This document shows positions 1-64,000 of a stretch of 64,000 nucleotides of DNA, in pieces. Location: assembly GCA_026005175.1 (NCBI GenBank), contig BPKO01000008.1:1-64000 (forward strand). Direction: 5' to 3'. Every line of letters begins with the position of its first letter. Position 1 is the first letter of the stretch. Source of the DNA: Candidatus Tectimicrobiota bacterium. Lineage in GTDB: Bacteria > Tectomicrobia > Entotheonellia > Entotheonellales > Entotheonellaceae. A program made the translations under genes and the position numbers. A model generated the notes under the pieces. The model made no database searches. It saw only the letters and a list, made by a program, of their open reading frames with translations, and was not told the DNA's origin.

Positions 1-149
1 ATCGTCTTTGCCGTCCCCGGAGGTCCCTCCAAGTAGATGTGCTCACGGGCAATCAGTCCCAGGAGCAGCGCCTCTTTGACGTCGTCGTGGCCGACGACGT
101 ACCGGTCCATTTCTGCGCGAATGTGCCGTAACCCTTCGAGAACGTCCAT
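1..149 (-). CDS. MoxR-family AAA+ ATPase, N-terminal part only
   Basis: The first 49 codons of a gene that runs off the left edge. The translation begins MDVLEGLRHI and reaches a Walker A motif GPPGTAKT at residues 42-49, preceded by the VVGHDDVKEALLLGLI segment typical of MoxR ATPases. MoxR proteins are chaperone-like ATPases that usually work with von Willebrand factor A partners in maturing enzymes or building envelope complexes. The partner genes would lie outside the window. The start is the ATG at 149. A weak GGTGAGG lies just upstream. The family call rests on a short fragment. Confidence 0.75.
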   Translation of the reverse strand, partial: MDVLEGLRHIRAEMDRYVVGHDDVKEALLLGLIAREHIYLEGPPGTAKT

Positions 150-247
150 AGAGGGACCTCACCTCACTAGGAAAAAGCCCGATTCCGCATGCGCTATCAA
201 CCTACCACACCCGTGCCGGGAAGGCAAACCCAAATTGCGCGCCCGCC

Positions 248-1461
248 CTAGCGGTCCCAGCGCAGGTCGAGCCGCAGCCCTTCTCCTGCCGCGTCGTAGG
301 GCCGGTCATGGTAGTCATCGCGGCCGCCCAATCGCCAGCCCTCGGCAAAGCGCGTGGCGCGAAAGGCAGAGACGTCCACCGTGGTGGCCTGGCCGGCAGT
401 GACGAGCTCGGCCAGGGCGATGCCCACCGCCGGCGAGAGCTTGAAGCCGGTGCCGCTGAAGCCCACCCCCAGGTAGAGGCCTTCGAGGGCCCGGGGCGCG
501 GTCGACGATCATCTTGCCATCAGGGGTGAGGGTGTAGCAGCCGGCATAGCCCCGCCGCAGGCGGGCCTGCTGCATGGCAGGATAGCGCGCCACCAGCGCC
601 GCTGCCCCCTGCACCCGCACCGTCTCGTCGACGGCGTCGCGGTAGGCATCGGGATCGACCCCGTTTTCGCCGGGGCCATAGCCCACCAGAGTCAGTCCTG
701 CCGCATCGGGACGAAAGTAAAGCGACCCCGGCGCGATGCAAGTAAGGTGGCGGGACACCTGCGGCGGCCGTTCCATGAGCATCACCTGGTGGCGCGAGGG
801 CACCAGCGGCAGCGCCACGCCCGCCTGGCGCAGCAGCGGCCCTGCCCAGGCGCCGGCCGTGACCACCACCGCCGGCGCAGCCAGAAAGCCAGCAGTGGTC
901 TCCACCCCCTGCACCCGCCCCCCCGCCACGCGCAGCCCGGTGACCCGCACCCCTTGAAGCAGCTGGGCGCCGCCGCGGCGCGCCGCTGCCATAAACGCCT
1001 GCGCCGTGGCGTAGCCGTCGGCGTAGCCCGACTCGGGCTCGTACGCCGCCACCTCGACGTCGTGCACGGACAAACCGGGATCGAGACGGCGCAGCGCCTC
1101 GCCGTCCACCAGGCAAGTGGGCACGCCGATGGCCTGCAGGCGTGCCACGTTGCGCCGCAGCCGCTCGGTGTGCTCGGGCGCCACCAGGCGCACAAAGCCC
1201 GTCTGCGTGAAGCCGCAGCTGCCGCCCACGCGGTCTTTCCACTCCTGAAACCAGCGCAGCGACGCAAGGGCCAGGCGCGCTTCGGGCAAAAACGGGTAGT
1301 GCAGGCGCACCAGGGCCGAGGACTTGCCGCTCGCCCCGGCGCCCAGGGCGTCTTTTTCCACCACCACCACCCGCCGCACCCCCCGCTGCACCAGCTGGAA
1401 GGCGGTGCTCGTGCCCATCACCCCGGCCCCCGACGATCACCACCTCGGCATGACGCGCCAT
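248..1461 (-). CDS. FAD-dependent amine/D-amino-acid oxidase family protein (frameshifted)
   Basis: A DAO-fold (DadA / glycine oxidase / sarcosine oxidase beta-like) flavoenzyme of about 404 residues once two frame changes, near 1430 and 500, are bridged. The start MARHAEVVIVGG is the first strand of the FAD-binding fold and has AGGAGG five bases upstream. The reading continues as VMGTSTAFQLVQRGV and VVVVEKDALGAGASGKSSAL, then ends in a frame with GFSGTGFKLSPAVG, the usual C-terminal FAD-contact motif of this family. Such enzymes oxidise amino acids or N-methyl amines with O2 or an electron-transfer partner; the substrate cannot be read here. The first frame change falls in the glycine-rich FAD loop within a G/C run, so a sequence error is likely. 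It diverges from the SDR gene that follows. Confidence 0.75.
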
Positions 1462-1557
1462 GGCTCCTCCTTGCACGCTGGCCGGGCTTGCTCCCGCAGC
1501 ACAGCCGTGCTATAAGGGCAGACGTCCCCCGGATCGCAAAGGCAGCGAGGAGACGCC

Positions 1558-2341
1558 GTGCACATCGACTTAAGCGGCAAAGTGGCACTGGTGACCGGCG
1601 GCAGCCGCGGCATCGGCCGCGCCATCGCCGTGGCCCTGGCGCGCGCCGGCGCCGCCGTGGCCCTGGTGGCCCGCCACGCCGATGCCCTCGCAGAAGCGGC
1701 GCACGAGGTGGCCACCGCAGGCCGCCTCGCCCTGCCCCTGGTCTGCGACGTCACCGACGCCGCCCAGGTGCAGCGGCTGCCGGAGCGGGTGACCAACGCG
1801 CTGGGAGCCATTGACATCTTGGTCAACAGCGCCGGCGCTGCCGGCAGCCACAAGTTCCTCGACCACCCCGACGACCTCTGGGCGGCCATGCTGGCGTGCA
1901 ACCTTACCAGCGTTTACCGCGTCTGTAAAGCCGTGGTGCCCGGCATGGTGGCGCGGCGCTGGGGCCGCATCATCAACCTTGGCTCTACGGCGAGCAAGAT
2001 CGGCGCCCGCTACACCGCAGCCTATACTGCCGCCAAGCACGGCGTGCTCGGCCTCACCCGTGCCCTGGCGGTCGAGCTCAACCCCTACCAGATCACCGTC
2101 AACGCCATCTGCCCCGGCTATGTCGACACCCCCTTTACCGCGGGGGGTGATCGCCAACATCGTGGCCCGCACCGGCAAGTCGCCAGAAGCGGCGCGCCAG
2201 GCGCTGGCCGCCTTCAATCCCCAGCAGCGGCTCATCACCCCCGAAGAGGTGGCGGCGGTGGCGGTGCTGCTGGCCAGCGAGGCAGCCCGTGGCATCACCG
2301 GGCAGGCGATCAACGTCGACGGCGGCGAAGTCATGTTCTAG
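1558..2341 (+). CDS. SDR-family oxidoreductase, FabG-like (one frameshift)
   Basis: Classical short-chain dehydrogenase of about 260 residues. Visible are the cofactor motif TGGSRGIG (residues 13-20), NSAG (90-93), the catalytic Ser near 143 and the Tyr156-x3-Lys160 pair (YTAAK), and the terminal INVDGG. The frame shifts at about 2145 inside a run of seven G; the second part reads VIANIVARTGKSPEAA to the stop. The start is GTG at 1558 with GAGGAGA upstream. It probably reduces or oxidises a 3-oxo/3-hydroxy acyl or similar alcohol with NAD(P)H. It sits 10 bases before a RidA gene and close to a 2-hydroxyacid dehydrogenase, which suggests a small catabolic operon. Confidence 0.85.
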
Positions 2342-2351
2342 GAGACCCCCC

Positions 2352-2753
2352 ATGCCCGACAAAACCCTCATCAATCCCCCTACCCTGGCGCGGCCCGTGG
2401 GCTACAGCCACGCGGTAAAAGTCGAGGGCGGCACCACCGTCTACCTGGCAGGGCAAACCGGCCAGGACGCCTCGGGGCGGATCGCCGCGCCGGGGGACAT
2501 CGTGGCCCAGTTCCGCCAGGCCCTGCACAACCTCAAGGCGGTGGCCGAAGCCGCCGGCGTGGCCCTTACCGACGTCGTCAAGCTCACCCTCTACGTCACC
2601 GCCTGCGACACGTACCGCGCCAACGCGCGCGCCATCGGCGCCGTCTACCGCGAGTTCTTTGGCAGCTACTACCCGGCCATGACCCTGGTGGAGGTGCGGC
2701 GGCTGTGGGACGAGGCGGCGATGGTGGAAATCGAGGGCATTGCCGTGCGCTAA
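2352..2753 (+). CDS. RidA/YjgF-family protein
   Basis: A 133-residue protein of the RidA (YjgF/YER057c/UK114) family, whose members hydrolyse reactive enamine/imine intermediates such as 2-aminoacrylate, or act as related deaminases. The family signature shows as LAGQTGQDASG in the N-terminal third and the terminal segment VEIEGIAVR. I chose the ATG at 2352 because TAGGAG precedes it and it starts at the usual position for the family; an in-frame upstream ATG would add an implausible arginine/serine-rich extension overlapping the SDR gene. Context next to SDR and 2-hydroxyacid dehydrogenase genes suggests a catabolic variant rather than the housekeeping RidA. Confidence 0.88.
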   Translation: MPDKTLINPPTLARPVGYSHAVKVEGGTTVYLAGQTGQDASGRIAAPGDIVAQFRQALHNLKAVAEAAGVALTDVVKLTLYVTACDTYRANARAIGAVYREFFGSYYPAMTLVEVRRLWDEAAMVEIEGIAVR

Positions 2754-2828
2754 AAAAAGTTGCAGCGCCAGCAGCGGCGCGCTAGTGTATTGGTGCCACC
2801 GAAAGCGGCAAGCCCAGGCAAGCGCCCT

Positions 2829-3825
2829 ATGGAGACGATCCTTTTCACCCAGGGAATCGAGCTGCCAGCAGCGATCGTGGAGCTGGCCTACGCCCTTAAG
2901 CCGGCAGGGTTTCGCCTCCACCACCTGCCGCCTGCGGCCAGCGCTGCCGACATTACCGCTGCCTTGCGCGAGGCCGATTATCTCATGGGCTTTGTGCGCG
3001 AGCTGCCCGACGAGGCCTTCCTGCAGGCCAAGCGGCTCAAGCTCATCCAGGTGCTCAGCGCCGGCTACGAGCGCGTCAACATCGCCGCGGCCCCGCCAGG
3101 CGCGCATCCCGGTGTGCACCAACGGCGGCGCCAACGCGGTGGCGGTGGCCGAGCACGCCATCATGCTCATGCTGGCCGTGTACCGCAAGCTGATCGCCTA
3201 CCACGCCAACGTCGCTGCCGGCCGCTGGCACCAGGGCCTGCCGCGCGCCGCCGACGTCTTCGAGCTGGCGGGCAAGCGCGTGGGGCTCATCGGCTTGGGG
3301 CAGATTGGCGAGCAGGTGGCACGGCGGCTGCGCGCTTTTGAGGCGCGGGTGCTTTACTACGACCCGGTGCGGCGCGCCACGGCCGAGGAGCGGCGGCTGG
3401 GCGTCGAATACCTCCCCTTGGAGGCGCTTCTGGAAAGCGCCGACATCGTCAGCCTGCACGTGCCGCTCAACGCCGCCACGCGCGGCCTCATCGACGCCCG
3501 GGCCCTGGCGCGCATGAAGCCCAAGGCCGTACTCATCAACACCAGCCGCGGCGCCGTGGTGGAGGAGGAGGCCCTGGTGGCGGCACTGCAGCAGGGACGG
3601 CTGCTGGGCGCCGGGCTCGATACCCTGGCGCAGGAGCCGCCCGACCCCGGCCACCCCCTGCTCAAGCTGCCCAACGTGGTGCTCACGCCGCACAGCGCCG
3701 GGCCGACGGTGGAGAGCTTTGACAAACGCTTTCGCAACGGCTATGCCAACATCGAGCGCGTCGCCGCCGGCTTGCCCCCGCGCTGGGTGATCCCGGAGAT
3801 GCGCGACTTGTTTCCTGCGTCGTAA
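2829..3825 (+). CDS. D-2-hydroxyacid dehydrogenase (one frameshift)
   Basis: NAD-dependent D-isomer-specific 2-hydroxyacid dehydrogenase of about 331 residues. The N-terminal substrate-binding half begins METILFTQGIEL and contains VLSAGYERVN, which holds a typical substrate-contact arginine region. After a frame change near 3095 the second half carries the nucleotide-binding GLGQIGEQVARRL, then INTSRGAVVEEEAL and the catalytic-histidine segment LTPHSAG. The family includes glyoxylate/hydroxypyruvate, phosphoglycerate and D-lactate dehydrogenases; the exact substrate is not decided. The frame change lies in a GCGGCCCCGCC stretch and is probably an indel error. The gene follows RidA closely and precedes the malic enzyme gene by 13 bases. 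Confidence 0.85.
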
Positions 3826-3838
3826 GGAGAGCCAAAGG

Positions 3839-6300
<2,462 letters not shown>

Positions 6301-6383
6301 AAGTGGACTTGCCAGGGAGGGAAGCGTCCTTGTATACCATGGAACGAGGTGTAAGCACGCCCCCGACGCGTCGAGGCCGGCAG

Positions 6384-7037
6384 ATGGTGTCGATTCTCAA
6401 AAAAGCGATCATGGCGGTGACCGGCCTGGGCTGGTTCGTCTACGTGGTCCTGCACCTGGCCGGTAACCTGCTGCTCTTTAAGGGCCCCGAGACGTACAAC
6501 GCTTACTCGGAGTTTCTGGTCTCCAATCCGCTCATCATCCCGGCGGAACTCGGCCTGCTCGTCTTTCTGGTGGCCCATCTGGCCTCGGCCTGGCGGGTGA
6601 CGCGGGAAAACAGCGCGGCGCGGCCGCAGCCTTACCTGGAGCGCGTGCTGAGCCGCCGCGGTGGCACCACTTCGGCCAGCGGCTGGTTTAGCACCTTTGC
6701 CTCGCGCACCATGTGGTACGGCGGCGTGCTGCTGCTTTTCTTCCTCATCCTACACGTGTGGATGTTCAAGTACGGCGACCGCAGCGGCGCCCACGGGCTG
6801 TGGGGGCTGGTGGTGCGCAGCTTCAAAAACCCGTGGATCAGCGCCATTTACATTGCGGCCATGCTTCCCCTGGGCTTCCACCTGAGCCACGGCTTTGCCA
6901 GCGCCCTGCAAACCCTGGGACTGCTCAAGCCGCGCTGGTATCCCGGGGTGCGGCGCCTGAGCCAAGTGGTGGGCTGGGTGCTGGCCGCCGGCTTTATCCT
7001 GCTTCCCCTGTGGGCTTTGCTCTTTGCAGAGGTGTGA
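6384..7037 (+). CDS. sdhC: Succinate dehydrogenase/fumarate reductase cytochrome b subunit, type B
   Basis: Single membrane anchor of about 217 residues with five predicted transmembrane segments, beginning [17 protein letters not shown]. Histidines in [22 protein letters not shown] and GFHLSHG are placed as haem b ligands in type-B (diheme, one-subunit) enzymes of the Bacillus, Bacteroides and epsilonproteobacterial type. Two in-frame upstream starts (6297 GTG, 6339 ATG) would add a hydrophilic extension that overlaps mdh; I prefer 6384, which has GAGG nine bases upstream and matches the family N-terminus. The stop is one base before the sdhA start, so translation is probably coupled. Confidence 0.88.
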
Positions 7038-7038
7038 G

Positions 7039-8958
<1,920 letters not shown>

Positions 8959-8966
8959 GAGCGACG

Positions 8967-9713
8967 ATGGACTTCATCCTCAAGGTGTGGCGACAAAACG
9001 GCCCCGACGCGCCGGGACGCCTGGTGACGTACGAGGCAACGAACATTCCGCCCGAGGCCTCGTTTCTGGAGATGCTCGACATCGTCAACGCCGGGCTGGA
9101 AGCGCGCGGCGAGGACCCCATTGCCTTTGAGCACGACTGCCGCGAGGGCATCTGCGGCAGCTGCGGCATGATGATCAACGGCCGCCCGCACGGCCCCGGG
9201 CGAGGCATCACCACCTGCCAGCTCTATATGCGCCAGTTCAAGGACGGCCAGACCATCGTCGTCGAGCCCTGGCGCGCCAAGGCCTTCCCGGTGATCAAGG
9301 ACCTGGTGGTGGACCGCTCGGCGTTTGACCGCATCATCGCCGCCGGCGGCTACATCTCGATCAACACCGGCAGCGCCCCGGAGGCCAACTCGATCCTGGT
9401 GCCCAAGGAAGACGCCGACCTGGCCATGGACGCCGCCGCTTGCATCGGCTGCGGCGCCTGCGTGGCGGCCTGCAAGAACGCCTCGGCCATGCTCTTTGTG
9501 GCCGCCAAAGTGGCGCACTTGGCGCTTTTGCCTCAGGGCAAGCCGGAGCGCCGGCGGCGGGTGCTGGCCATGGTGGCGGCGATGGACGCCGAGGGCTTTG
9601 GCAACTGCACCAACGAGGGCGAGTGCGAAGCGGAGTGTCCTAAAAACATCTCCATCGCCCACATCGCCCGCCTCAACCGGGAATACCTCCGCGCCAAGTT
9701 CTTCTCGCGCTAA
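8967..9713 (+). CDS. sdhB: Succinate dehydrogenase/fumarate reductase iron-sulfur subunit
   Basis: A 248-residue electron-transfer subunit. The [2Fe-2S] ligands lie in [10 protein letters not shown] with a further cysteine in ITTCQLY; the [4Fe-4S]/[3Fe-4S] ligands lie in [13 protein letters not shown] and in [15 protein letters not shown]. It carries electrons from the FAD in SdhA to the quinone site in SdhC. Start ATG at 8967 has TAGGAGCG upstream, overlapping the sdhA stop region. It ends the operon; a strong GC hairpin begins six bases after its stop. Confidence 0.95.
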
Positions 9714-9718
9714 GCGCT

Positions 9719-9746
9719 GCCGGGGTGCCCTGGCGGGTGCCCCGGC
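9719..9746 (+). terminator. GC-rich hairpin after sdhB
   Basis: GCCGGGG at 9719-9725 pairs with CCCCGGC at 9740-9746, and the inner TGCCC/GGGTG extends the stem to about twelve pairs around a TGGC loop. There is no T tract, so it may act as a weak terminator or protect the mRNA 3' end rather than be a full intrinsic terminator. Confidence 0.5.
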
Positions 9747-9812
9747 GGCAAGTGGCGTCGCACGTCCCAAGCGCCGCGGCGTGCGTGCAAAACCCTGTTC
9801 TCTGCCAAACCG

Positions 9813-10634
9813 ATGTCCCTCGTGGTTGCCGTAGAAACCCTTTTGATTGGCGGCGTGACGGGGCTGCTTGCCGGCCTGCTCGGGGTGGGCGGCGGCTTCC
9901 TCCTCATTCCCCTGCTGTCTTTGAGCGGCACCCCGATTCACACCGCCATCGGCACCAGCCTGGCTTTTATTGCCTGCGTCAGCCTGGCCGGCAGCGTGCA
10001 GCACCTGCGCCAGGGCAGCATCGACTTGCTGGTGGCCCTGGCCCTGGCCTTGCCAGCAGCGGTGATGGCCAGCGTGGGCGCCCGCCTCTCGGGACTTCTT
10101 TCTCCCGCCGTGTTGCACCTGCTCTTTGGCCTGCTGGTGCTGGGGGTGCTGGCTTTTTTCCACTTTTCGCCGCTGCCCGCTTCGGCGCCGCCCCTTCCGC
10201 CGGCCACCGGCCCCCTTTACGTGATCGAGCGCCGCCGCCGCATCGCGCAGGTCACCTACCGCTACCGCGTCAACCTCCTCAACGCCGTGCTCAGCGGCAT
10301 GAGCACCGGGCTGGTGAGCGGCTTTTTCGGCGTGGGCGGCGGCTTTCTCCTCGTGCCCCTGTCGGTGAGCGTGCTGCACATTCCCTTGCAAATCACCGCC
10401 GGGACCTGCCTGGCGGTGACCGTGCCGCCGGCGCTGGTGGGGGCCATTACCCACGGGCTGCTCGGCCACGTCGATCTTGGCCTGTGGCTGCCGCTGGTGC
10501 TGGGCGGCCTAGCCGGCAGCCAGCTGGGGGCCCGCCTCACGGTGCGCGTGCGGCCCCTCACCCTGAAGCGCCTCTTTTCTGCCGTGCTGCTTCTGGCCGC
10601 CCTCTCCATGCTGGCCCGCGGCCTGCGCGCCTGA
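9813..10634 (+). CDS. TSUP-family (TauE/SafE) membrane permease
   Basis: A 273-residue protein with about eight transmembrane segments. Two internal repeats carry the same motif: GLLAGLLGVGGGFLLIPLL near residues 14-32 and GLVSGFFGVGGGFLLVPL near 168-185, the duplicated DUF81 arrangement of the TSUP family. Members export or import sulfite, sulfoacetate, taurine or other organosulfur/organic anions, but the substrate cannot be told from sequence. Its neighbour on the opposite strand is a molybdoenzyme operon that could handle sulfur or other oxyanions; the two genes converge with only four bases between their stops. Confidence 0.85.
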   Translation: MSLVVAVETLLIGGVTGLLAGLLGVGGGFLLIPLLSLSGTPIHTAIGTSLAFIACVSLAGSVQHLRQGSIDLLVALALALPAAVMASVGARLSGLLSPAVLHLLFGLLVLGVLAFFHFSPLPASAPPLPPATGPLYVIERRRRIAQVTYRYRVNLLNAVLSGMSTGLVSGFFGVGGGFLLVPLSVSVLHIPLQITAGTCLAVTVPPALVGAITHGLLGHVDLGLWLPLVLGGLAGSQLGARLTVRVRPLTLKRLFSAVLLLAALSMLARGLRA

Positions 10635-10638
10635 GCCC

Positions 10639-13405
10639 TTACGCCAGGCGGTACGCCTGCGGCGCCGGCCGCACCGGCCGCAGCAGCCACAGGGGCCGCC
10701 GCAGCCCCTCGGGGCCAGGCGCGGGGCGCGTCTTGGCCAGCCACCGGCGGTACACTTCAAAGGCGCGGGTGGTGTCCACGAAGACGTCGCCGTAGCGGTC
10801 CTCGGGCCCGGCCGGCTCGAGGCGCACTTTCTGGTGCCAGCAGTGCATGCCGCTCACCGGGTCGGGCTGCACCGGGAAAGTGAGGTTCTGGTGCACCCCC
10901 GTCTCCTGCCACCAGACGCGGGCGGCATCGGGATCGCTGCTGGCAAAGGGGCCAGGGCCCTGGCGGTAGCGCAGGCGCCACTGCCCCGGCGCCACTTCTT
11001 GCAAGTCGGCCAGGGCGGTCGACCAGCGTTCGCCCCCTTCGGGGGCCAGCCGCCAGCGCCCCAGGTGGTGCGAGCAAGCCACCACCCCCGGGCGGATGGC
11101 CTCGGTGACCCAGACGCGGTTGACGAAGTAGCCGATCTCGGTGTGCACTTTCACCAGCGCCCCCGTCTGCACCCCCAGGCGCTCGGCGTCGCGCGGGTGC
11201 AGCCACAGCGGGTTGGTGTGCGAGATCTCGTAGAGCCACTTGGCGTTGCCCGAGCGGGTGTGGATGAGGGTGGGCAGGCGGAAGGTGGGCAGCAGCACGT
11301 ACTCCTCGCGGGGCGAGGTGGCTGCGGTGCACGTGGCTCTTGATGTAAGTGGGAACCGCGTACTCCGGCCAGCCCCAGGCCTTGAGGGTGGGCGAGAAGA
11401 ACTCCAGCTTGCGCGAGGGCGTACTGAAGCCCACCACCGGCGTGCCGTCGATCTCGACGCCGATCACCTGCCCCTCTTTGCGCACCAGGTGCGTCACCGG
11501 GTCGATCTCGGCACCGGCAAGCTGCGCCGGGGATAGGGGCTTTTCGTGCTCGCCGTATACCTCGCGCTTGACCTCAAAGGCGCCATACTTGCGCATGTAC
11601 TCGAGGGGCGTCAGCCCTTCGGCCGCCGCCGCCTCCGGCAGCCCGGGCACGCTGTGCTCGAAGATCCAGCGGTAGTACTCCTCCACGGTCAGCTTTTCCC
11701 CCGGGCGGTAAGGCGACTCGAAGTACTGGCGCACCCCCAGGCTGCCGTCGGGGTCGATGCGCCAGGAGAGCTCGATCCAGAACTCGTCCTCCTCCCAGAC
11801 CTCGCCGGGGTTGGCTTCGTACGTCCAGCGCACTGGCTGCCCCAGCTTCTCGCGCGCCACGCGCAGCACCGGCTGGCGAAAGGCGATCCAGCTGCCAGCC
11901 TGCGTCTCCTGGCTCATCAGGTCGTGGCGCTCGGCGGCCGTGCCCATGGGCAAGACGTAGTCGGCAAACCAGGCGGTCTCGCTCCACACCGGGGTGAGGG
12001 CGGCAGTGCAGGCCGATTTTCTCCTCGTCCCGCAGCACCTCGATCCAGGTGGCGCCGTCGGGGTTGGTCCACACCGGGTTATAGACGCGGGTAAAGTACG
12101 TGTCGAGGCGGCCGCGCCCTTCTTTCAAGAAGTGCGGCAGCAGGAAGCTCATCTCGTGGTGCGCCAGGGGATACTCGCGCGGCCACAGCAGCTCGTTCCA
12201 CACCTGCTGCGGCGGCGGCTTGAGAGGCGGGGCGGGCACGAACTTGTCCCAGCTGTTGGGCGAGGTGCCGCCGCGGGTGCCCACGCTGCCGGTCAGCACG
12301 TGGAGGAATTCCAGGCAGCGCGCCACCTGCCAGCCACCTCGTGGCCCGAGGCGGCGCTGCGCCAGATGTGGCTGGCAAAAGCCGGGGCGGCAGCGGCGAT
12401 CTGCCGCGCCACCTCGACGATCCGCGCCGCCGCCACGCCGCTTTCTGCTTCGGCAAAGGCCGGGGTGTAAGGGGCGTAGAGCTCTTTGAGGCAGCGTTCG
12501 AAGGTTTCAAACGTCGGCGCCGCCCCGGGGTGCTCGCTGCGCAGGTAGTCCTCCCAGTTCACCCAGCGCCGCAGGAAGTTGCGGTCGTAAAGCCCTTCCT
12601 GAAGGAGGACGTGGGCCATGGCCAGCAAAATGGCCGCCTCCGATCCCGGCCAGGGGGCGAGCCAGTAGTCGGCCATGGCGGCGGTGTTCGAGAGGCGCGG
12701 GTCGATCACCGCCAGCTTGGCCCCGGCCAGCTTGGCCTCGAGGATGCGCTGGGCGTGCGGGTTGAAGTAGTGGCCGGTCTCCAGGTGGGCGCTGAGCAGC
12801 AGCATGAAGCGGGCGTGGCTGTGGTCGGGAGAGGGGCGGTCGGCGCCCTGCCACAGGGCATAGCCCAGCCGTGCCCCGGCGGAGCAGACGTTGGTGTGGC
12901 TGTTGTGGCCGTCCACGCCCCAGGCCTGCAGCACGCGGTCCATGTAGCCGTCGTGGCCCGGGCGGCCGACGTGGTAGACGATCTCGGTGCGCCGGTTCTC
13001 CTGAAGTGCCTTGCGCAGGCGCGCCGCCAGCGTGTCGAGCACCTCTTCCCAGGTGGTGCGCTGCCACTGCCCGGAGCCGCGCGGCCCGCAGCGCTTGAGC
13101 GGGTAGAGGATGCGCTCGGGATCGTAGACCTGGTTGATGGTCGCCGGCCCTTTGGCGCAGTTGCGGCCGCGGCTGCCCGGGTGCACGGGGTTGCCTTCGA
13201 ACTTGCGGATGGCCAGCGTCTCCTTGTCGACGTAGGCGAGCAGGCCGCAAGCCGCCTCGCAGTTAAAGCATACGGTGGGAATCAGCATATACCGCCGCGT
13301 CACTTTGCGCGGCCAAGCCGCCGGATCGAACTCCTGCCAGTCGTCCCAGCGCTCCGGCGGGGGAAAACTGGCCAGCGCGCCAGTAGGGGCAAACCACGTG
13401 GGCAT
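10639..13405 (-). CDS. Molybdopterin-dependent oxidoreductase catalytic subunit, DMSO-reductase superfamily (three frameshifts)
   Basis: About 920 residues after bridging frame changes near 12340, 12000 and 11320. The N-terminal [4Fe-4S] motif is CFNCEAACG followed by a fourth cysteine in GRNCAKGPA. The Mo-bisMGD domain includes HTNVCSAGARLGY, whose cysteine sits where PsrA/PhsA-like enzymes have their Mo ligand (inference), and AVIDPRLSNTAAMADYWL. The last part contains HTRSGNAKWL and NPLWLHPRDAERLGV from the C-terminal MopB-binding domain. I see no twin-arginine signal at the N-terminus (MPTWFAPTGALASF), so the protein may face the cytoplasm. It lies 19 bases downstream of the Fe-S/NrfD fusion gene; GAGAGGAG precedes the ATG. 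The substrate (polysulfide, thiosulfate, tetrathionate, arsenate and similar are all possible) is unknown. Confidence 0.8.
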
Positions 13406-13424
13406 AAAAGGGCACTCCTCTCGA

Positions 13425-14985
13425 TTAGCTCAGCGGCAGCACCTGGCCGGCCAGCAGCCACAGGTGCTCGAAGACCAGCAAGCCGAGCAGGGCCAGCAGC
13501 CCGGCCAGCGCCGATACGGCGGCCGGTGCGCCCGGCACCAGCAACAAGAGCAGCAGCGGCACGGCGTGCCCCAGGGCCACCACCAGACCCCAGAAAGGCC
13601 GGCAGTAGGCGCCGCGCAGCAGCAGGCGCGCGGCACGCCGGGCGTCCTCGCTGCCGTGGGGCATCCCCAGCTCGGCCACCAGGATGATGAACAAGTCGGC
13701 GAGCAGGCTCCACAGCAGCACGTCGTGCAGCAAGCGCGCCGTGGGAGGATTGCCGGCCACCCCCAGGGCGAGCACCGCCAGGGGCCGCCGCGCCGGCCAG
13801 CAGCGCCTGCACCAGCAAGTGCAGGGGGAGGGCCGGGCTGAGCCAGAAGTCGCGGCCTTTGGCCTGACCAAAGAGAAAGCCGGTATAGATGGCAGCCAGA
13901 ATGGCCAGCAGGCCGCCGGGCCACAGCAGCGCCCGGCGCAGCCCCGTCGCGCCCAGCAGCGCTGCCAGGAGGCTCAGCCCCAGCACGGCGCCGTAAGCGA
14001 GCAAGACAAAGGCGCCGATGGCCAGCCAGGAACGCCACTGCGGCCGCAAGAAAAGGGTGTAAAAGCGCTCCGGCCGCTTGAGGTCAAAGATGAGCAGCGC
14101 GCCAGTGAGCGCCAGGAAGACCAGCGCCAGCAGCAGCGAGCCCCAGCTCAGCAGGGGGCTGTCGGGCACCCGCCCCAGGGCCACCCCCAGGGCGGCCAGC
14201 AGCAAGGCGCCGGCGGCAATCGACTTGCTCCAGATGTAGAGGCTCACCTTGCGGCCCCAGGGCACGGCGTGGGCCACGTCGTAGACGGTGCGCGGCGCCG
14301 CCGGGGCCAGGTCCTCCAGCGGCGGCGCCACCGGCAGCGCCGCCAGGCCCGGCAGCGTCAGGTCAGGGGTGTGGCGCGGCGGCAGCTGCGACCACATGCC
14401 CAGCGGCGGCTGCGGCTGGACCGCCGCCGGGGTGAGGCTGTGGGCGTCGGCGTCGATGTAGAAAAGCTGCGGGCGGGTGCCCTTTTCGGGCTTTCTCACC
14501 TGCACCGGGGCGCGGGCCACCACGCGGGCAATCAAGCTGTCGGGATCGTCGAGGTCGCCGGAGAGGATGGCCTGCGTGGGGCAGACGATCTCGCAGGCCG
14601 GACGCAGGCCGGCGTCGATGCGGTGGGCGCAGAAGTTGCACTTGGCCGCCGTGCCCTGCTGCGGGTCGAGGTAGAGGGCGTCGTAGGGACAGGCCTGCAT
14701 GCAGGCCTTGCAGCCGATGCACACCGCGGGGTCAAAGTCGACGATGCCGTCGGGGCGCTTGTAGAGGGCGGTCACCGGGCAGATGGTGACGCAGGGGGCG
14801 TTGGCGCAGTGGTTGCAGCGCAGCACGGCAAAGTGGCGCCGCGTGTGGGGGAATTCCCCCTTCTCCACGTACTTCACCCAGGTGCGGTAGACGCCCAGCG
14901 GCACCTGGTGCTCTTCTTTGCAAGCGACGCTGCAGGCATGACAGCCAATGCAGCGGCGGTGGTCGATGAGGAAGCCGATGTTCAT
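13425..14985 (-). CDS. Fused 4Fe-4S dicluster electron-transfer and NrfD-type membrane subunit (one frameshift)
   Basis: One polypeptide of about 520 residues joins two subunits that are normally separate. Residues about 1-175 are an NrfC/PsrB-like ferredoxin with ligand groups CIGCHACSVACKE, CNHCANAPCVTICP, CIGCKACMQACP and CNFCAHRI plus CEIVCP. After a proline-rich linker, residues about 235-520 are an NrfD/PsrC-like quinone-interacting domain with about eight membrane segments, for example LYIWSKSIAAGALLLAALG and VLLWSLLADLFIILVAEL. The frame changes once near 13795. The ATG at 14985 is preferred over an in-frame GTG six bases upstream because AAGGAG lies five bases before it. The gene is first in a two-gene operon with the molybdoenzyme. 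Confidence 0.85.
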
Positions 14986-15075
14986 AGCCACTCCTTGTCA
15001 GGGCGAGGCGCTGCCGGGGTTTAATAGCACACCGGCGCGGGCGGCACAAGGGCGGCGGGTCCTGGCATTTCTCGC

Positions 15076-15104
15076 TTGACCTTGCCCCTACCTTTCGCTA
15101 TACC
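15076..15104 (+). promoter_or_regulatory. Sigma-70-type promoter P1 of the TRAP operon
   Basis: TTGACC at 15076-15081, a 17-base spacer and TATACC at 15099-15104. It is the outer of two tandem promoters upstream of the TRAP binding-protein gene. Confidence 0.55.
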
Positions 15105-15117
15105 TGGCCGCGGCGGC

Positions 15118-15146
15118 TTGACAGGGGGAAGCCCCCTCTCTAGAAT
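15118..15146 (+). promoter_or_regulatory. Sigma-70-type promoter P2 of the TRAP operon
   Basis: A perfect TTGACA at 15118-15123, a 17-base spacer and TAGAAT at 15141-15146, about 43 bases before the dctP-like start. The spacer contains a short dyad, GGGGG-aag-CCCCC, which could be a regulator site lying between the two elements. Confidence 0.7.
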
Positions 15147-15188
15147 AGGGCGGCTTCTAGCCTGGGAACCTGAAGAGGAGGAGCGGAC

Positions 15189-16310
15189 ATGATCAAACGA
15201 TGCTCTGTCCAGCTCGGGATAGTGGTAGCGGTTCTGGCGGTTGGGCTGGTACTTTACCCGCCGGGCGCGGCGTGGGCGCAGAAGACCATAACCCTCAAGT
15301 TCCAGGCCAGCTGGCCTTCGGGCCTGACGCTCTTTGACAACTTCAAGATGTTTGCCGAAAAAGTCGAGAAGATGTCCGGCGGCCGGCTGAAAATCGAGAC
15401 GCTGCCCGCCGGCGCCGTGGTGGGGGCGTTTGAAGTGCTCGACGCCACCGCGCGCGGCGTCATCGACGGCGGCCACACCGCCCCGGGCTACTACACCGGC
15501 AAGCACTGGGCAGCGATTCCCCTCTCCCACGGCCCGGTCTTCGGCATGGACTTCATCGACATGTTCGGCTGGTACTGGGAAGGCGGCGGCTGGGAGCTGC
15601 TCAACGAGTGGTACCAGAAAGTGCTGCGCCTCGACGTGGTGAGCTTCCCCATCCTCACCGCCGGCCCCCAGGCTCTGGGCTGGTTCAAGAAAGAGATCAA
15701 GGGCTGGGAGGACTTTAAGGGCATCAAGTTCCGCATCTACGGCATCGGCGCCGACGTTTTTAAAGAGGCGGGCATGACCGTGGTTACCCTGCCGGGCGCC
15801 GAGATCCTGCCGGCGGCCGAGCGCGGCGTCATCGACGGCGCCGAGTGGGTGGGCGGCATCGAGGACTTGAAGCTCGGCTTCTACAACGTGTGGAAGATCC
15901 ACTACACGCCGGGGATGCACGAGCCGGTCACCGTGGGCGACGTGATCATCAACAAGGGCGTCTGGGAGCGCCTGAGCCCCGACCTGCAAGAAATCATCAA
16001 GACGGCGTCGCAGGCCGTCTTCTTCCGCTGGTGGGTGGGCTGGATGCGCCAGAACGCCGAAGCCTACAAGAAAATGGTGGAAGAGTACGGCGTCGAGGTG
16101 CACCGCACCCCCGACGACATCCTCTACAAGTTCCTTGAAACGTATGACAAGATCCTGGCGCGCAAGGTGGCCGAGGATCCGTTCATCAAGAAAGTGATCG
16201 ACTCCCAGAAGGCCTACGCCGGCCTGGTGGTGCCTTACCGGCTCTCCACCTGGCCGCCGTACGAGTTCCGCGGCAACTACTACTGGAAGGAGAAAGTGTA
16301 CCTGAAGTAG
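15189..16310 (+). CDS. TRAP transporter substrate-binding protein, DctP family
   Basis: Periplasmic binding protein of 373 residues with a clear Sec signal peptide (hydrophobic stretch VVAVLAVGLVLYPPGAAWA, cleavage near AWAQ). The mature part has the DctP-family layout, including the GIKFRIYGIGADVFKEAGM segment, which corresponds to the conserved region holding the carboxylate-binding arginine, and ERGVIDGAEWVG. TRAP systems use Na+ gradients to take up organic acids; the ligand is unknown. AAGAGGAGG lies just before the ATG. A GC hairpin follows the stop, and the DctQ and DctM genes come next. Confidence 0.9.
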   Translation: MIKRCSVQLGIVVAVLAVGLVLYPPGAAWAQKTITLKFQASWPSGLTLFDNFKMFAEKVEKMSGGRLKIETLPAGAVVGAFEVLDATARGVIDGGHTAPGYYTGKHWAAIPLSHGPVFGMDFIDMFGWYWEGGGWELLNEWYQKVLRLDVVSFPILTAGPQALGWFKKEIKGWEDFKGIKFRIYGIGADVFKEAGMTVVTLPGAEILPAAERGVIDGAEWVGGIEDLKLGFYNVWKIHYTPGMHEPVTVGDVIINKGVWERLSPDLQEIIKTASQAVFFRWWVGWMRQNAEAYKKMVEEYGVEVHRTPDDILYKFLETYDKILARKVAEDPFIKKVIDSQKAYAGLVVPYRLSTWPPYEFRGNYYWKEKVYLK

Positions 16311-16320
16311 CCAAGGGGCT

Positions 16321-16347
16321 TGGGGGCGGGGCGCCTGCCCTGCCCCC
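16321..16347 (+). other. Hairpin between TRAP P and Q genes
   Basis: GGGGGC and GCCCCC frame an inner GGGGC/GCCCT pairing about ten bases after the binding-protein stop. Hairpins in this position often protect the binding-protein mRNA and let it exceed the downstream membrane genes. Confidence 0.45.
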
Positions 16348-16381
16348 GGCGGTGGCGTGAACGCCCTGGAGAGGACCTGGC

Positions 16382-16984
16382 ATGGCGACCCAAGAGGAAA
16401 TCCAGGTGAGCGAGCAGCCTCCGCGGGCGCTGCTCACCATCGTGACGGTGATCGACACGGCGGTTGGCCAGTTCACAGGGCAGCTCTTTGCCTGGCTGGT
16501 GCTGCCCATGGCCCTGGGGCTGGCCTACGAGGTGCTGGCGCGCTATCTCTTTCACGCGCCCACCGTGTGGGCTTACGACGTGACGTACATGCTCTATGGC
16601 TCACACTTCATGCTCGGGGCGGCGTATACCCTCTACCGCGGGCAGCACATCCGCACCGACATGCTCTACGAGAAGTTCTCGACGCGCTGGAAGGGCATCG
16701 TCGACGCCACCCTCTACTTGCTGTTTTTCTTCCCGGGGATGCTCTTTTTCTTCCTCGCCGGCTGGGACGAGGCCATGCACTCGTGGAGCATCGGTGAGCG
16801 CTCGGACGCCAGCCCCTGGCGGCCGATTATCTACCCCTTCAAGACGGTGATGCCGGTGACGGCGGCCCTGCTCATCATCCAGGGGGTCTCGGAGTTCCTC
16901 AAGAGCGCGTATGCGGCGATTAAGGGGAGGGAGCTGATCCCGAAGGAAGCGGAACCCGTTGAAGCAAAGGTCGACGTGCTATGA
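16382..16984 (+). CDS. TRAP transporter small permease, DctQ family
   Basis: A 200-residue membrane protein with four predicted transmembrane segments, the usual size and topology of the small TRAP subunit. Characteristic is the region VLARYLFHAPTVWAYDVTYM followed by YRGQHIRTDMLYE, which matches the conserved RxxHxRxD-type loop of DctQ proteins. It forms a complex with the large permease DctM. Its stop overlaps the next start as ATGA (16981-16984), indicating coupled translation. Confidence 0.9.
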   Translation: MATQEEIQVSEQPPRALLTIVTVIDTAVGQFTGQLFAWLVLPMALGLAYEVLARYLFHAPTVWAYDVTYMLYGSHFMLGAAYTLYRGQHIRTDMLYEKFSTRWKGIVDATLYLLFFFPGMLFFFLAGWDEAMHSWSIGERSDASPWRPIIYPFKTVMPVTAALLIIQGVSEFLKSAYAAIKGRELIPKEAEPVEAKVDVL

Positions 16985-18333
16985 GCCCTGACATCCTCGG
17001 TCTGATTCTGCTGGGCGCCCTGATCACCGGCATCTTCGTCGGCTTTCCCATCGCCTTTACCCTGATCATCCTGGCCGTGGTCTTTGGCTACATCGGCTTC
17101 GGCAAGGTGGTCTTTTTCCTCATGGTCTTCCAGACCTGGCAGCTGATGAAGGAGGAGGTGCTGGCCGCGGTGCCCCTGTTTGTCTTCATGGGGCACATCC
17201 TCGAGCACGCCGGGCTCATGGAGCGGCTGTTCATGTCCTTCCAGTTCATCCTGGCGCGGGTGAAGGGCTCGCTCTACCTGGGCGTGCTCTTTGTCTCTAC
17301 CGTGTTTGCCATGGCCACCGGCATCATCGGCGCCTCGGTGACGGTGATGGGGCTGCTGGGCCGCGCCGGCGATGATGCGCAGCCGCTACAACACGGCGCT
17401 TTCGGCGGGGGTGATCACCGCCGGCGGCTGCTTGGGCATTCTCATCCCGCCCAGCGTCATGCTCGTCGTGCTGGGGCCGGTGGTGGGCGTTTCCGTGGTG
17501 CAGCTCTTTGCCGCCGCCATGATTCCCGGCCTCATCCTTTCCGGCCTTTACTTCATGTATACCTTCATTCGCTGCCAGATCAACCCTAGCCTGGGGCCGC
17601 CGCTGCCGCCGGAGCAGCGGCCGCAGTCGTTCTGGGTCATCCTGCGCGAGCTCTTCCTGGGCATCGTGCCCCTGGCGGTGGTGGTTTTTGCCGCCCTGGG
17701 CAGCATCATCGCCGGCCTGGCCACGCCCACGGAAGCCGCAGCCATGGCCTGCGTGGGGGCGCTGGTGCTTACCATTGCATTTACGGGCGGATGAGCCTGC
17801 GCGTGCTGCACCGGGCGGTGATGAGCACCCTGGCCACTTCCAGCCTGGTGCTTTTCCTCGCCGTGGCTTCCAACATCTACGGCGCCGTCTTTGCCCGCCT
17901 GGGCACGGCGACGCTGATCACCGAGACCATGCTGTCGCTGCCGGTGTCGCCGATGATGATGATCGTTATTCTCATGCTGGTGATCTTCATCCTCGGCTGG
18001 CCGCTGGAGTGGCCGGCGATCGTGCTCATCTTCGTCCCCATCTTCCTGCCGGTGGTGCAGGAGCTGGCCGGCTCCCTCATCCCCGGGGTGGACGAGCAGC
18101 AGGTGCTGGTGTGGTTCTGCACGCTCACGGCGGTGAACCTGCAAACCGCCTTTCTCTCGCCGCCGGTGGCCATGGCCGCTTACTATCTCAAAGGGGTGGC
18201 GCCGGAGTGGGACCTCGCCGACATCTACAACGGCATGCTGCAGTTCATGGTGCTGCAGTGCATCGGGCTGCTCATCGTCCTCTTCTTCCCGGAAACGGCG
18301 CTGTGGCTGCCGCGGGTGCTCTTTGGCAGCTAG
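16981..18333 (+). CDS. TRAP transporter large permease, DctM family (two frameshifts)
   Basis: The channel-forming subunit, about 450 residues with 12 or so membrane segments. The opening part reads ILGLILLGALITGIFVGFPI; after a frame change near 17370 the conserved segment GVITAGGCLGILIPPSVMLV appears, and after another near 17790 the protein finishes with ILGWPLEWPAIVLIFVPIF and NLQTAFLSPPVAMAAYYL, all standard DctM motifs. Both breaks leave the domain order intact and are likely indels in the sequence. It is the last gene of the operon and faces a strong hairpin shared with the convergent gene on the other strand. Confidence 0.88.
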
Positions 18334-18337
18334 GCTG

Positions 18338-18363
18338 GGGCGGGGCGTGAATCCGCCCCGCCC
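18338..18363. terminator. Bidirectional terminator hairpin between convergent genes
   Basis: GGGCGGGGC (18338-18346) and GCCCCGCCC (18355-18363) form a perfect nine-pair stem with an eight-base loop. It lies five bases after the TRAP operon stop and four bases beyond the stop of the minus-strand gene, so it can serve both directions. No T tract is present. Confidence 0.6.
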
Positions 18364-18366
18364 ACC

Positions 18367-19237
18367 TCAGTTCCCCAGAAAGCCCTCGAGAATCGCGACC
18401 GCCCCTTGCAGGCGCTGCCGCACCGCGGCGAGCGCCTGCTGCTGCTCGGCGGTGAGGGCGCTGCCGGGGCGCACCTCGGAGGTGAGCAGGGTCTCGAGCT
18501 GCCGGACGGCGCCGCTTACCCGCTGCAGCTGCGGGCGCTGGCGCGGGAAGCGCAAGGTGAGGTAGTAAAGCAGCCGCTCGGTGCGCTGGGCTTTGAATTC
18601 CGGAAACAGCGGCGCAAAGCCCGACCAGAAGCCCGGCGCCGGCTCGCCCCGCAGCGCCTCCCAGGCCCGTGCCCAGGCGCTGGCCTCGATTTTTTCCCTC
18701 TCCGGCGCCGGCAGGTTCTCCAGAATCGTGGTGAGGCGGTGCAGGCTCTCCAGGGTGTAGCGGCTCGTCTCGCGATAGGCCCTCGCGCGCCGCCTGCTGC
18801 GCCTGCCACGTCCCCACCAGGCTGCTCAAAAAGACAGCAAAGAGGGCAAAGACCACCAGCGGCGTGTTGCAAAAGTGCCACAGCGAGCGCAGCCGCTGCC
18901 GGGGCGCCTCGCAGCACTCCAGCAGCAGGGCGCCGGCAAAGCCCAAGACGAGGCAGACCAGGGCCAGGGGCGCCAGCGCCAGGGTGCCGCTGAGCAGCTC
19001 GTGCAGCCCGAACCAGGACTGCGGCTCGCGCAGCCAGCGGCTGAGCGCGGGCACGGCATCCAAGACCAGCGACAGCGGCAGAGCAGGCCAGGCGCCGTCG
19101 CGCAACCAGACAAAGGCCTGGTAGCCCAGCAGGGCAAGCCCGGCAAGAAAAACCAGGGAGAAGACGCCAAACAGCACGTCGCGCAGAAAGCGAAGCCCTA
19201 CCCCGATGGCCCTGAGCACGAGCCCGATAAGCCGCAT
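18367..19237 (-). CDS. Membrane protein of unknown function (one frameshift)
   Basis: About 290 residues. The N-terminal half has three or four hydrophobic segments (for example LFGVFSLVFLAGLALLGYQA, and LALAPLALVCLVLGFAGALL). After a frame change near 18785 the C-terminal half is hydrophilic and rich in leucine, arginine and glutamine, with short helical stretches such as RLTTILENLPAPEREKIEA and LTAEQQQALAAVRQRLQGA, probably helical bundles in the cytoplasm or periplasm. I do not recognise a family. The ATG at 19237 is chosen because AAAGGAA lies seven bases upstream; an ATG six bases earlier is too close to it. It stands alone between the TRAP operon and the ABC operon. Confidence 0.6.
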
Positions 19238-19303
19238 CGCCATTTCCTTTCATCATTGGCGCCCCGCCGCATTATAGCGGAACCCCCACCGCCTTGCCGC
19301 CTT

Positions 19304-19414
19304 GAAAATTGTTCTCTGACCCCATTTTTGCGAGGGGGGTTGCACGCGCGCGAGCCCTGCCGTAGTGTATAGGCAACGCGCCGGCACGAAAATTGTTCTC
19401 TGACCCCATTTTTG
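19304..19414. repeat. Two perfect 27-bp direct repeats, RAYT/REP-like
   Basis: The same 27-base sequence starts at 19304 and at 19388 (GAAAATTGTTCTCTGACCCC, then CATTTTTG). Read on the minus strand it begins CAAAAATGGGGTCAGAGAAC, the kind of sequence that accompanies RAYT transposases. The second copy runs directly into GGGAGGG, which is the ribosome-binding site of the following binding-protein gene. The rest of the 19238-19426 gap shows no gene. Confidence 0.7.
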
Positions 19415-19426
19415 GGAGGGAAGACG

Positions 19427-21004
19427 ATGGCTCTGGTGACCCGACGTGCCCTGCTGCGTGCCGCCGGCCTGGGCGCCCTGGCCCTGGCCACCGCCGGGCG
19501 CCGCGCCTGGAGCGCCACCGAGACCTCGACGTACATCTTCGGGCAGCCCAGCGAGTTCGATACCCTCGACCCGCATCTGGTCTTCGACGTGGGCCGCGTG
19601 GCCTCGCGCATCAACCTCTACGACAGCCTCCTGCGCTGGGAGGACAACCCGCCCAAGCTCCACCCCTGGCTGGCCGAGCGCTACACCGTCTCGCCCGACG
19701 GCCGGCGCTATACATTTTTCTTGCGTAAAGGCGCCAAGTTCCACGACGGCAGCGAAGTGACCGCCGAGGCGGTGCGCTACAGCATGGAGCGGCAGCTGGC
19801 CCTGGGCAAAGGCGCCGCCTCGCTCTTCAAGCCGGTGGTCGAGCCCGGCAGCACGCGGGTGGTGGACCGCTACACGGTGGAGTTCAACCTGCGCGAGCCG
19901 CGGGCGACCTTCCTGGCCACCATCGACGCCCTCTACATCGTCAACCCCGCCGTGCTCAAAGCCCACGAGAAAGACGGCGACTGGGGCAGCACCTGGCTGA
20001 GCAGCAACGAGGCCGGCTCCGGCTCCTACCAGCTGGAAGCCTACAACCCGGCGGTGGGCTTCACCGGCCGCCGCTTTGCCGAGCACTGGCTGGGCTGGAG
20101 CGGCCGCCACGTGGAGCGCATCGAGTTCCGCACCATCCGCGAGCCCGCCTCGCGCGTCAATGCCTTGCTGCGGGGCGACATCCACGCCACTGACGGCTAC
20201 CTGCCCGCCGACCTCATCGACAAGCTGAGCCGCTCGCCAGAAGTAAAAATCATCGAGCAAGAGTCGATGCGCATCTTCGTCATCATGATGCACAACCAGC
20301 GGCCCCCCCTCAACGACGTGCACGTGCGCCGCGCCATCAGCTACGCCTTCGACTACGACAGCTTCATCAACAACATCATGAAAGGCCGCGTGGTGCGCAA
20401 CCCCGGCCCCATCCCCAACAACATGTGGGGAGCGCCGCGCGACCTCCAAGGCTACACGTACGATCTGGAAAAGGCCAAGGAGGAGCTCGCCAAAGCCAGC
20501 GTGAAAGTCGACCGGCCGCTGGAAATCAGCCCCCTGGTGGGCTACCCGGTGACCCAGGACGCTGCGGTGGTGCTGCAAAGCGGCCTGCGCAAGCTGGGCA
20601 TCGAGCTCAAAATCAAGCCCGAAACCTGGCCTACCCTGGTGGGCAAGGCGCGGCAGCAGGAAACCACCCCCGACTTGTGGGTGCTGTGGGTGAGCACGTA
20701 CTACGCCGATCCGGCCAACTGGATCAACGAGATGTACGACTCGGCCAACTGGGGCGCCTGGAAGGCCTCGAGCTGGTACAAAAACCCGCAGGTGGACGCC
20801 CTGCTGCGCGAGGCGCTGCGCATCACCGACCAGGCGCAGCGCCAGAAGCTCTACGAAAAGGCGGCGCGCCTCATCGTGGAGGAAGCGGCCAGCCTCTGGA
20901 TCTACAACACCAAGTGGTACGGCCCCTTCCGCACCAACGTGCAGGGCGTGCGCTTCTGCCCCATCGGCAACGGCCGCGAGGCCCGCTGGATCTACCTGAC
21001 GTAG
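19427..21004 (+). CDS. ABC transporter substrate-binding protein, family 5 (oligopeptide/dipeptide type)
   Basis: A 525-residue periplasmic protein with a twin-arginine signal peptide (TRRALLRAAGLGALALATAG). The mature region has the family-5 signature: FRTIREPASRVNALLRGDIH, RPPLNDVHVRRAISYAFDYD and VDALLREALRITDQAQRQK. Family-5 proteins bind peptides, nickel complexes, opines and other solutes; the ligand is not evident. The ATG at 19427 sits seven bases after GGGAGGG; an upstream in-frame start would lie inside the repeat. It heads an ABC operon with two permeases and two ATPases, and a hairpin follows its stop. Confidence 0.92.
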   Translation: MALVTRRALLRAAGLGALALATAGRRAWSATETSTYIFGQPSEFDTLDPHLVFDVGRVASRINLYDSLLRWEDNPPKLHPWLAERYTVSPDGRRYTFFLRKGAKFHDGSEVTAEAVRYSMERQLALGKGAASLFKPVVEPGSTRVVDRYTVEFNLREPRATFLATIDALYIVNPAVLKAHEKDGDWGSTWLSSNEAGSGSYQLEAYNPAVGFTGRRFAEHWLGWSGRHVERIEFRTIREPASRVNALLRGDIHATDGYLPADLIDKLSRSPEVKIIEQESMRIFVIMMHNQRPPLNDVHVRRAISYAFDYDSFINNIMKGRVVRNPGPIPNNMWGAPRDLQGYTYDLEKAKEELAKASVKVDRPLEISPLVGYPVTQDAAVVLQSGLRKLGIELKIKPETWPTLVGKARQQETTPDLWVLWVSTYYADPANWINEMYDSANWGAWKASSWYKNPQVDALLREALRITDQAQRQKLYEKAARLIVEEAASLWIYNTKWYGPFRTNVQGVRFCPIGNGREARWIYLT

Positions 21005-21011
21005 CCCGGCG

Positions 21012-21034
21012 GCCGGGGGGCTTTTGCCCCCGGC
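21012..21034 (+). other. Hairpin after the ABC binding-protein gene
   Basis: GCCGGGGG (21012-21019) pairs with CCCCCGGC (21027-21034) around a GCTTTTG loop, eight bases after the stop and 26 before the permease start. It probably stabilises the binding-protein message or partly terminates transcription. Confidence 0.5.
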
Positions 21035-21059
21035 TGCCGGCGGTGGCAGAGGAGAGAGC

Positions 21060-22067
21060 ATGCGGCGCCTGCTCTACACGGCAAAACGCCTCGCGCTCAT
21101 GGTCCCGACCCTGTTTGGGCTCGTGGTTCTCGTTTTCGTCATCTCCCGCGTCATCCCCGCCGACCCGGTGGCCTTGCTGGCCGGCGAGCGCGCCACGCCA
21201 CAGCAGATCGAGGCGCTGCGCCACCGCTACGGCCTCGACCGACCGCTGCCCGTGCAGCTGCTGGCCTACTTGCGGCAGCTGGCGCGCGGCGACTTGGGTA
21301 CCAGCCTCTACAGCGGCCGCCCCATCACCACCGACCTCTTCGGCCGCTTTCCCGCTACCCTGGAGCTCACCCTGGCGGCCATGGCCATCACCGTGCTGCT
21401 CGGCGTGCCCCTGGGCGTGCTTGCCGCCCTCTACCGCAATTCCTGGTTCGACCACCTGCTGCGCGCCGTCACCGTTTCCGGCCTGGCCATTGCCAGCTTC
21501 TGGCTGGCCATCATGCTGCAGCTGCTCTTTAGCATGGAGCTGCGCCTGCTGCCCCTGGGCGGTCGCATCGGCGTGCCGCCGCCGCGCGCCCTCACCGGCC
21601 TCTTCGTCCTCGACGCCCTACTTACCGGCAACGGCGCGGCGCTGCGCAGCGCCCTGCAGCACCTCTGCCTGCCCGCCTTTACCCTGGCCTTTCCTGCCCT
21701 GGCCACGGTGGTGCGCTTTACCCGCGCCGGGGTGCTCGACGTGCTGCACAGCGACTTCATCCTCTACGAGCGCGCCATGGGCCTGCCGCGGCCGCTCATC
21801 GTCGGCAAGTACCTGCTGCGCAACGCCATGGCCGCCACGCTGACGCAGATCGGCCTGCTCTTTGGCGTCCTGCTCGCCGGCGCGGTGGTGGTGGAGACGG
21901 TTTTTGACTGGCCGGGCATCGGCCTCTACGCCGTCAACGCCATCGTGCTTTCGGACTACAACGCCATCCTCGGCTTTACCCTGTGGTCGGGCTTTCTTTA
22001 CGTGCTGGTCAACCTGCTCACCGACCTCGGGCTCATGCTCCTCGACCCGCGCGAGGCCACGCGATGA
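21060..22067 (+). CDS. ABC transporter permease, DppB type
   Basis: A 335-residue integral membrane protein with about six membrane segments and the BPD-transporter inner-membrane domain. Typical DppB features are the N-terminal LLYTAKRLALMVPTLFGLVV, the HRYGLDRPLP segment followed by RGDLGTSLYSGRP, and the EAA-like loop around YERAMGLPRPLIVGKYLLRN. The alternative in-frame start 36 bases upstream has no ribosome-binding site; GGAGAGAGC precedes the ATG at 21060. The stop overlaps the next start as ATGA (22064-22067). Confidence 0.92.
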   Translation: MRRLLYTAKRLALMVPTLFGLVVLVFVISRVIPADPVALLAGERATPQQIEALRHRYGLDRPLPVQLLAYLRQLARGDLGTSLYSGRPITTDLFGRFPATLELTLAAMAITVLLGVPLGVLAALYRNSWFDHLLRAVTVSGLAIASFWLAIMLQLLFSMELRLLPLGGRIGVPPPRALTGLFVLDALLTGNGAALRSALQHLCLPAFTLAFPALATVVRFTRAGVLDVLHSDFILYERAMGLPRPLIVGKYLLRNAMAATLTQIGLLFGVLLAGAVVVETVFDWPGIGLYAVNAIVLSDYNAILGFTLWSGFLYVLVNLLTDLGLMLLDPREATR

Positions 22068-22909
22068 GCGCCTTTCTCAAGCAGCTCTACGCCGACCGCC
22101 TGGCGTTTGCCGGCTTGCTCATCGTGCTGGCCCTGGGCCTCAGCGCCCTGCTCGCCCCCGCCCTCGCCCCTTACCCCGAGGACGTCTACGACATCCACCC
22201 GGCGCAGCGGCTGCAGCCGCCCAGCCGCCAGCACCCCTTCGGCACCAACCACATGGGCGCCGACCTCCTCAGCCGCGTGCTCTTTGGCGCCCGCATCACC
22301 GTGGTCATCGCCACCGTGGCGGTGGGCTCTGCCTTGCTGGTGGGGGTCCCCATCGGGCTGGTGGCCGGCTTTTACCCCGGCTGGGCCAGCGAGCTGCTCA
22401 TGCGCCTGGCCGACGTCTTTTTGTCGCTGCCGCAGGCGGTGCTGGCCATTGCCATTGCGCAGACCCTGGGCCCCAGCATTCCCAACGTCATCCTCGCCCT
22501 CTCGATCACTTACTGGCCGTGGTTCGCGCGCGTCGTCTTTGCCGAAGTGCGCTCGCTCAAAAACGAGGTCTTCGTGGAAGCCACCCAGGCCCTGGGCGTT
22601 TCGCCCTGGCGCACCCTGCTGCTCCATGTGCTGCCCAACGTGGCCACGCCGATCATCGTGCGCAGCTCCATTGGCATGGGCTACACCATTCTTACCGCTG
22701 CCATGCTGGGCTTTCTCGGCCTGGGGGCGCAGCCGCCCACCCCGGAGTGGGGGCGAGAAATTGCCGAGGCGCGCCAGTACCTCCCCGAGGCCTGGTGGTA
22801 CGCCACCTTTCCCGGCCTGGCCATTTTCGTTACGGTGATGGGTTTTAACTTGCTGGGCGACGGGTTGCGCGACGTCCTCGACCCGCGCCTGCGGAGGGGC
22901 AGGCCGTGA
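22064..22909 (+). CDS. ABC transporter permease, DppC type
   Basis: A 281-residue second permease. DppC hallmarks are HPFGTNHMGADLLSRVLFGA near residues 59-78 and the EAA loop EATQALGVSPWRTLLLHVLP. The last segment, NLLGDGLRDVLDPRLR, is the usual C-terminus. It pairs with the DppB-type subunit to form the membrane channel. Its stop overlaps the GTG start of the following ATPase (GTGA, 22906-22909). Confidence 0.93.
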   Translation: MSAFLKQLYADRLAFAGLLIVLALGLSALLAPALAPYPEDVYDIHPAQRLQPPSRQHPFGTNHMGADLLSRVLFGARITVVIATVAVGSALLVGVPIGLVAGFYPGWASELLMRLADVFLSLPQAVLAIAIAQTLGPSIPNVILALSITYWPWFARVVFAEVRSLKNEVFVEATQALGVSPWRTLLLHVLPNVATPIIVRSSIGMGYTILTAAMLGFLGLGAQPPTPEWGREIAEARQYLPEAWWYATFPGLAIFVTVMGFNLLGDGLRDVLDPRLRRGRP

Positions 22910-23919
22910 GCAGCGCGCCGCCGGTGCTAGAAGTGCGCGACCTCTGCCTGCGCTTTCACACCGACCAGGGCACCGTGGAGGCCCTGGACGGCGTCAACTT
23001 GCGCGTGCTGCCGGGGGAAATCCTCGGCCTGGTGGGGGAAAGCGGCTGCGGCAAGACGGCCACCGCCCGCGCCATCCTCGGCGTGGTGCCCGCGCCCCCC
23101 GGGGAAATCACCGGCGGCCGCATTCTCTTTGGCGGCGAGGACCTGCTGCGCTTGCCGGAGCGAGAGCTGGCGCGGCGCATCCGCGGCCGCGCCATCACCC
23201 TCATCCCCCAGGACACCTTGGGGGCGCTCAACCCCGTTTTCCCCCTGCGCACCCAGCTGCTCGACGTGCTGCGCTGGCACCCCCCCGAGGGCGACGGCGG
23301 CCTGTGGGGACTGCTGCGGCGCTACGGCCGCCGCTGGCGGCGCCAGGCGCTGGCGCAGATCCTGGCGCTGCTGCGCCAGGTGCAGCTGCCCGACCCCGAG
23401 GGGGCGCTGGCCAAGTACCCCCACGAGTTCAGCGGCGGGCAGCGGCAGCGGCTGCTCATCGCCATGGCCTTGCTGCCCAACCCGGTGCTCGTTATTGCCG
23501 ACGAGCCCACCACTGCCCTCGACGTCACCATCCAGGCGCAGATCCTGCGCCTGCTGCGGCGCCTGGTGAAAGAGCGCGGCACCTCGGTGCTCTTCATCAC
23601 CCACGACTTGGGGGTGGTGGCGCGGCTGTGCGACCGGGTGACGGTGATGTACGCCGGCCAGGAGGTGGAGACGGCGCCCACCGCGGCGCTTTTTACCCGC
23701 CCCGCCCACCCCTACACCCAGCAGCTGCTGGCCAGCTTGCCCGACCACCGCAAGGAGGAGCTCGAGGGTATTCCCGGGGTGGTGCCCAGCCTTATCGACC
23801 CGCCCCGCGGCTGCCGCTTCCACACCCGCTGCTCGCAGGCGCGGCCGGAGTGTGCCCTGACGCGGCCGCCGGAGCGGCTGCTGGCCCCCGGCCACACGGT
23901 GCGCTGCCACCTTTACTGA
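22906..23919 (+). CDS. ABC transporter ATP-binding protein, DppD type
   Basis: A 337-residue ATPase that powers the upstream permeases. Walker A is GESGCGKTATAR, the ABC signature is EFSGGQRQRLLIAMAL, Walker B is LVIADEPTTALDVT and the H-loop is FITHDLGVV. The C-terminal oligopeptide/dipeptide extension includes CRFHTRCSQARPEC, the cysteine cluster that holds a [4Fe-4S] centre in some DppD proteins (inference for this one). Start is GTG, overlapping the DppC stop. Confidence 0.94.
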   Translation: MSSAPPVLEVRDLCLRFHTDQGTVEALDGVNLRVLPGEILGLVGESGCGKTATARAILGVVPAPPGEITGGRILFGGEDLLRLPERELARRIRGRAITLIPQDTLGALNPVFPLRTQLLDVLRWHPPEGDGGLWGLLRRYGRRWRRQALAQILALLRQVQLPDPEGALAKYPHEFSGGQRQRLLIAMALLPNPVLVIADEPTTALDVTIQAQILRLLRRLVKERGTSVLFITHDLGVVARLCDRVTVMYAGQEVETAPTAALFTRPAHPYTQQLLASLPDHRKEELEGIPGVVPSLIDPPRGCRFHTRCSQARPECALTRPPERLLAPGHTVRCHLY

Positions 23920-23929
23920 GAGGGAGGCC

Positions 23930-24922
23930 ATGGCGGAAGCGCTGCTGCGCCTGCACGACGTGAAAAAGTACTTTCCGCTGCGCCGCGGCTGGCTGCGGCG
24001 CCCCGGCTGGCTGCGCGCCGTGGACGGCGTCAGCTTCGAGGTGCAGACCGGAGAGATCTTCGGCCTGGTGGGGGAAAGCGGCTGCGGCAAGACGACCCTG
24101 GGCAAGACCATCCTGGGGCTCTACCGCCCCACCGCCGGGGCGATCACTTTCAAAGGCCGCCCCATCCACGCCCTGCCGCCGGCGCAGGCGCGCGCCCTGC
24201 GCCGCGAGATCCAGTACGTCTACCAGGACCCCGGTGCCTCTCTGGATCCCTGGTGGACGGTGGGGCGCTCGCTGCACGAGCCCCTGGTGGTGCACACGCG
24301 CCTGTCGCGGCGCGAGCGGCAGGCGCGCGTCGAGGAGATGATCCACGCCGTGGGGCTGGAAAGCGCCCACCTGCGCCGCTACCCGCACGAATTCAGCGGC
24401 GGCCAGCAGCGGCGGCTGGGGCTGGCGCGGGTGCTGGTGCTCAACCCCAGCCTCGTCATTTTCGACGAGCCCACCTCCGGCCTCGACGTCTCGGTGCAGG
24501 CAACCATCCTCAAGCTCTTCAAGGAGCTGCGCGCCCGCTTCCGCCTCACGTACGTCTTTATCTCGCACGACCTCAGCGTCATCCGCCTCATGTGCCAGCG
24601 CGTGGCCGTCATGTACCTGGGGGTGGTCGTCGAGCTGGGCAGCACCGCGGCCATTTTCGACACCCCGCGCCATCCCTACACCCGCGCCCTGCTGGCTGCC
24701 ATTCCCCGGCCGGTGGTGGCACCGGAGGGCGACGAGGGGCCGCTGCTGGAAGGCGAGCCCCCCAGCGCGCAGCAGCTGCCCGGCGGCTGCCGCTTCCGGC
24801 TGCGCTGCCCCCTGGCGCGCCAGGACCCCTGCGCCCGCCTGGAGCCGCCGCTGGCCGAAGTGGCGCCGGGACACTGGGTGGCCTGCCACTTTGCCGACAC
24901 GGTGCCCTCAGCCGCTTCCTGA
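23930..24922 (+). CDS. ABC transporter ATP-binding protein, DppF type
   Basis: A 330-residue second ATPase. Walker A is GESGCGKTTLGK, the signature is EFSGGQQRRLGLARVL, Walker B is LVIFDEPTSGLDVS, and the H-loop is FISHDLSVI. The C-terminal CRFRLRCPLARQDPC repeats the cysteine-containing extension of the DppD partner. It closes the five-gene operon and overlaps the 3' end of the convergent sulfotransferase gene by 15 bases. Confidence 0.94.
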   Translation: MAEALLRLHDVKKYFPLRRGWLRRPGWLRAVDGVSFEVQTGEIFGLVGESGCGKTTLGKTILGLYRPTAGAITFKGRPIHALPPAQARALRREIQYVYQDPGASLDPWWTVGRSLHEPLVVHTRLSRRERQARVEEMIHAVGLESAHLRRYPHEFSGGQQRRLGLARVLVLNPSLVIFDEPTSGLDVSVQATILKLFKELRARFRLTYVFISHDLSVIRLMCQRVAVMYLGVVVELGSTAAIFDTPRHPYTRALLAAIPRPVVAPEGDEGPLLEGEPPSAQQLPGGCRFRLRCPLARQDPCARLEPPLAEVAPGHWVACHFADTVPSAAS

Positions 24923-25781
24923 GCCCACCGCGTAGCCGAACTTCTCCAGTACGTCGCCGGCCAGCGCCTCGAAGGCCTCGACGTCGGCCGGGGCCAGCTC
25001 GCGGCGCCACACCCCGATGCGCGCCGCGGTGAGGGGCACGAAGGTATTGCGGTGCCAGGCGTGGCGTGCCGGCGGGATGAGCTGGCGGGCGGCGTTGTCG
25101 GCGTAAAAGCGCAGCATGCGCTCGTACTCCAGAGGAATGCCCAGAAAGTCGCAGAGGCGCGCCAGCACCGGCCGCGGCGAAAGGCAAAGCGCTTCGTAGC
25201 GCACCTCCAGGTAGTGCGCCTCCCCCAGGGCCAGGCCGTGGCGGTGGCCCTGCAGCACGCAGGCCTTCCACAGGCGGGCCGCCCGCGCCACCGCGTGCAC
25301 GTTGAACGGCGGCTGGCGGTGCGAGACGGCAACGTCGCGGCCGTCGCGGATGAGGTGAATGAACTTGGCGCGCGGAAAAAGGGCGTGCAGCAGCGGCACG
25401 TGCAGCACGTAGCGCGGGTTCTTGTCCCCCCAGCGCTGCTTGCCCGGCTCTTTCTGCGCCAGGTAGGCCCCTGTACACGGCGTCCACCAGCGCCGCGTAA
25501 GACGCAGGCCGGCGCGCGCGGAGGTAAGCGCGCAGGGCATGGGGCTCGAGGCCCCACTCGCGGCACTTGGGCAGGGCATAAAAACGGGCCAGGAAGGCGT
25601 CCAGCCGCGCTTCGTCGAACTGCGGCCAGTGGCCAAAGGCCGGGTAGAGGTCGCGGATGAAGGGCCCTTCGGGGGGAATGCCCAGCTGCGAGTGGGCAGT
25701 CAGCATGAGGCGCAGCAGCGTGGTGCCCGAGCGAGGGCAGCCGACGATAAAGACCGGGCTCTGATCGCATTCACAGGCCAT
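24908..25781 (-). CDS. Sulfotransferase family protein (one frameshift)
   Basis: About 290 residues. The 5'-phosphosulfate-binding motif GCPRSGTTLLRLML is at residues about 13-26, and the 3'-phosphate-binding region is HLIRDGRDVAVS further on, the two PAPS-contact motifs of this superfamily. The frame changes near 25470 between them. Such enzymes move sulfate from PAPS to a small molecule, carbohydrate or peptide; the acceptor is unknown. The ATG at 25781 lies twelve bases after AAGGAGG, a rather long spacing. The 3' end overlaps the ABC operon from the other strand. Confidence 0.83.
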
Positions 25782-25854
25782 CGCGGGCGTCGTCCTCCTT
25801 CTCGCTGGTATCGGCAGCAGGCACAGGCATTTCGGGGGTAGCGGCGGCCGGCGC

Positions 25855-27420
25855 TTACGCCAGCCAGGCAGTGCGCAGGCCGCCACCACGGATGCTGAAG
25901 AGGCCGGACACCGAAGGCTGGTAGCCCTTCAGGTGCAAGACGCCGGCCTCCAGGAGGGTGAGGTGGTGGAGGTAAAGCACCGGCAGCTCCGCGTTCACCA
26001 GGCTGTCGATTTCGGCGCACAGCTGCTTGCGCTTGGCTTTGTCGGCAGTGCGGCGCGCTTCCAGGATGAGCCGGTCGGCCTTTTCGTTGCGGAAGCCCGA
26101 GTGCAGCTTCGTCGAGGGTGCCGTGGAGAGCAAGACGCGCGAGAACCAGCCGTCGGGATCGAAGCGGTAGCTGGCCGAAGAGGCGTCGGCGTCAAATTCG
26201 CGAGTGCGGCGCTTTTGCTGCAGCACCGGCGCTTCGTAAACATAGTAGCGCACGTTGAAGCCCACCTCCGACCACATCGCCTGCACCAGCTCGCCCGTCT
26301 GCCGCAGGTACGGGTAGGTGCTGAGGGCCTGCAGTACCACTTCCGTGCCCGCGGCGCGGGCCTGGCGCAGCAAGAAGCGGGCCTTGTCGGGATCGTAGGC
26401 AGGCGGCGGGGTGACGTCGGGCATGTACCAGGGGCAGCCTGGAGGGTAGAAGCCGCGGGCGATGGTGCCGCGGCCGTGGAACACCGCCTGGTGGATGGCC
26501 TCGCGGTCGATGGCGTGCGCTGCCGCCAGGCGCAGGCGCTTGTCGGTGAAAGGGCCGCGGTCGAGGTTGAAGATGAGGTACGAGGTACCCAGCGCCGGCA
26601 CCTCCCAGGTCTGGAAGCGGCCGGCATACTGGGTGGAAAACGCCGCGGCGTCGGCGTAAGGCATGCTGTCGATGAGGTCCACTTCGCCGGCGCGCAGGGC
26701 GGTGAGGCGCACGCGGTCCTCGCGCTTGGGCAGGCCCAGCAGGCCGTCGAGGTAAGGCAAGGGGGTGCCGGTGGCGTCGGTTTCGAAGTAGTGCTCGAAG
26801 CGCGCCAGCTCGGTGAGGCGGTAGCGCTCCCAGCGCACGAACTTGAAAGGGCCGCAGCCGATGGGGTGCAGGTGGGCCTGCGCGGCGCTTTCAGGAGCAA
26901 TGAGGCTGCAGGGGTAGTAGACGACGTTGGCGGGAAACGCGGCGCTGGGCTCGTGCAGGTGGCAGCGCACCGTGTAGCGGTCCACCACCTCCACTTCCTT
27001 GAGGTTGGCCAGCGCCGAGCGCAGGAAGGGGTGGGCGGTTTTGGGGTCCTGCATGCGCGCAAAGTTCCACTTGACCGCCGCCGCCTCCACTTCCTGGCCG
27101 TTGTGGAAGAGCACCCCTTTGCGCAGGCGGAAGGTGTAAGTCAGGAGGTCGGCCGAGGCCTCCCAGGCCTCGGCCACCCCGGGCGCCGGCTCGGAGTGCA
27201 GGTCGAGGTCGAGCAAGCCTTGCGAGATGGCGGCCAGCGGCACAGAGACCGGGTAAAAGGTGTGGCGGTGCGGGTCAAGACCGGTGGCATCGCCGCGGGT
27301 GGCAAAGCGCAGCACGCCGCCGCGGCGCCGCGGGTGCGCCGCAACCCCGGCCGCCAGCCCCAGCAGCCCAGCCAGAAACTCCCGCCGCGAAAAAGGGGAC
27401 AGGCTACTTTTTTGCTTCAT
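25855..27420 (-). CDS. ABC transporter substrate-binding protein, family 5, with RAYT-derived N-terminus
   Basis: A 521-residue solute-binding protein of the same family as the one at 19427 but without permease genes next to it. The twin-arginine signal SRREFLAGLLGLAAGVAA begins at residue 11. Family features include KWNFARMQDPKTAHPFLRSA, LTALRAGEVDLIDSMPYADA and DKRLRLAAAHAIDREAIHQA. Its first ten codons (MKQKSSLSPF) come from the terminal inverted repeat of the RAYT element at 27390-27413, and its start overlaps the transposase stop region. It may depend on the ABC permeases encoded at 21060-24922, or be an orphan. Confidence 0.88.
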   Translation of the reverse strand: MKQKSSLSPFSRREFLAGLLGLAAGVAAHPRRRGGVLRFATRGDATGLDPHRHTFYPVSVPLAAISQGLLDLDLHSEPAPGVAEAWEASADLLTYTFRLRKGVLFHNGQEVEAAAVKWNFARMQDPKTAHPFLRSALANLKEVEVVDRYTVRCHLHEPSAAFPANVVYYPCSLIAPESAAQAHLHPIGCGPFKFVRWERYRLTELARFEHYFETDATGTPLPYLDGLLGLPKREDRVRLTALRAGEVDLIDSMPYADAAAFSTQYAGRFQTWEVPALGTSYLIFNLDRGPFTDKRLRLAAAHAIDREAIHQAVFHGRGTIARGFYPPGCPWYMPDVTPPPAYDPDKARFLLRQARAAGTEVVLQALSTYPYLRQTGELVQAMWSEVGFNVRYYVYEAPVLQQKRRTREFDADASSASYRFDPDGWFSRVLLSTAPSTKLHSGFRNEKADRLILEARRTADKAKRKQLCAEIDSLVNAELPVLYLHHLTLLEAGVLHLKGYQPSVSGLFSIRGGGLRTAWLA

Positions 27421-28114
27421 GCCGTGGTCTCCCGCGTGGGCGCAGCGTGGCTTCCAAGCCGAGGTGCCTGGCCACCTCGGCCTGCCACGCCTGGGCCCCA
27501 AAAGGCCGCTGCCGCTTGACGCACTCGCGCACCGCCTCCAGCTCCCGCTCGGCCAGGGGCAAGGCCGCCGCCGTTTCCCACGCCCTCTCTTCCCCCAGGG
27601 GCCAGGGATCGACGAGGTGGCGCCAGCGCAGGCTCGACCAGGGCCACTCCCCGGCCTGCGCCACCAACCCGGCGCGCACCGGGTTCTGCACGATGTAGCG
27701 CAGCACGGTCAGCAAATGCTCGTCGCGCTGGATGGGAAAGCTCTTGAAACGCCCCTGCCACACGTGGCCGCTGCTCTGGTAGTGGTGATGGTAGCGGCGC
27801 ACGTGGCTGGTCAGCAACCACTGCATGAACTGGCTGAGGGCAGTGCTGGAGGCAGGTTCCAGGAGCAAGTGGAAATGGTTGGGCATCAGGCAAAAGGCAA
27901 AGAGCCGCACCGGGTGGCGCGCTTTGGCCCTGGCCAGAAGCTCGACAAAGGCCTCGTAATCATGCGCCTTGTGGAACACCGGCGCCCGCGCATTGCCCCG
28001 GTTGATCACATGATAGGCGTAGCCCGCCATCTGGCCTCGTGGAATCCTGGGCATCCTTCTCCCTCATGCCACGGCTTCACCGCCCCTCAGAAAAAGTAGC
28101 CTGTCCCCTTTTTT
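27390..28114 (-). mobile_element. RAYT element bounded by perfect inverted repeats
   Basis: About 725 bases. The left end AAAAAGGGGACAGGCTACTT (27390 on, to 27413) is the exact reverse complement of the right end at 28091-28114, and each end can itself fold through its A and T runs. Between them lies one intact transposase gene. No target-site duplication is obvious, as usual for RAYTs, which do not make them. Both ends lie inside coding sequence of neighbouring genes. Confidence 0.85.
27404..28054 (-). CDS. REP-associated tyrosine transposase (RAYT, Y1_Tnp)
   Basis: A 216-residue single-strand transposase of the IS200/IS605-related TnpA(REP) group. It begins MPRIPRGQMAGYAYHVINRG, carries the HUH motif in MPNHFHLLLEP (residues about 56-66) and the catalytic tyrosine region LRYIVQNPVRAGLV (about 118-131). 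RAYTs cut and rejoin REP-type hairpins and are usually single-copy domesticated genes. GGGAGAAGG sits immediately before the ATG. The gene appears intact, so the element could still be active. Confidence 0.92.
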   Translation of the reverse strand: MPRIPRGQMAGYAYHVINRGNARAPVFHKAHDYEAFVELLARAKARHPVRLFAFCLMPNHFHLLLEPASSTALSQFMQWLLTSHVRRYHHHYQSSGHVWQGRFKSFPIQRDEHLLTVLRYIVQNPVRAGLVAQAGEWPWSSLRWRHLVDPWPLGEERAWETAAALPLAERELEAVRECVKRQRPFGAQAWQAEVARHLGLEATLRPRGRPRHEAKK

Positions 28115-30021
28115 GGAGGAAGAGGCGGGTGTCGCCGCCGTGGCTGAGCAGGCCGCGGCGCCTGGCGACGGCGAGCAGCACCACTGGCGGCTGGCCGCGC
28201 AGGGCCACGATGCCGCTTACCACGCCGTCAAACTGCGGGCTGACGGGGGTCAGGGTGTAGCCAAACCCCTCGGCGCGCAGCAGCAGCACCTCGCCGCCGG
28301 AGAACTGGTTGAGGTTGGGCATGAAGCCCAGGACGGCCTGGTTGCGCGCCACCAGCACCTCGTCCACGCCGTCGCCGTCGAGGTCGACGGCGGCCGGCGC
28401 CGGCTCGAAAAAGACCGGCTCCTTGACCGGATCCCGCGACTGCGCCTTTTCCACTTCGCCGTAGACGTAGCTGCCGCCCACTTCGGTGGGCGACTTCCAC
28501 ACCCGCTCGGCGCCCTGGTAAATGTGCAGGCTGTGCAGGGCGCTGATGAGCACCAGCTGCGGCGGCCCCGCAGGGTTCAGGCGGGCCAGGGTGGCGCCGG
28601 TGGCGCGGAAGCTGTCGGGCACCTCGACGCGGCCGTCGACTTCCAGGGCGTCGCCGGCCAGGCGGTAGCGCTGCACCAGGCCCTTGCGGAAAAACTGCTC
28701 GCGATCAAACGGCTGCCCCCACAGCGTCTCCCGCACCCCGTCGCCGTCGCCGTCGAGGGCGAGCAGGATGGCGTCGAGGTGCTGCTGCCACCGCACCAGG
28801 CGCTCGCCTTCCAGGCGCAGGATAAACGAGTCCATGCCGGTCACGTTGCGCTGCCAGTTGACCACCACGCCGACGGGGTGCGGCGGGTCAAGCCGCAGCA
28901 GCTGCGCGCTCAGCACCTTGCCCTGCGGCCCGCTGCGGAAGGTGGCCAGGCGCTGCAGGCGCTCGCCCGCGAGGCGATAGAGGGCCACCTGCGTTGCCGT
29001 GGCCAGCACCACTTCTGCCTGGCCGTCGCCGTCCACGTCGGCGGCGTCAATGGCGTGCACCAGGTAAGGCAGGCGCTGCAGCTCCACCAGCCCCTCGCTC
29101 AGGCGCCACGCCTCCCGCGCCGGCAGCGGCTGCTTGAACACCTCGCGGGGTGCGGGGCGAGACGGCAAAGCCGGGGGCGGAGACGGCGGCGCGGCGGCAG
29201 CCGGCGGCGCAGGCGGCGGCGCGGGCGCCGGGGCGGCCACCGCCGGCGGCGCCAGCGCCTGCGGGGGCAGCAGCGCCATAGCGCGGGCCACCGGCTGCTG
29301 CGGCCGGGCCGGGGCAAGCACCAGCACCTCCAGCACCGCCGTATCGCCCAGCGTTTTCACCAGCGGCATGAGCAAATAGGTGACGCGCAGCGCCTCGGCC
29401 AGCGGCGGCAGCAGCGCCGGGGCCACCACGCCCTGCGGCGGCACCCCGCGCTCCAGCAGCCACACGGCAAGGCGGTCGTGGGCCACGACGCGGAAGCGCC
29501 CGCTGGCCGCCAGGGCGCGCTCCAGCTCGGCCAGCAGCGCGGCAGCAGGCAAGGGCAGGGGCGCTGCGCCACCAGGGGCAGCAGCGCCACCGGGATGGGC
29601 CCGGCGGTGATGCGCACCGTATCGCCGGGCCGCGCCGGCAGCGGCGCGCCCGCCACCGGCTCGGCCACCGCGTAGCTCTCCGCCACCTCCACCACCCTCA
29701 CCTCGCCAAGCGGCTCTTCCAGGCGGGCCACCACTTCGCCGCTGGTGGGATGGGTGAGGGGTTCGCCCTGGCGCACCACGCTGAGCCAGGTGCCAGCGGT
29801 GAGGCCCTGGCGGGCGCCCAGGCTGAGGTAGAGGCGCTCGCCTTCCACTTTGAGCACCTCGCCGCGCACCGGCGGGAAGCGCGCCGCCAGCTCCTGCGCC
29901 AGGCGCGCCGCGGCGCTAGACAGGCCCGGCGCTTCCTGCGCCAGGCCAAAGCCCCTGTCGCCAGCAGCCAGGCTGCCAGCAGCGCCGCGGGCAGGCTAGT
30001 TGTTGAGCACCGTTTGCGCAT
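28077..30021 (-). CDS. Secreted FG-GAP/VCBS-repeat protein of unknown role (two frameshifts)
   Basis: About 647 residues. The start MRKRCSTTSLPAALLAAWLL is a signal peptide whose ATG lies inside the end of the upstream gene (26-base overlap). After a frame change near 29905 comes a beta-rich domain (GEVLKVEGERLYLSLG), after another near 29560 a helical segment, a long alanine/proline linker, then FG-GAP-like repeats with calcium-binding DxDGDG loops: DAADVDGDGQAEVVLATATQ, LALDGDGDGVRETLW and AVDLDGDGVDEVLVARN. This resembles an extracellular beta-propeller. The last codons (KRGQATFSEGR) are supplied by the inverted repeat of the RAYT element, so the original C-terminus may be lost. Confidence 0.7.
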
Positions 30022-30727
30022 TGCCGTCGCCTTTTTCAAACTGCTCGCGGTTGCGCCAGGCCAGCACCACGCGGTAAGTCCGCGCTTGCGGCGGCATGCG
30101 CACGGCCAGGTAGACGCTATCGGGGTAGCTGGGGTCGTGGCTGCGGCCCACGAGCACCGCCAGGCCGTCGTGCAGCGTGGCGTGCCGCTGCAGCCACGCC
30201 GCCAGGGTGCCGCGCTCGAGCGCGTACTGGATATACGTCTCCGCCAGCGCCGGCGCCAGCAGCCGCTGCTTGCCAAACAGCGGCACCCCCTGCACCGGCA
30301 GCCGCCGCAGCACCCCGTCCACTTCCACCGCCACCTCGGTCAGCTCCTGCCAGTTGGCCTGCGCCCGCCAGATGCGAAACACCGCCGTTTGCCCCGACGT
30401 GCCTTCCCAAGCCAGCACCGTCCAGGCCCGCGCTCGCCCTGCCGGGGTCAGGCGCGCGCTCACCGCCTCCCAGCCGTTGGCCTCGGCCAGCGCTGCCGGC
30501 AGCGGCGCAATGCTGTAGCCGTCGAGCACCACGCGCCAGGCGCGGCGCGCCTCGTCCAGAAACGCCGCAAGCTGCGGCAGCACGTGGCGCTCGGCGCGCA
30601 GCGGCGCCCCTTGCGTTTGCACGTAGCGGGTAAAGAGCAGGTGGTCGACGTGGGCCAGGTGCAGTTCGTACGCCGCGGCACGCCCCGCGGCAAGCAGCAA
30701 GAGCAAAGCGACGAGGACACGTCCCAT
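29996..30727 (-). CDS. Secreted protein of unknown function
   Basis: A 243-residue protein with a signal peptide (MGRVLVALLLLLAAGRAAAY) and no membrane segment in the mature part. I do not recognise a family; the middle is alternating beta-like with conserved-looking segments such as VAVEVDGVLRRLPVQGVPLF. GGGGGAG lies eight bases before the ATG at 30727. The gene overlaps the start of the FG-GAP protein gene, so the two are translated together and may act together at the cell surface or in the periplasm. Confidence 0.65.
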   Translation of the reverse strand: MGRVLVALLLLLAAGRAAAYELHLAHVDHLLFTRYVQTQGAPLRAERHVLPQLAAFLDEARRAWRVVLDGYSIAPLPAALAEANGWEAVSARLTPAGRARAWTVLAWEGTSGQTAVFRIWRAQANWQELTEVAVEVDGVLRRLPVQGVPLFGKQRLLAPALAETYIQYALERGTLAAWLQRHATLHDGLAVLVGRSHDPSYPDSVYLAVRMPPQARTYRVVLAWRNREQFEKGDGNAQTVLNN

Positions 30728-30825
30728 GGCCGTTTCTCCCCCAAGTGACACCCTGTACGGCGTGCCTCAAGGGTAGCTTGGGCCAGGGGGCGCTGTCAAA
30801 CCCGCCGCCGCGGCGGACAAAACGA

Positions 30826-30899
30826 GCATAGCCCCCCTCCTTGAGGGTAGCAACGTGGGGAGGCCAGAACCCACATGAACCCAAGGAGGGAGGCTATGC
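30826..30899 (-). terminator. Long hairpin downstream of the porin gene
   Basis: Eighteen-base arms at 30826-30843 and 30882-30899 pair with one mismatch (minus strand: GCATAGCCTCCCTCCTTG and its partner), and an inner GTGGG/CCCAC closes the loop. On the minus strand the hairpin follows the porin stop by about 30 bases and is followed by TCGTTTTG, so it looks like the porin terminator. The sequence AAGGAGGGAGGCTATG in one arm resembles the start region of the IS5 remnant at 32821. Confidence 0.55.
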
Positions 30900-30928
30900 C
30901 CTACTTGCGCGCGCCGTCTGGGGCGCCA

Positions 30929-32419
30929 CTAGAAGCGGTAAATCATCCGCGTGCCGCCGGCGGTGGCGTCCTGCGCCTCCTGCAACCCGGTGTCGGGGTG
31001 GCGCAGGTTGAGCGCATCGCCGATAAAGGCGTGGGCGAACCAGACGTCAATCGAGGTGTTGGGGAAGATGTTGTACCGCACCCAGAGGTCGATCTCGGTG
31101 CCGATGTACTTGTCCTCCCCCGTGTAGTTGAAGTTAGACCCGGCAGCCGTCGAGGCCACCGCTGGCCCCAGCCGGGCCGGCCGCCCCACGTCCTCGGCAG
31201 CGGAGAAAAAGCCCACCGCGCCGTTGAGGGTGATCTTGGGCGTGGCCTTGTACTGCCCCAGCACCGCCCCGTGGATGAGCCCGAACTGGTCAAAGCTCGA
31301 GCTCACGCGGATCGAGCGCGTGTCGCCAAAGCCAAAGCTGGGTGGCGAGGTGGTGTCGAGGTTCCACCCCAGGATCTGGAACCACTCGGAGCTCTTGTGC
31401 ACGGTGTCCGTGCCCATGGTACGGAAGGTGTTGATGTCGCTGCCCGGCCCCAAGTCGTCCGTGGCCTCGTTGCCGGGGTTGAAGACGAACTTGCCGGTGA
31501 GGGTGAAGGGCCCGATGCTGTAAGACGCCCGCACGTCCAGCAAGAAAGCGCTGATGTCGGCGTCCGCCCCGGCGGTGAACTCCCGCGTGCCCCCGGCATA
31601 GATAAACGTGGGGTCAAAGCTGAAGTTGCCCATCTTCCAGCGCGCGTCGACGCCCAGGTACCAGCGGTCCTCGCTCTTCAGGCCCGCCACAGGGAAGACG
31701 CGCACGTTGCCGTCGGCGCCGCCAAAGCTCGGCGCCTGCAGGTGCTGGAAGGCGACGATGAAGTCGACGTCCAGCCCCTTCATGGGCGTCGTCTGCAGCG
31801 TCACGCCGGTGAGGTAATCCTCGCCCAGCCTGCCGCCAGCGAGCAACTCGTCAAAGTCCTCTTGCGTGGGGGCAAAGTAGACGAGCGCCTTGACCTGGGG
31901 GTGGAAGTCGATGTCGAGGGCCACCGCCGCCACGTCGTTGCCCCAGAGGATCCACTGCTTGAGCCGCGTATTGATGAGATAAAAGCCGCCGGCCCGCAGC
32001 CGCACCGGCAGCCCCGGTAGCTTGGCATCGACATACATCTGCTTGAGCTCGGTCACCCCGGTGTTGTCGATGGCGATGTCAAAGCCTGGCGCGCTGGTGC
32101 CCGGAATCCCGGTGTTCTGGCCCCAGGCCTGGTCGATCTCGAAGGCGATCACCGCCTTGGTGTTCTCCGTGGCGGCGACGTTGAAGAAAATGCGGCCGCG
32201 GGTGCGCAGGTGCCACGAGTCGTCCTCGTCGCAGCCGTCGGCCTTGCACCCGAGCGCCGTGCCGTCGGTGAAGTTGTCGTCCGTAGGCGACACGTTGCTG
32301 TACAGGGTCATGTGGGTGTCGATGAAGCCGGTGACCTTGAGCCGGTCATCGGCAAGCGCCGGCAGCGCCAGCACCCCGGCCAGCAGCCCTGCCGTCAAGA
32401 GAAAAGCCCATCGCTTCAT
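30929..32419 (-). CDS. Outer-membrane porin-like beta-barrel protein
   Basis: A 496-residue exported protein. The signal peptide is MKRWAFLLTAGLLAGVLALP with cleavage near ALADD. The mature part is made of alternating beta-strands with aromatic girdles, for example KVTGFIDTHMTLYSNVSP, GRIFFNVAATENTKAVIAFE and LTGKFVFNPGN, and ends in MIYRF, a C-terminal aromatic typical of proteins inserted by the BAM complex. It probably forms a passive pore for solutes. AGGAGG lies seven bases upstream of the ATG. A good minus-strand promoter is at 32540-32568. Confidence 0.85.
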   Translation of the reverse strand: MKRWAFLLTAGLLAGVLALPALADDRLKVTGFIDTHMTLYSNVSPTDDNFTDGTALGCKADGCDEDDSWHLRTRGRIFFNVAATENTKAVIAFEIDQAWGQNTGIPGTSAPGFDIAIDNTGVTELKQMYVDAKLPGLPVRLRAGGFYLINTRLKQWILWGNDVAAVALDIDFHPQVKALVYFAPTQEDFDELLAGGRLGEDYLTGVTLQTTPMKGLDVDFIVAFQHLQAPSFGGADGNVRVFPVAGLKSEDRWYLGVDARWKMGNFSFDPTFIYAGGTREFTAGADADISAFLLDVRASYSIGPFTLTGKFVFNPGNEATDDLGPGSDINTFRTMGTDTVHKSSEWFQILGWNLDTTSPPSFGFGDTRSIRVSSSFDQFGLIHGAVLGQYKATPKITLNGAVGFFSAAEDVGRPARLGPAVASTAAGSNFNYTGEDKYIGTEIDLWVRYNIFPNTSIDVWFAHAFIGDALNLRHPDTGLQEAQDATAGGTRMIYRF

Positions 32420-32832
32420 AGCCAGCCTCCTCTCACCTGTGACCTCTGCGGCGGGAGATGCCCGCCTTTCCCGTCTTGTCCCGCAAGGGACTGAGGCCAT
32501 CTGAGCACCGCGGCGATGGCACTTCGCAAAGCGGCTTTAATTTCACACGAATTTTTTCCTGCTGTCAACAGGAAAATCGGCAAAAATTTTGCGCCCCGGC
32601 TGGGGAAAACGCGGGGAGGCGCCCAGATGGCCCCTTGTTACACACGAGCGCCTCCTTGGCCCTATTTCCCGCCACTGCCACACGTGTGCGTTTCCTGCCA
32701 GTGCCCGGGGATTGTGTACACAGGGCCGCAGGCGGGAATAGCCTTGAGGGAGCAGGCGTTTATGCCACGGTGGCAAGCGCGGCCACTTGGGCCGCGCTGC
32801 CGGTAAGCCTGCTTATGCGAAGGAGGGAGGCC
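32420..32832. other. Intergenic region between porin and IS5 remnant: promoter plus dense inverted repeats
   Basis: No convincing gene. 32420-32570 holds the porin leader and promoter. 32615-32812 is packed with inverted repeats: GGAGGCGC/GCGCCTCC (32615-32622 with 32648-32655), CTATTTCCCGCC/GGCGGGAATAG (32662-32673 with 32731-32741), the palindromes CACACGTGTG and TGTGTACACA, and a long hairpin GCAGGC...GCCTGC (32752-32757 with 32807-32812) containing AGCGCGGCC/GGCCGCGCT. The last hairpin leads straight into the ribosome-binding site of the transposase remnant. Confidence 0.6.
32540..32568 (-). promoter_or_regulatory. Sigma-70-type promoter of the porin gene
   Basis: On the minus strand TTGACA (32568-32563), a 17-base spacer and TGAAAT (32545-32540), about 120 bases before the porin start. 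The -35 element lies in a small palindrome, CCTGCTGTCAACAGG on the plus strand. Confidence 0.65.
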
Positions 32833-33144
32833 ATGGCACGTCGCGCGTATCCCAGCGACCTCACCGAGGCGCAGTGGCGGCGCATTGCCCCGCTGCTGCC
32901 GCCGGCGCGGCCCGGGGGGCGGCCGCAGGAAGTGGACCGCCGGGAGATCGTCAATGCCATCCTCTACTTGCTGCGCAGCGGCTGCTCCTGGCGCATGCTG
33001 CCCCACGACTTGCCGCCCTGGGGCACGGTGCACTACTACTTCCGCCAGTGGCGGCGCGACGGCACCTGGGAGCGCATCCGCCGCGCCCTGCGCCTGCCCC
33101 GCGCGCCGCGCCGCGAAGCCCGAGGCACCGCGGCGCCGGTATGA
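32833..33144 (+). pseudogene. IS5-family transposase, N-terminal remnant
   Basis: A 103-residue stub matching the N-terminal DUF4096 domain of IS5-family transposases: YPSDLTEAQWRRIAPLLPPA, then NAILYLLRSGCSWRMLPHDL and TVHYYFRQWRRDGTWERI. The DDE catalytic domain that should follow is missing; the frame closes after RREARGTAAPV. AAGGAGGGAGG precedes the ATG at 32833. No matching terminal inverted repeats were found beyond doubt, so the element is decayed and not mobile on its own. Confidence 0.85.
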
Positions 33145-33391
33145 GTCTGGCGCAGTGTGATCTTCGTCACAGGCGGAATTTCACGCCGGAGCGCATCGTT
33201 CTTGCCTGGTGAAAGAGGGAGGCACCCCGCTTCAGGCAGAACGCGCCGTGAACCTTTCGAGGCCGGGCAGCGTACTACCTGATGAAAGACGGAGGGGCCC
33301 CTCCCCAGCGCGCAAGTGCCCAGAAGGCACTTGCCCCCCACGGGGCATGTGGCCCGGTGGGGAAGCGAAGCCGTACCTGGAGGGAAGTCCG
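33145..33391 (+). other. Structured 5' leader of the small secreted protein gene
   Basis: No gene. In order: an inverted repeat GTTCTTGCCTG/CAGGCAGAAC (33198-33208 with 33233-33242), a UUCG-capped mini-hairpin CCTTTCGAGG, a perfect 14-base palindrome GGAGGGGCCCCTCC (33291-33304), a nine-pair hairpin GCAAGTGCC-cagaa-GGCACTTGC (33312-33334) and a second hairpin CCCCAC...GTGGGG (33336-33362). The run of stems ends just before the ribosome-binding site. It does not match a riboswitch class I can recall. Confidence 0.5.
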
Positions 33392-33727
33392 ATGCGTAAG
33401 TTCTTCGTATTGTTCGTGGTTGGCTTGGCCCTGACCCTGGCCGGGACGCTGGTGGCCGCGGCCGAAAGCGGGCAGGCCTCACCGGTCAAAGACCTCTCGC
33501 TTACCGTGCACACCGACGGCGCCGGGGCGCCGGCGCGCGTGTACCGCGACTTTACCGCCACCGAGGTGAAAGTCGAAGGCGACACCCTGGTCATCGCCGG
33601 CACCCTGAGCGGTCCGGCACCGCGCGAGCGCGCCCGCGTGACGCTGACGCTGCCTGTCCAGCAGCGCGCCGAGGATCCTTACTGGCAGGCGCTGTACGAG
33701 CAGCAGCGGACCCCGAGCGGGCAGTAA
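33392..33727 (+). CDS. Small secreted protein of unknown function
   Basis: A 111-residue protein with signal peptide MRKFFVLFVVGLALTLAGTL and a predicted cleavage near AAAES. The mature 85 residues look like one small beta-sandwich (DLSLTVHTDGAGAP, VYRDFTATEVKVEG, VTLTLPVQQ). No family recognised. GGAGGG lies before the ATG. It has an unusually structured leader and is followed by a strong terminator. Confidence 0.65.
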   Translation: MRKFFVLFVVGLALTLAGTLVAAAESGQASPVKDLSLTVHTDGAGAPARVYRDFTATEVKVEGDTLVIAGTLSGPAPRERARVTLTLPVQQRAEDPYWQALYEQQRTPSGQ

Positions 33728-33739
33728 CCCGCATCCGGC

Positions 33740-33763
33740 GCGCCCGGGCCTCTGCCCGGGCGC
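33740..33763. terminator. Hairpin between convergent genes
   Basis: A perfect ten-pair stem GCGCCCGGGC-ctct-GCCCGGGCGC, thirteen bases after the stop of the secreted protein and 32 bases past the stop of the PIN toxin gene on the other strand. It can serve both directions. Confidence 0.6.
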
Positions 33764-33794
33764 CGCGCCGCCCCTGCCACCCGCGCCGCCAGCC

Positions 33795-34196
33795 TTAAGG
33801 GATCAGCGTGAACGCCTTGCCGCGCGGCAGCCGGTACACGTAGAAGTCGTGGTCCAGGGTAAAAACCGTGGTAAGCCCTCGCTCTTCTGCCAAGGCGACC
33901 AGGGAAGCGTCGGCCAGATCCATCGGCAGACTCCGGTACTGGCTCATCAGGCTCGCCATCCGCTCGAGCTGCCGGGGCATCTCTACCACCAGGTCCCCCC
34001 GGCGCAGCAGGCGCCACAGTGCCTCTTGTGCCCGCCAGCCTCCCGCTTCTCCCAGGAGATACATCGCCTCGGTGAACGCCGGCCACGTCGTAAGCAGAGG
34101 ACCACGCAGCCGCGTGAGCGCCTCCTGGCAGCGGCCGTGATCGGGCTCCCCGCGGTCAAGAAGCGCCACCAGCGGCCCAGCATCCGTCAAGATCAT
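33795..34196 (-). CDS. PIN-domain ribonuclease toxin, VapC-like
   Basis: A 133-residue PIN-domain protein. The acidic residues expected of the Mg-dependent nuclease are present: Asp5 in MILTDAGPLVALLD, Glu in WPAFTEAMYLL, the pair in MDLADASLVALAEE and Asp in VFTLDHDFYVYR. It would cleave RNA when freed from its antitoxin. Its ATG overlaps the stop of the antitoxin gene by four bases (34193-34196). Confidence 0.88.
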   Translation of the reverse strand: MILTDAGPLVALLDRGEPDHGRCQEALTRLRGPLLTTWPAFTEAMYLLGEAGGWRAQEALWRLLRRGDLVVEMPRQLERMASLMSQYRSLPMDLADASLVALAEERGLTTVFTLDHDFYVYRLPRGKAFTLIP

Positions 34197-34432
34197 CGTC
34201 GCCCTCGTAGCACTTCCCGGAAGGCTTCGCCGGTGCGGCGAGCCCGCCCCCCGCTGGAGTGCACCACCCCCAGCACATCGGCCAGGCGGCGGGCCAGGGA
34301 GGCCGCCGTCAGCTCGTCACAATAGCGAGCCGCTGCCCGCCGGATCAGCTCCGACAGCGATACCCCTTCTGCCTCGGCCAACTTCCTGAGCCGCGCTTCC
34401 AGTTCCGGATCGAAACGCACACTCGTGGGCAT
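34193..34432 (-). CDS. Ribbon-helix-helix antitoxin
   Basis: A 79-residue protein beginning MPTSVRFDPELEARLRKLAE and continuing GVSLSELIRRAAARYCDEL, the ribbon-helix-helix DNA-binding fold of CopG/VapB-type antitoxins. The C-terminal tail would neutralise the adjacent PIN toxin. AGGAGG lies five bases before the ATG. A palindrome over its promoter region suggests self-repression. Confidence 0.87.
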   Translation of the reverse strand: MPTSVRFDPELEARLRKLAEAEGVSLSELIRRAAARYCDELTAASLARRLADVLGVVHSSGGRARRTGEAFREVLRGRR

Positions 34433-34444
34433 GCCTTCCTCCTG

Positions 34445-34475
34445 TGTAGTTCAACTTAGTGTTTATTGTCCTACA
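34445..34475. promoter_or_regulatory. Palindromic operator candidate for the toxin-antitoxin operon
   Basis: Half-sites TGTAGttCAA (34445-34454) and TTGtcCTACA (34466-34475) form an inverted repeat 13-43 bases upstream of the antitoxin start, in a short AT-rich patch. The position suits autoregulation by the ribbon-helix-helix protein. Confidence 0.5.
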
Positions 34476-34605
34476 AAAAAGGCTTCCTGTCAACCGTCCC
34501 CTGCCCATCGAGCCTCGCACGGCGGCCTGCACGCTTTCTCCCGCGTTGCCTTCTGCCCTGCTGCCGTGCTACCATGGCGGCGTCCCCTGGCAGGAGGAGC
34601 CGCCC

Positions 34606-35598
34606 ATGCCTATTCGCGTTGCCGCCATCGAGGTAAGCCACTGGCACGCCCTCTACGACGCCGCTTACTTGCGCCACCTGGCGGCGCTGCCCGAGGTCGC
34701 CCTCGTGGCCCTGCACGACCCCGACCCGCAGGTGGCGGCGCGGCGCGCCGCCGCGGTGGGCCAGCCGCCGACGTTTACCGATTACCGGGAGATGCTTGCG
34801 GCGGTGCGCCCCGACTTCGTGCTTGCCCTGGGCCGCCACCGTGCCATGGCCGAAGTCGCCCATTACCTTCTCGACCAGGGCTACCCTTTTCTCATGGAAA
34901 AGCCCCTGGGGCGCAGCGCCGAGGAGGCACGTGGCGTGGCCGAGAAAGCCGCAACGCGCGGCGCTTTTGCCGCCGTGCCCCTGAGCCAGCGCTACTTGCC
35001 TTTTTCCCTTAAGGCGCGCGAGCTGCTTGCCGCCGGGCGCTTCGGGCCCCTCTCCCACCTCTACTTCCGCCTCAACCGCCCCACCTCGGCGCGCTACCCG
35101 GCCTGGGACTCGCCCTGGATGCTCGACCCGGCGGTGGCCGGCGGCGGCTGCCTGCGCAACCTGGGGGTGCACGGCCTCGACCTCTTCCTGTGGCTTACCG
35201 GCGAGGTGGCGCAAGTGACGGGGGCGCAGCTGAGCTGGCGCGCCCACGGGCAGCCGGTGGAGGACTACGCCACGGTGCTGCTGCGCACCGCCAGCGGCGT
35301 GCTGGGCACCCTGGAGGTGGGCAACACCTTTCCCCGCGACGGCACCGACGGCGAGTGGAAAATCGCCGGCCGCGACGCCCTCCTCGTCTACCGCGACGGC
35401 GTGCTGCGCCTGGTCACCGCCGCCGGCGAGGAGACCTGGCCCGGGCAGCCCGCCGAGCCGCCCTCCCTGACCGTGCTGCGCCATACCCTGGCGTGCTGGC
35501 AGCGCGGCGAGCCGCCGCCAGTAAGCGTGCAGGACTGCTACCGCGCCGTGCAGCTCATCGATCAGGCTTATGCCCTGGCCGGCCGCCCCTACGGCTGA
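34606..35598 (+). CDS. Gfo/Idh/MocA-family oxidoreductase
   Basis: A 330-residue NAD(P)-dependent dehydrogenase. The N-terminal part is a Rossmann domain, although the usual GxGxxG loop is replaced by AAIEVSHWHAL; the family motif FLMEKPLGRSAEEARG is present, as is the C-terminal domain region GGGCLRNLGVHGLDLFLWLT with its catalytic-site histidine. Substrates in this family are sugars, inositols and related polyols. CAGGAGGAG precedes the ATG at 34606; the upstream in-frame start lacks such a site. It is followed 37 bases later by the enoyl-CoA hydratase-like gene. Confidence 0.85.
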   Translation: MPIRVAAIEVSHWHALYDAAYLRHLAALPEVALVALHDPDPQVAARRAAAVGQPPTFTDYREMLAAVRPDFVLALGRHRAMAEVAHYLLDQGYPFLMEKPLGRSAEEARGVAEKAATRGAFAAVPLSQRYLPFSLKARELLAAGRFGPLSHLYFRLNRPTSARYPAWDSPWMLDPAVAGGGCLRNLGVHGLDLFLWLTGEVAQVTGAQLSWRAHGQPVEDYATVLLRTASGVLGTLEVGNTFPRDGTDGEWKIAGRDALLVYRDGVLRLVTAAGEETWPGQPAEPPSLTVLRHTLACWQRGEPPPVSVQDCYRAVQLIDQAYALAGRPYG

Positions 35599-35635
35599 GG
35601 GCGCGCTGGCCGCAACCCAACGAGGAGACCATGCC

Positions 35636-36412
35636 ATGGCCCCGGCCGTGCTTTACGAGCAGCAAGAGCAGATCGTCACCATCACCCTCAACCGTCCCGA
35701 AGCCTTGAACGCCATCAACCGCGAGCTCAAGCAGGGGCTGATCGACGCCTTGCAGCGCTTCGACGCCGACGACACGGCGCGAGTGGCCATCATCACCGGC
35801 GCCGGGCGCGCCTTCTGCGCCGGCCGCGACCTCAAAGAGCGCGCCGCCGACAACGCCGCCGGCATCCAGGCGCGGGCCAGCGACAGCCTGGGCACCGACA
35901 GCCTCTACACCTTTCCGCGGCCCAAAAAGCCGCTCATCGCCGCCATCAACGGCTACGCCATGGCCGGCGGCTGGGCCATCGCCCAGCTCTGCGACTTGCG
36001 CCTGGCGGCGGCCGAGGCCAAGCTGGGCATTACCGAAGCGCGCTGGAGCCTGCTGCCGCCCTTTGCCGCCCTGCTGCCGCGGCTCATCCCCATGGCCCAC
36101 GTGCTGGAGCTGGTGTTTACCGCCGAGCCCATCACCGCCCAGCGCGCCTTCGAAATCGGCTTTGTCAACAAGGTGGTGCCGGGCGAGCGGCTGATGGCAG
36201 AAGCGCGGGCGCTGGCCGAGCGCCTGCTTGCCAACGCGCCGCTTTCCCTGCGCATTTTCAAAGAGCTGGCTTACCGCGGCCTGGAGATGAGCGAGCCGGC
36301 GCTGGCCGCCCTCACCCAGCAGCTCTACGACCAGCTGCTGCAGAGCGAAGACGCCAAGGAAGGGCCGCGCGCCTTTGCCGAAAAGCGCCGGCCGCGCTGG
36401 CAGGGGCGCTGA
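35636..36412 (+). CDS. Enoyl-CoA hydratase/isomerase family protein
   Basis: A 258-residue crotonase-fold protein: LNRPEALNAINRELKQGL near the N-terminus, the oxyanion-hole segment GAGRAFCAGRDLKER, and AMAGGWAIAQLCDLRLA. In classical hydratases the last region holds a catalytic Glu (GGCEL); here the aligned position is not acidic, while the second Glu is kept in LGITEARWSLLP. It may therefore be an isomerase, a carnitinyl-CoA-like dehydratase or a hydrolase rather than a fatty-acid hydratase. The ATG at 35636 has GAGGAG upstream. Confidence 0.87.
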   Translation: MAPAVLYEQQEQIVTITLNRPEALNAINRELKQGLIDALQRFDADDTARVAIITGAGRAFCAGRDLKERAADNAAGIQARASDSLGTDSLYTFPRPKKPLIAAINGYAMAGGWAIAQLCDLRLAAAEAKLGITEARWSLLPPFAALLPRLIPMAHVLELVFTAEPITAQRAFEIGFVNKVVPGERLMAEARALAERLLANAPLSLRIFKELAYRGLEMSEPALAALTQQLYDQLLQSEDAKEGPRAFAEKRRPRWQGR

Positions 36413-36602
36413 GGGAGCACGCCGCAGCCCGCCGCCCCCAAATCCCCACGGATAAGGTACAATAAAAATGATTGCAGACCGCCTTGGCGTTCCCTCCTGG
36501 GGGGCGGGAGGGGCGCAAGGCGGGCGAACCCTGAAGTGCCGCCGTGCTGCGGCACGGCGGCCGTGTCGTCTTTCACGGACTTATCTTTAGTAAGAGGTAC
36601 TG
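36413..36602. other. Intergenic region with hairpin before the R3H ATPase gene
   Basis: Contains a perfect nine-pair hairpin GCCGCCGTG-ctgcgg-CACGGCGGC (36538-36561) and a possible -10 element TACAAT at 36459-36464 in a short AT-rich run, without a clear -35. The hairpin may be the terminator of the upstream gene or part of the leader of the ATPase gene. Confidence 0.4.
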
Positions 36603-38123
<1,521 letters not shown>

Positions 38124-38167
38124 GCCGCCTTGACCGGCGCGCGGCGCCCCCGCAGCCTGAGTCCCGC

Positions 38168-39343
38168 CTAGCCGTGCAGGTGGAAGAAGTCCACGGCGTT
38201 GCCAGCCCAGATGCGGTCGCGCTCGGCGGCCGGCACGTCGGCGTAGAGGCGCGCGAGCACCGCGCGGCTGTTGGGCCACTCGCACTCGATGTGGGGGAAG
38301 TCGGTGGCAAACAGGATGTGGTCCACCCCCAGGTGGTGGCGCAGCTCGATGGCCACCCGCTCGTACTGCACGCTCCAGTAGATGTGCTGGCGGGCGTACG
38401 TGCTGGGCAGCTCCTTGAGGCGCTGGAAGCCCAGGTACTGCTCGGCCCAGGGCAGGTGGCGCTGGTACCAGAGGTCGGCGCTCTCTAGCCAGAAAGGCAC
38501 CCAGCCCAGGCGGGTTTCGGCAAAAAAGACGCGCAGCGCCGGGAAGCGGTCGAAGACGCCGGCCAGGATGAGCTGGGTGACGCTGAGCGCCGGCGGCAGG
38601 CCGAAGTGGGCCACCCACTCGAGGAAGGGGCGGCGCAGGCGGCGCATGACTTCCGGGGGCTCCTTGGGGTAGCGAAAAGTGGGCTGGGTGGCGCGCGGCC
38701 CGGTGCGGTTGAAGCCCACGTGCACGGTGACGGGCATTTGCACGTCGAGGGCCGCCGCCCAGAAGCGGTCGTCGGCCGGGGTGGGGTAGCCCTGGCCGCT
38801 GGGCAGCACGCCGAGCACCACGCCTTTGAGGCCCTGGCGCGCGCAGTGGTGCAGCTCGGCCACCGCATCCTCGACGTTGGTCCACGGGATCACCCCCAGG
38901 CCGAGCAGGCGCTCGGGGGCCACGGCGCAGTACTCCTCGGCCAGCCAGTCGTTGTAGGCGCGGATGACGGCGCGGTAGACTTCGTCGTGGCTGATGCTGC
39001 GCCACAGCCCCGGGCCGGCGACCATGGCAGGGAAGAGGACTTCGGCGTCGAGGCCATCCATCTCCTGCTCGCGCACGCGCTGCTCGGGCGAGCCGGTGCC
39101 GGCGGTGTCCTCGATGCGCAGGCCAAAAGGCTGCCACTGGCCTTCCGGGCGGCCGGCGCGCAGGTCGAGGAAAAAGGCCTCCTGCAGCGGCTGGCCCTCG
39201 ATGAGGATGGCGTCGCCGCCGTCGGGCAGGCGCACGGTGCGCGGGGCGCGGTCGCGGTAGGGCTTGGGCACGCGGGAGGTCCAGCGCTCGGGAAGCACTT
39301 CCAGGTGCCCGTCGCTGGAGATGAGGCGATAGGTGCGGGCCAT
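38168..39343 (-). CDS. Amidohydrolase-family protein (PF04909 type)
   Basis: A 391-residue TIM-barrel metal-dependent hydrolase or decarboxylase. The first metal motif is SSDGHLEVLPE, the Asp-x-His variant seen in many PF04909 members instead of His-x-His. Later elements are MPVTVHVGFNRTG, VFFAETRLGWVPFWLE and HILFATDFPHIECEWPN, whose final Asp is the usual catalytic or metal residue. The family includes ACMSD-like decarboxylases and aromatic-acid enzymes. It is transcribed away from the cupin gene at 39418, with 74 bases between the starts. Confidence 0.88.
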   Translation of the reverse strand: MARTYRLISSDGHLEVLPERWTSRVPKPYRDRAPRTVRLPDGGDAILIEGQPLQEAFFLDLRAGRPEGQWQPFGLRIEDTAGTGSPEQRVREQEMDGLDAEVLFPAMVAGPGLWRSISHDEVYRAVIRAYNDWLAEEYCAVAPERLLGLGVIPWTNVEDAVAELHHCARQGLKGVVLGVLPSGQGYPTPADDRFWAAALDVQMPVTVHVGFNRTGPRATQPTFRYPKEPPEVMRRLRRPFLEWVAHFGLPPALSVTQLILAGVFDRFPALRVFFAETRLGWVPFWLESADLWYQRHLPWAEQYLGFQRLKELPSTYARQHIYWSVQYERVAIELRHHLGVDHILFATDFPHIECEWPNSRAVLARLYADVPAAERDRIWAGNAVDFFHLHG

Positions 39344-39417
39344 GGCGTCTCTCCTCTCTGGACAGCACCCGCCAGCCTACGCCATGTGGGCCGCAAAGGC
39401 AAGGGGAGGAAAGGAAG

Positions 39418-39690
39418 ATGGACGAAGCGGCAATTCGGCGCGACTGGGCACAGCGGGGCTTTAGCTGCGAGGTGTGGAGCGACCCGCCGGGGCGGGCGTG
39501 GGAGAACTTTGTCCACGACGTCGACGAGCTGCTGATGCTCGTTGCCGGCGAGCTGGAAGTGGCGCTTCCCGACCGCACCTGGCGGCCGCGCCCTGGCGAA
39601 GAAGTGTGGATTCCGGCCGGGGTGCGCCACAGCGTGCGCAACGTCGGCTCCACCCCCAACCGCTGGCTCTACGGCTACCGGCGGCGCTGA
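39418..39690 (+). CDS. Small cupin-domain protein
   Basis: A 90-residue single cupin barrel: VHDVDELLMLVAGELEVALP, RPRPGEEVWIPAGVRHSV and a terminal YGYRRR. The cupin motifs are partly degenerate but retain the GEEVWIPAGVRH core with the usual histidine. GGAGGAAAGGAAG sits just upstream. Divergent from the amidohydrolase gene, it may be a functional partner or a small isomerase/sensor. Confidence 0.85.
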   Translation: MDEAAIRRDWAQRGFSCEVWSDPPGRAWENFVHDVDELLMLVAGELEVALPDRTWRPRPGEEVWIPAGVRHSVRNVGSTPNRWLYGYRRR

Positions 39691-39795
39691 GCCCGGCAGC
39701 GCCGCTGGATCGAGCAGTGCTTTCAGAGCCTGAAGCATATGCTCGCCACGGAGGCCCGCCAGGGGAAGCGTGAGTCAGATTCAACGCCAGGGTAG
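39691..39795 (+). pseudogene. Possible transposase C-terminal fragment
   Basis: Immediately after the cupin stop a short frame reads RRWIEQCFQSLKHMLATEAR before its stop. The WIEQCFQSLKH segment resembles the region around the last catalytic glutamate of DDE transposases. Only about 30 residues remain. It marks the left edge of a low-GC accessory patch. Confidence 0.35.
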
Positions 39796-39820
39796 GTGAA
39801 GCTCCTCCACCTAAGCCGCT

Positions 39821-40087
39821 TCACGGAAAGTAGCGGTAGATTTCGCTTCTATGCAGGATTCTGACAAAGATGACTGTATCTCCTTCTATGATCAAACCTA
39901 TTCTGTAGTCTCCAAGTCTGATGCGATAGTAGCGACCTTCCGTCCTGAGCTTTTTGAGGTCTTTTATTTCACGAATACTCGTGGCTGCTTCGACGTCATT
40001 GATTGTCTCCTTGACTCGCCGGAGCAGAGGCTTGTCCCGGATCCGCTTGAGGTCCTTAGCAAAGCTAGCCCTAAACTCTAGCTTCAC
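39821..40087 (-). CDS. RelE/ParE-type toxin
   Basis: An 88-residue basic protein: MKLEFRASFAKDLKRIRDKP, then DLKKLRTEGRYYRIRLGDYR and IGLIIEGDTVIFVRILHRSE with final IYRYFP. This is the RelE/ParE fold with the KL...YYRIRLGDYRI core conserved. It would inhibit translation or gyrase when unbound. Base composition is clearly lower in GC than the flanking genes, suggesting acquisition. Its ATG overlaps the antitoxin stop by four bases. Confidence 0.88.
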   Translation of the reverse strand: MKLEFRASFAKDLKRIRDKPLLRRVKETINDVEAATSIREIKDLKKLRTEGRYYRIRLGDYRIGLIIEGDTVIFVRILHRSEIYRYFP

Positions 40088-40293
40088 GTTTGATCTTCTA
40101 GAAGCTCGGAAATGTCTTGCCTGCTCACCGGCTCTGTCCCTTCCCCTTCTCGGATTGCACGAGCCAGTGCAATGTCCTCTATGACCTCGGCAAGCAGCTC
40201 GTAGAGTACGTCTTTTCGCTCTTCGATGACTTCTATAAGAGTTTCTTTCAGCAATTCTTTGAGTCTGCCTTCGTTAATAAGCGCCTCCATCAT
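40084..40293 (-). CDS. Antitoxin partner of the RelE/ParE toxin
   Basis: A 69-residue acidic protein (ELLKETLIEVIEERKDVLYE, then AIREGEGTEPVSRQDISELL) that overlaps the toxin gene. Size, charge and gene order fit an antitoxin of the kind common in cyanobacteria and other mobile TA loci. GGAGAG precedes the ATG at 40293. Confidence 0.75.
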   Translation of the reverse strand: MMEALINEGRLKELLKETLIEVIEERKDVLYELLAEVIEDIALARAIREGEGTEPVSRQDISELLEDQT

Positions 40294-40928
40294 TTACTCT
40301 CCAAATTCTGTTGACAGCCATTTCCTTCTTTCTCCAAGGACCATAGCCAGACTACGGAATCCGTGTTTTCCTGCCTCTTCGGAGGTTAAGATGGAACCCG
40401 TCGAGTTCACTTAAGGAGTGATATTTACGGGAATCTTTCGTATTCCCGTACAAATTCTATTGGCGGAATGCCCACGGAGCGTCCGTCAGCGACAACAATA
40501 GGCGAAGGCTGAAACGCTGTCAAGCTCTCTGGGAAGAACGAGGATGCCTACCGCCTTGATCTGTCAAGCACGACCACCCGCGGGGCAACGCTGTGGCAGG
40601 GGTCTCAGGCGCGCACCTCCTCTTCAGGCACCAGCACCGCCGGCCGCGCATCGCTCAATCCCGGAGTGGCTGGAAGCGGGTGTGAAGGCTGTAGGCCATT
40701 GCCTGAGGCGAGATATTAGGCCAAGCTCGTGTTTCACGATTCAAGACCTGACCCCCATCCCTCTTGCAGCGCCGCCGCAGCTGGTCTACGATCTGGTCGT
40801 GATCCGTGGCATACCTCCGGTTGAAAACAATAACGCGCATGGACACGCCATAGACCGCTTCTTATTGAGGGCGCCTTGGCGCTTTGAACTCTGAGAACAA
40901 CTCCCAGTGAGTGTCAGGAGATATGGAC
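40294..40928. other. Gene-poor low-GC stretch with a duplicated scrap of the RND gene
   Basis: I see no convincing gene. A nine-pair hairpin TACGGGAAT-ctttcgt-ATTCCCGTA lies at 40426-40450. 40541-40648 is an imperfect copy of 41597-41712, the 3' end of the RND gene and its flank; the best part is 40591-40648. The frame open at 40544-40894 has no recognisable start signals or protein features. Confidence 0.6.
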
Positions 40929-41195
40929 ATGAAAAGCCATTACAAGCCGAAACTGCTTGGGCGTTATATCGTGGCTGACCCTAAGATTTGTCACGGTCAG
41001 CCAACTTTTCGGGGGACTCGTATCTTCGTCGCAGATGTTCTCGACCAGGTTGCCAGCGGCATGGCCTGGGAGGCCATCATCGAAGAATGGAATGGGAGTA
41101 TCACCAAAGAAGCCATCACTGAGGCTGTTCAACTGGCGCTTCAAGCTCTGCTCAGGCACGCTGACGAGTTCGTCCTGGAGCCGAGGACGCCGTGA
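40929..41195 (+). CDS. DUF433-domain protein, likely antitoxin
   Basis: An 88-residue protein with the DUF433 core DPKICHGQPTFRGTRIFVAD and VLDQVASGMAWEAIIEEW, a fold that binds DNA as part of toxin-antitoxin pairs with DUF5615 PIN-like toxins. The ATG at 40929 is eight bases after AGGAG; an ATG six bases earlier is too close. The following toxin frame overlaps its stop (GTGA, 41192-41195). Confidence 0.87.
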   Translation: MKSHYKPKLLGRYIVADPKICHGQPTFRGTRIFVADVLDQVASGMAWEAIIEEWNGSITKEAITEAVQLALQALLRHADEFVLEPRTP

Positions 41196-41511
41196 ATATC
41201 TTAGACGAAAATATTCCTGCAAGTCAGCGTCAGTTGTTGAAAGGCTGGCGGGTTCGGGTTCGTCAGATTGGGTACGACATCGGACGAAAGGGGATGCAGG
41301 ACAACAAAGTCTATGTCACAATCGATATTGTCTAGTGAGTCTTGCTGTCGATAAGAACGAAGCCGCGTTTTTTGTGCGCCGCCTGCTTCGTCACCCGGAG
41401 TTTAACACAAACGCGAAGCGAAGGGGCGCCGTCATTCGCGTTTCAGGAAAGGGGCTTTGGGTATGGCGATTGCACGCAGAGGAGGAGAGATTCTTCGAGT
41501 GGGTGGAATAG
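41192..41511 (+). pseudogene. Decayed DUF5615 PIN-like toxin
   Basis: Begins with GTG and MNILDENIPASQRQLLKGWR followed by IGYDIGRKGMQDN, the start of a DUF5615 toxin. The frame then breaks (stop at about 41335), and the C-terminal part continues in another frame as RYCLVSLAVDKNEAAFFVRR and GKGLWVWRLHAEEERFFEWV. The middle, which should hold a catalytic aspartate segment, is missing, so this looks like an internal deletion plus frame change rather than a single indel. The toxin is probably dead. Confidence 0.75.
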
Positions 41512-41596
41512 GCGGCAGAGAATATCCAGAGGTCCGGCGTCTAACGGGCTTTGGCGCAGCCGCTCCACAACAGGACGATCTATGCCTCTCTCGGCC

Positions 41597-41712
41597 AGGA
41601 TCTTCCTGCCGCCTCGATCTGTCGGGCATAATTACCTAAGGAGCGGCACTGCGGCAGGGGCCTCAGGCGCGCACCTCCTCTTCGGGCTCGCCCACCAGCA
41701 CCGCCGGCCGCG
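41597..41712. repeat. Source copy of a duplicated segment at the RND gene 3' end
   Basis: 41649-41712 matches 40591-40648 with few differences (CTGCGGCAGGGGCCTCAGGC against CTGTGGCAGGGGTCTCAGGC, then a shared GCGCACCTCCTCTTC). Weaker similarity extends left to 41597 and 40541. The approximately 950 bases between the copies carry the DUF433 pair. Confidence 0.7.
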
Positions 41713-44700
41713 GCCGCACCCGCCGCAGGCGCCCCCGCAGCCAGGCTTCGGCTTCCAGCCACAGGGAAAAGACGGTAGGCACCAGCACCAGCGTAAACAG
41801 CGTGGAAAGCAGCAGGCCGCCAAGCTGCACGGCGCCCATGCCGCGGTAAAGCTCGGAGCCAGCGCCACTGGCCAGCACCAGGGGCAGAAAGCCCAGCAGG
41901 CTGCTGGCGGTCATGAAAATGGGGCGCAGGCGGTCGCGGGCGCTTTCGATGATGGCCTCTTGCGGCGGCATGCCGGCCCGCATGTGGTTGAGCGCTTGCT
42001 CGACCAGCAAAATGGCGGCGTTGACCACGATGCCGGCCATGATGATAAAGCCAAGCATGGCCAGCACGTCCAGCTTCACGGTGGGCTCTACGGCGTGCAG
42101 CAGGCGCAGGCCGAGGACGCCCCCTACCAGGGCCGGCGGCAGGCTGAAAAGAATGACCAAGGGGTACGTAAAGGACTCGTACAGCGAGCACATGAGCAGG
42201 TACGTGATGACCACCGCCAGGAGGAACGACCCCTTGAGGGAATCCCAGGTGCGGTCGAGGTCCCGGGCCTGACCGCTCACCTCCAGGCTGTAGCCCAGGG
42301 GCAGGCGCTGCCGCAGCGGCCGCAAGACCCGAGCTTCGAGCAAGTCAATGGCACTCTGCAAGGCCACCTCGTCTTTCAGGTTCACGGTGAGCCGGATGGC
42401 CCGCATCCGATCCTGGTGCTCGATGCGCGTGGGTCCTTCGGCCTCGCGGAGGGTAGCGATGTCGGTCAGGCGCACCGGACCGCCGTGGGGCGGGTAAAGC
42501 AGGATCTGGTCGAGGGTCTGCGAACGCACCGTGCCCCGCGGTGCCCCCAGCAGGGTGAGGTCGAGCTCCTTGCCGTGCTCGCGGAAGGTGCCGGCCAGGG
42601 TGCCGGCCAGAAAGGTCTCTACAATGTAGCCCACGTCGCTTACCGAGAGGCCCAGCGCCGCGGCTTTTTCCCGATCCACGTCGACGTGCAGCTCGGGATT
42701 GCCCCATTCAAAGCTCGAGCGCACGAAGTTGACCCCGGGCAGCTCGCGGGTTTGCTGCTCAATGGTGGCCGCCAAGTGGCGCACCGTCTCTAGGTCGTTG
42801 CCTTTGACGTCCACGTCCAGGTTGGTGCCACCCAGCAGCTGGCCGCGGCGGCGAAACAGCGACGCCTGGGTGATAAAGACGGCGCGCGTGCCGGGGACGC
42901 CACCGGCGCGCCGGCGCAGCTCGGCGATCACCTGCTGCATGCCGCGGATATCGGCATACTCGGGCTTGACGATGATGCCAAGCAGGGGATTTTCGGTGCG
43001 CACCACGGTAAACAGGCGCTGGATCTGGGGCAGCTGGGCGAAGCGGCCCTCGAGCTCGACGAGCAGGCGCTCGATCTGCGCCAGGTTGTACCCGGGCGGC
43101 ACCTGCACCACGGCCAGGATGAGGTTGCGGTTGCCCTTGGGCAGGTAATCGAGCGGCGGCAGGAAGAGCCAGGCCAGGGCCAGGGCGCCGCCGGTCATTC
43201 CCCCCACCAGCAGCAGGCGCCGCAGCACACCCCGGCGCAGCCAGGTGAGCAGGCCAAGCAGCGCCGCGCTGAAGGCCCGCCCCAACCAGGCCAGCAGCAG
43301 CACGTCGAGCAGGCGCTGCCCGCGGCCCGAAGCTGCAGGCGCCGCCACGCGCAGCACGCGCGCCGCCATCATCGGCACGATGGTGAGGGCCACCACGAGC
43401 GACAGGGCCGTAGAAATCGAAGTGGCGATGGCGATGTCGCGAAAGAGCTGGCCGGCTTCGTCTTTGACGAAAAGGATCGGCATGAACACCGCCAGGTTGG
43501 TCAGCGTTGAGGCCAGAATCGCCCCCCACACTTCCCGCGCCCCGTCGAGTGCCGCCTGCACGCGCGACTTGCCGCGCTCGCGGTGGCGGAAGATGTTTTC
43601 CAGCACCACGATAGAGTTGTCGACCACGTTGCCCACGGCAAAGGCGAGGCCAGCGAGCATGACGATGTTGAGGCTGCGCCCCAGGGCGTCAAGCACCACA
43701 AAGGTGGTGATCACCGACACCGGAATCGACAGGCCGATGACCAGCAGGCTGCTGGGGCTGCGCAGGAAAAAGAGCAGCACCATAACGGTAAGCAGCGACG
43801 CCCACAGCAGGTTGTCGGTAACCAGGTGAAGGGCGTCGTAGATGTAGTCCGTCTCGTCGTAGACTTGCTGCAGGCGGATGTCCTTGTCGGCATAGAGGGC
43901 GTTGAGGTGGGCGATTTCTGCCTTCAGCCGGCGCATCACCTCGATGGTGTTGGCCCCCGTGCGGCGCACCACGCCAAAGCCCAGGGTGGGCTTGCCGAAC
44001 TGGCGAATGAGCCGGGTGGGGTCCTTGTAGCCAAACTGCACCCGGGCGATGTCGCGCAGGTAAACGGGGTTGCCGTCCTGCCAGGCGACGATGACCTGCT
44101 CGATTTGCTGCAAGTCGGTAAACTGCCCCACGGTGCGCACCAAGTGGCGCTTTTTGCCCTCGTCGAGGGTGCCGCCTTTGAGGTTGCGATTTTCGCGCAG
44201 CAGGGCGTCGCGCACCTGGTCCACGCGCAGGCCTCGCGCTGCCATGGCCGCGTAGTCAAGGATCACCTGCACTTCGCGTTCCTGGCCGCCAAAGAGCCAC
44301 ACCGCCCCTACGCCTTCGAGGCGCTCGAGGCGCGGCTTGATGACGTCTTCGGCTTCCTCGCGCACTTCGTTGATGTCGCGGGAGGTGTGGACGATGATCC
44401 AGGCAATGGGCGTCTCTTCGTCTGAGGAAACGGCGCGAATCACCGGCCGCTCGGCGTCAGGGGGCAAGTCGCGCACCATGTCGAGCTTTTCCGACACCTC
44501 GAGGCGGGCCACGTCTTTGTTGACGCCCCAGTCAAAGCGCAGCACGATGACGCCGCGGCCCTCGTACGAAGTCGATTCCATCTCGCGCAGGTTTTGCACC
44601 GAGGTGAGGCGCTCTTCCTGGCGGTCGACGATTTCGTGCTCCACTTCCTGCGGGGCCGCGCCTTCGTAAACGGTTTCGACGGAGATCTCCGGGCGCTCGA

Positions 44701-44818
44701 CGGTGGGCGTCATCTGCATGGGCAGGCGCTGCAGGGCCAGGATGCCAAAGAGCAGCGCCAGGATGACGCCGACGACGACCGTCACCGGGTAGCGGATGCA
44801 GAAGGCAATCAGTGACAT
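41663..44818 (-). CDS. RND-family efflux permease
   Basis: A 1051-residue inner-membrane proton-driven pump with the two-fold RND layout (12 membrane segments, two large periplasmic loops). It starts MSLIAFCIRYPVTVVVGVIL; AAAGGA lies nine bases before this ATG, while an in-frame ATG nine bases upstream is too close. The proton-relay segment in TM4 is FAVGNVVDNSIVVLENIFRH: the first Asp of the AcrB pair is kept and the second is Asn. The sequence is closer to the drug/hydrophobe (HAE) group than to CusA-type metal pumps, as far as can be judged by eye. It is the last gene of a six-gene operon under an ECF promoter. No outer-membrane factor gene is adjacent. Confidence 0.92.
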   Translation of the reverse strand: MSLIAFCIRYPVTVVVGVILALLFGILALQRLPMQMTPTVERPEISVETVYEGAAPQEVEHEIVDRQEERLTSVQNLREMESTSYEGRGVIVLRFDWGVNKDVARLEVSEKLDMVRDLPPDAERPVIRAVSSDEETPIAWIIVHTSRDINEVREEAEDVIKPRLERLEGVGAVWLFGGQEREVQVILDYAAMAARGLRVDQVRDALLRENRNLKGGTLDEGKKRHLVRTVGQFTDLQQIEQVIVAWQDGNPVYLRDIARVQFGYKDPTRLIRQFGKPTLGFGVVRRTGANTIEVMRRLKAEIAHLNALYADKDIRLQQVYDETDYIYDALHLVTDNLLWASLLTVMVLLFFLRSPSSLLVIGLSIPVSVITTFVVLDALGRSLNIVMLAGLAFAVGNVVDNSIVVLENIFRHRERGKSRVQAALDGAREVWGAILASTLTNLAVFMPILFVKDEAGQLFRDIAIATSISTALSLVVALTIVPMMAARVLRVAAPAASGRGQRLLDVLLLAWLGRAFSAALLGLLTWLRRGVLRRLLLVGGMTGGALALAWLFLPPLDYLPKGNRNLILAVVQVPPGYNLAQIERLLVELEGRFAQLPQIQRLFTVVRTENPLLGIIVKPEYADIRGMQQVIAELRRRAGGVPGTRAVFITQASLFRRRGQLLGGTNLDVDVKGNDLETVRHLAATIEQQTRELPGVNFVRSSFEWGNPELHVDVDREKAAALGLSVSDVGYIVETFLAGTLAGTFREHGKELDLTLLGAPRGTVRSQTLDQILLYPPHGGPVRLTDIATLREAEGPTRIEHQDRMRAIRLTVNLKDEVALQSAIDLLEARVLRPLRQRLPLGYSLEVSGQARDLDRTWDSLKGSFLLAVVITYLLMCSLYESFTYPLVILFSLPPALVGGVLGLRLLHAVEPTVKLDVLAMLGFIIMAGIVVNAAILLVEQALNHMRAGMPPQEAIIESARDRLRPIFMTASSLLGFLPLVLASGAGSELYRGMGAVQLGGLLLSTLFTLVLVPTVFSLWLEAEAWLRGRLRRVRPRPAVLVGEPEEEVRA

Positions 44819-44831
44819 AGGCGGCATTCCT

Positions 44832-46073
44832 TTAGCGGGCGGCGGGCTCGCGCACCTCTACCGGCGTCTGATCCCGCAGCGTTTCGTTGCCGGTCACCAC
44901 CACACGGTCCCCGGGCTTGAGCGCGCCCTGCAGGACCTCCACCCGTTCTCCTACGGCACGGCCCGTCTCGACGGGAACGCGGCGGGCGGTTTGGGCCTCC
45001 ACCACGAACACCACCGTCTGGCCTGCCTGCCGCACCACGGCGTCTTTGGGCACCAGCACCGCCGGCCGCAGCTCGCCCAGGCGCAGGCGCACGCGCGCCG
45101 ACATGCCGGCTTTGAGGGCGGCGTCGGGCGTGTTGGGCACCTCGATTTTCACCGGAAAGGTGCGGCTGGCCGGGTCGGCCTGCGGAATGATCTGCTGGAC
45201 GTGCCCGCGAAACGTCTGCCCGGGAAAGGCGTCCAGCACCACCTCCGCCGGGTCGCCCTGGCGCAGGCGGGCCACGTCTTTTTCGTGTACCGGCACGCGC
45301 ACCAGCACGCGCCGCAAGTCGACGAGTTCCGCCACCGGGCCGCCGCGCTCGACCCACTGCCCGACTTCGGTGTAAAGGCGGGTGACAAAGCCGGCAAAGG
45401 GGGCGCGAATCGCCGTCTTCTCGACATCGGCCCGCAGCCGCTGCACGCGCGCCTGCAAGCGGCGCACCTCGGCCTCGGCCGCTGCCAGATCTTCGGGCCG
45501 CGTGCCCAGCTCGGCCACACGCAGCGCCTGGCGTGCCCGCTCGTACTGCGCCTGGGCAGCGCGGTAGGTGCTCTCTGCCAGCTCGTAGTCGGCAGTGCTG
45601 GCGATCTGGCGCGCTTGCAGCGCCCGCAGGCGTTCCAGGTCCTTGGCGTACTTTTCCACCCAGGCGCGGCGCTCGGCGACTTCGGCGCGCTTTTCCTCGA
45701 TTTCCTCTGGCCGCAGGCCGCGGCGCAGCTTTGCGGCGGTGGCCTGGGCACGGGCCAGCTCGGCCTCGGCTTCGGCCAGGGCGAGCTCGAGGTCGGTGGC
45801 TTTGAGCTGCACCACCACCGCGGTGTCGCCGGCCACGGCCTCGCCCTCGCGCAGCGGCACGCGCAGGGCGAGGCCGGCAATCTCGCTGCTGAGGGTGGTG
45901 CGCCGCAGCGGCTCCACCGTGCCCACCACTTCGATGTGCGCCGCCACCGGCTGCACCACCACCGGCTGCACCACCACCGGCACGCGCCGGGGCTGTGCCT
46001 GCCCGGCGGGCGCCACGAGCACGGCCAGGCTCAACAGCACGGCCAGGCAGCAGCGCTCAGCGCGGCGGCGCAT
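44832..46073 (-). CDS. RND efflux periplasmic adaptor subunit (membrane fusion protein)
   Basis: A 413-residue adaptor that links the pump to an outer-membrane channel. It has a signal peptide (CCLAVLLSLAVLVAPAGQA), a barrel-sandwich/lipoyl half EVVGTVEPLRRTTLSSEIAG, a long alpha-helical hairpin (about residues 100-215), then the returning half TAIRAPFAGFVTRLYTEVGQ and beta-barrel and membrane-proximal domains. The reading is intact. It starts 17 bases inside the upstream Spy-like gene and ends 13 bases before the pump start. Confidence 0.93.
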   Translation of the reverse strand: MRRRAERCCLAVLLSLAVLVAPAGQAQPRRVPVVVQPVVVQPVAAHIEVVGTVEPLRRTTLSSEIAGLALRVPLREGEAVAGDTAVVVQLKATDLELALAEAEAELARAQATAAKLRRGLRPEEIEEKRAEVAERRAWVEKYAKDLERLRALQARQIASTADYELAESTYRAAQAQYERARQALRVAELGTRPEDLAAAEAEVRRLQARVQRLRADVEKTAIRAPFAGFVTRLYTEVGQWVERGGPVAELVDLRRVLVRVPVHEKDVARLRQGDPAEVVLDAFPGQTFRGHVQQIIPQADPASRTFPVKIEVPNTPDAALKAGMSARVRLRLGELRPAVLVPKDAVVRQAGQTVVFVVEAQTARRVPVETGRAVGERVEVLQGALKPGDRVVVTGNETLRDQTPVEVREPAAR

Positions 46074-46536
46074 CGGGCATTTCCTCCCTTGCTGCCTCGT
46101 GGCGCTGCCAGAGCTCGACCAGGGCGCGGCGCTGCTGCGGGGTTAGCAAGGCGCGCATGCGCAGCAGGGTGCGCAGCCGCAGCTTCCACTTCTCTAGCTT
46201 CAGGGCGCCGATCACTTCCGCTTGCCGCAGCACTTCGGTTTCGTCCGGGTCGTCCTGCTCGAGCAGCTGGCGCAGGCGGCTGTAAGCGGCGTGCAGCTCC
46301 TGGCGCAGCTCGGCCTCCCTGGTCCGCGCGGCAGCAGCCAGCTGACGCAGGGTGGCCAGGGTCTCTTCTTCCACGCCCAGCTGTGCGGCGTGCTCGGCGA
46401 GCCAATCGGCGGGCAGCCACGACCGCCGCGGCTCCCCGGCCCAGGCGCCGGCGGCCAGCAGCGCGCCCCCAAGCAAGGCGATCAGGAGACGCCTGGCGGC
46501 CCGCACCGGCCCTTCCTTCCCTACCCGACGGCTCAC
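46057..46536 (-). CDS. Spy/CpxP-like periplasmic protein, second copy
   Basis: A 159-residue exported helical protein: signal region LLIALLGGALLAAGAWAG, then long amphipathic helices including ELRQELHAAYSRLRQLLEQD and LRTLLRMRALLTPQQRRALV. The LTPQQRRAL segment is the LTxxQ-type motif of Spy, CpxP, ZraP and CnrX relatives. It is a paralogue of the protein at 47542-47988. Its ATG overlaps the anti-sigma stop by four bases. It may sense metals or misfolded protein and pass the signal to the anti-sigma factor (inference from Cnr-type systems). Confidence 0.82.
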   Translation of the reverse strand: MSRRVGKEGPVRAARRLLIALLGGALLAAGAWAGEPRRSWLPADWLAEHAAQLGVEEETLATLRQLAAAARTREAELRQELHAAYSRLRQLLEQDDPDETEVLRQAEVIGALKLEKWKLRLRTLLRMRALLTPQQRRALVELWQRHEAAREEMPDAPPR

Positions 46537-46919
46537 GGCTGCGCCTCAGTCCAGGGGCGGTCCAGAAACACCTGCGCCAGCACCCGATACTCCGCAGGCA
46601 AGACGGCGCTTTCTTCCTCTGCCAGGGCGTCTTCCAGCACCGCCTGCAGCAGGGGCATGGCGTCGCTTCTTGTTTCTGCGGGCGGCAGCCGTTCCCCGGG
46701 GTGGCCGGAAAAGAGGAGCCAGAGGAGGGCTGCGGCAGCGGCGGCACCGGCGGGCAGCAGCCGGCGCCGGCGGCGGCGCCGCTGCAAGCGCGCCCATACC
46801 GCAGCGTCAAATGCGGCACGGCGGGCCGCCGAAAGCGGCGGCGGAGCAAAGTGGCGCGCCAGGCGCCCGACAAAGGCCTGCTCGGCAGGCTGCAGCCTGT
46901 CGTCCTGGGGAGCGTTCAT
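46533..46919 (-). CDS. Probable anti-sigma factor, single-pass membrane protein
   Basis: A 128-residue protein with a cytoplasmic N-terminal part (RLQPAEQAFVGRLARHFAPP), a stop-transfer arginine run and one membrane segment LLPAGAAAAAALLWLLFSG (about 54-72), then a short periplasmic tail. It does not show the zinc ZAS motif. Position right after the ECF sigma gene, four-base overlap with it and with the Spy-like gene behind, and topology fit a sigma-sequestering membrane protein like CnrY or RseA. Confidence 0.72.
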   Translation of the reverse strand: MNAPQDDRLQPAEQAFVGRLARHFAPPPLSAARRAAFDAAVWARLQRRRRRRRLLPAGAAAAAALLWLLFSGHPGERLPPAETRSDAMPLLQAVLEDALAEEESAVLPAEYRVLAQVFLDRPWTEAQP

Positions 46920-47482
46920 GGGGCTTGTCCTCCCGTGTCGTCGGCCAGATCGGCCAGCTCCTGGCGCAGCAGCCGCAGGGCTCGGTGCAGGTGGCTCTTC
47001 ACCGTGCCCTCGGGCTTGGCCATCACCTGGGCCGCTTCGCGCACGCTGAAGCCCTCGAGGTGGACGAGGACAAAGGCAGTGCGCTGGCTAGGGCTGAGGC
47101 GCCCCAAGGCGGTAGCGATGCGCCGCCGCAGCAGTGGGTCACCAGGCCCCTGCGGGGCAGCAGGCTGCTGGTCCTGTCGCCGCCAGGCGGCGCGCACCGC
47201 TTGCCAGCGCCAGTAACTCTGGGCCTGGCGTACCAGAATGCGGTAGAACCAGGTGGCCAGGCTGGCCTCTTCCCGGAAGCGATCCAAGGCGCGGTAGGCC
47301 TTAACAAAGGCTTCCTGGGCCACGTCCTCGGCAGCCGCCGCATCGCCCCCGACCAGGCGCCAGGCCAGGCGCCAGGCCCGCTCCCGGTAAGCCACCACAA
47401 AAGCGCGGAAGCGGGCGTCACGTTCTGCCTCCCTCACCGTGCCCACCCGGGCTGCCGGCGCATGCGCCACCCTCCCTGCCAT
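46916..47482 (-). CDS. ECF-type RNA polymerase sigma factor
   Basis: A 188-residue sigma-70 family protein without regions 1 and 3. Region 2 is AYRERAWRLAWRLVGGDAAA with EDVAQEAFVKAYRALDRFRE and TWFYRILV; region 4 is LSPSQRTAFVLVHLEGFSVR with KPEGTVKSHLHRALRLLRQE. I place the start at the ATG 47482, though a GTG six codons upstream is in frame and neither has a strong ribosome-binding site. It probably drives its own operon through the promoter at 48030-48060. Confidence 0.88.
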   Translation of the reverse strand: MAGRVAHAPAARVGTVREAERDARFRAFVVAYRERAWRLAWRLVGGDAAAAEDVAQEAFVKAYRALDRFREEASLATWFYRILVRQAQSYWRWQAVRAAWRRQDQQPAAPQGPGDPLLRRRIATALGRLSPSQRTAFVLVHLEGFSVREAAQVMAKPEGTVKSHLHRALRLLRQELADLADDTGGQAP

Positions 47483-47541
47483 GGCCCCGCTGCTGCGCAC
47501 GCCGCTTTCTGCTGGCGGCGAGCCACCGCGCCGCCGGCGGC

Positions 47542-47988
47542 TCAGCGCTCGCCACCGCGGTGCCGCTCGCGGGGCTTGTGCAGCGCTTCGCGCAGGCGCG
47601 CGCGCTGCTCCGGAGTCAGTTGCGCGCGCACCGCCAGCAGCGTCCGCAGGGTCTGCTGGCGCAGCTTGGTCTGCAGCTCGCCGATGCGGTCGGCCTGGGT
47701 CAGCACGGCGCTTTCATCCGGCAGGTCCTGCTCCAGAAGCGCGCGCAGCGCCTCGTACGCCGCTCGCAGCTGCCGGCGCAGCTCGCGCTGCTCGGCCCGC
47801 GCCTTGTCGATGATCTCGTAGACGGCAGTGCGCTTTGCCTGCTCCAGGTCAAGGCCTTCCAGAGCGTGCTCGAGCCGCCACAGGAAATCGCCCCGGTGTC
47901 CCCACCCGCGGGCCGCCGCCGTTGTTGCCAGGGCGAGCCCCAGGGCGAGCAGCAGCACGACTTGTCCCATGGTACCATATCGCTTCAT
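47542..47988 (-). CDS. Spy/CpxP-like periplasmic protein, first copy
   Basis: A 148-residue exported helical protein (signal GQVVLLLALGLALATTAAA). The core AEQRELRRQLRAAYEALRAL, then LLEQDLPDESAVLTQADRIG and RTLLAVRAQLTPEQRARLRE align throughout with the second Spy-like protein of the operon. An N-terminal GWGHRGDFLWRLEH may supply metal ligands. AAGGAGG lies seven bases before the ATG. First gene of the operon, 36 bases after the -10 of an ECF-type promoter would place its mRNA start. Confidence 0.85.
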   Translation of the reverse strand: MKRYGTMGQVVLLLALGLALATTAAARGWGHRGDFLWRLEHALEGLDLEQAKRTAVYEIIDKARAEQRELRRQLRAAYEALRALLEQDLPDESAVLTQADRIGELQTKLRQQTLRTLLAVRAQLTPEQRARLREALHKPRERHRGGER

Positions 47989-48029
47989 CGGTCGCCTCCT
48001 TTGCCAGGAATGCCAAAGCGGTCGTCCCT

Positions 48030-48060
48030 TTAGACGCCGGGGGCGGCCCTGCGGGTTACC
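48030..48060 (-). promoter_or_regulatory. ECF sigma-factor promoter of the Spy/sigma/RND operon
   Basis: On the minus strand GGTAACC (48060-48054), a 17-base spacer and CGTCTAA (48036-48030), the classical AAC...CGTC form of ECF promoters. It lies about 40 bases before the first gene and is the obvious target of the sigma factor encoded two genes on, giving positive autoregulation. Confidence 0.72.
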
Positions 48061-48071
48061 TGTTATGCCGC

Positions 48072-49022
48072 TCAGGGGCCGCAGCGGCGCGCGGTGGCAA
48101 AGGCCTCGTGCACGCCGGTGACGCCAAACCCCTGCACCGTGGCGCCCCCGGGAAGGTAAATGCGGTCGCCAAGCGCCGCCGCGCCGATGCCGTGGCGCGG
48201 CGTGGGCATGGGCGGCAGCGCCTGCCAGCGGTCGTGGAAGGGGTCGTACACCTCTACCTCGGCAAAGAGGCCGTCGCTGCGCGCCGGGTTGCCCTCGCCG
48301 CCAAAGACGTAGAGGCAGCCCTGGAGCACGGCGCCGGCGATACCGCCGCGCGCTGTAGGCAGGGGCGCTTTGTGCACCCAGCGGCCCGTCGTGGGGTCAA
48401 AGGCTTCCAGCGCGTTGGTGATGCCCCGGATGCCGCCGCTGCGGCCGCCTACGGCGTAAAACGTCGTGCCCACCACGCCGGCAGCCAGGTGGTTGCGCGG
48501 CGAGGGCATGGGAGGCAGCGGCGTCCAGGTATCGGTCTGCGGGTCGTAGACGGCAAAGTCGCGCTCGCGCGGCGCAGGCGAGCCGCCAGCGGCATAGATC
48601 TTGCCGCCGATTACCCCGGCAGCAAGGGCACCGCGGGGCTGGGGCAGCGGCGCCTTGCGGTGCCAGGTGCGGGTGGCCGGGTCGTAAGCCCACACCGTGT
48701 CCACGGGGGCAAAACGTCCCCCTTGCAGGCCGCCGATGACGTAGAGGGTGCCGCTGACCACCGCGGCGGCGGCATGGTGCACCGGCACGGGCAGCGGGGT
48801 GGCAAACTGCCAGCGGTCGGTGGCCGGATCGTAGACTTCCACGGTGGCGGCGGTGCCGCCGCGGGCATCGATGCCACCGATGACGTAGATCTTGCCGGCC
48901 AAAGCGGCCACCGCCACTTCCTGGCGCGGCACTTGCAGCGGCGCCAGAGAAATCCAGGTGTCGGCCTTGGCCGGCAGGGCCACGGCCAGCGCAATCCCAA
49001 GAAGCAGCGGGCATGCCAGCAT
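48072..49022 (-). CDS. Secreted Kelch-repeat beta-propeller protein
   Basis: A 316-residue protein with signal peptide MLACPLLLGIALAVALPAKA and six Kelch repeats filling the rest. Each repeat shows a double glycine after hydrophobics and a YDP...W element, for example KIYVIGGIDARGG, VEVYDPATDRWQ, TLYVIGGLQGG, KIYAAGGSPAP, TFYAVGGRSGG and CLYVFGGEGNP. Such propellers bind sugars or proteins at the cell surface. It ends ten bases or so beyond the ECF promoter region on the same strand, so it is downstream of nothing obvious and probably has its own promoter near 49030-49180. Confidence 0.88.
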   Translation of the reverse strand: MLACPLLLGIALAVALPAKADTWISLAPLQVPRQEVAVAALAGKIYVIGGIDARGGTAATVEVYDPATDRWQFATPLPVPVHHAAAAVVSGTLYVIGGLQGGRFAPVDTVWAYDPATRTWHRKAPLPQPRGALAAGVIGGKIYAAGGSPAPRERDFAVYDPQTDTWTPLPPMPSPRNHLAAGVVGTTFYAVGGRSGGIRGITNALEAFDPTTGRWVHKAPLPTARGGIAGAVLQGCLYVFGGEGNPARSDGLFAEVEVYDPFHDRWQALPPMPTPRHGIGAAALGDRIYLPGGATVQGFGVTGVHEAFATARRCGP

Positions 49023-49189
49023 GGCGCTCTCCTTCTACAGCCAGGGGCGAGGCGGGGAGAGGGCTCCCCGCCCCCAACGGTAGCGGATCTGCGCCGGCAA
49101 CGCCAGGGGTGGCAGGCCCCTTGCAGCCGCGGCCCCAAAGGCCTTAGAGTATTGGGAAGCGAAAGGCGGTTTGCAGGGTAAGGATGGGC

Positions 49190-50062
49190 ATGGTGGCCGC
49201 AGCGATGCAGGGGCGGGTTTGCCTGATCACCGGCGCCACTTCCGGCATTGGCCTGGTGACGGCGCGGGTACTGGCGCAGCAAGGCGCCACGGTGCTGGTG
49301 GTGGGCCGCGACGCGGCGCGGGGCGCGGCGGCGGTGCGCCACATCCGCGAGGCAAGCGGCAACGCGGATGTGGCGCTCTTTCTGGCCGACCTCTCGGTGC
49401 AGGGGCAAGTGCGCCGCCTGGCGGCGGAAGTGCGGCGGCGTTTTTCCCAGCTGCACGTGCTCATCAACAACGCCGGAGCGCTCTTTTCGCGGCGCACCCT
49501 GAGCGCCGACGGCATCGAGATGACGTTTGCCCTCAACCACCTGGCCTACTTTCTGCTCACCCACTTGCTGCTCGACCGCCTCAAGGCGAGCGCCCCGGCC
49601 CGCATCATCAACGTCGCCTCCGACGCCCACCGCAGCGCCACCCTCGACTTTGCCGACGTGCAGGGCGCCAGGCGCTACAACGGCTGGCGGGCTTACTGCC
49701 AGTCGAAGCTGGCCAACGTGCTGTTCACTTACGAGCTGGCGCGCCGCCTGCAGGGTAGCGGGGTTACCGCCAACGCCCTGCACCCCGGCTTTGTGGCCAC
49801 CCGCTTTGGCCACAACAACCGGGGGCTGTGCGCCTGGACGATCCGCCTCGCCCAGCTGGTGGCCTTGAGCCCGGAGCGCGGCGCCGAGACCGTCGTCTAC
49901 TTGGCCACCGCCCCCGAAGTGGCCGAAGTGAGCGGGGCGTATTTTGTCAAAAAACGGCCGGTGTCTTCGTCACCGGCCTCGTACGACGTGGAGGCAGCGC
50001 GGCGGCTGTGGCAGCTCAGCGCCGCCCTCACCGGCCTGGCTCCGGATCCGGCCGTGGCCTAA
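49190..50062 (+). CDS. SDR-family oxidoreductase, retinol-dehydrogenase-like
   Basis: A 290-residue classical SDR: GATSGIGLVTARVLAQQG, NNAGALFSRRTLSADGIEMT, INVASDAHRS with the catalytic serine and YCQSKLANVLFTYELARRL with Tyr-x3-Lys. The length and VLINNAGAL...LNHLAYFLLT region match the retinol dehydrogenase/WW-oxidoreductase-like branch. The ATG at 49190 has TAAGG at the right distance; one at 49184 is too close. The next gene starts 19 bases after its stop. Confidence 0.9.
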   Translation: MVAAAMQGRVCLITGATSGIGLVTARVLAQQGATVLVVGRDAARGAAAVRHIREASGNADVALFLADLSVQGQVRRLAAEVRRRFSQLHVLINNAGALFSRRTLSADGIEMTFALNHLAYFLLTHLLLDRLKASAPARIINVASDAHRSATLDFADVQGARRYNGWRAYCQSKLANVLFTYELARRLQGSGVTANALHPGFVATRFGHNNRGLCAWTIRLAQLVALSPERGAETVVYLATAPEVAEVSGAYFVKKRPVSSSPASYDVEAARRLWQLSAALTGLAPDPAVA

Positions 50063-50081
50063 CCCTAAGGAGAAGGCGCCG

Positions 50082-51044
50082 ATGGCAGAACACACCGTGT
50101 CTTTTGGCTTTTTGCTGCCCACGCGGGAAGCGGTGATGGCGCAGGGGCAGCCCGACTTCCGGCAGCTCGTGGCCCTGGCCGAGCAAGCCGAGGCCCTGGG
50201 CTTTGACTCGCTGTGGGCCGGCGACAGCATCCTGGCGCGGCCGCGGCTGGAGGCCCTCACCACTCTGGCGGCGGTGGCCACGCGCACGCAGCGCGTCAAG
50301 CTGGGCACTGCCGTGCTGCTGCCGGCGCTGCGCCACCCGGTGGTGCTGGCCAACGAGGTGGCCAACCTCGACCTTGTCTCGCAGGGGAGAATGATCCTGG
50401 GGGTGGGCATTGCCACCAAGAACCGGGCGGTGGAGGCAGAGTTTGCGGCCTGCGGCGTGCCGTTTGGCACCCGCATCGGGCGGTTTGAAGAAAGCCTCAC
50501 CCTGCTGCGGCGCCTGTGGACAGAGCCCGAAGTGACCTTCCACGGCCGCCACTTCCAGCTGCAGGAGGTGCGCCTGGGACTGCGGCCCCTGCAGGCCGGC
50601 GGGGTGCCGCTGTGGCTGGCCGGCGCGGTGGACAACGCCCTGCGCCGGGTGCTGCGGCTGGGCGATGGCTGGCTGCCCAATCCCCCCTCGCCGCAGGCTT
50701 TTGCCGAAGCCTGGCAGCGGCTGCAAGCGCTGGCGGCGGAGATGGGCAAACCCCTTGCCGGGCTGCACCGCGGCGTTTACACCACGCTCAACATCAACGA
50801 CGACGCGGCGCAGGCCGAGCGCGAGATGCAGGCCTTCATCGAGGGCTATTACGGCGCGCCGTACGAGGTCATGCGGCGCACCCAGGGGGTGTGCGCCGGG
50901 CCGCCGGAGCGCTGCATTGCCTGGCTCAACGACTTCGTGGCAGCCGGGGCGCAGACCCTGGTGCTGCGCTTTGGCGCCCCCGACCAGCGCCGGCAGCTGG
51001 AGCGCTGTGCGCGCGACGTCTTGCCGCACGTGCGCCGCGCCTGA
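50082..51044 (+). CDS. LLM-class (luciferase-like) flavin/F420 oxidoreductase
   Basis: A 320-residue TIM-barrel protein of the bacterial luciferase family: SFGFLLPTREAVMAQGQPDF, ALGFDSLWAGDSILARPRLE, RMILGVGIATKNRAVEAEF and PLWLAGAVDNALRRVLRLGD. Members use FMNH2 or F420 to oxidise or reduce small organics. The cofactor cannot be told apart here. TAAGGAGAAGG is upstream. It is probably co-transcribed with the SDR before it. Confidence 0.9.
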   Translation: MAEHTVSFGFLLPTREAVMAQGQPDFRQLVALAEQAEALGFDSLWAGDSILARPRLEALTTLAAVATRTQRVKLGTAVLLPALRHPVVLANEVANLDLVSQGRMILGVGIATKNRAVEAEFAACGVPFGTRIGRFEESLTLLRRLWTEPEVTFHGRHFQLQEVRLGLRPLQAGGVPLWLAGAVDNALRRVLRLGDGWLPNPPSPQAFAEAWQRLQALAAEMGKPLAGLHRGVYTTLNINDDAAQAEREMQAFIEGYYGAPYEVMRRTQGVCAGPPERCIAWLNDFVAAGAQTLVLRFGAPDQRRQLERCARDVLPHVRRA

Positions 51045-51072
51045 GCGCTTCTCCCGCCGCAGGACGGCGCGC

Positions 51073-52035
51073 TCAAGCCGGCCGCGGCGGCCAGGGCAAG
51101 CGGTCGAGGTCGACGTTGCCGCCGGAAAGAATCACCCCCACCCGCCGGCCGGGCAGGTAGACGGCGCCCGCCAGCAAGGCCGCCACGGCCACCGCTGCCG
51201 AGGGTTCGATGATCAGCTTCAGGCGCTCCCAGACGTGGCGCATGGCGTCCACGATGGCCGCCTCGCTCACCGTCACCACCGCCACCGCGTGCTGCCGCAG
51301 CAAGGCAAAGGTCAGCTCGCCCAGCGCGGTGCGCAGCCCGTCGGCCACCGTGCGGGGATTGCCCGCCGGCAGGAGCTTCCCGGCTTGCAGCGCGCGGCAG
51401 GCGTCGTCGGCGGTGGCCGGCTCCACGCCGATGACCTGCGTCTGCGGCGACACGGCCGCCACCGCCAGCGCCGTGCCGCTGGCCAGCCCGCCGCCGCCCA
51501 CCGGCACCAGCACGGCATCGAGGTGGGGCACTTCCTGGCAGAGCTCCAAGGCTGCCGTGCCCTGCCCGGCGATGACCAGGGGGTCGTTGTAGGGGTGGAC
51601 GAAGGTGGCGCCGGTTTCTGCCACCACCCGCGCCAGCGTTTCCTCGCGCGCTTCCAGGGTCGGCGCGCAAAAGACGATGCGGCCTCCGTAGGCGGCCACC
51701 GCCGCCTTTTTCACCGCCGGGGCGCTGGCCGGCATGACCACGTGGGCGGCAATGCCCCGCAGCCGTGCCGCCAGAGCGAGCGCCGCGGCGTGGTTGCCCG
51801 AGGAATGGGTGGCCACCCCGCGCCGCGCTTCGGCCTCCGGCAGGGCCATGACCGCATTGCAGGCGCCGCGGAACTTGAAGGCGCCGGCTTTCTGCAGGTT
51901 CTCGCACTTAAAGAAAAGCCGCGCCCCGCTGAGGCGGTCAAGGCTGGCGCACGTCCACACCGGGGTGCGGTGCGCAAAGGGCCCAATGCGGGCTGCCGCC
52001 CGCTCGACGTCGGCAAAGGTAGGAAGGCACGACAT
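51073..52035 (-). CDS. PLP-dependent threonine/serine dehydratase family protein
   Basis: A 320-residue fold-type II PLP enzyme. The lysine motif is KAGAFKFRGACNAVMALPE, the asparagine loop is THSSGNHAAALALAARLRG, and the phosphate-binding glycine loop is VPVGGGGLASGTALAVAA. These define threonine dehydratase, serine racemase and relatives, which turn threonine or serine into 2-oxo acids or racemise them. No ACT domain follows, so it is the short, catabolic type. AGGAGAAG precedes the ATG at 52035. Confidence 0.92.
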   Translation of the reverse strand: MSCLPTFADVERAAARIGPFAHRTPVWTCASLDRLSGARLFFKCENLQKAGAFKFRGACNAVMALPEAEARRGVATHSSGNHAAALALAARLRGIAAHVVMPASAPAVKKAAVAAYGGRIVFCAPTLEAREETLARVVAETGATFVHPYNDPLVIAGQGTAALELCQEVPHLDAVLVPVGGGGLASGTALAVAAVSPQTQVIGVEPATADDACRALQAGKLLPAGNPRTVADGLRTALGELTFALLRQHAVAVVTVSEAAIVDAMRHVWERLKLIIEPSAAVAVAALLAGAVYLPGRRVGVILSGGNVDLDRLPWPPRPA

Positions 52036-52148
52036 CGGTGCTTCTCCTGTGGCCAGAAGCCCGCGGGCGCCGTTGCGCCGCGGGCGCCGGCGTGCCACAA
52101 TCGCCGCCAGGACCGGTATGTTCTCGTAAGGCAAGGAGGAACGCGCCC

Positions 52149-52532
52149 ATGACGCTTATCTCTCCTCCCTCCTCCCGCAGGCAGCGGGCCGGCCTGGCGC
52201 TTCTGGCTCTGCTGGGCGCCCTGGCGCTAAGCGGCTGCGACGTGCTGGATCTGGCGGCCGAACTGCTGCGCATCGATACCGACACGGCGCAGGCGCAGCA
52301 GGAAGTGCGCATCGAAACCTTTGTTATCGACGCCAGCTCCTTCCTGCTGCTGGCCGACAGCGAGCCGACCCTCACCGTGCAGGATGGCGCTACCATATAT
52401 ACCATGCAGTCGGCAGGCAGCGTCACCTTCACCCCAGCTGGTGGCTCGCCCCAGACTTTCTCCCTGGAAGCCGGCGACATGGTGATCGAGCGTCCCGGCA
52501 GCGGCACCCTGACCCTTCGCCGCGTGCCTTAA
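52149..52532 (+). CDS. Small lipoprotein of unknown function
   Basis: A 127-residue protein with a lipoprotein signal: LALLALLGALALSGC, with the lipobox LSGC at the end. The mature part is beta-rich (FVIDASSFLLLADSEPTLTV, then GDMVIERPGSGTLTLRRVP). No family recognised. AAGGAGG lies ten bases before the ATG. Divergent from the dehydratase gene. Confidence 0.75.
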   Translation: MTLISPPSSRRQRAGLALLALLGALALSGCDVLDLAAELLRIDTDTAQAQQEVRIETFVIDASSFLLLADSEPTLTVQDGATIYTMQSAGSVTFTPAGGSPQTFSLEAGDMVIERPGSGTLTLRRVP

Positions 52533-52634
52533 GCACCGCCTGTACAGGCGCCCGCGGCAGCGCTATACTGTGTGCACGCCGCGCTCGCGGGCGCTCGCCC
52601 CGAGCCGGCGGCTGCCGTAACGAAGGAGTCCCGC

Positions 52635-53030
52635 ATGACACGGTGCCGCAGGATGCCCATGTTCTGGCTCGGCCTGCTTCTGGGCTGCATCCTCTTTCTG
52701 GCCGGCCTGCCCGCGCGGGCCACCCACCAGGTGGACCATCGCTTTACCGTCTACGGCACGGTGCGCAACGGCGCCACCTTTCCCGGCACGCCGCTGGCCG
52801 GCAAGGAAGTGGTGGTGCGCGATGCCGCCAGCGGCCAGGTGCTGCAGCGGGGCATCACCGACGCCCAAGGCCGCTTTGCCCTCGTGCTCCACGTGCACAA
52901 CGAGGACCTGGGCCGGCAAGTGGTGGTGCAAAGCGACGGCGCGCAGCAGACGCTTACCTTGCAGTTCGACCCTGCCGACACCACCACCGAGCGGCGGGGG
53001 CGGGTCGACCTGGTGATTTTTCCCCGCTGA
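52635..53030 (+). CDS. Secreted protein with a carboxypeptidase-regulatory-like domain
   Basis: A 131-residue protein with signal peptide MFWLGLLLGCILFLAGLPAR and a mature transthyretin-like beta-sandwich: VYGTVRNGATFPGTPLAGKE, VVVRDAASGQVLQRGITDAQ, then GRFALVLHVHNEDLGRQVVV. The pattern 'TVxxxGxPLAGxxVxVxD...TDAxGRF' is that of CarboxypepD_reg domains. AAGGAG lies six bases before the ATG. No partner is evident. Confidence 0.75.
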   Translation: MTRCRRMPMFWLGLLLGCILFLAGLPARATHQVDHRFTVYGTVRNGATFPGTPLAGKEVVVRDAASGQVLQRGITDAQGRFALVLHVHNEDLGRQVVVQSDGAQQTLTLQFDPADTTTERRGRVDLVIFPR

Positions 53031-53045
53031 CGCCCCGGGAGCGGC

Positions 53046-53840
53046 TCAGTGCATGTAAATGCCGCCGTCGACGTTGAGGGCGTGGCCGGTGATGTTGCGC
53101 GCCTCTTCCGAAGCCAGGAAGACCACCGCGTGGCCGATGTCTTCGGGGGTCTGCTCGCGCTGCAGCGGCACCCACTCCTGCACGCGCTTTTCAAAGATCT
53201 GCCGCGGCGTCAGCCCCGCCAGCGTCCCCTTCTGGGCCAGGCTTTCGGCGATGTAGTGCCACATCGGCGTCCACAGCAGCCCGGGGCAAATGGCGTTGAC
53301 GTTGATGTTGTAAGGCGCCAAGTCGCGCGCCAGGCAGCGAGTGAACGTGATCACCGCGCCTTTGGACACGCTGTAGGGCGGGCTGGTGGTGCTGCCCAGC
53401 TGGCCGGCAATCGAGGCGATGTTGATGATTTTGCCGTAGCGCCGCGCCATCATGTGCGGCACCACGGCCTTGCAGGTCAGGAAGTGGGCCTTGACGTTCA
53501 CCGCGTAGGCGCGGTCCCAGTCTTCTTCGGTGTTGTTGAGAAACGGCAGGCCCAGAGGAGTAAAAATGCCGGCGTTGTTGACCAGGATGTCGATTTGCCC
53601 AAAGGCTTCCAGGGTCTTGGCGGCCAGCTGCTCCACCTCGGGCCAGCGGGCCACGTCGCACGGCACGACCAGGGTGCGGCGCCCCAGGGCCTCGACTTCC
53701 TGGGCCACGCGCTGCGCCCCTTCGAGCTGCACGTCGCTCAAGCAGACATTGGCCCCCTCGCGGGCCAGGCACAAGGCGATGGCGCGGCCGATGCCGCCGC
53801 CACCGCCGGTGACGATGGCCGTTTTGCCTTGCAAGCGCAT
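53046..53840 (-). CDS. SDR-family oxidoreductase
   Basis: A 264-residue classical SDR with GGGGGIGRAIALCLAREG, NNAGIFTPLGLPFLNN, INIASIAGQL (Ser), YSVSKGAVITFTRC (Tyr-x3-Lys) and LNVDGGIYMH at the end. All catalytic residues are present. GGGAGGA lies upstream of the ATG at 53840. It is divergent from the esterase gene at 53954 and may work with one of the neighbouring LLM or epimerase genes, which cannot be shown from sequence. Confidence 0.92.
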   Translation of the reverse strand: MRLQGKTAIVTGGGGGIGRAIALCLAREGANVCLSDVQLEGAQRVAQEVEALGRRTLVVPCDVARWPEVEQLAAKTLEAFGQIDILVNNAGIFTPLGLPFLNNTEEDWDRAYAVNVKAHFLTCKAVVPHMMARRYGKIINIASIAGQLGSTTSPPYSVSKGAVITFTRCLARDLAPYNINVNAICPGLLWTPMWHYIAESLAQKGTLAGLTPRQIFEKRVQEWVPLQREQTPEDIGHAVVFLASEEARNITGHALNVDGGIYMH

Positions 53841-53953
53841 TTTGTCGTCCTCCCTCAAGCACGGTCTGGCAGCGGTTATCCTACCACACGGCGTGCCGCA
53901 AGAGGGAGAGCGGCGGCACGGGCGGCGGCAGGCGAGCAACCCGGAGGCTGACG

Positions 53954-54616
53954 ATGGAGCTCATCCATACCCTCTATGAACCCCGCGGCGACGGCCCCCA
54001 CCCCACCTTGCTCGCCTTGCACGGCTGGGGCGCCAATGCCCTGGACCTGCTGGGGCTGGCGCCTTATCTGGGCAGCGGGCAGTGGCTGATGCTCTGCCCC
54101 CAGGGGCCCCTGAGTACGCCTATTGGCGCCGGCCTGACCGGCTATGGCTGGTTCCCTCTCACCCTGGGCGGCCCGCCCGATTTGCAGGCGATTTTTGCCG
54201 CGCGGGCGCAGCTGCTGGCGTTTGTCGACGCGGCCCTGGCCCGCTACCCCGTCGACCGCGCCAAGCTCGTCATTCTGGGCTTCAGCCAGGGCGGCGTCAT
54301 GGCCTACAGCCTGGCCCTGCACCAGCCGCAGCGCTTTGCCGCCCTGGTGGCCTTGAGCACCTGGCTGCCCCCGGAGCTGCTCGAAGCGGCGGCGCCGGCG
54401 GCGGGCCCCTTTCCGCCCATTCTCATCCAGCATGGGTCGCGCGACGAGCTGGTCGACGTGGCGCGGGCGCGGCAGGCGGTAGAGACCCTGCGGGCGCGGC
54501 GCCTGCCGGTGACTTACCGCGAGTACGACATGGGTCATGAGATCAGCCCGCGCAGCCTCGCCGACCTCTCGGCCTGGCTGCACGACAAGGTGCTCTCGCC
54601 GATCCTGCTGGCCTAA
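53954..54616 (+). CDS. Alpha/beta-hydrolase, phospholipase/carboxylesterase type
   Basis: A 220-residue cytoplasmic esterase of the carboxylesterase/thioesterase family. The nucleophile elbow is GFSQGGVMAYSLAL, the acid Asp is in HGSRDELVDVARA and the catalytic His is in YDMGHEISPRSL. Oxyanion residues are in LLALHGWGAN. Broad-specificity hydrolysis of small esters is expected. It is close to the MFS gene, which begins 26 bases later. Confidence 0.88.
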   Translation: MELIHTLYEPRGDGPHPTLLALHGWGANALDLLGLAPYLGSGQWLMLCPQGPLSTPIGAGLTGYGWFPLTLGGPPDLQAIFAARAQLLAFVDAALARYPVDRAKLVILGFSQGGVMAYSLALHQPQRFAALVALSTWLPPELLEAAAPAAGPFPPILIQHGSRDELVDVARARQAVETLRARRLPVTYREYDMGHEISPRSLADLSAWLHDKVLSPILLA

Positions 54617-54641
54617 AGGGCGGCGTTGCGGAGAAGGTGCG

Positions 54642-55952
54642 ATGGACCCCGAGGCCTCTACCCAGCCCGGCCGCACGCGGGCCTTGCGCCCGCGGCGCTT
54701 CTTTTACGGCTGGGTGATCGTGGCGGTGTCGTTCCTCACCCTCTTCCTGGTGGTGGGCACGCGCTTTTCCCTGGGCGTTTTCTACGTGGCCATCCTGGAA
54801 GCCTACGGCTGGAGCCGCGCGCAAACCGCCGGCGCCTTCTCCCTCATGCTGGTGGTGCACGCCGCCTTTTCCCTGGTGGTGGGCGCCCTCTTTGACCGCC
54901 TGGGGCCGCGGCGCCTCTTTCCCCTGGGCGGGCTGGCCATTGCCCTGGGCTTTGCCGCTTGCAGCCAGATCCGCACCGTGTGGCAGCTCTACGTCTTCCT
55001 GGGCGTCGTGGCGGCAGCGGGCATCAGCAGCCTGGCCTTCGTGCCGCACATGGCGCTGGTGTCGGCCTGGTTCGTGCGCAGGCGCGGCCTGGCCACGGGC
55101 ATTGCTTACGCCGGCATCGGCGGCGGCCAGCTGCTGCTGGCGCCGGCCATCCAGGAGCTGGTCTCGGCTTTTGGCTGGCGCGCCGCTTTTCTCATCCTGG
55201 CCGCGGTGATCTGCGCCACCGTGGTGCCCCTGACGGCCGTCTTCCAGCGCCGGCACCCCGAAGAGTTGGGGCTCTACCCCGACGGCCTGCCGCCGCCCGC
55301 TGCCGCGGGCGAAGCGCCGGCAACCGCGGCCGCCAGAGAGGACTGGACCCTGGCCAGGGCGGTGCGCACGCCGGCTTTCTGGCTGCTCATGCTGGTGGTC
55401 ATGGGGCTTGGGGTGATGCTCAACACCCTCATGCTGCACCTGCTTGCCCACTTGAGCGATGCCGGCTACGACAAGCTGCTGGGCGCCACGCTGCTTGGCC
55501 TCACCGGCGCCCTGCGCTCGCTTGGCGGCCTGGGGGTGGGGTGGCTCTCCGACACCCTGGGGCGCGAGAAGGCCTACACCCTGGGCTCGGCGCTGGCCTT
55601 TGGCGGCGTCGTGTTGCTCATGGGCATTCACAAAACCGCGCCAGTGTGGCCGCTTTACCTCTTCGTGCTTTTCTACGGCCTGGGGCAAGGAGCAATGGGG
55701 CCGGTGTACGCGGCGGCCACCGCCGACCTCTTTCCCGGCCGCTCCCTGGGCACCATCCTGGGCCTGCTGGAGGCGGCCTACGGCTTGGGCGGGGCGTTTG
55801 GGGCGTTTGTTGCCGGCTACCTCTACGACGTGCTGGGCAGCTACCGCGGTTCGTTCCTCATCGTGCTGGCGGCCATCGCGCTTTCCTGCACCAGCCTCTG
55901 GCTGGCGGCGCCGCGGCGCCGGCAACGGCCAGGCAAGGAGGAAAAGCCATGA
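54642..55952 (+). CDS. MFS transporter
   Basis: A 436-residue 12-segment carrier. The start FFYGWVIVAVSFLTLFLVVG and the loop FDRLGPRRLFPLGGLAIAL, the MFS-A-like motif between TM2 and TM3, place it in the monocarboxylate/oxalate-formate-like branch. A later GWLSDTLGREKAYTLGSALA repeats the motif in the second half. It probably moves an organic acid. Its stop overlaps the epimerase start (ATGA, 55949-55952). Confidence 0.9.
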   Translation: MDPEASTQPGRTRALRPRRFFYGWVIVAVSFLTLFLVVGTRFSLGVFYVAILEAYGWSRAQTAGAFSLMLVVHAAFSLVVGALFDRLGPRRLFPLGGLAIALGFAACSQIRTVWQLYVFLGVVAAAGISSLAFVPHMALVSAWFVRRRGLATGIAYAGIGGGQLLLAPAIQELVSAFGWRAAFLILAAVICATVVPLTAVFQRRHPEELGLYPDGLPPPAAAGEAPATAAAREDWTLARAVRTPAFWLLMLVVMGLGVMLNTLMLHLLAHLSDAGYDKLLGATLLGLTGALRSLGGLGVGWLSDTLGREKAYTLGSALAFGGVVLLMGIHKTAPVWPLYLFVLFYGLGQGAMGPVYAAATADLFPGRSLGTILGLLEAAYGLGGAFGAFVAGYLYDVLGSYRGSFLIVLAAIALSCTSLWLAAPRRRQRPGKEEKP

Positions 55953-56926
55953 AGGTGGTGATTACCGGGGGCGCTGGCTTCCTCGGGCAGCGGCTGGCGC
56001 GCGCCTTGCTGGCGCGCGGGCAGCTCACCGGACCGCAGGGCCGGCCAGAACCCATCGACACCCTGGTGGTGTTTGACGCCGCGGCGCCCGCGGCGCCGCC
56101 GGCCGACGACCCGCGGCTGCAGGTGGTCCGCGGCGACATCGGCGACCGCGCGGCGCTGGCAGACGTCCTGGATGCCGAGACGGGCAGCGTCTTTCACCTG
56201 GCCGCGGTGGTCAGCGCCGCCGCCGAGGCCGACTTCGACCTGGGGATGCGCGTCAACCTCTACGGCACCCTGGCGGTGCTCGAGGCCTGCCGCGCCCTAC
56301 CCCAGCCGCCGCGCCTGGTCTTTACCAGCTCCATTGCCGCCTTTGGCGGCGAGCTGCCGGCGGTGGTCGACGACACCACGCCGCTGACCCCGCAGACCTC
56401 TTACGGCACGCAGAAAGCCATCGGCGAGCTGCTCATCAACGACTACAGCCGCAAGGGCTTTGTCGACGGCCGCGCCCTGCGCCTGCCCACCGTGGTGGTG
56501 CGCCCCGGCAAGCCCAACCTGGCGGCATCGTCTTTTGCCAGCAGCATCATTCGCGAGCCGCTGCTGGGCCAGGAGGCCCTCTGCCCGGTGTCGCCCGAAA
56601 CGCGCCTGGCCATCATTTCGCCCCGGCGCGCCGTCGACGCCCTGCTGCACGCCCACGAGCTGCCTCCAGAAGCCTGGGGCGCCTACCGCGCCGTCAACCT
56701 GCCGGCGCTGTCGGTAAGCGTGGAAGAGATGCTGGCGGCGCTGCGGCGCGTGGCCGGCAGCCGGCCGCTGGGCCGCATTCGCTGGCAGCCTGACCCGCAC
56801 ATCCAGCGCATCATCAGCAGCTGGCCGGCCGTTTTCACCTCGCAGCGGGCGCTGCGCCTGGGCTTCCAGCGCGACGCCCGCATGGAGGAAATCATCGAGG
56901 CCTTCATCGCCGACGAGCTGCCGTGA
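55949..56926 (+). CDS. NAD-dependent epimerase/dehydrogenase, D-erythronate-dehydrogenase-like
   Basis: A 325-residue extended SDR: GGAGFLGQRLARALLARGQL near the N-terminus, FHLAAVVSAAAEADFDLGMR, FTSSIAAFGGELPAVVDDTT and TSYGTQKAIGELLINDYSRK with the Tyr-x3-Lys pair. The N- and C-terminal sequences (for example RVAGSRPLGRIRWQPDPHIQ) resemble DenD, the D-erythronate dehydrogenase of four-carbon acid-sugar catabolism; this assignment is from memory of the family. The upstream MFS carrier could supply the acid sugar. Confidence 0.85.
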   Translation: MKVVITGGAGFLGQRLARALLARGQLTGPQGRPEPIDTLVVFDAAAPAAPPADDPRLQVVRGDIGDRAALADVLDAETGSVFHLAAVVSAAAEADFDLGMRVNLYGTLAVLEACRALPQPPRLVFTSSIAAFGGELPAVVDDTTPLTPQTSYGTQKAIGELLINDYSRKGFVDGRALRLPTVVVRPGKPNLAASSFASSIIREPLLGQEALCPVSPETRLAIISPRRAVDALLHAHELPPEAWGAYRAVNLPALSVSVEEMLAALRRVAGSRPLGRIRWQPDPHIQRIISSWPAVFTSQRALRLGFQRDARMEEIIEAFIADELP

Positions 56927-56938
56927 GGCGTACAGGGC

Positions 56939-57418
56939 CTACTGGGCAGCATCGTGCACGATGGCGGCAAAGATGGCGTCGAGCTCGCGCGCCATGGCGT
57001 CGAGCTGGGGGTTGTGGTAGCCGGCAAAGACGTCCGAGGGCTTGATGTACGACACCCTGGCCGTGCCATCGGCCTTTTCCACCACGTAAATGCGCAGCGG
57101 GGCTTCGAACCCCGCCTCGACATCGGCGGCCAAAGTGCGGATGGCAAAGTCCGGACGATAGAGCATGAACACCTGGTTGCCGGCGATGCGCACGCCACGC
57201 GACGCCGCACCTGCCTGCGCATTGGCCCGACAGACCAAGCCCATCTTGTGCTTGCGGATGGCCGCCAGGAGGTCCTCAATAAACGCCTGAAACGGCTTGC
57301 CGGTGTCCAGGATGAGCCGCGGCGAGGGATCCCTGGCGAGCACGGCAGCGGGGAGGAGCAGTCCCCAGAGCAAAGCAACAAGCCCGATGCACACGAAGCG
57401 GCGAGAAGAGGGCAGCAC
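56939..57418 (-). CDS. Secreted DUF302-domain protein
   Basis: A 159-residue exported protein with a hydrophobic leader (VCIGLVALLWGLLLPAAVLA). The mature part is a DUF302 domain: KPFQAFIEDLLAAIRKHKMG and LRIYVVEKADGTARVSYIKP, ending in a helical segment. I chose GTG at 57418 because AAGGAG lies seven bases upstream; earlier in-frame starts give an unlikely extension. DUF302 proteins are small alpha/beta proteins of unsettled function. It follows the AOC-barrel-like gene on the same strand by 30 bases. Confidence 0.82.
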   Translation of the reverse strand: MLPSSRRFVCIGLVALLWGLLLPAAVLARDPSPRLILDTGKPFQAFIEDLLAAIRKHKMGLVCRANAQAGAASRGVRIAGNQVFMLYRPDFAIRTLAADVEAGFEAPLRIYVVEKADGTARVSYIKPSDVFAGYHNPQLDAMARELDAIFAAIVHDAAQ

Positions 57419-57447
57419 GGCAATCTCCTTGGGAAAAGAAGCGACGA

Positions 57448-57970
57448 TTACGGCAGCACGTAGTGCCCCTCGAAAAGAAAGCGGCGGTCTGTCTTGCTTA
57501 CCGGCTTGATGTGGAGGATGCCTGCCCCCTTGATTCCGGAGAGCGACCCGGTACCGCCGACGAAGCGCCAAACGCCGTTGTCGAGCAATTTGGGCTTACC
57601 CTCAGGGCCGGGGACAAAAGTGGCCTGCACCTGCCACTGGATAAAGGCCTGATCGCCCGAGGCGAGGGTAAGGACGAGGTAGCCACGCGCCACGCCTTCG
57701 TCCCCCGGCCGGATGTCGTGCATGCCGTACTCTACTGCCTGCGCGCCCTGCCAGATGCCAGAACCTTCGACCGTGCCCGTGCGGCGCACCAGCAGCACAA
57801 AGTGCTGCGGCGGCGCGGGAAAGTCGTAGCGAATGGCCTCTCGCGGCGTCATCACTGCCTGCAGGCGGAGACTCTCGAGCGCCTCCGCCGCCGGCAAGCC
57901 GGCTGCCAGCAGCAGGCAGCCACTCAGCACCAGTACGCAACCGGGCAGCCATACCGGACACCCTGCGCAT
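57448..57970 (-). CDS. Secreted barrel-like protein of unknown function (one frameshift)
   Basis: About 174 residues. The strong site AGGAGGCAAGG is followed by ATG at 57970 (MRRVSGMAARLR), and one frame change near 57935 joins this to the reading VLSGCLLLAAGLPAAEALES, so the signal peptide spans the break. Otherwise the start would be a GTG at 57930 with no ribosome-binding site. The mature part ends FVGGTGSLSGIKGAGILHIK and FLFEGHYVLP, which looks like the glycine-rich strands of an allene-oxide-cyclase-like barrel. Possible partner of the DUF302 gene behind it. Confidence 0.6.
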
Positions 57971-58087
57971 GCCTTGCCTCCTGTTTCTGACGAGTTGCTT
58001 GCACCTTTGTCTAGGAACGGACGCCACCACCCGCCTATTCCGCCGAATGAGCCGTCTTCTGCTCAAGCGCAGCCGTAGGGAAAAGAG

Positions 58088-58117
58088 AACCGGCGGCGCC
58101 GTGTGGGGCCGCCGGTT
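58088..58117. other. Perfect hairpin in a divergent intergenic region
   Basis: AACCGGCGGC (58088-58097) pairs perfectly with GCCGCCGGTT (58108-58117), ten pairs, ten-base loop. On the minus strand it is followed by CTCTTTTC, so it could end a short minus-strand transcript, but no gene is seen there. The rest of 57971-58206 shows no gene. Confidence 0.5.
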
Positions 58118-58206
58118 TCCGGTTGGCCCCTCTTGCTGCGCCGGCGCCGCCGTGCTAGCCTGCAGCCCGCAAGCAGAGACCTTTCCCCTGGCAAGAAGAG
58201 GCACGC

Positions 58207-59277
58207 ATGCAGCTTGGCATCCTCTCCCTGGTCAACCACGACCCGCAGCAGCCCGGCTCCGACGCCGCCATCCTGCGCGATCAGGTGGCGCAGGCGGTGC
58301 TGGCCGACGCCCTTGGCCTCGACGCTTTCTGGATCGCCGAGCACCACGCCTGCGACTACGGCGGCATCGTGCCGGCCAACGCGGTGCTGGCCGGCGCCAT
58401 TGCCAGCGCCACGCGGCGCATCCGCATCGGCGCCGGCGGCGCCATCCTGACCCTGCACGACCCGCTGGAAATCGCCGAGCAGTGGGCGATGGTCGACTGC
58501 CTTTCCGGCGGCCGCCTGGAGTTTGGCATGGCCCGCGCGTTCCTGCCTTTTGAATTCGCCCTCTTCGGCGTGGATATGGACGAGAGCCGCGCCCGCTACG
58601 AAGAGGCGGTGGCGTTCCTGCGCCAGGCCTGGTCCGGGGCCGATCTGGGCTTCTGCGGCCGCTTCCGCCAGGTCCCGGCCCTGGGCCCCCTCACCCCCCT
58701 GCCGGTGCAGCGCCCCCATCCCCCCATGTGGGTGGCTGCCGCCATGACCCCGGAGAGCTTCGTGTGGGCCGGCAAGCAGGGCTTTCGCCTCATGGTGGTG
58801 CCCTACCCCATTGGCCTGCGCCGCCTCAATCCCCTCATGCAGGCTTACCTGGAGGCCTACGATGCCGCCGGCCATCCGCCGCAGCACCGCCGCATCCAGG
58901 CCACCTATCACCTGCTGCTGGCCGAAGACACCGCCACTGCCAAGCGGCTGGCCGAAGCGCCGCTCATGCACTACCTCGACAGCTTCGTGCGCGCCGCGCG
59001 GCGCCTGCAAGCGCGCTCTGCCGACTACGCCGCCTACGGCAAGATGGTGACGGCCCTCTCCCAGCTCACCTTCGACGGCCTTTACGAGCGCCAGCGCATC
59101 CTCGTCGGCTCGCCCGAAGACGTCGTGGCGGTGCTGCGCCACATTACCGCCACCAGCCCCATTACCGACTTTGCCTTTGTCGTCGACTTTGGCCTCCTCG
59201 ACCGCGCCCTGGTGCGCCAGACCCTCACCCTGCTGGCCACCGCCGTGGCACCGGCAGTGCGCCAGCAGGCCGGCTGA
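58207..59277 (+). CDS. LLM-class (luciferase-like) oxidoreductase
   Basis: A 356-residue bacterial-luciferase-family protein: LGILSLVNHDPQQPGSDAAI, GLDAFWIAEHHACDYGGIVP with the family's EHH motif, RRIRIGAGGAILTLHDPLEI and GGRLEFGMARAFLPFEFALF. The EHH motif and full length fit monooxygenases of the alkanal/nitrilotriacetate-like branch better than the shorter LLM protein at 50082. Gene order gives no clue to the substrate. Intact. Confidence 0.9.
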   Translation: MQLGILSLVNHDPQQPGSDAAILRDQVAQAVLADALGLDAFWIAEHHACDYGGIVPANAVLAGAIASATRRIRIGAGGAILTLHDPLEIAEQWAMVDCLSGGRLEFGMARAFLPFEFALFGVDMDESRARYEEAVAFLRQAWSGADLGFCGRFRQVPALGPLTPLPVQRPHPPMWVAAAMTPESFVWAGKQGFRLMVVPYPIGLRRLNPLMQAYLEAYDAAGHPPQHRRIQATYHLLLAEDTATAKRLAEAPLMHYLDSFVRAARRLQARSADYAAYGKMVTALSQLTFDGLYERQRILVGSPEDVVAVLRHITATSPITDFAFVVDFGLLDRALVRQTLTLLATAVAPAVRQQAG

Positions 59278-59306
59278 AGCAAGGGGAAGCCCGTGGCGGC
59301 GCGGAC

Positions 59307-59335
59307 TTGATCAAAGCCCCGCACCTCATTTATCT
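59307..59335 (+). promoter_or_regulatory. Sigma-70-type promoter candidate for the HNH gene pair
   Basis: TTGATC (59307-59312), a 17-base spacer and TTATCT (59330-59335), 22 bases before the first gene of the pair. Confidence 0.45.
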
Positions 59336-59357
59336 TCCAGGCTGAAGGGAAAGTGAG

Positions 59358-59777
59358 ATGACGCAAACGATCACGCTGAATCTTCCTGAAGAAGTCCACG
59401 AGCACCTGAAACAAACTGCTGATGCTCTGCAACAACCCATAGAGACCGTCTTGGTACAAGCAATTCGCGCAGGCCTTCCTCCGTCTGTAGCGGATGTGCC
59501 TCCGGAACACCGTGAGGAGTTCCAGGCCATGGCCCGTCTGAGCGACCAAGAGCTCTGGAATATCGCCCAGAGCACTCTCCCGAAGGCAAAGCAACTCCAG
59601 CTTAGTCGGCTGTTGCGCAAAAACGCCGCCGGGATCTTAACTGAAAAGGAACACCGTAAACTGGAGGCGCTGCATCGGGAAGCTGACTTGATCACCCTGC
59701 GCAAGGCCCATGCTTATGCCCTACTCAAGTGGCGGAATCGACGAATTCCAACTCTAGATGCGCTTCGCAAGGAATGA
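59358..59777 (+). CDS. Small helical protein preceding HNH nuclease
   Basis: A 139-residue protein beginning MTQTITLNLPEEVHEHLKQT, a ribbon-helix-helix-like start as in many antitoxins, followed by helical, lysine- and leucine-rich sequence (LLRKNAAGILTEKEHRKLEA). I do not recognise a named family. Its codon use and base composition are less GC-rich than the chromosome around it. The stop overlaps the HNH gene start (ATGA, 59774-59777), so the two are one unit, perhaps an immunity- or antitoxin-like partner. Confidence 0.75.
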   Translation: MTQTITLNLPEEVHEHLKQTADALQQPIETVLVQAIRAGLPPSVADVPPEHREEFQAMARLSDQELWNIAQSTLPKAKQLQLSRLLRKNAAGILTEKEHRKLEALHREADLITLRKAHAYALLKWRNRRIPTLDALRKE

Positions 59778-60199
59778 CCTTGCGGGTCTCGGCTCAGCTG
59801 CGCCGGCGCATCTCAGAAGAGGCCGGCTATCGATGTGGCTATTGCCTCACTCCCCAAAGTCTCAGCGGAGCACGCTTGGAGATTGATCACATCCTTCCTA
59901 AGTCAGCAGGTGGACAGACGATTGCAGAGAACCTATGGCTAGCTTGCCTTTCCTGCAATCGTTTCAAGGGGACTCAGACCCATGCCGGCGATCCGGAGAC
60001 GGGGCGAAGGGTCCGGCTGTTCAACCCCAGGAAGCAACGGTGGCGTGTGCATTTTGCTTGGAGCGCCGATGGAACGGAGATTATTGGGCTCACCTCTTGT
60101 GGACGGGCCACAGTCCAAGCCCTGCGATTGAACCGCGAAGAGATTGTAAGGGTGCGGCGGCGCTGGGTGAGCGTGAGCTGGTGGCCTCCGATCGAGTGA
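59774..60199 (+). CDS. HNH endonuclease
   Basis: A 141-residue nuclease of the classical HNH fold. Zn/structural cysteines are in RCGYCLTP and CLSCNRFKG, the catalytic motif is LEIDHILPKSAGG with the central D-H pair and the final ENLWLACLSCNRFK. It would cut double-stranded DNA nonspecifically or at a site. The fold is complete and the gene is intact. Its overlap with the small helical gene suggests a cell-defence or mobile-DNA function; no capsid, terminase or integrase genes are near. Confidence 0.88.
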   Translation: MTLRVSAQLRRRISEEAGYRCGYCLTPQSLSGARLEIDHILPKSAGGQTIAENLWLACLSCNRFKGTQTHAGDPETGRRVRLFNPRKQRWRVHFAWSADGTEIIGLTSCGRATVQALRLNREEIVRVRRRWVSVSWWPPIE

Positions 60200-60274
60200 C
60201 CTTGAGCACACTTCCCTCATAGACCTCAAGCAGGGTTCGAGGCTTTAAGAGAAACGCGCGCGAGCTTCCTCGCC

Positions 60275-60289
60275 TGGCACGGAAATTGC
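60275..60289 (+). promoter_or_regulatory. Sigma-54 (RpoN) promoter
   Basis: TGGCACG-GAAA-TTGC matches the -24/-12 consensus exactly, with the GG and GC spaced correctly. It points at the kinase gene start at 60494, leaving a leader of about 195 bases that contains a hairpin. Such promoters need an enhancer-binding activator. Confidence 0.7.
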
Positions 60290-60370
60290 CTTGCTTTCCC
60301 TGCATGACGCAGCGTGCGCCGCCCCCGATGCCGACCGGCGCGGCAGGCCAGCCCTGGCCTGGCTGCCGGA

Positions 60371-60386
60371 GGTGTCAAAACGTTGA
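60371..60386. promoter_or_regulatory. Inverted-repeat regulator site candidate
   Basis: TGTCAA and TTGACA flank AACG, a perfect inverted repeat downstream of the sigma-54 promoter. The position fits an operator or a second, sigma-70-type promoter element. Confidence 0.45.
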
Positions 60387-60493
60387 CAACTGCCGGGCAC
60401 GCTCCGTCATCTTTGTGTCTTGCACTGCCACTGCGCAACGGGTACACTGCCCTCGCTTCTTCAGAACGCAACGCCTGGCGAAAGGGTTGTTCC

Positions 60494-63400
60494 GTGGTTC
60501 CCTCCACCCACCGCGAGGCTTCCTCCCTTGATCGTCGCTTTCGGGCTCTGGTGGAAGGCTCCATCCAGGGGGTGCTCATTCACCGCCACTTCTACCCGCT
60601 GTTTGCCAACCAGGCCCTGGCCGCGCTCTTTGGCTATGACAGCGTGGCCGAGATCTTGCGGCTTGGCAACATCCTGCGCCTTTTTGCCCCGCACGAGCAC
60701 GCGCGCCTGCGCCACTACAACGCCGCGCGCCTGCGCGGCGAAGCCGTGCCGGCGCGCTACGAGGTGCAGGGCGTGCGCCGCGACGGCCAGCTGCTATGGC
60801 TGGAGAACCTGGTGACGGTGGTCGAGTGGGAAGGGGCGCCGGCAGTCCAGGCCACGATCATCGACATCACGGCGCGCAAGCAAGCCGAAGAAGCGCTGGC
60901 GCAGCACCTGCGCCAGCTCGAAGCGGTGCGCGCTGTGAGTCTCGAGCTCACCCGCGAGCTCGACCTCACCCGCCTGCTCCACCGCATCGTGCAGCACGCC
61001 GTTGCCCTGGTGCCCGCCGCCACCACGGGCGCCGTTTACTTGTGGGACGAAGCGGCGCAGCGGCTGCAGCCGCACGCCTGGTCCGGCTACGGCGACTGGG
61101 TCCGCCAGCTGCACCAGCGGCTTGGCGAAGGGCTGGTGGGCGCCGTGGCGCAGCAGCGGCGCGGGCTGCTGGTCAACGACTACCCGGCGTCGCCTTACGC
61201 CCATCCCGTGGTCCTCGCCCACCTTGCCCCCACCGCCGCCCTCGCCGAACCCCTGCTCTACCACGACCGCCTCGTGGGGGCCATCGTCCTCAACAACCAC
61301 GGCACCACCCGCCCCTTTACCCCCGAGGACCAGGAGCTGCTGGCCCTCTTTGCCGCGCAGGCGGCAGTGGCCATCGAAAACGCCCGCCTGTTCCGTGAAG
61401 CCGGCGAGCAGCAGGCGCGCCTGGAAGCGCTGGTGGCAGTGAACCGCCGCCTCACCCGCGGCCTGGAGCTCGGAGCCGTGCTCGACACCATCGTGCAGGC
61501 CGCAGCGCGGCTCTTTGCCGGCGAGGCCGGCTTCCGGCTGCTGCAAGGAGAAGCGCTGGTGCGCGTGGCCGCCACGCCCGGCGCCCTGCCGGTGATGGCG
61601 CGCGAGCGGCTGCGCCTGGGCGAGTCGCTCAGCGGCGCGGTGGCCACCAGCGGCCGGCCTTTTGTCACCTCTGACCTTACGGCCGAGCCGCGCCTCATCG
61701 GCGAGCACCGCATCGCCGTGGACCCCGAGCGCACCGGCGCCACCCTCGTCGTGCCGGTGCGCACCGAGCAGGAGGTGGTAGGCACCCTGCACGTCTTTCG
61801 GGAGCGCGGCTACCGCTTCACGCCGCAAGCGCTGCAGCTGGCCACCAGCCTCGCCGACCAGGCGGCGGTGGCCATCACCAACGCCCGCCTCTACGGCGAG
61901 GCGCTGGCGCAGACGGCGCGCCTGGAGGCGCTGCTGCGCACCAGTGCCCGCGTGGCCAGCACGCCGCACCTGGACGAGCTGCTTGCCTGCATCGCCGAGG
62001 AAGCGGCGCGGCTTTTGGACGTCGAAGGCGCCGGCTTTCGCCTTTTGCACGAGGCGCGCCTGGTCATTGGCGGTGCCTGGGGCATTGCCCGCCACGTCAT
62101 GCGCCAGCCTGCCCTGCGCGTGGGCGAGAGCCTGAGCGGCTGGGTGGCGCAGCAGGGGCAGCCGCTGATCGTGACTGACATGCGTGACACGCCGCTTGTC
62201 CTGCCCGAGCACCGCGAGGCCGCCCTGCGCTATGGGGTCATCGCCTACCTGGGGGTGCCGCTGCGCTACCGCGACCGCCTCACCGGCGTGCTCAACGTCT
62301 ATAGCAGCAAGCCGCGGCACTTTTCCGAGGCCGAGCGGCGCCTGCTGGGCGCCTTTGCCGATCAGGCCGCCATTGCCATCGAGCACCTGCAGCTGCTGGC
62401 CGAAGCGCAGGCGCAAGCCGAGCGGCTCAAGCAAGCCAACGCCGCCCTCGAGGAAGAAATGGCCGAGCGCCGGCGCACCGAAGCCCTGCTGGCCGGACAG
62501 AAGCGGGTGCTCGAAATGATCGTCGCCGAGCGGCCCCTTCCCGAAGTGCTGGCCGAGGTGGTGCACCTTATCGAAGCCCAGGCCCCCGGCCTGCTTGGCT
62601 CCGTTTTGCTGCTCGACGAAGACGGCCAGCACCTGCGCCACGGCGCCGCCCCCAGCCTGCCGGAAGCCTACAACCGCGCCGTCGATGGCATTGCCATCGG
62701 GCCGCAGGCGGGCTCGTGCGGCACCGCCGCTTACCGCCGCGAAGCGGTGATCGTCAGTGACATCGCCAGCGATCCCCTGTGGGCCGAGTTTCGCCATTTG
62801 GCCCTGCCCCACGGCCTGCGCGCTTGCTGGTCGACACCCATTCTGGGCAGCCATGGCCAGGTGCTGGGCACCTTTGCCTGCTACTACCGCGAGCCGCGCG
62901 CGCCCACAGAAAGCGAGCTGCGGCTCGTCGAACTCTGCACCCACCTGGCCGGGCTGGCCATCGAGCGCCAGCGCGAGCACGAGGCCCTGCGGGCCAGCGA
63001 AGAGCGCTACCGCGAGCTCTTTGAAAGCGCCAGCGACATCGTCTGCACTTTTGACCTCAGCGGCCGCCTCACCGCTGTCAACGCTGCTGCTGAGCGCCTC
63101 ACCGGCTACCGCCGCGAGGAAGCCTTAGGTGCCGACTTGGTGCAACTTCTTGCCCCCGAGGACCGCGAGCGCGTGCTGCAGGCGCTCAACAGTAAACTTA
63201 CTGGGGAAGCGTCAGCGACGACGTACGAGCTGGAGTTGCAGTGCAAAGACGGCCGGCGCCTGCCCCTGGAAGTGTGCACGCAGCTGCTTTACCGCGGAGG
63301 CAGGCCGGCAGCAGTGCTGGCCATTGCCCGCGACATCAGCGAGCGCCGGCGCCTGGAGACGCAGCTGCGGCAGGCGCAGAAAATGGAAGCCATCGGCACC

Positions 63401-64000
63401 CTGGCCGGCGGCATTGCCCACGACTTCAACAACATCCTGGCCGCCATTATAGGATACGCGGAGCTGGCGCTTTACGAGGTGGACAAGGACCAGCCGGCAG
63501 CACGCCATCTGGGCGAGGTGCTCAAAGCGGCGCAGCGGGCCAAGCGCCTGGTGCAACAGATCCTCGCCTTTAGCCGCCAGCAGCAGGCCGAGCGCCAGCC
63601 GCTGCAGCTGCACCTGCTCGTCAAAGAAGCCCTGACCTTGCTGCGCGCCACGCTGCCCGCCACCATCCGCATCGAGACCGCGCTAGCCACCCACGACGAC
63701 ACCGTGCTGGCCGACGCCACGCAGCTGCACCAGGTGCTGCTCAACCTCTGCGCCAACGCCGAGTACGCCATGCGCCCCCAGGGAGGCACCCTGGAGATTC
63801 GCCTGGCGCCGGTGGAGGTGGACGCTGCCTTTGCCGCCGCCCACCCGCCGCTGGCGCCGGGGCCGCACGTGCGCCTGACGGTGCGCGACACCGGCTGCGG
63901 CATGCCGCCGGAGGTGCGCGAGCGCATTTTCGAGCCCTTCTTCACCACCAAAGGGGTGGGGGAAGGCACCGGCATGGGCCCCTGGCGGTGGTCCACGGCA
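60494..64000 (+). CDS. Multi-GAF/PAS sensor histidine kinase, 3' end outside the window
   Basis: More than 1150 residues. Order: PAS (about 10-130), GAF1 (150-300), GAF2 (310-460), GAF3 (470-640), GAF4 (670-830), PAS (835-960), HisKA with H-box [20 protein letters not shown] (His near 976), then HATPase with N-box [11 protein letters not shown] and G1 [10 protein letters not shown]. The HDFNNIL form is that of kinases like HPK4. The four GAF domains suggest sensing of small ligands or redox. The start is GTG at 60494 with AAAGGG upstream. A frame change in the final 30 bases, just before the window ends, breaks the GMGLAVVHG motif and is probably an indel. Confidence 0.9.

Follow-up and report, generated by a model that had tools for sequence, protein, structure and literature searches.

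The closest described systems fall into three groups. In Cupriavidus metallidurans, CnrYXH-CBAT and NccYXH combine, in a single co-directional cluster, an ECF sigma factor, a small transmembrane anti-sigma factor devoid of a zinc motif, a periplasmic protein of the CnrX/Spy fold and an RND adaptor and pump; on pMOL28, the genes are ordered cnrY-cnrX-cnrH (anti-sigma, sensor, sigma). CpxP/Spy/ZraP-type proteins work with the histidine kinases CpxA and ZraS. SigE/RseA modules consist of an autoregulated ECF sigma factor and an anti-sigma factor with one transmembrane segment (TM), and their −10 elements are of the CGTCTAA type. A literature search, which reached mostly open-access work, found no description of the arrangement presented here.

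The window, a 64,000-nucleotide stretch of a Candidatus Tectimicrobiota contig, carries a six-gene operon on the minus strand, running from 47988 to 41663 and encoding Spy1, an ECF sigma factor, an anti-sigma factor, Spy2, a periplasmic adaptor and an RND permease (Table 1). Open reading frame coordinates and profile matches confirm the gene set, strand, order and four-base overlaps of the original prediction: the sigma and anti-sigma genes share ATGA, and the anti-sigma and Spy2 genes share GTGA. Spy2 and the adaptor gene overlap by 17 nt, and 4 nt separate the adaptor gene from the RND gene. No outer-membrane factor gene follows the pump, as had been noted; the three such genes found in the assembly (~77% complete, 3.99 Mb) all lie on another contig, C1. 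The operon is a variant member of a widespread system type, and its arrangement goes beyond chance: the core order, the overlaps and the promoter recur in unrelated genomes. A candidate hairpin between Spy1 and the sigma gene was rejected, its stability being no higher than that of shuffled sequences (z −0.31).

Table 1. Positions in the window of the operon genes and their upstream signals
Feature	Position	Strand	Evidence
ECF-type promoter GGTAACC-N17-CGTCTAA	48030..48060	-	-35 GTAACC 48059-48054; -10 CGTCTAA 48036-48030
Shine-Dalgarno AAAGGAGG of Spy1	47995..48002	-	read directly in sequence
Spy1, 148 aa	47542..47988	-	PF13801 2.8e-18; LTXXQ 1.6e-6
ECF sigma-70 factor	46916..47500	-	TIGR02937 90.8 bits; Sigma70_r2 + r4_2
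Anti-sigma factor, 128 aa	46533..46919	-	homologous to anti-sigma genes of L203, L303, L304, L305, L237
Spy2, 159 aa	46057..46536	-	PF13801 5.7e-10; AlphaFold2 model
RND periplasmic adaptor (membrane fusion protein)	44832..46073	-	RND_mfp 1.4e-64
RND efflux permease, 1054 aa	41663..44827	-	ACR_tran 736 bits

The likeness to Cnr/Ncc that was originally proposed is right in outline only. An ECF sigma factor, a transmembrane anti-sigma factor, a CnrX-fold protein and an RND pump are indeed encoded in one operon, but the order is sigma-antisigma-sensor instead of antisigma-sensor-sigma, the sigma factor is 29% identical to CnrH, the metal ligands of CnrX are missing and the anti-sigma factor has no detectable relation to CnrY. 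The window also differs in having a second Spy, in lacking an outer-membrane gene within the operon and in a pump that is nearer to drug-type models. Its Spy proteins share with CpxP/Spy/ZraP the four-helix fold, the LTPEQ motif, an apparently cleavable signal peptide and, as we propose, a stress-coupled chaperone or feedback role, but they are paired with ECF sigma and anti-sigma factors in place of a histidine kinase. Compared with SigE/RseA modules, a single target promoter was found, Spy proteins stand in the place of RseB and the anti-sigma factor resembles no named family.

The sigma factor scores far above the TIGR02937 cut-off of 42.9 bits and above those of the region 2 and region 4 profiles; carrying these two domains only, it is an ECF sigma-70 factor. 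Its start codon is uncertain, with relatives suggesting an internal GTG near 47446. In a quick tree it forms a clade (support 99) with Spy-linked sigma factors of G234 and G258, to which it is 62 and 54% identical. In the anti-sigma factor, a single TM near residue 54 separates a short cytosolic part from a periplasmic tail containing LPAEYRVL. Searches against Pfam and NCBIfam assigned it to no family, its profile (A4) matched nothing in the PDB, and no zinc-binding motif was found in it. Comparison with CnrY gave no significant similarity; the position of the TM and the missing zinc motif are alike in the two proteins. The periplasmic tails of the anti-sigma factors from the window, L203, L303, L304 and L305 all carry LPA[ED]Y or LPDEY; no clear LPxxY segment is seen in the one from L237.

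The predicted ECF-type promoter is well supported and specific. A motif of the form GTAA[AC]C-N17-CGTC[TCG]AA precedes the first gene by 52-88 bp at all five sigma-clade loci with a 5' flank present, which come from three unrelated lineages, and was not found before seven outgroup ECF genes. The window's own form, with at most one mismatch allowed, has a sole match in each of the whole genomes G000 and G234, which are of unrelated lineages, and the exact motif occurs once in the 3.99-Mb assembly. The motif does not stand at random positions. When two mismatches were allowed, six further matches appeared in the same genome, which is the level of a reversed-pattern control, and a regulon-wide motif was rejected on this basis. 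No second target promoter was found by motif in this genome, leaving a wider regulon unsupported.

Comparison with other genomes indicates that the conserved core is the sigma/anti-sigma/Spy cassette, not the pump. In G234, the genes of the cassette share ATGA overlaps like those of the window, and the G234 cassette sits immediately behind MarR, TolC, adaptor and RND genes, an independent link to an RND pump. In a survey of 80 Spy loci, a co-directional ECF sigma gene lay within 2 kb at 46 and on the opposite strand at none. At L131 and L256, adaptor, ABC and TolC genes are also present. Two Spy-type proteins had been taken as a possible new logic; in themselves they are not, as a second co-directional Spy gene adjoins 21 of the 80 loci and six other surveyed loci show the same Spy-sigma-antisigma-Spy order. 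Seven loci at the weak end of the sigma search (L306-L312, E ~1e-33 to 1e-37) served as a negative control and had no Spy, anti-sigma or motif adjoining. A profile scan of genome contigs with the sigma alignment recovered mostly proteobacterial RpoE-like sigma factors, with only two Aminicenantes loci being informative. The Spy genes are kept with the sigma factor and not with this pump. These data describe a compact signalling unit of one promoter and three coupled genes recurring in unrelated bacteria. Spy-type proteins are most familiar from two-component systems and from nickel sensing; here they are linked with ECF sigma factors at large.

Spy1 and Spy2 belong to the Spy/ZraP/CnrX-like family (PF13801 Metal_resist), scoring 66.7 and 39.9 bits against a curated cut-off of 29.2. 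Signal peptides were judged by eye throughout; the N-terminus of Spy1 resembles a cleavable signal peptide, and that of Spy2, which ends AWA-GEP, looks cleavable too. Spy2 occupies the conserved sigma/anti-sigma/Spy position. Its AlphaFold2 model has a four-helix core (mean pLDDT 78) and aligns over nearly its full length to CpxP, CnrX and NccX; a VIA-align Z near 10 is not decisive for a helical bundle, and the three are taken as relatives because their alignments span nearly all of the domain and the profile search is in accord. A search of Spy2 against plasmids gave no match. At other loci, it is common for one Spy to appear membrane-anchored and its partner secreted, whereas both look secreted in the window. 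The wider survey hints that one anchored and one secreted Spy form a general pair serving many ECF switches across lineages.

The gene families, translational coupling, promoter conservation, recurring cassette and tail motif, all observed in silico, have led us to favor, by a modest margin over doubt, a single-target autoregulated ECF module that would couple periplasmic stress to an efflux pump, with Spy proteins signalling to the anti-sigma factor. Membrane sequestration, Spy-to-anti-sigma signalling with its direction, and what induces the system and is pumped out are inferred. While at rest, the cell would keep its sigma factor bound to the anti-sigma factor at the inner membrane; Spy2, together with its paralogue Spy1, would act on the periplasmic tail with its conserved LPxxY, reporting a toxicant or damaged protein. 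The released sigma factor would then transcribe its own operon from GTAACC-N17-CGTCTAA. This would raise all six products, from Spy1, encoded first and serving as a chaperone or in feedback, to the adaptor and RND pump, which would work with an outer-membrane channel encoded elsewhere. More tentatively, the switch may operate by chaperone titration, whereby soluble Spy, in place of an anchored sensor that binds metal, attaches to the LPxxY tail of a CnrY-like anti-sigma factor and occupancy by client or toxicant sets sigma release; Spy1, first behind the sole target promoter, would close a feedback loop, with the toxicant being cleared by the pump. Envelope-damage sensing by such ECF switches is directly testable, given the exact promoter, the conserved tail in the periplasm and the split between anchored and secreted Spy.

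The Spy proteins may also be outputs only. In the strongest rival explanation, which we regard as rather unlikely, they are effectors, chaperones made on demand, and the anti-sigma factor itself receives the stress through RseA-like regulated proteolysis independent of Spy. The secreted look of both N-termini would fit such a role, as would the secreted-looking proteins encoded by other ECF-linked Spy genes, including the upstream Spy of other Spy-sigma-antisigma-Spy loci. However, in the window and L203 the Spy gene follows the anti-sigma gene immediately, in translational coupling, and in that position Spy keeps an uncleaved-looking, sensor-like anchor at many other loci.

A Cnr/Ncc-type metal sensor, with Spy2 binding a transition metal that the pump exports, is improbable. 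The fold and outline are alike, and a pairwise alignment places a His of Spy2 at CnrX H46 and a Met at M123, but at most one or two of the CnrX ligands (H42, H46, E63, H119, M123) are aligned in Spy1 or Spy2, the H119 position is Thr in both, and among 81 ECF-linked Spy sequences, not one retains three or more of the five. Cys was looked for in Spy1, Spy2 and the anti-sigma factor and is present in none. The adaptor, which exceeds the RND_mfp cut-off (218 against 94.9 bits), has a better score with the CzcB/NccB model than with drug-type adaptor models, yet at 139.7 bits stays below the cut-off of 319.3. The permease reaches no subfamily cut-off; its best models are of multidrug types (RND_permease_2 at 678.8 bits and the next at 496.3, against a cut-off of 1250), ahead of the heavy-metal (HME) model CusA/CzcA (TIGR00914, 396.1 bits against 701.45), and its nearest solved chain is MdtB, in keeping with the drug-like character originally assigned to the pump.

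That the pump genes are chance neighbours of a self-contained ECF-Spy module, outside its control, is very improbable. In its favor, a 70% identical pump in the same-family genome G001 is flanked by neither ECF nor Spy nor adaptor genes, G002 and G003 have pumps of ~40% identity that come with adaptors but no ECF, and in G234 the pump precedes the cassette promoter and has a MarR gene of its own. Against it, the 17-nt overlap and 4-nt gap bind adaptor and pump to the operon, no sigma-70-like promoter was found within the operon region, and sigma-antisigma-Spy-adaptor-RND also occurs in L242 and L265, there followed by a second RND gene. Linkage of the pump to the sigma/anti-sigma/Spy module is lineage-specific, and in same-family genomes the two are not linked.

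All six genes of the original prediction are real and lie in the proposed order, with the proposed four-base overlaps (4 nt each) at sigma/anti-sigma and anti-sigma/Spy2. The Spy2 and adaptor genes overlap by 17 nt and 4 nt separate the adaptor from the RND gene; Spy1/sigma is the sole intergenic gap without overlap or tight spacing, and its length varies with the choice of sigma start codon. A strong ribosome-binding site lies between the promoter motif and Spy1. As foreseen, the operon holds no outer-membrane factor gene; the three found in the assembly (~77% complete) each sit on contig C1.

Coordinates of the operon and its surroundings in the window
Feature	Position	Strand	Remark
Kelch-repeat gene	ends 48072		just before promoter motif
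Promoter motif GGTAACC-N17-CGTCTAA	48060-48030	minus	upstream of Spy1
Operon: Spy1, ECF sigma, anti-sigma, Spy2, adaptor, RND	47988 to 41663	minus	
ORF resembling DUF433-type antitoxin	40911-41195	plus	94 aa
Two small adjoining ORFs	39821-40293	minus	88 and 69 aa

Since the motif was taken from the window itself, its single occurrence in the genome proves little. The window sigma clusters with those of genomes G234 and G258 (62% and 54% identity; support 99), and a profile built from these three sigmas retrieved further clade members in G386 and G121. GTAA[AC]C-N17-CGTC[TCG]AA precedes all five clade loci whose upstream region is present, 52 to 88 bp 5' of the operon's first gene and with a 17-base spacer throughout, and is absent before the seven next-nearest ECF genes, bearing out the predicted promoter. 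When both strands of 6.5 Mb of retrieved DNA were scanned, including loci that overlap one another, matches were confined to clade loci plus one exception, itself retrieved by a near-motif search. At ≤1 mismatch, GTAACC-N17-CGTCTAA occurs exactly once each in the window's genome and G234, which are different lineages, each time before the cassette operon; the G258 genome, whose promoter differs at two positions, gave no match. These single matches and the clade-limited motif make the sigma factor's own operon most likely its one target.

The gene orders in G234 (MarR, TolC, adaptor, RND, motif, sigma, anti-sigma, Spy; genes overlapping at ATGA as they do in the window), in G258 (sigma, anti-sigma, Spy) and in L304, a G386 copy truncated inside sigma that retains anti-sigma and Spy, point to sigma/anti-sigma/Spy as the conserved core. 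At the second G386 locus and the G121 locus, the contig ends shortly past anti-sigma. The two G386 cassettes (L303, L304), similar but non-identical and both at contig ends, are either paralogous copies or strain variants within the assembly.

A search of 386 genomes for Spy-type proteins yielded 80 regions, 46 with a same-strand ECF sigma within 2 kb; as the ranking favored proteins resembling those in the query alignment, many of them sigma-linked themselves, this fraction is not free of bias. The comparison by strand and distance is made within the sample and holds good: no region had an opposite-strand ECF sigma within that range, and one had a sigma 2 to 6 kb away. Orders included sigma-antisigma-Spy, sigma-antisigma-Spy-Spy and Spy-sigma-antisigma-Spy. 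Two sensor-like proteins, put forward as part of a possible new sensing logic, are not exceptional: a second Spy occurs in 21 regions, and Spy-sigma-antisigma-Spy at six other loci (L060, L205, L210, L233, L258 and L266; the L210 anti-sigma assignment is weak, no TM being found). Only the window, among sampled loci, has the full order through adaptor and RND.

N-termini were inspected by eye. At flanking-Spy loci, the Spy after anti-sigma looks membrane-anchored and that before sigma secreted in five of six; in the window and its clade (L203, L304 and L237), the Spy behind anti-sigma looks secreted. Many sigma-antisigma-Spy-Spy loci of the L202-L281 survey have a first Spy with an uncleaved-looking anchor and SLGLNLG-like motif, and a second with a typical signal peptide. 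This suggests that anchored and secreted Spy may form a general pair.

The anti-sigma matches no named family, and its genes are homologous throughout the sigma clade. An LPA[ED]Y or LPDEY segment is retained in its periplasmic tail in the window and in L203, L303, L304 and L305 (less clearly in L237), and a periplasmic partner could act there. We lean towards an autoregulated ECF switch with its own operon as sole target, in which Spy-type proteins would act on this tail and Spy1, Spy2 and the pump would be induced. A less probable arrangement has the Spy proteins as output only, the anti-sigma being proteolysed.

Metal sensing of the Cnr type is unlikely. Aligned directly to pMOL28 sequences, the sigma is 29% identical to CnrH and the pump 26% to CnrA, Spy1 and Spy2 show weak but significant similarity to CnrX, and the anti-sigma has no detectable similarity to CnrY. 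The metal ligands of CnrX are H42, H46, E63, H119 and M123. Their residue identities were verified in the CnrX sequence, and M123 is a documented ligand (PMC7689651). This five-ligand set is not conserved in Spy1, Spy2 or any of 81 ECF-linked Spy sequences. The predicted Spy2 structure has Spy/CnrX/CpxP topology. The proposed Cnr analogy thus holds in outline, but on the features tested the system does not belong to Cnr.

The window permease, like the G234 pump, scores closer to multidrug-type than to CusA/CzcA models with all subfamily cut-offs unreached, so the predicted drug group stands as a leaning. Same-family genomes carry a 70% identical pump without ECF, Spy or adaptor neighbors, and ~40% identical pumps with adaptors and no ECF; the pump-cassette tie is therefore recent or lineage-specific. 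The expected conservation of Spy with the pump fails there, but ECF-Spy cassettes are repeatedly tied to efflux systems across surveyed loci, L242 and L265 having an RND pump downstream, and L131 and L256 genes for an adaptor, an ABC transporter and TolC. That the pump is a mere neighbor of the ECF-Spy module is very improbable.

The 70% identical permease (L055; G001 contig C207, 8181-11387) is an orphan, without adaptor, ECF or Spy, and has CheY-like and transposase-like genes upstream. In the window, the adjoining ORFs look by eye like a RelE/ParE-type toxin-antitoxin pair, the DUF433-like ORF sits between them and the RND gene, and GC falls to ~0.60 at 39000-42000. The genome's third PF13801 protein (272888-273208, plus strand; L056, G000 contig C2, 266000-282000) is encoded ~1.5 kb from an opposite-strand ECF sigma whose anti-sigma is cysteine-rich and zinc-finger-like, and a P-type ATPase-like gene lies nearby.
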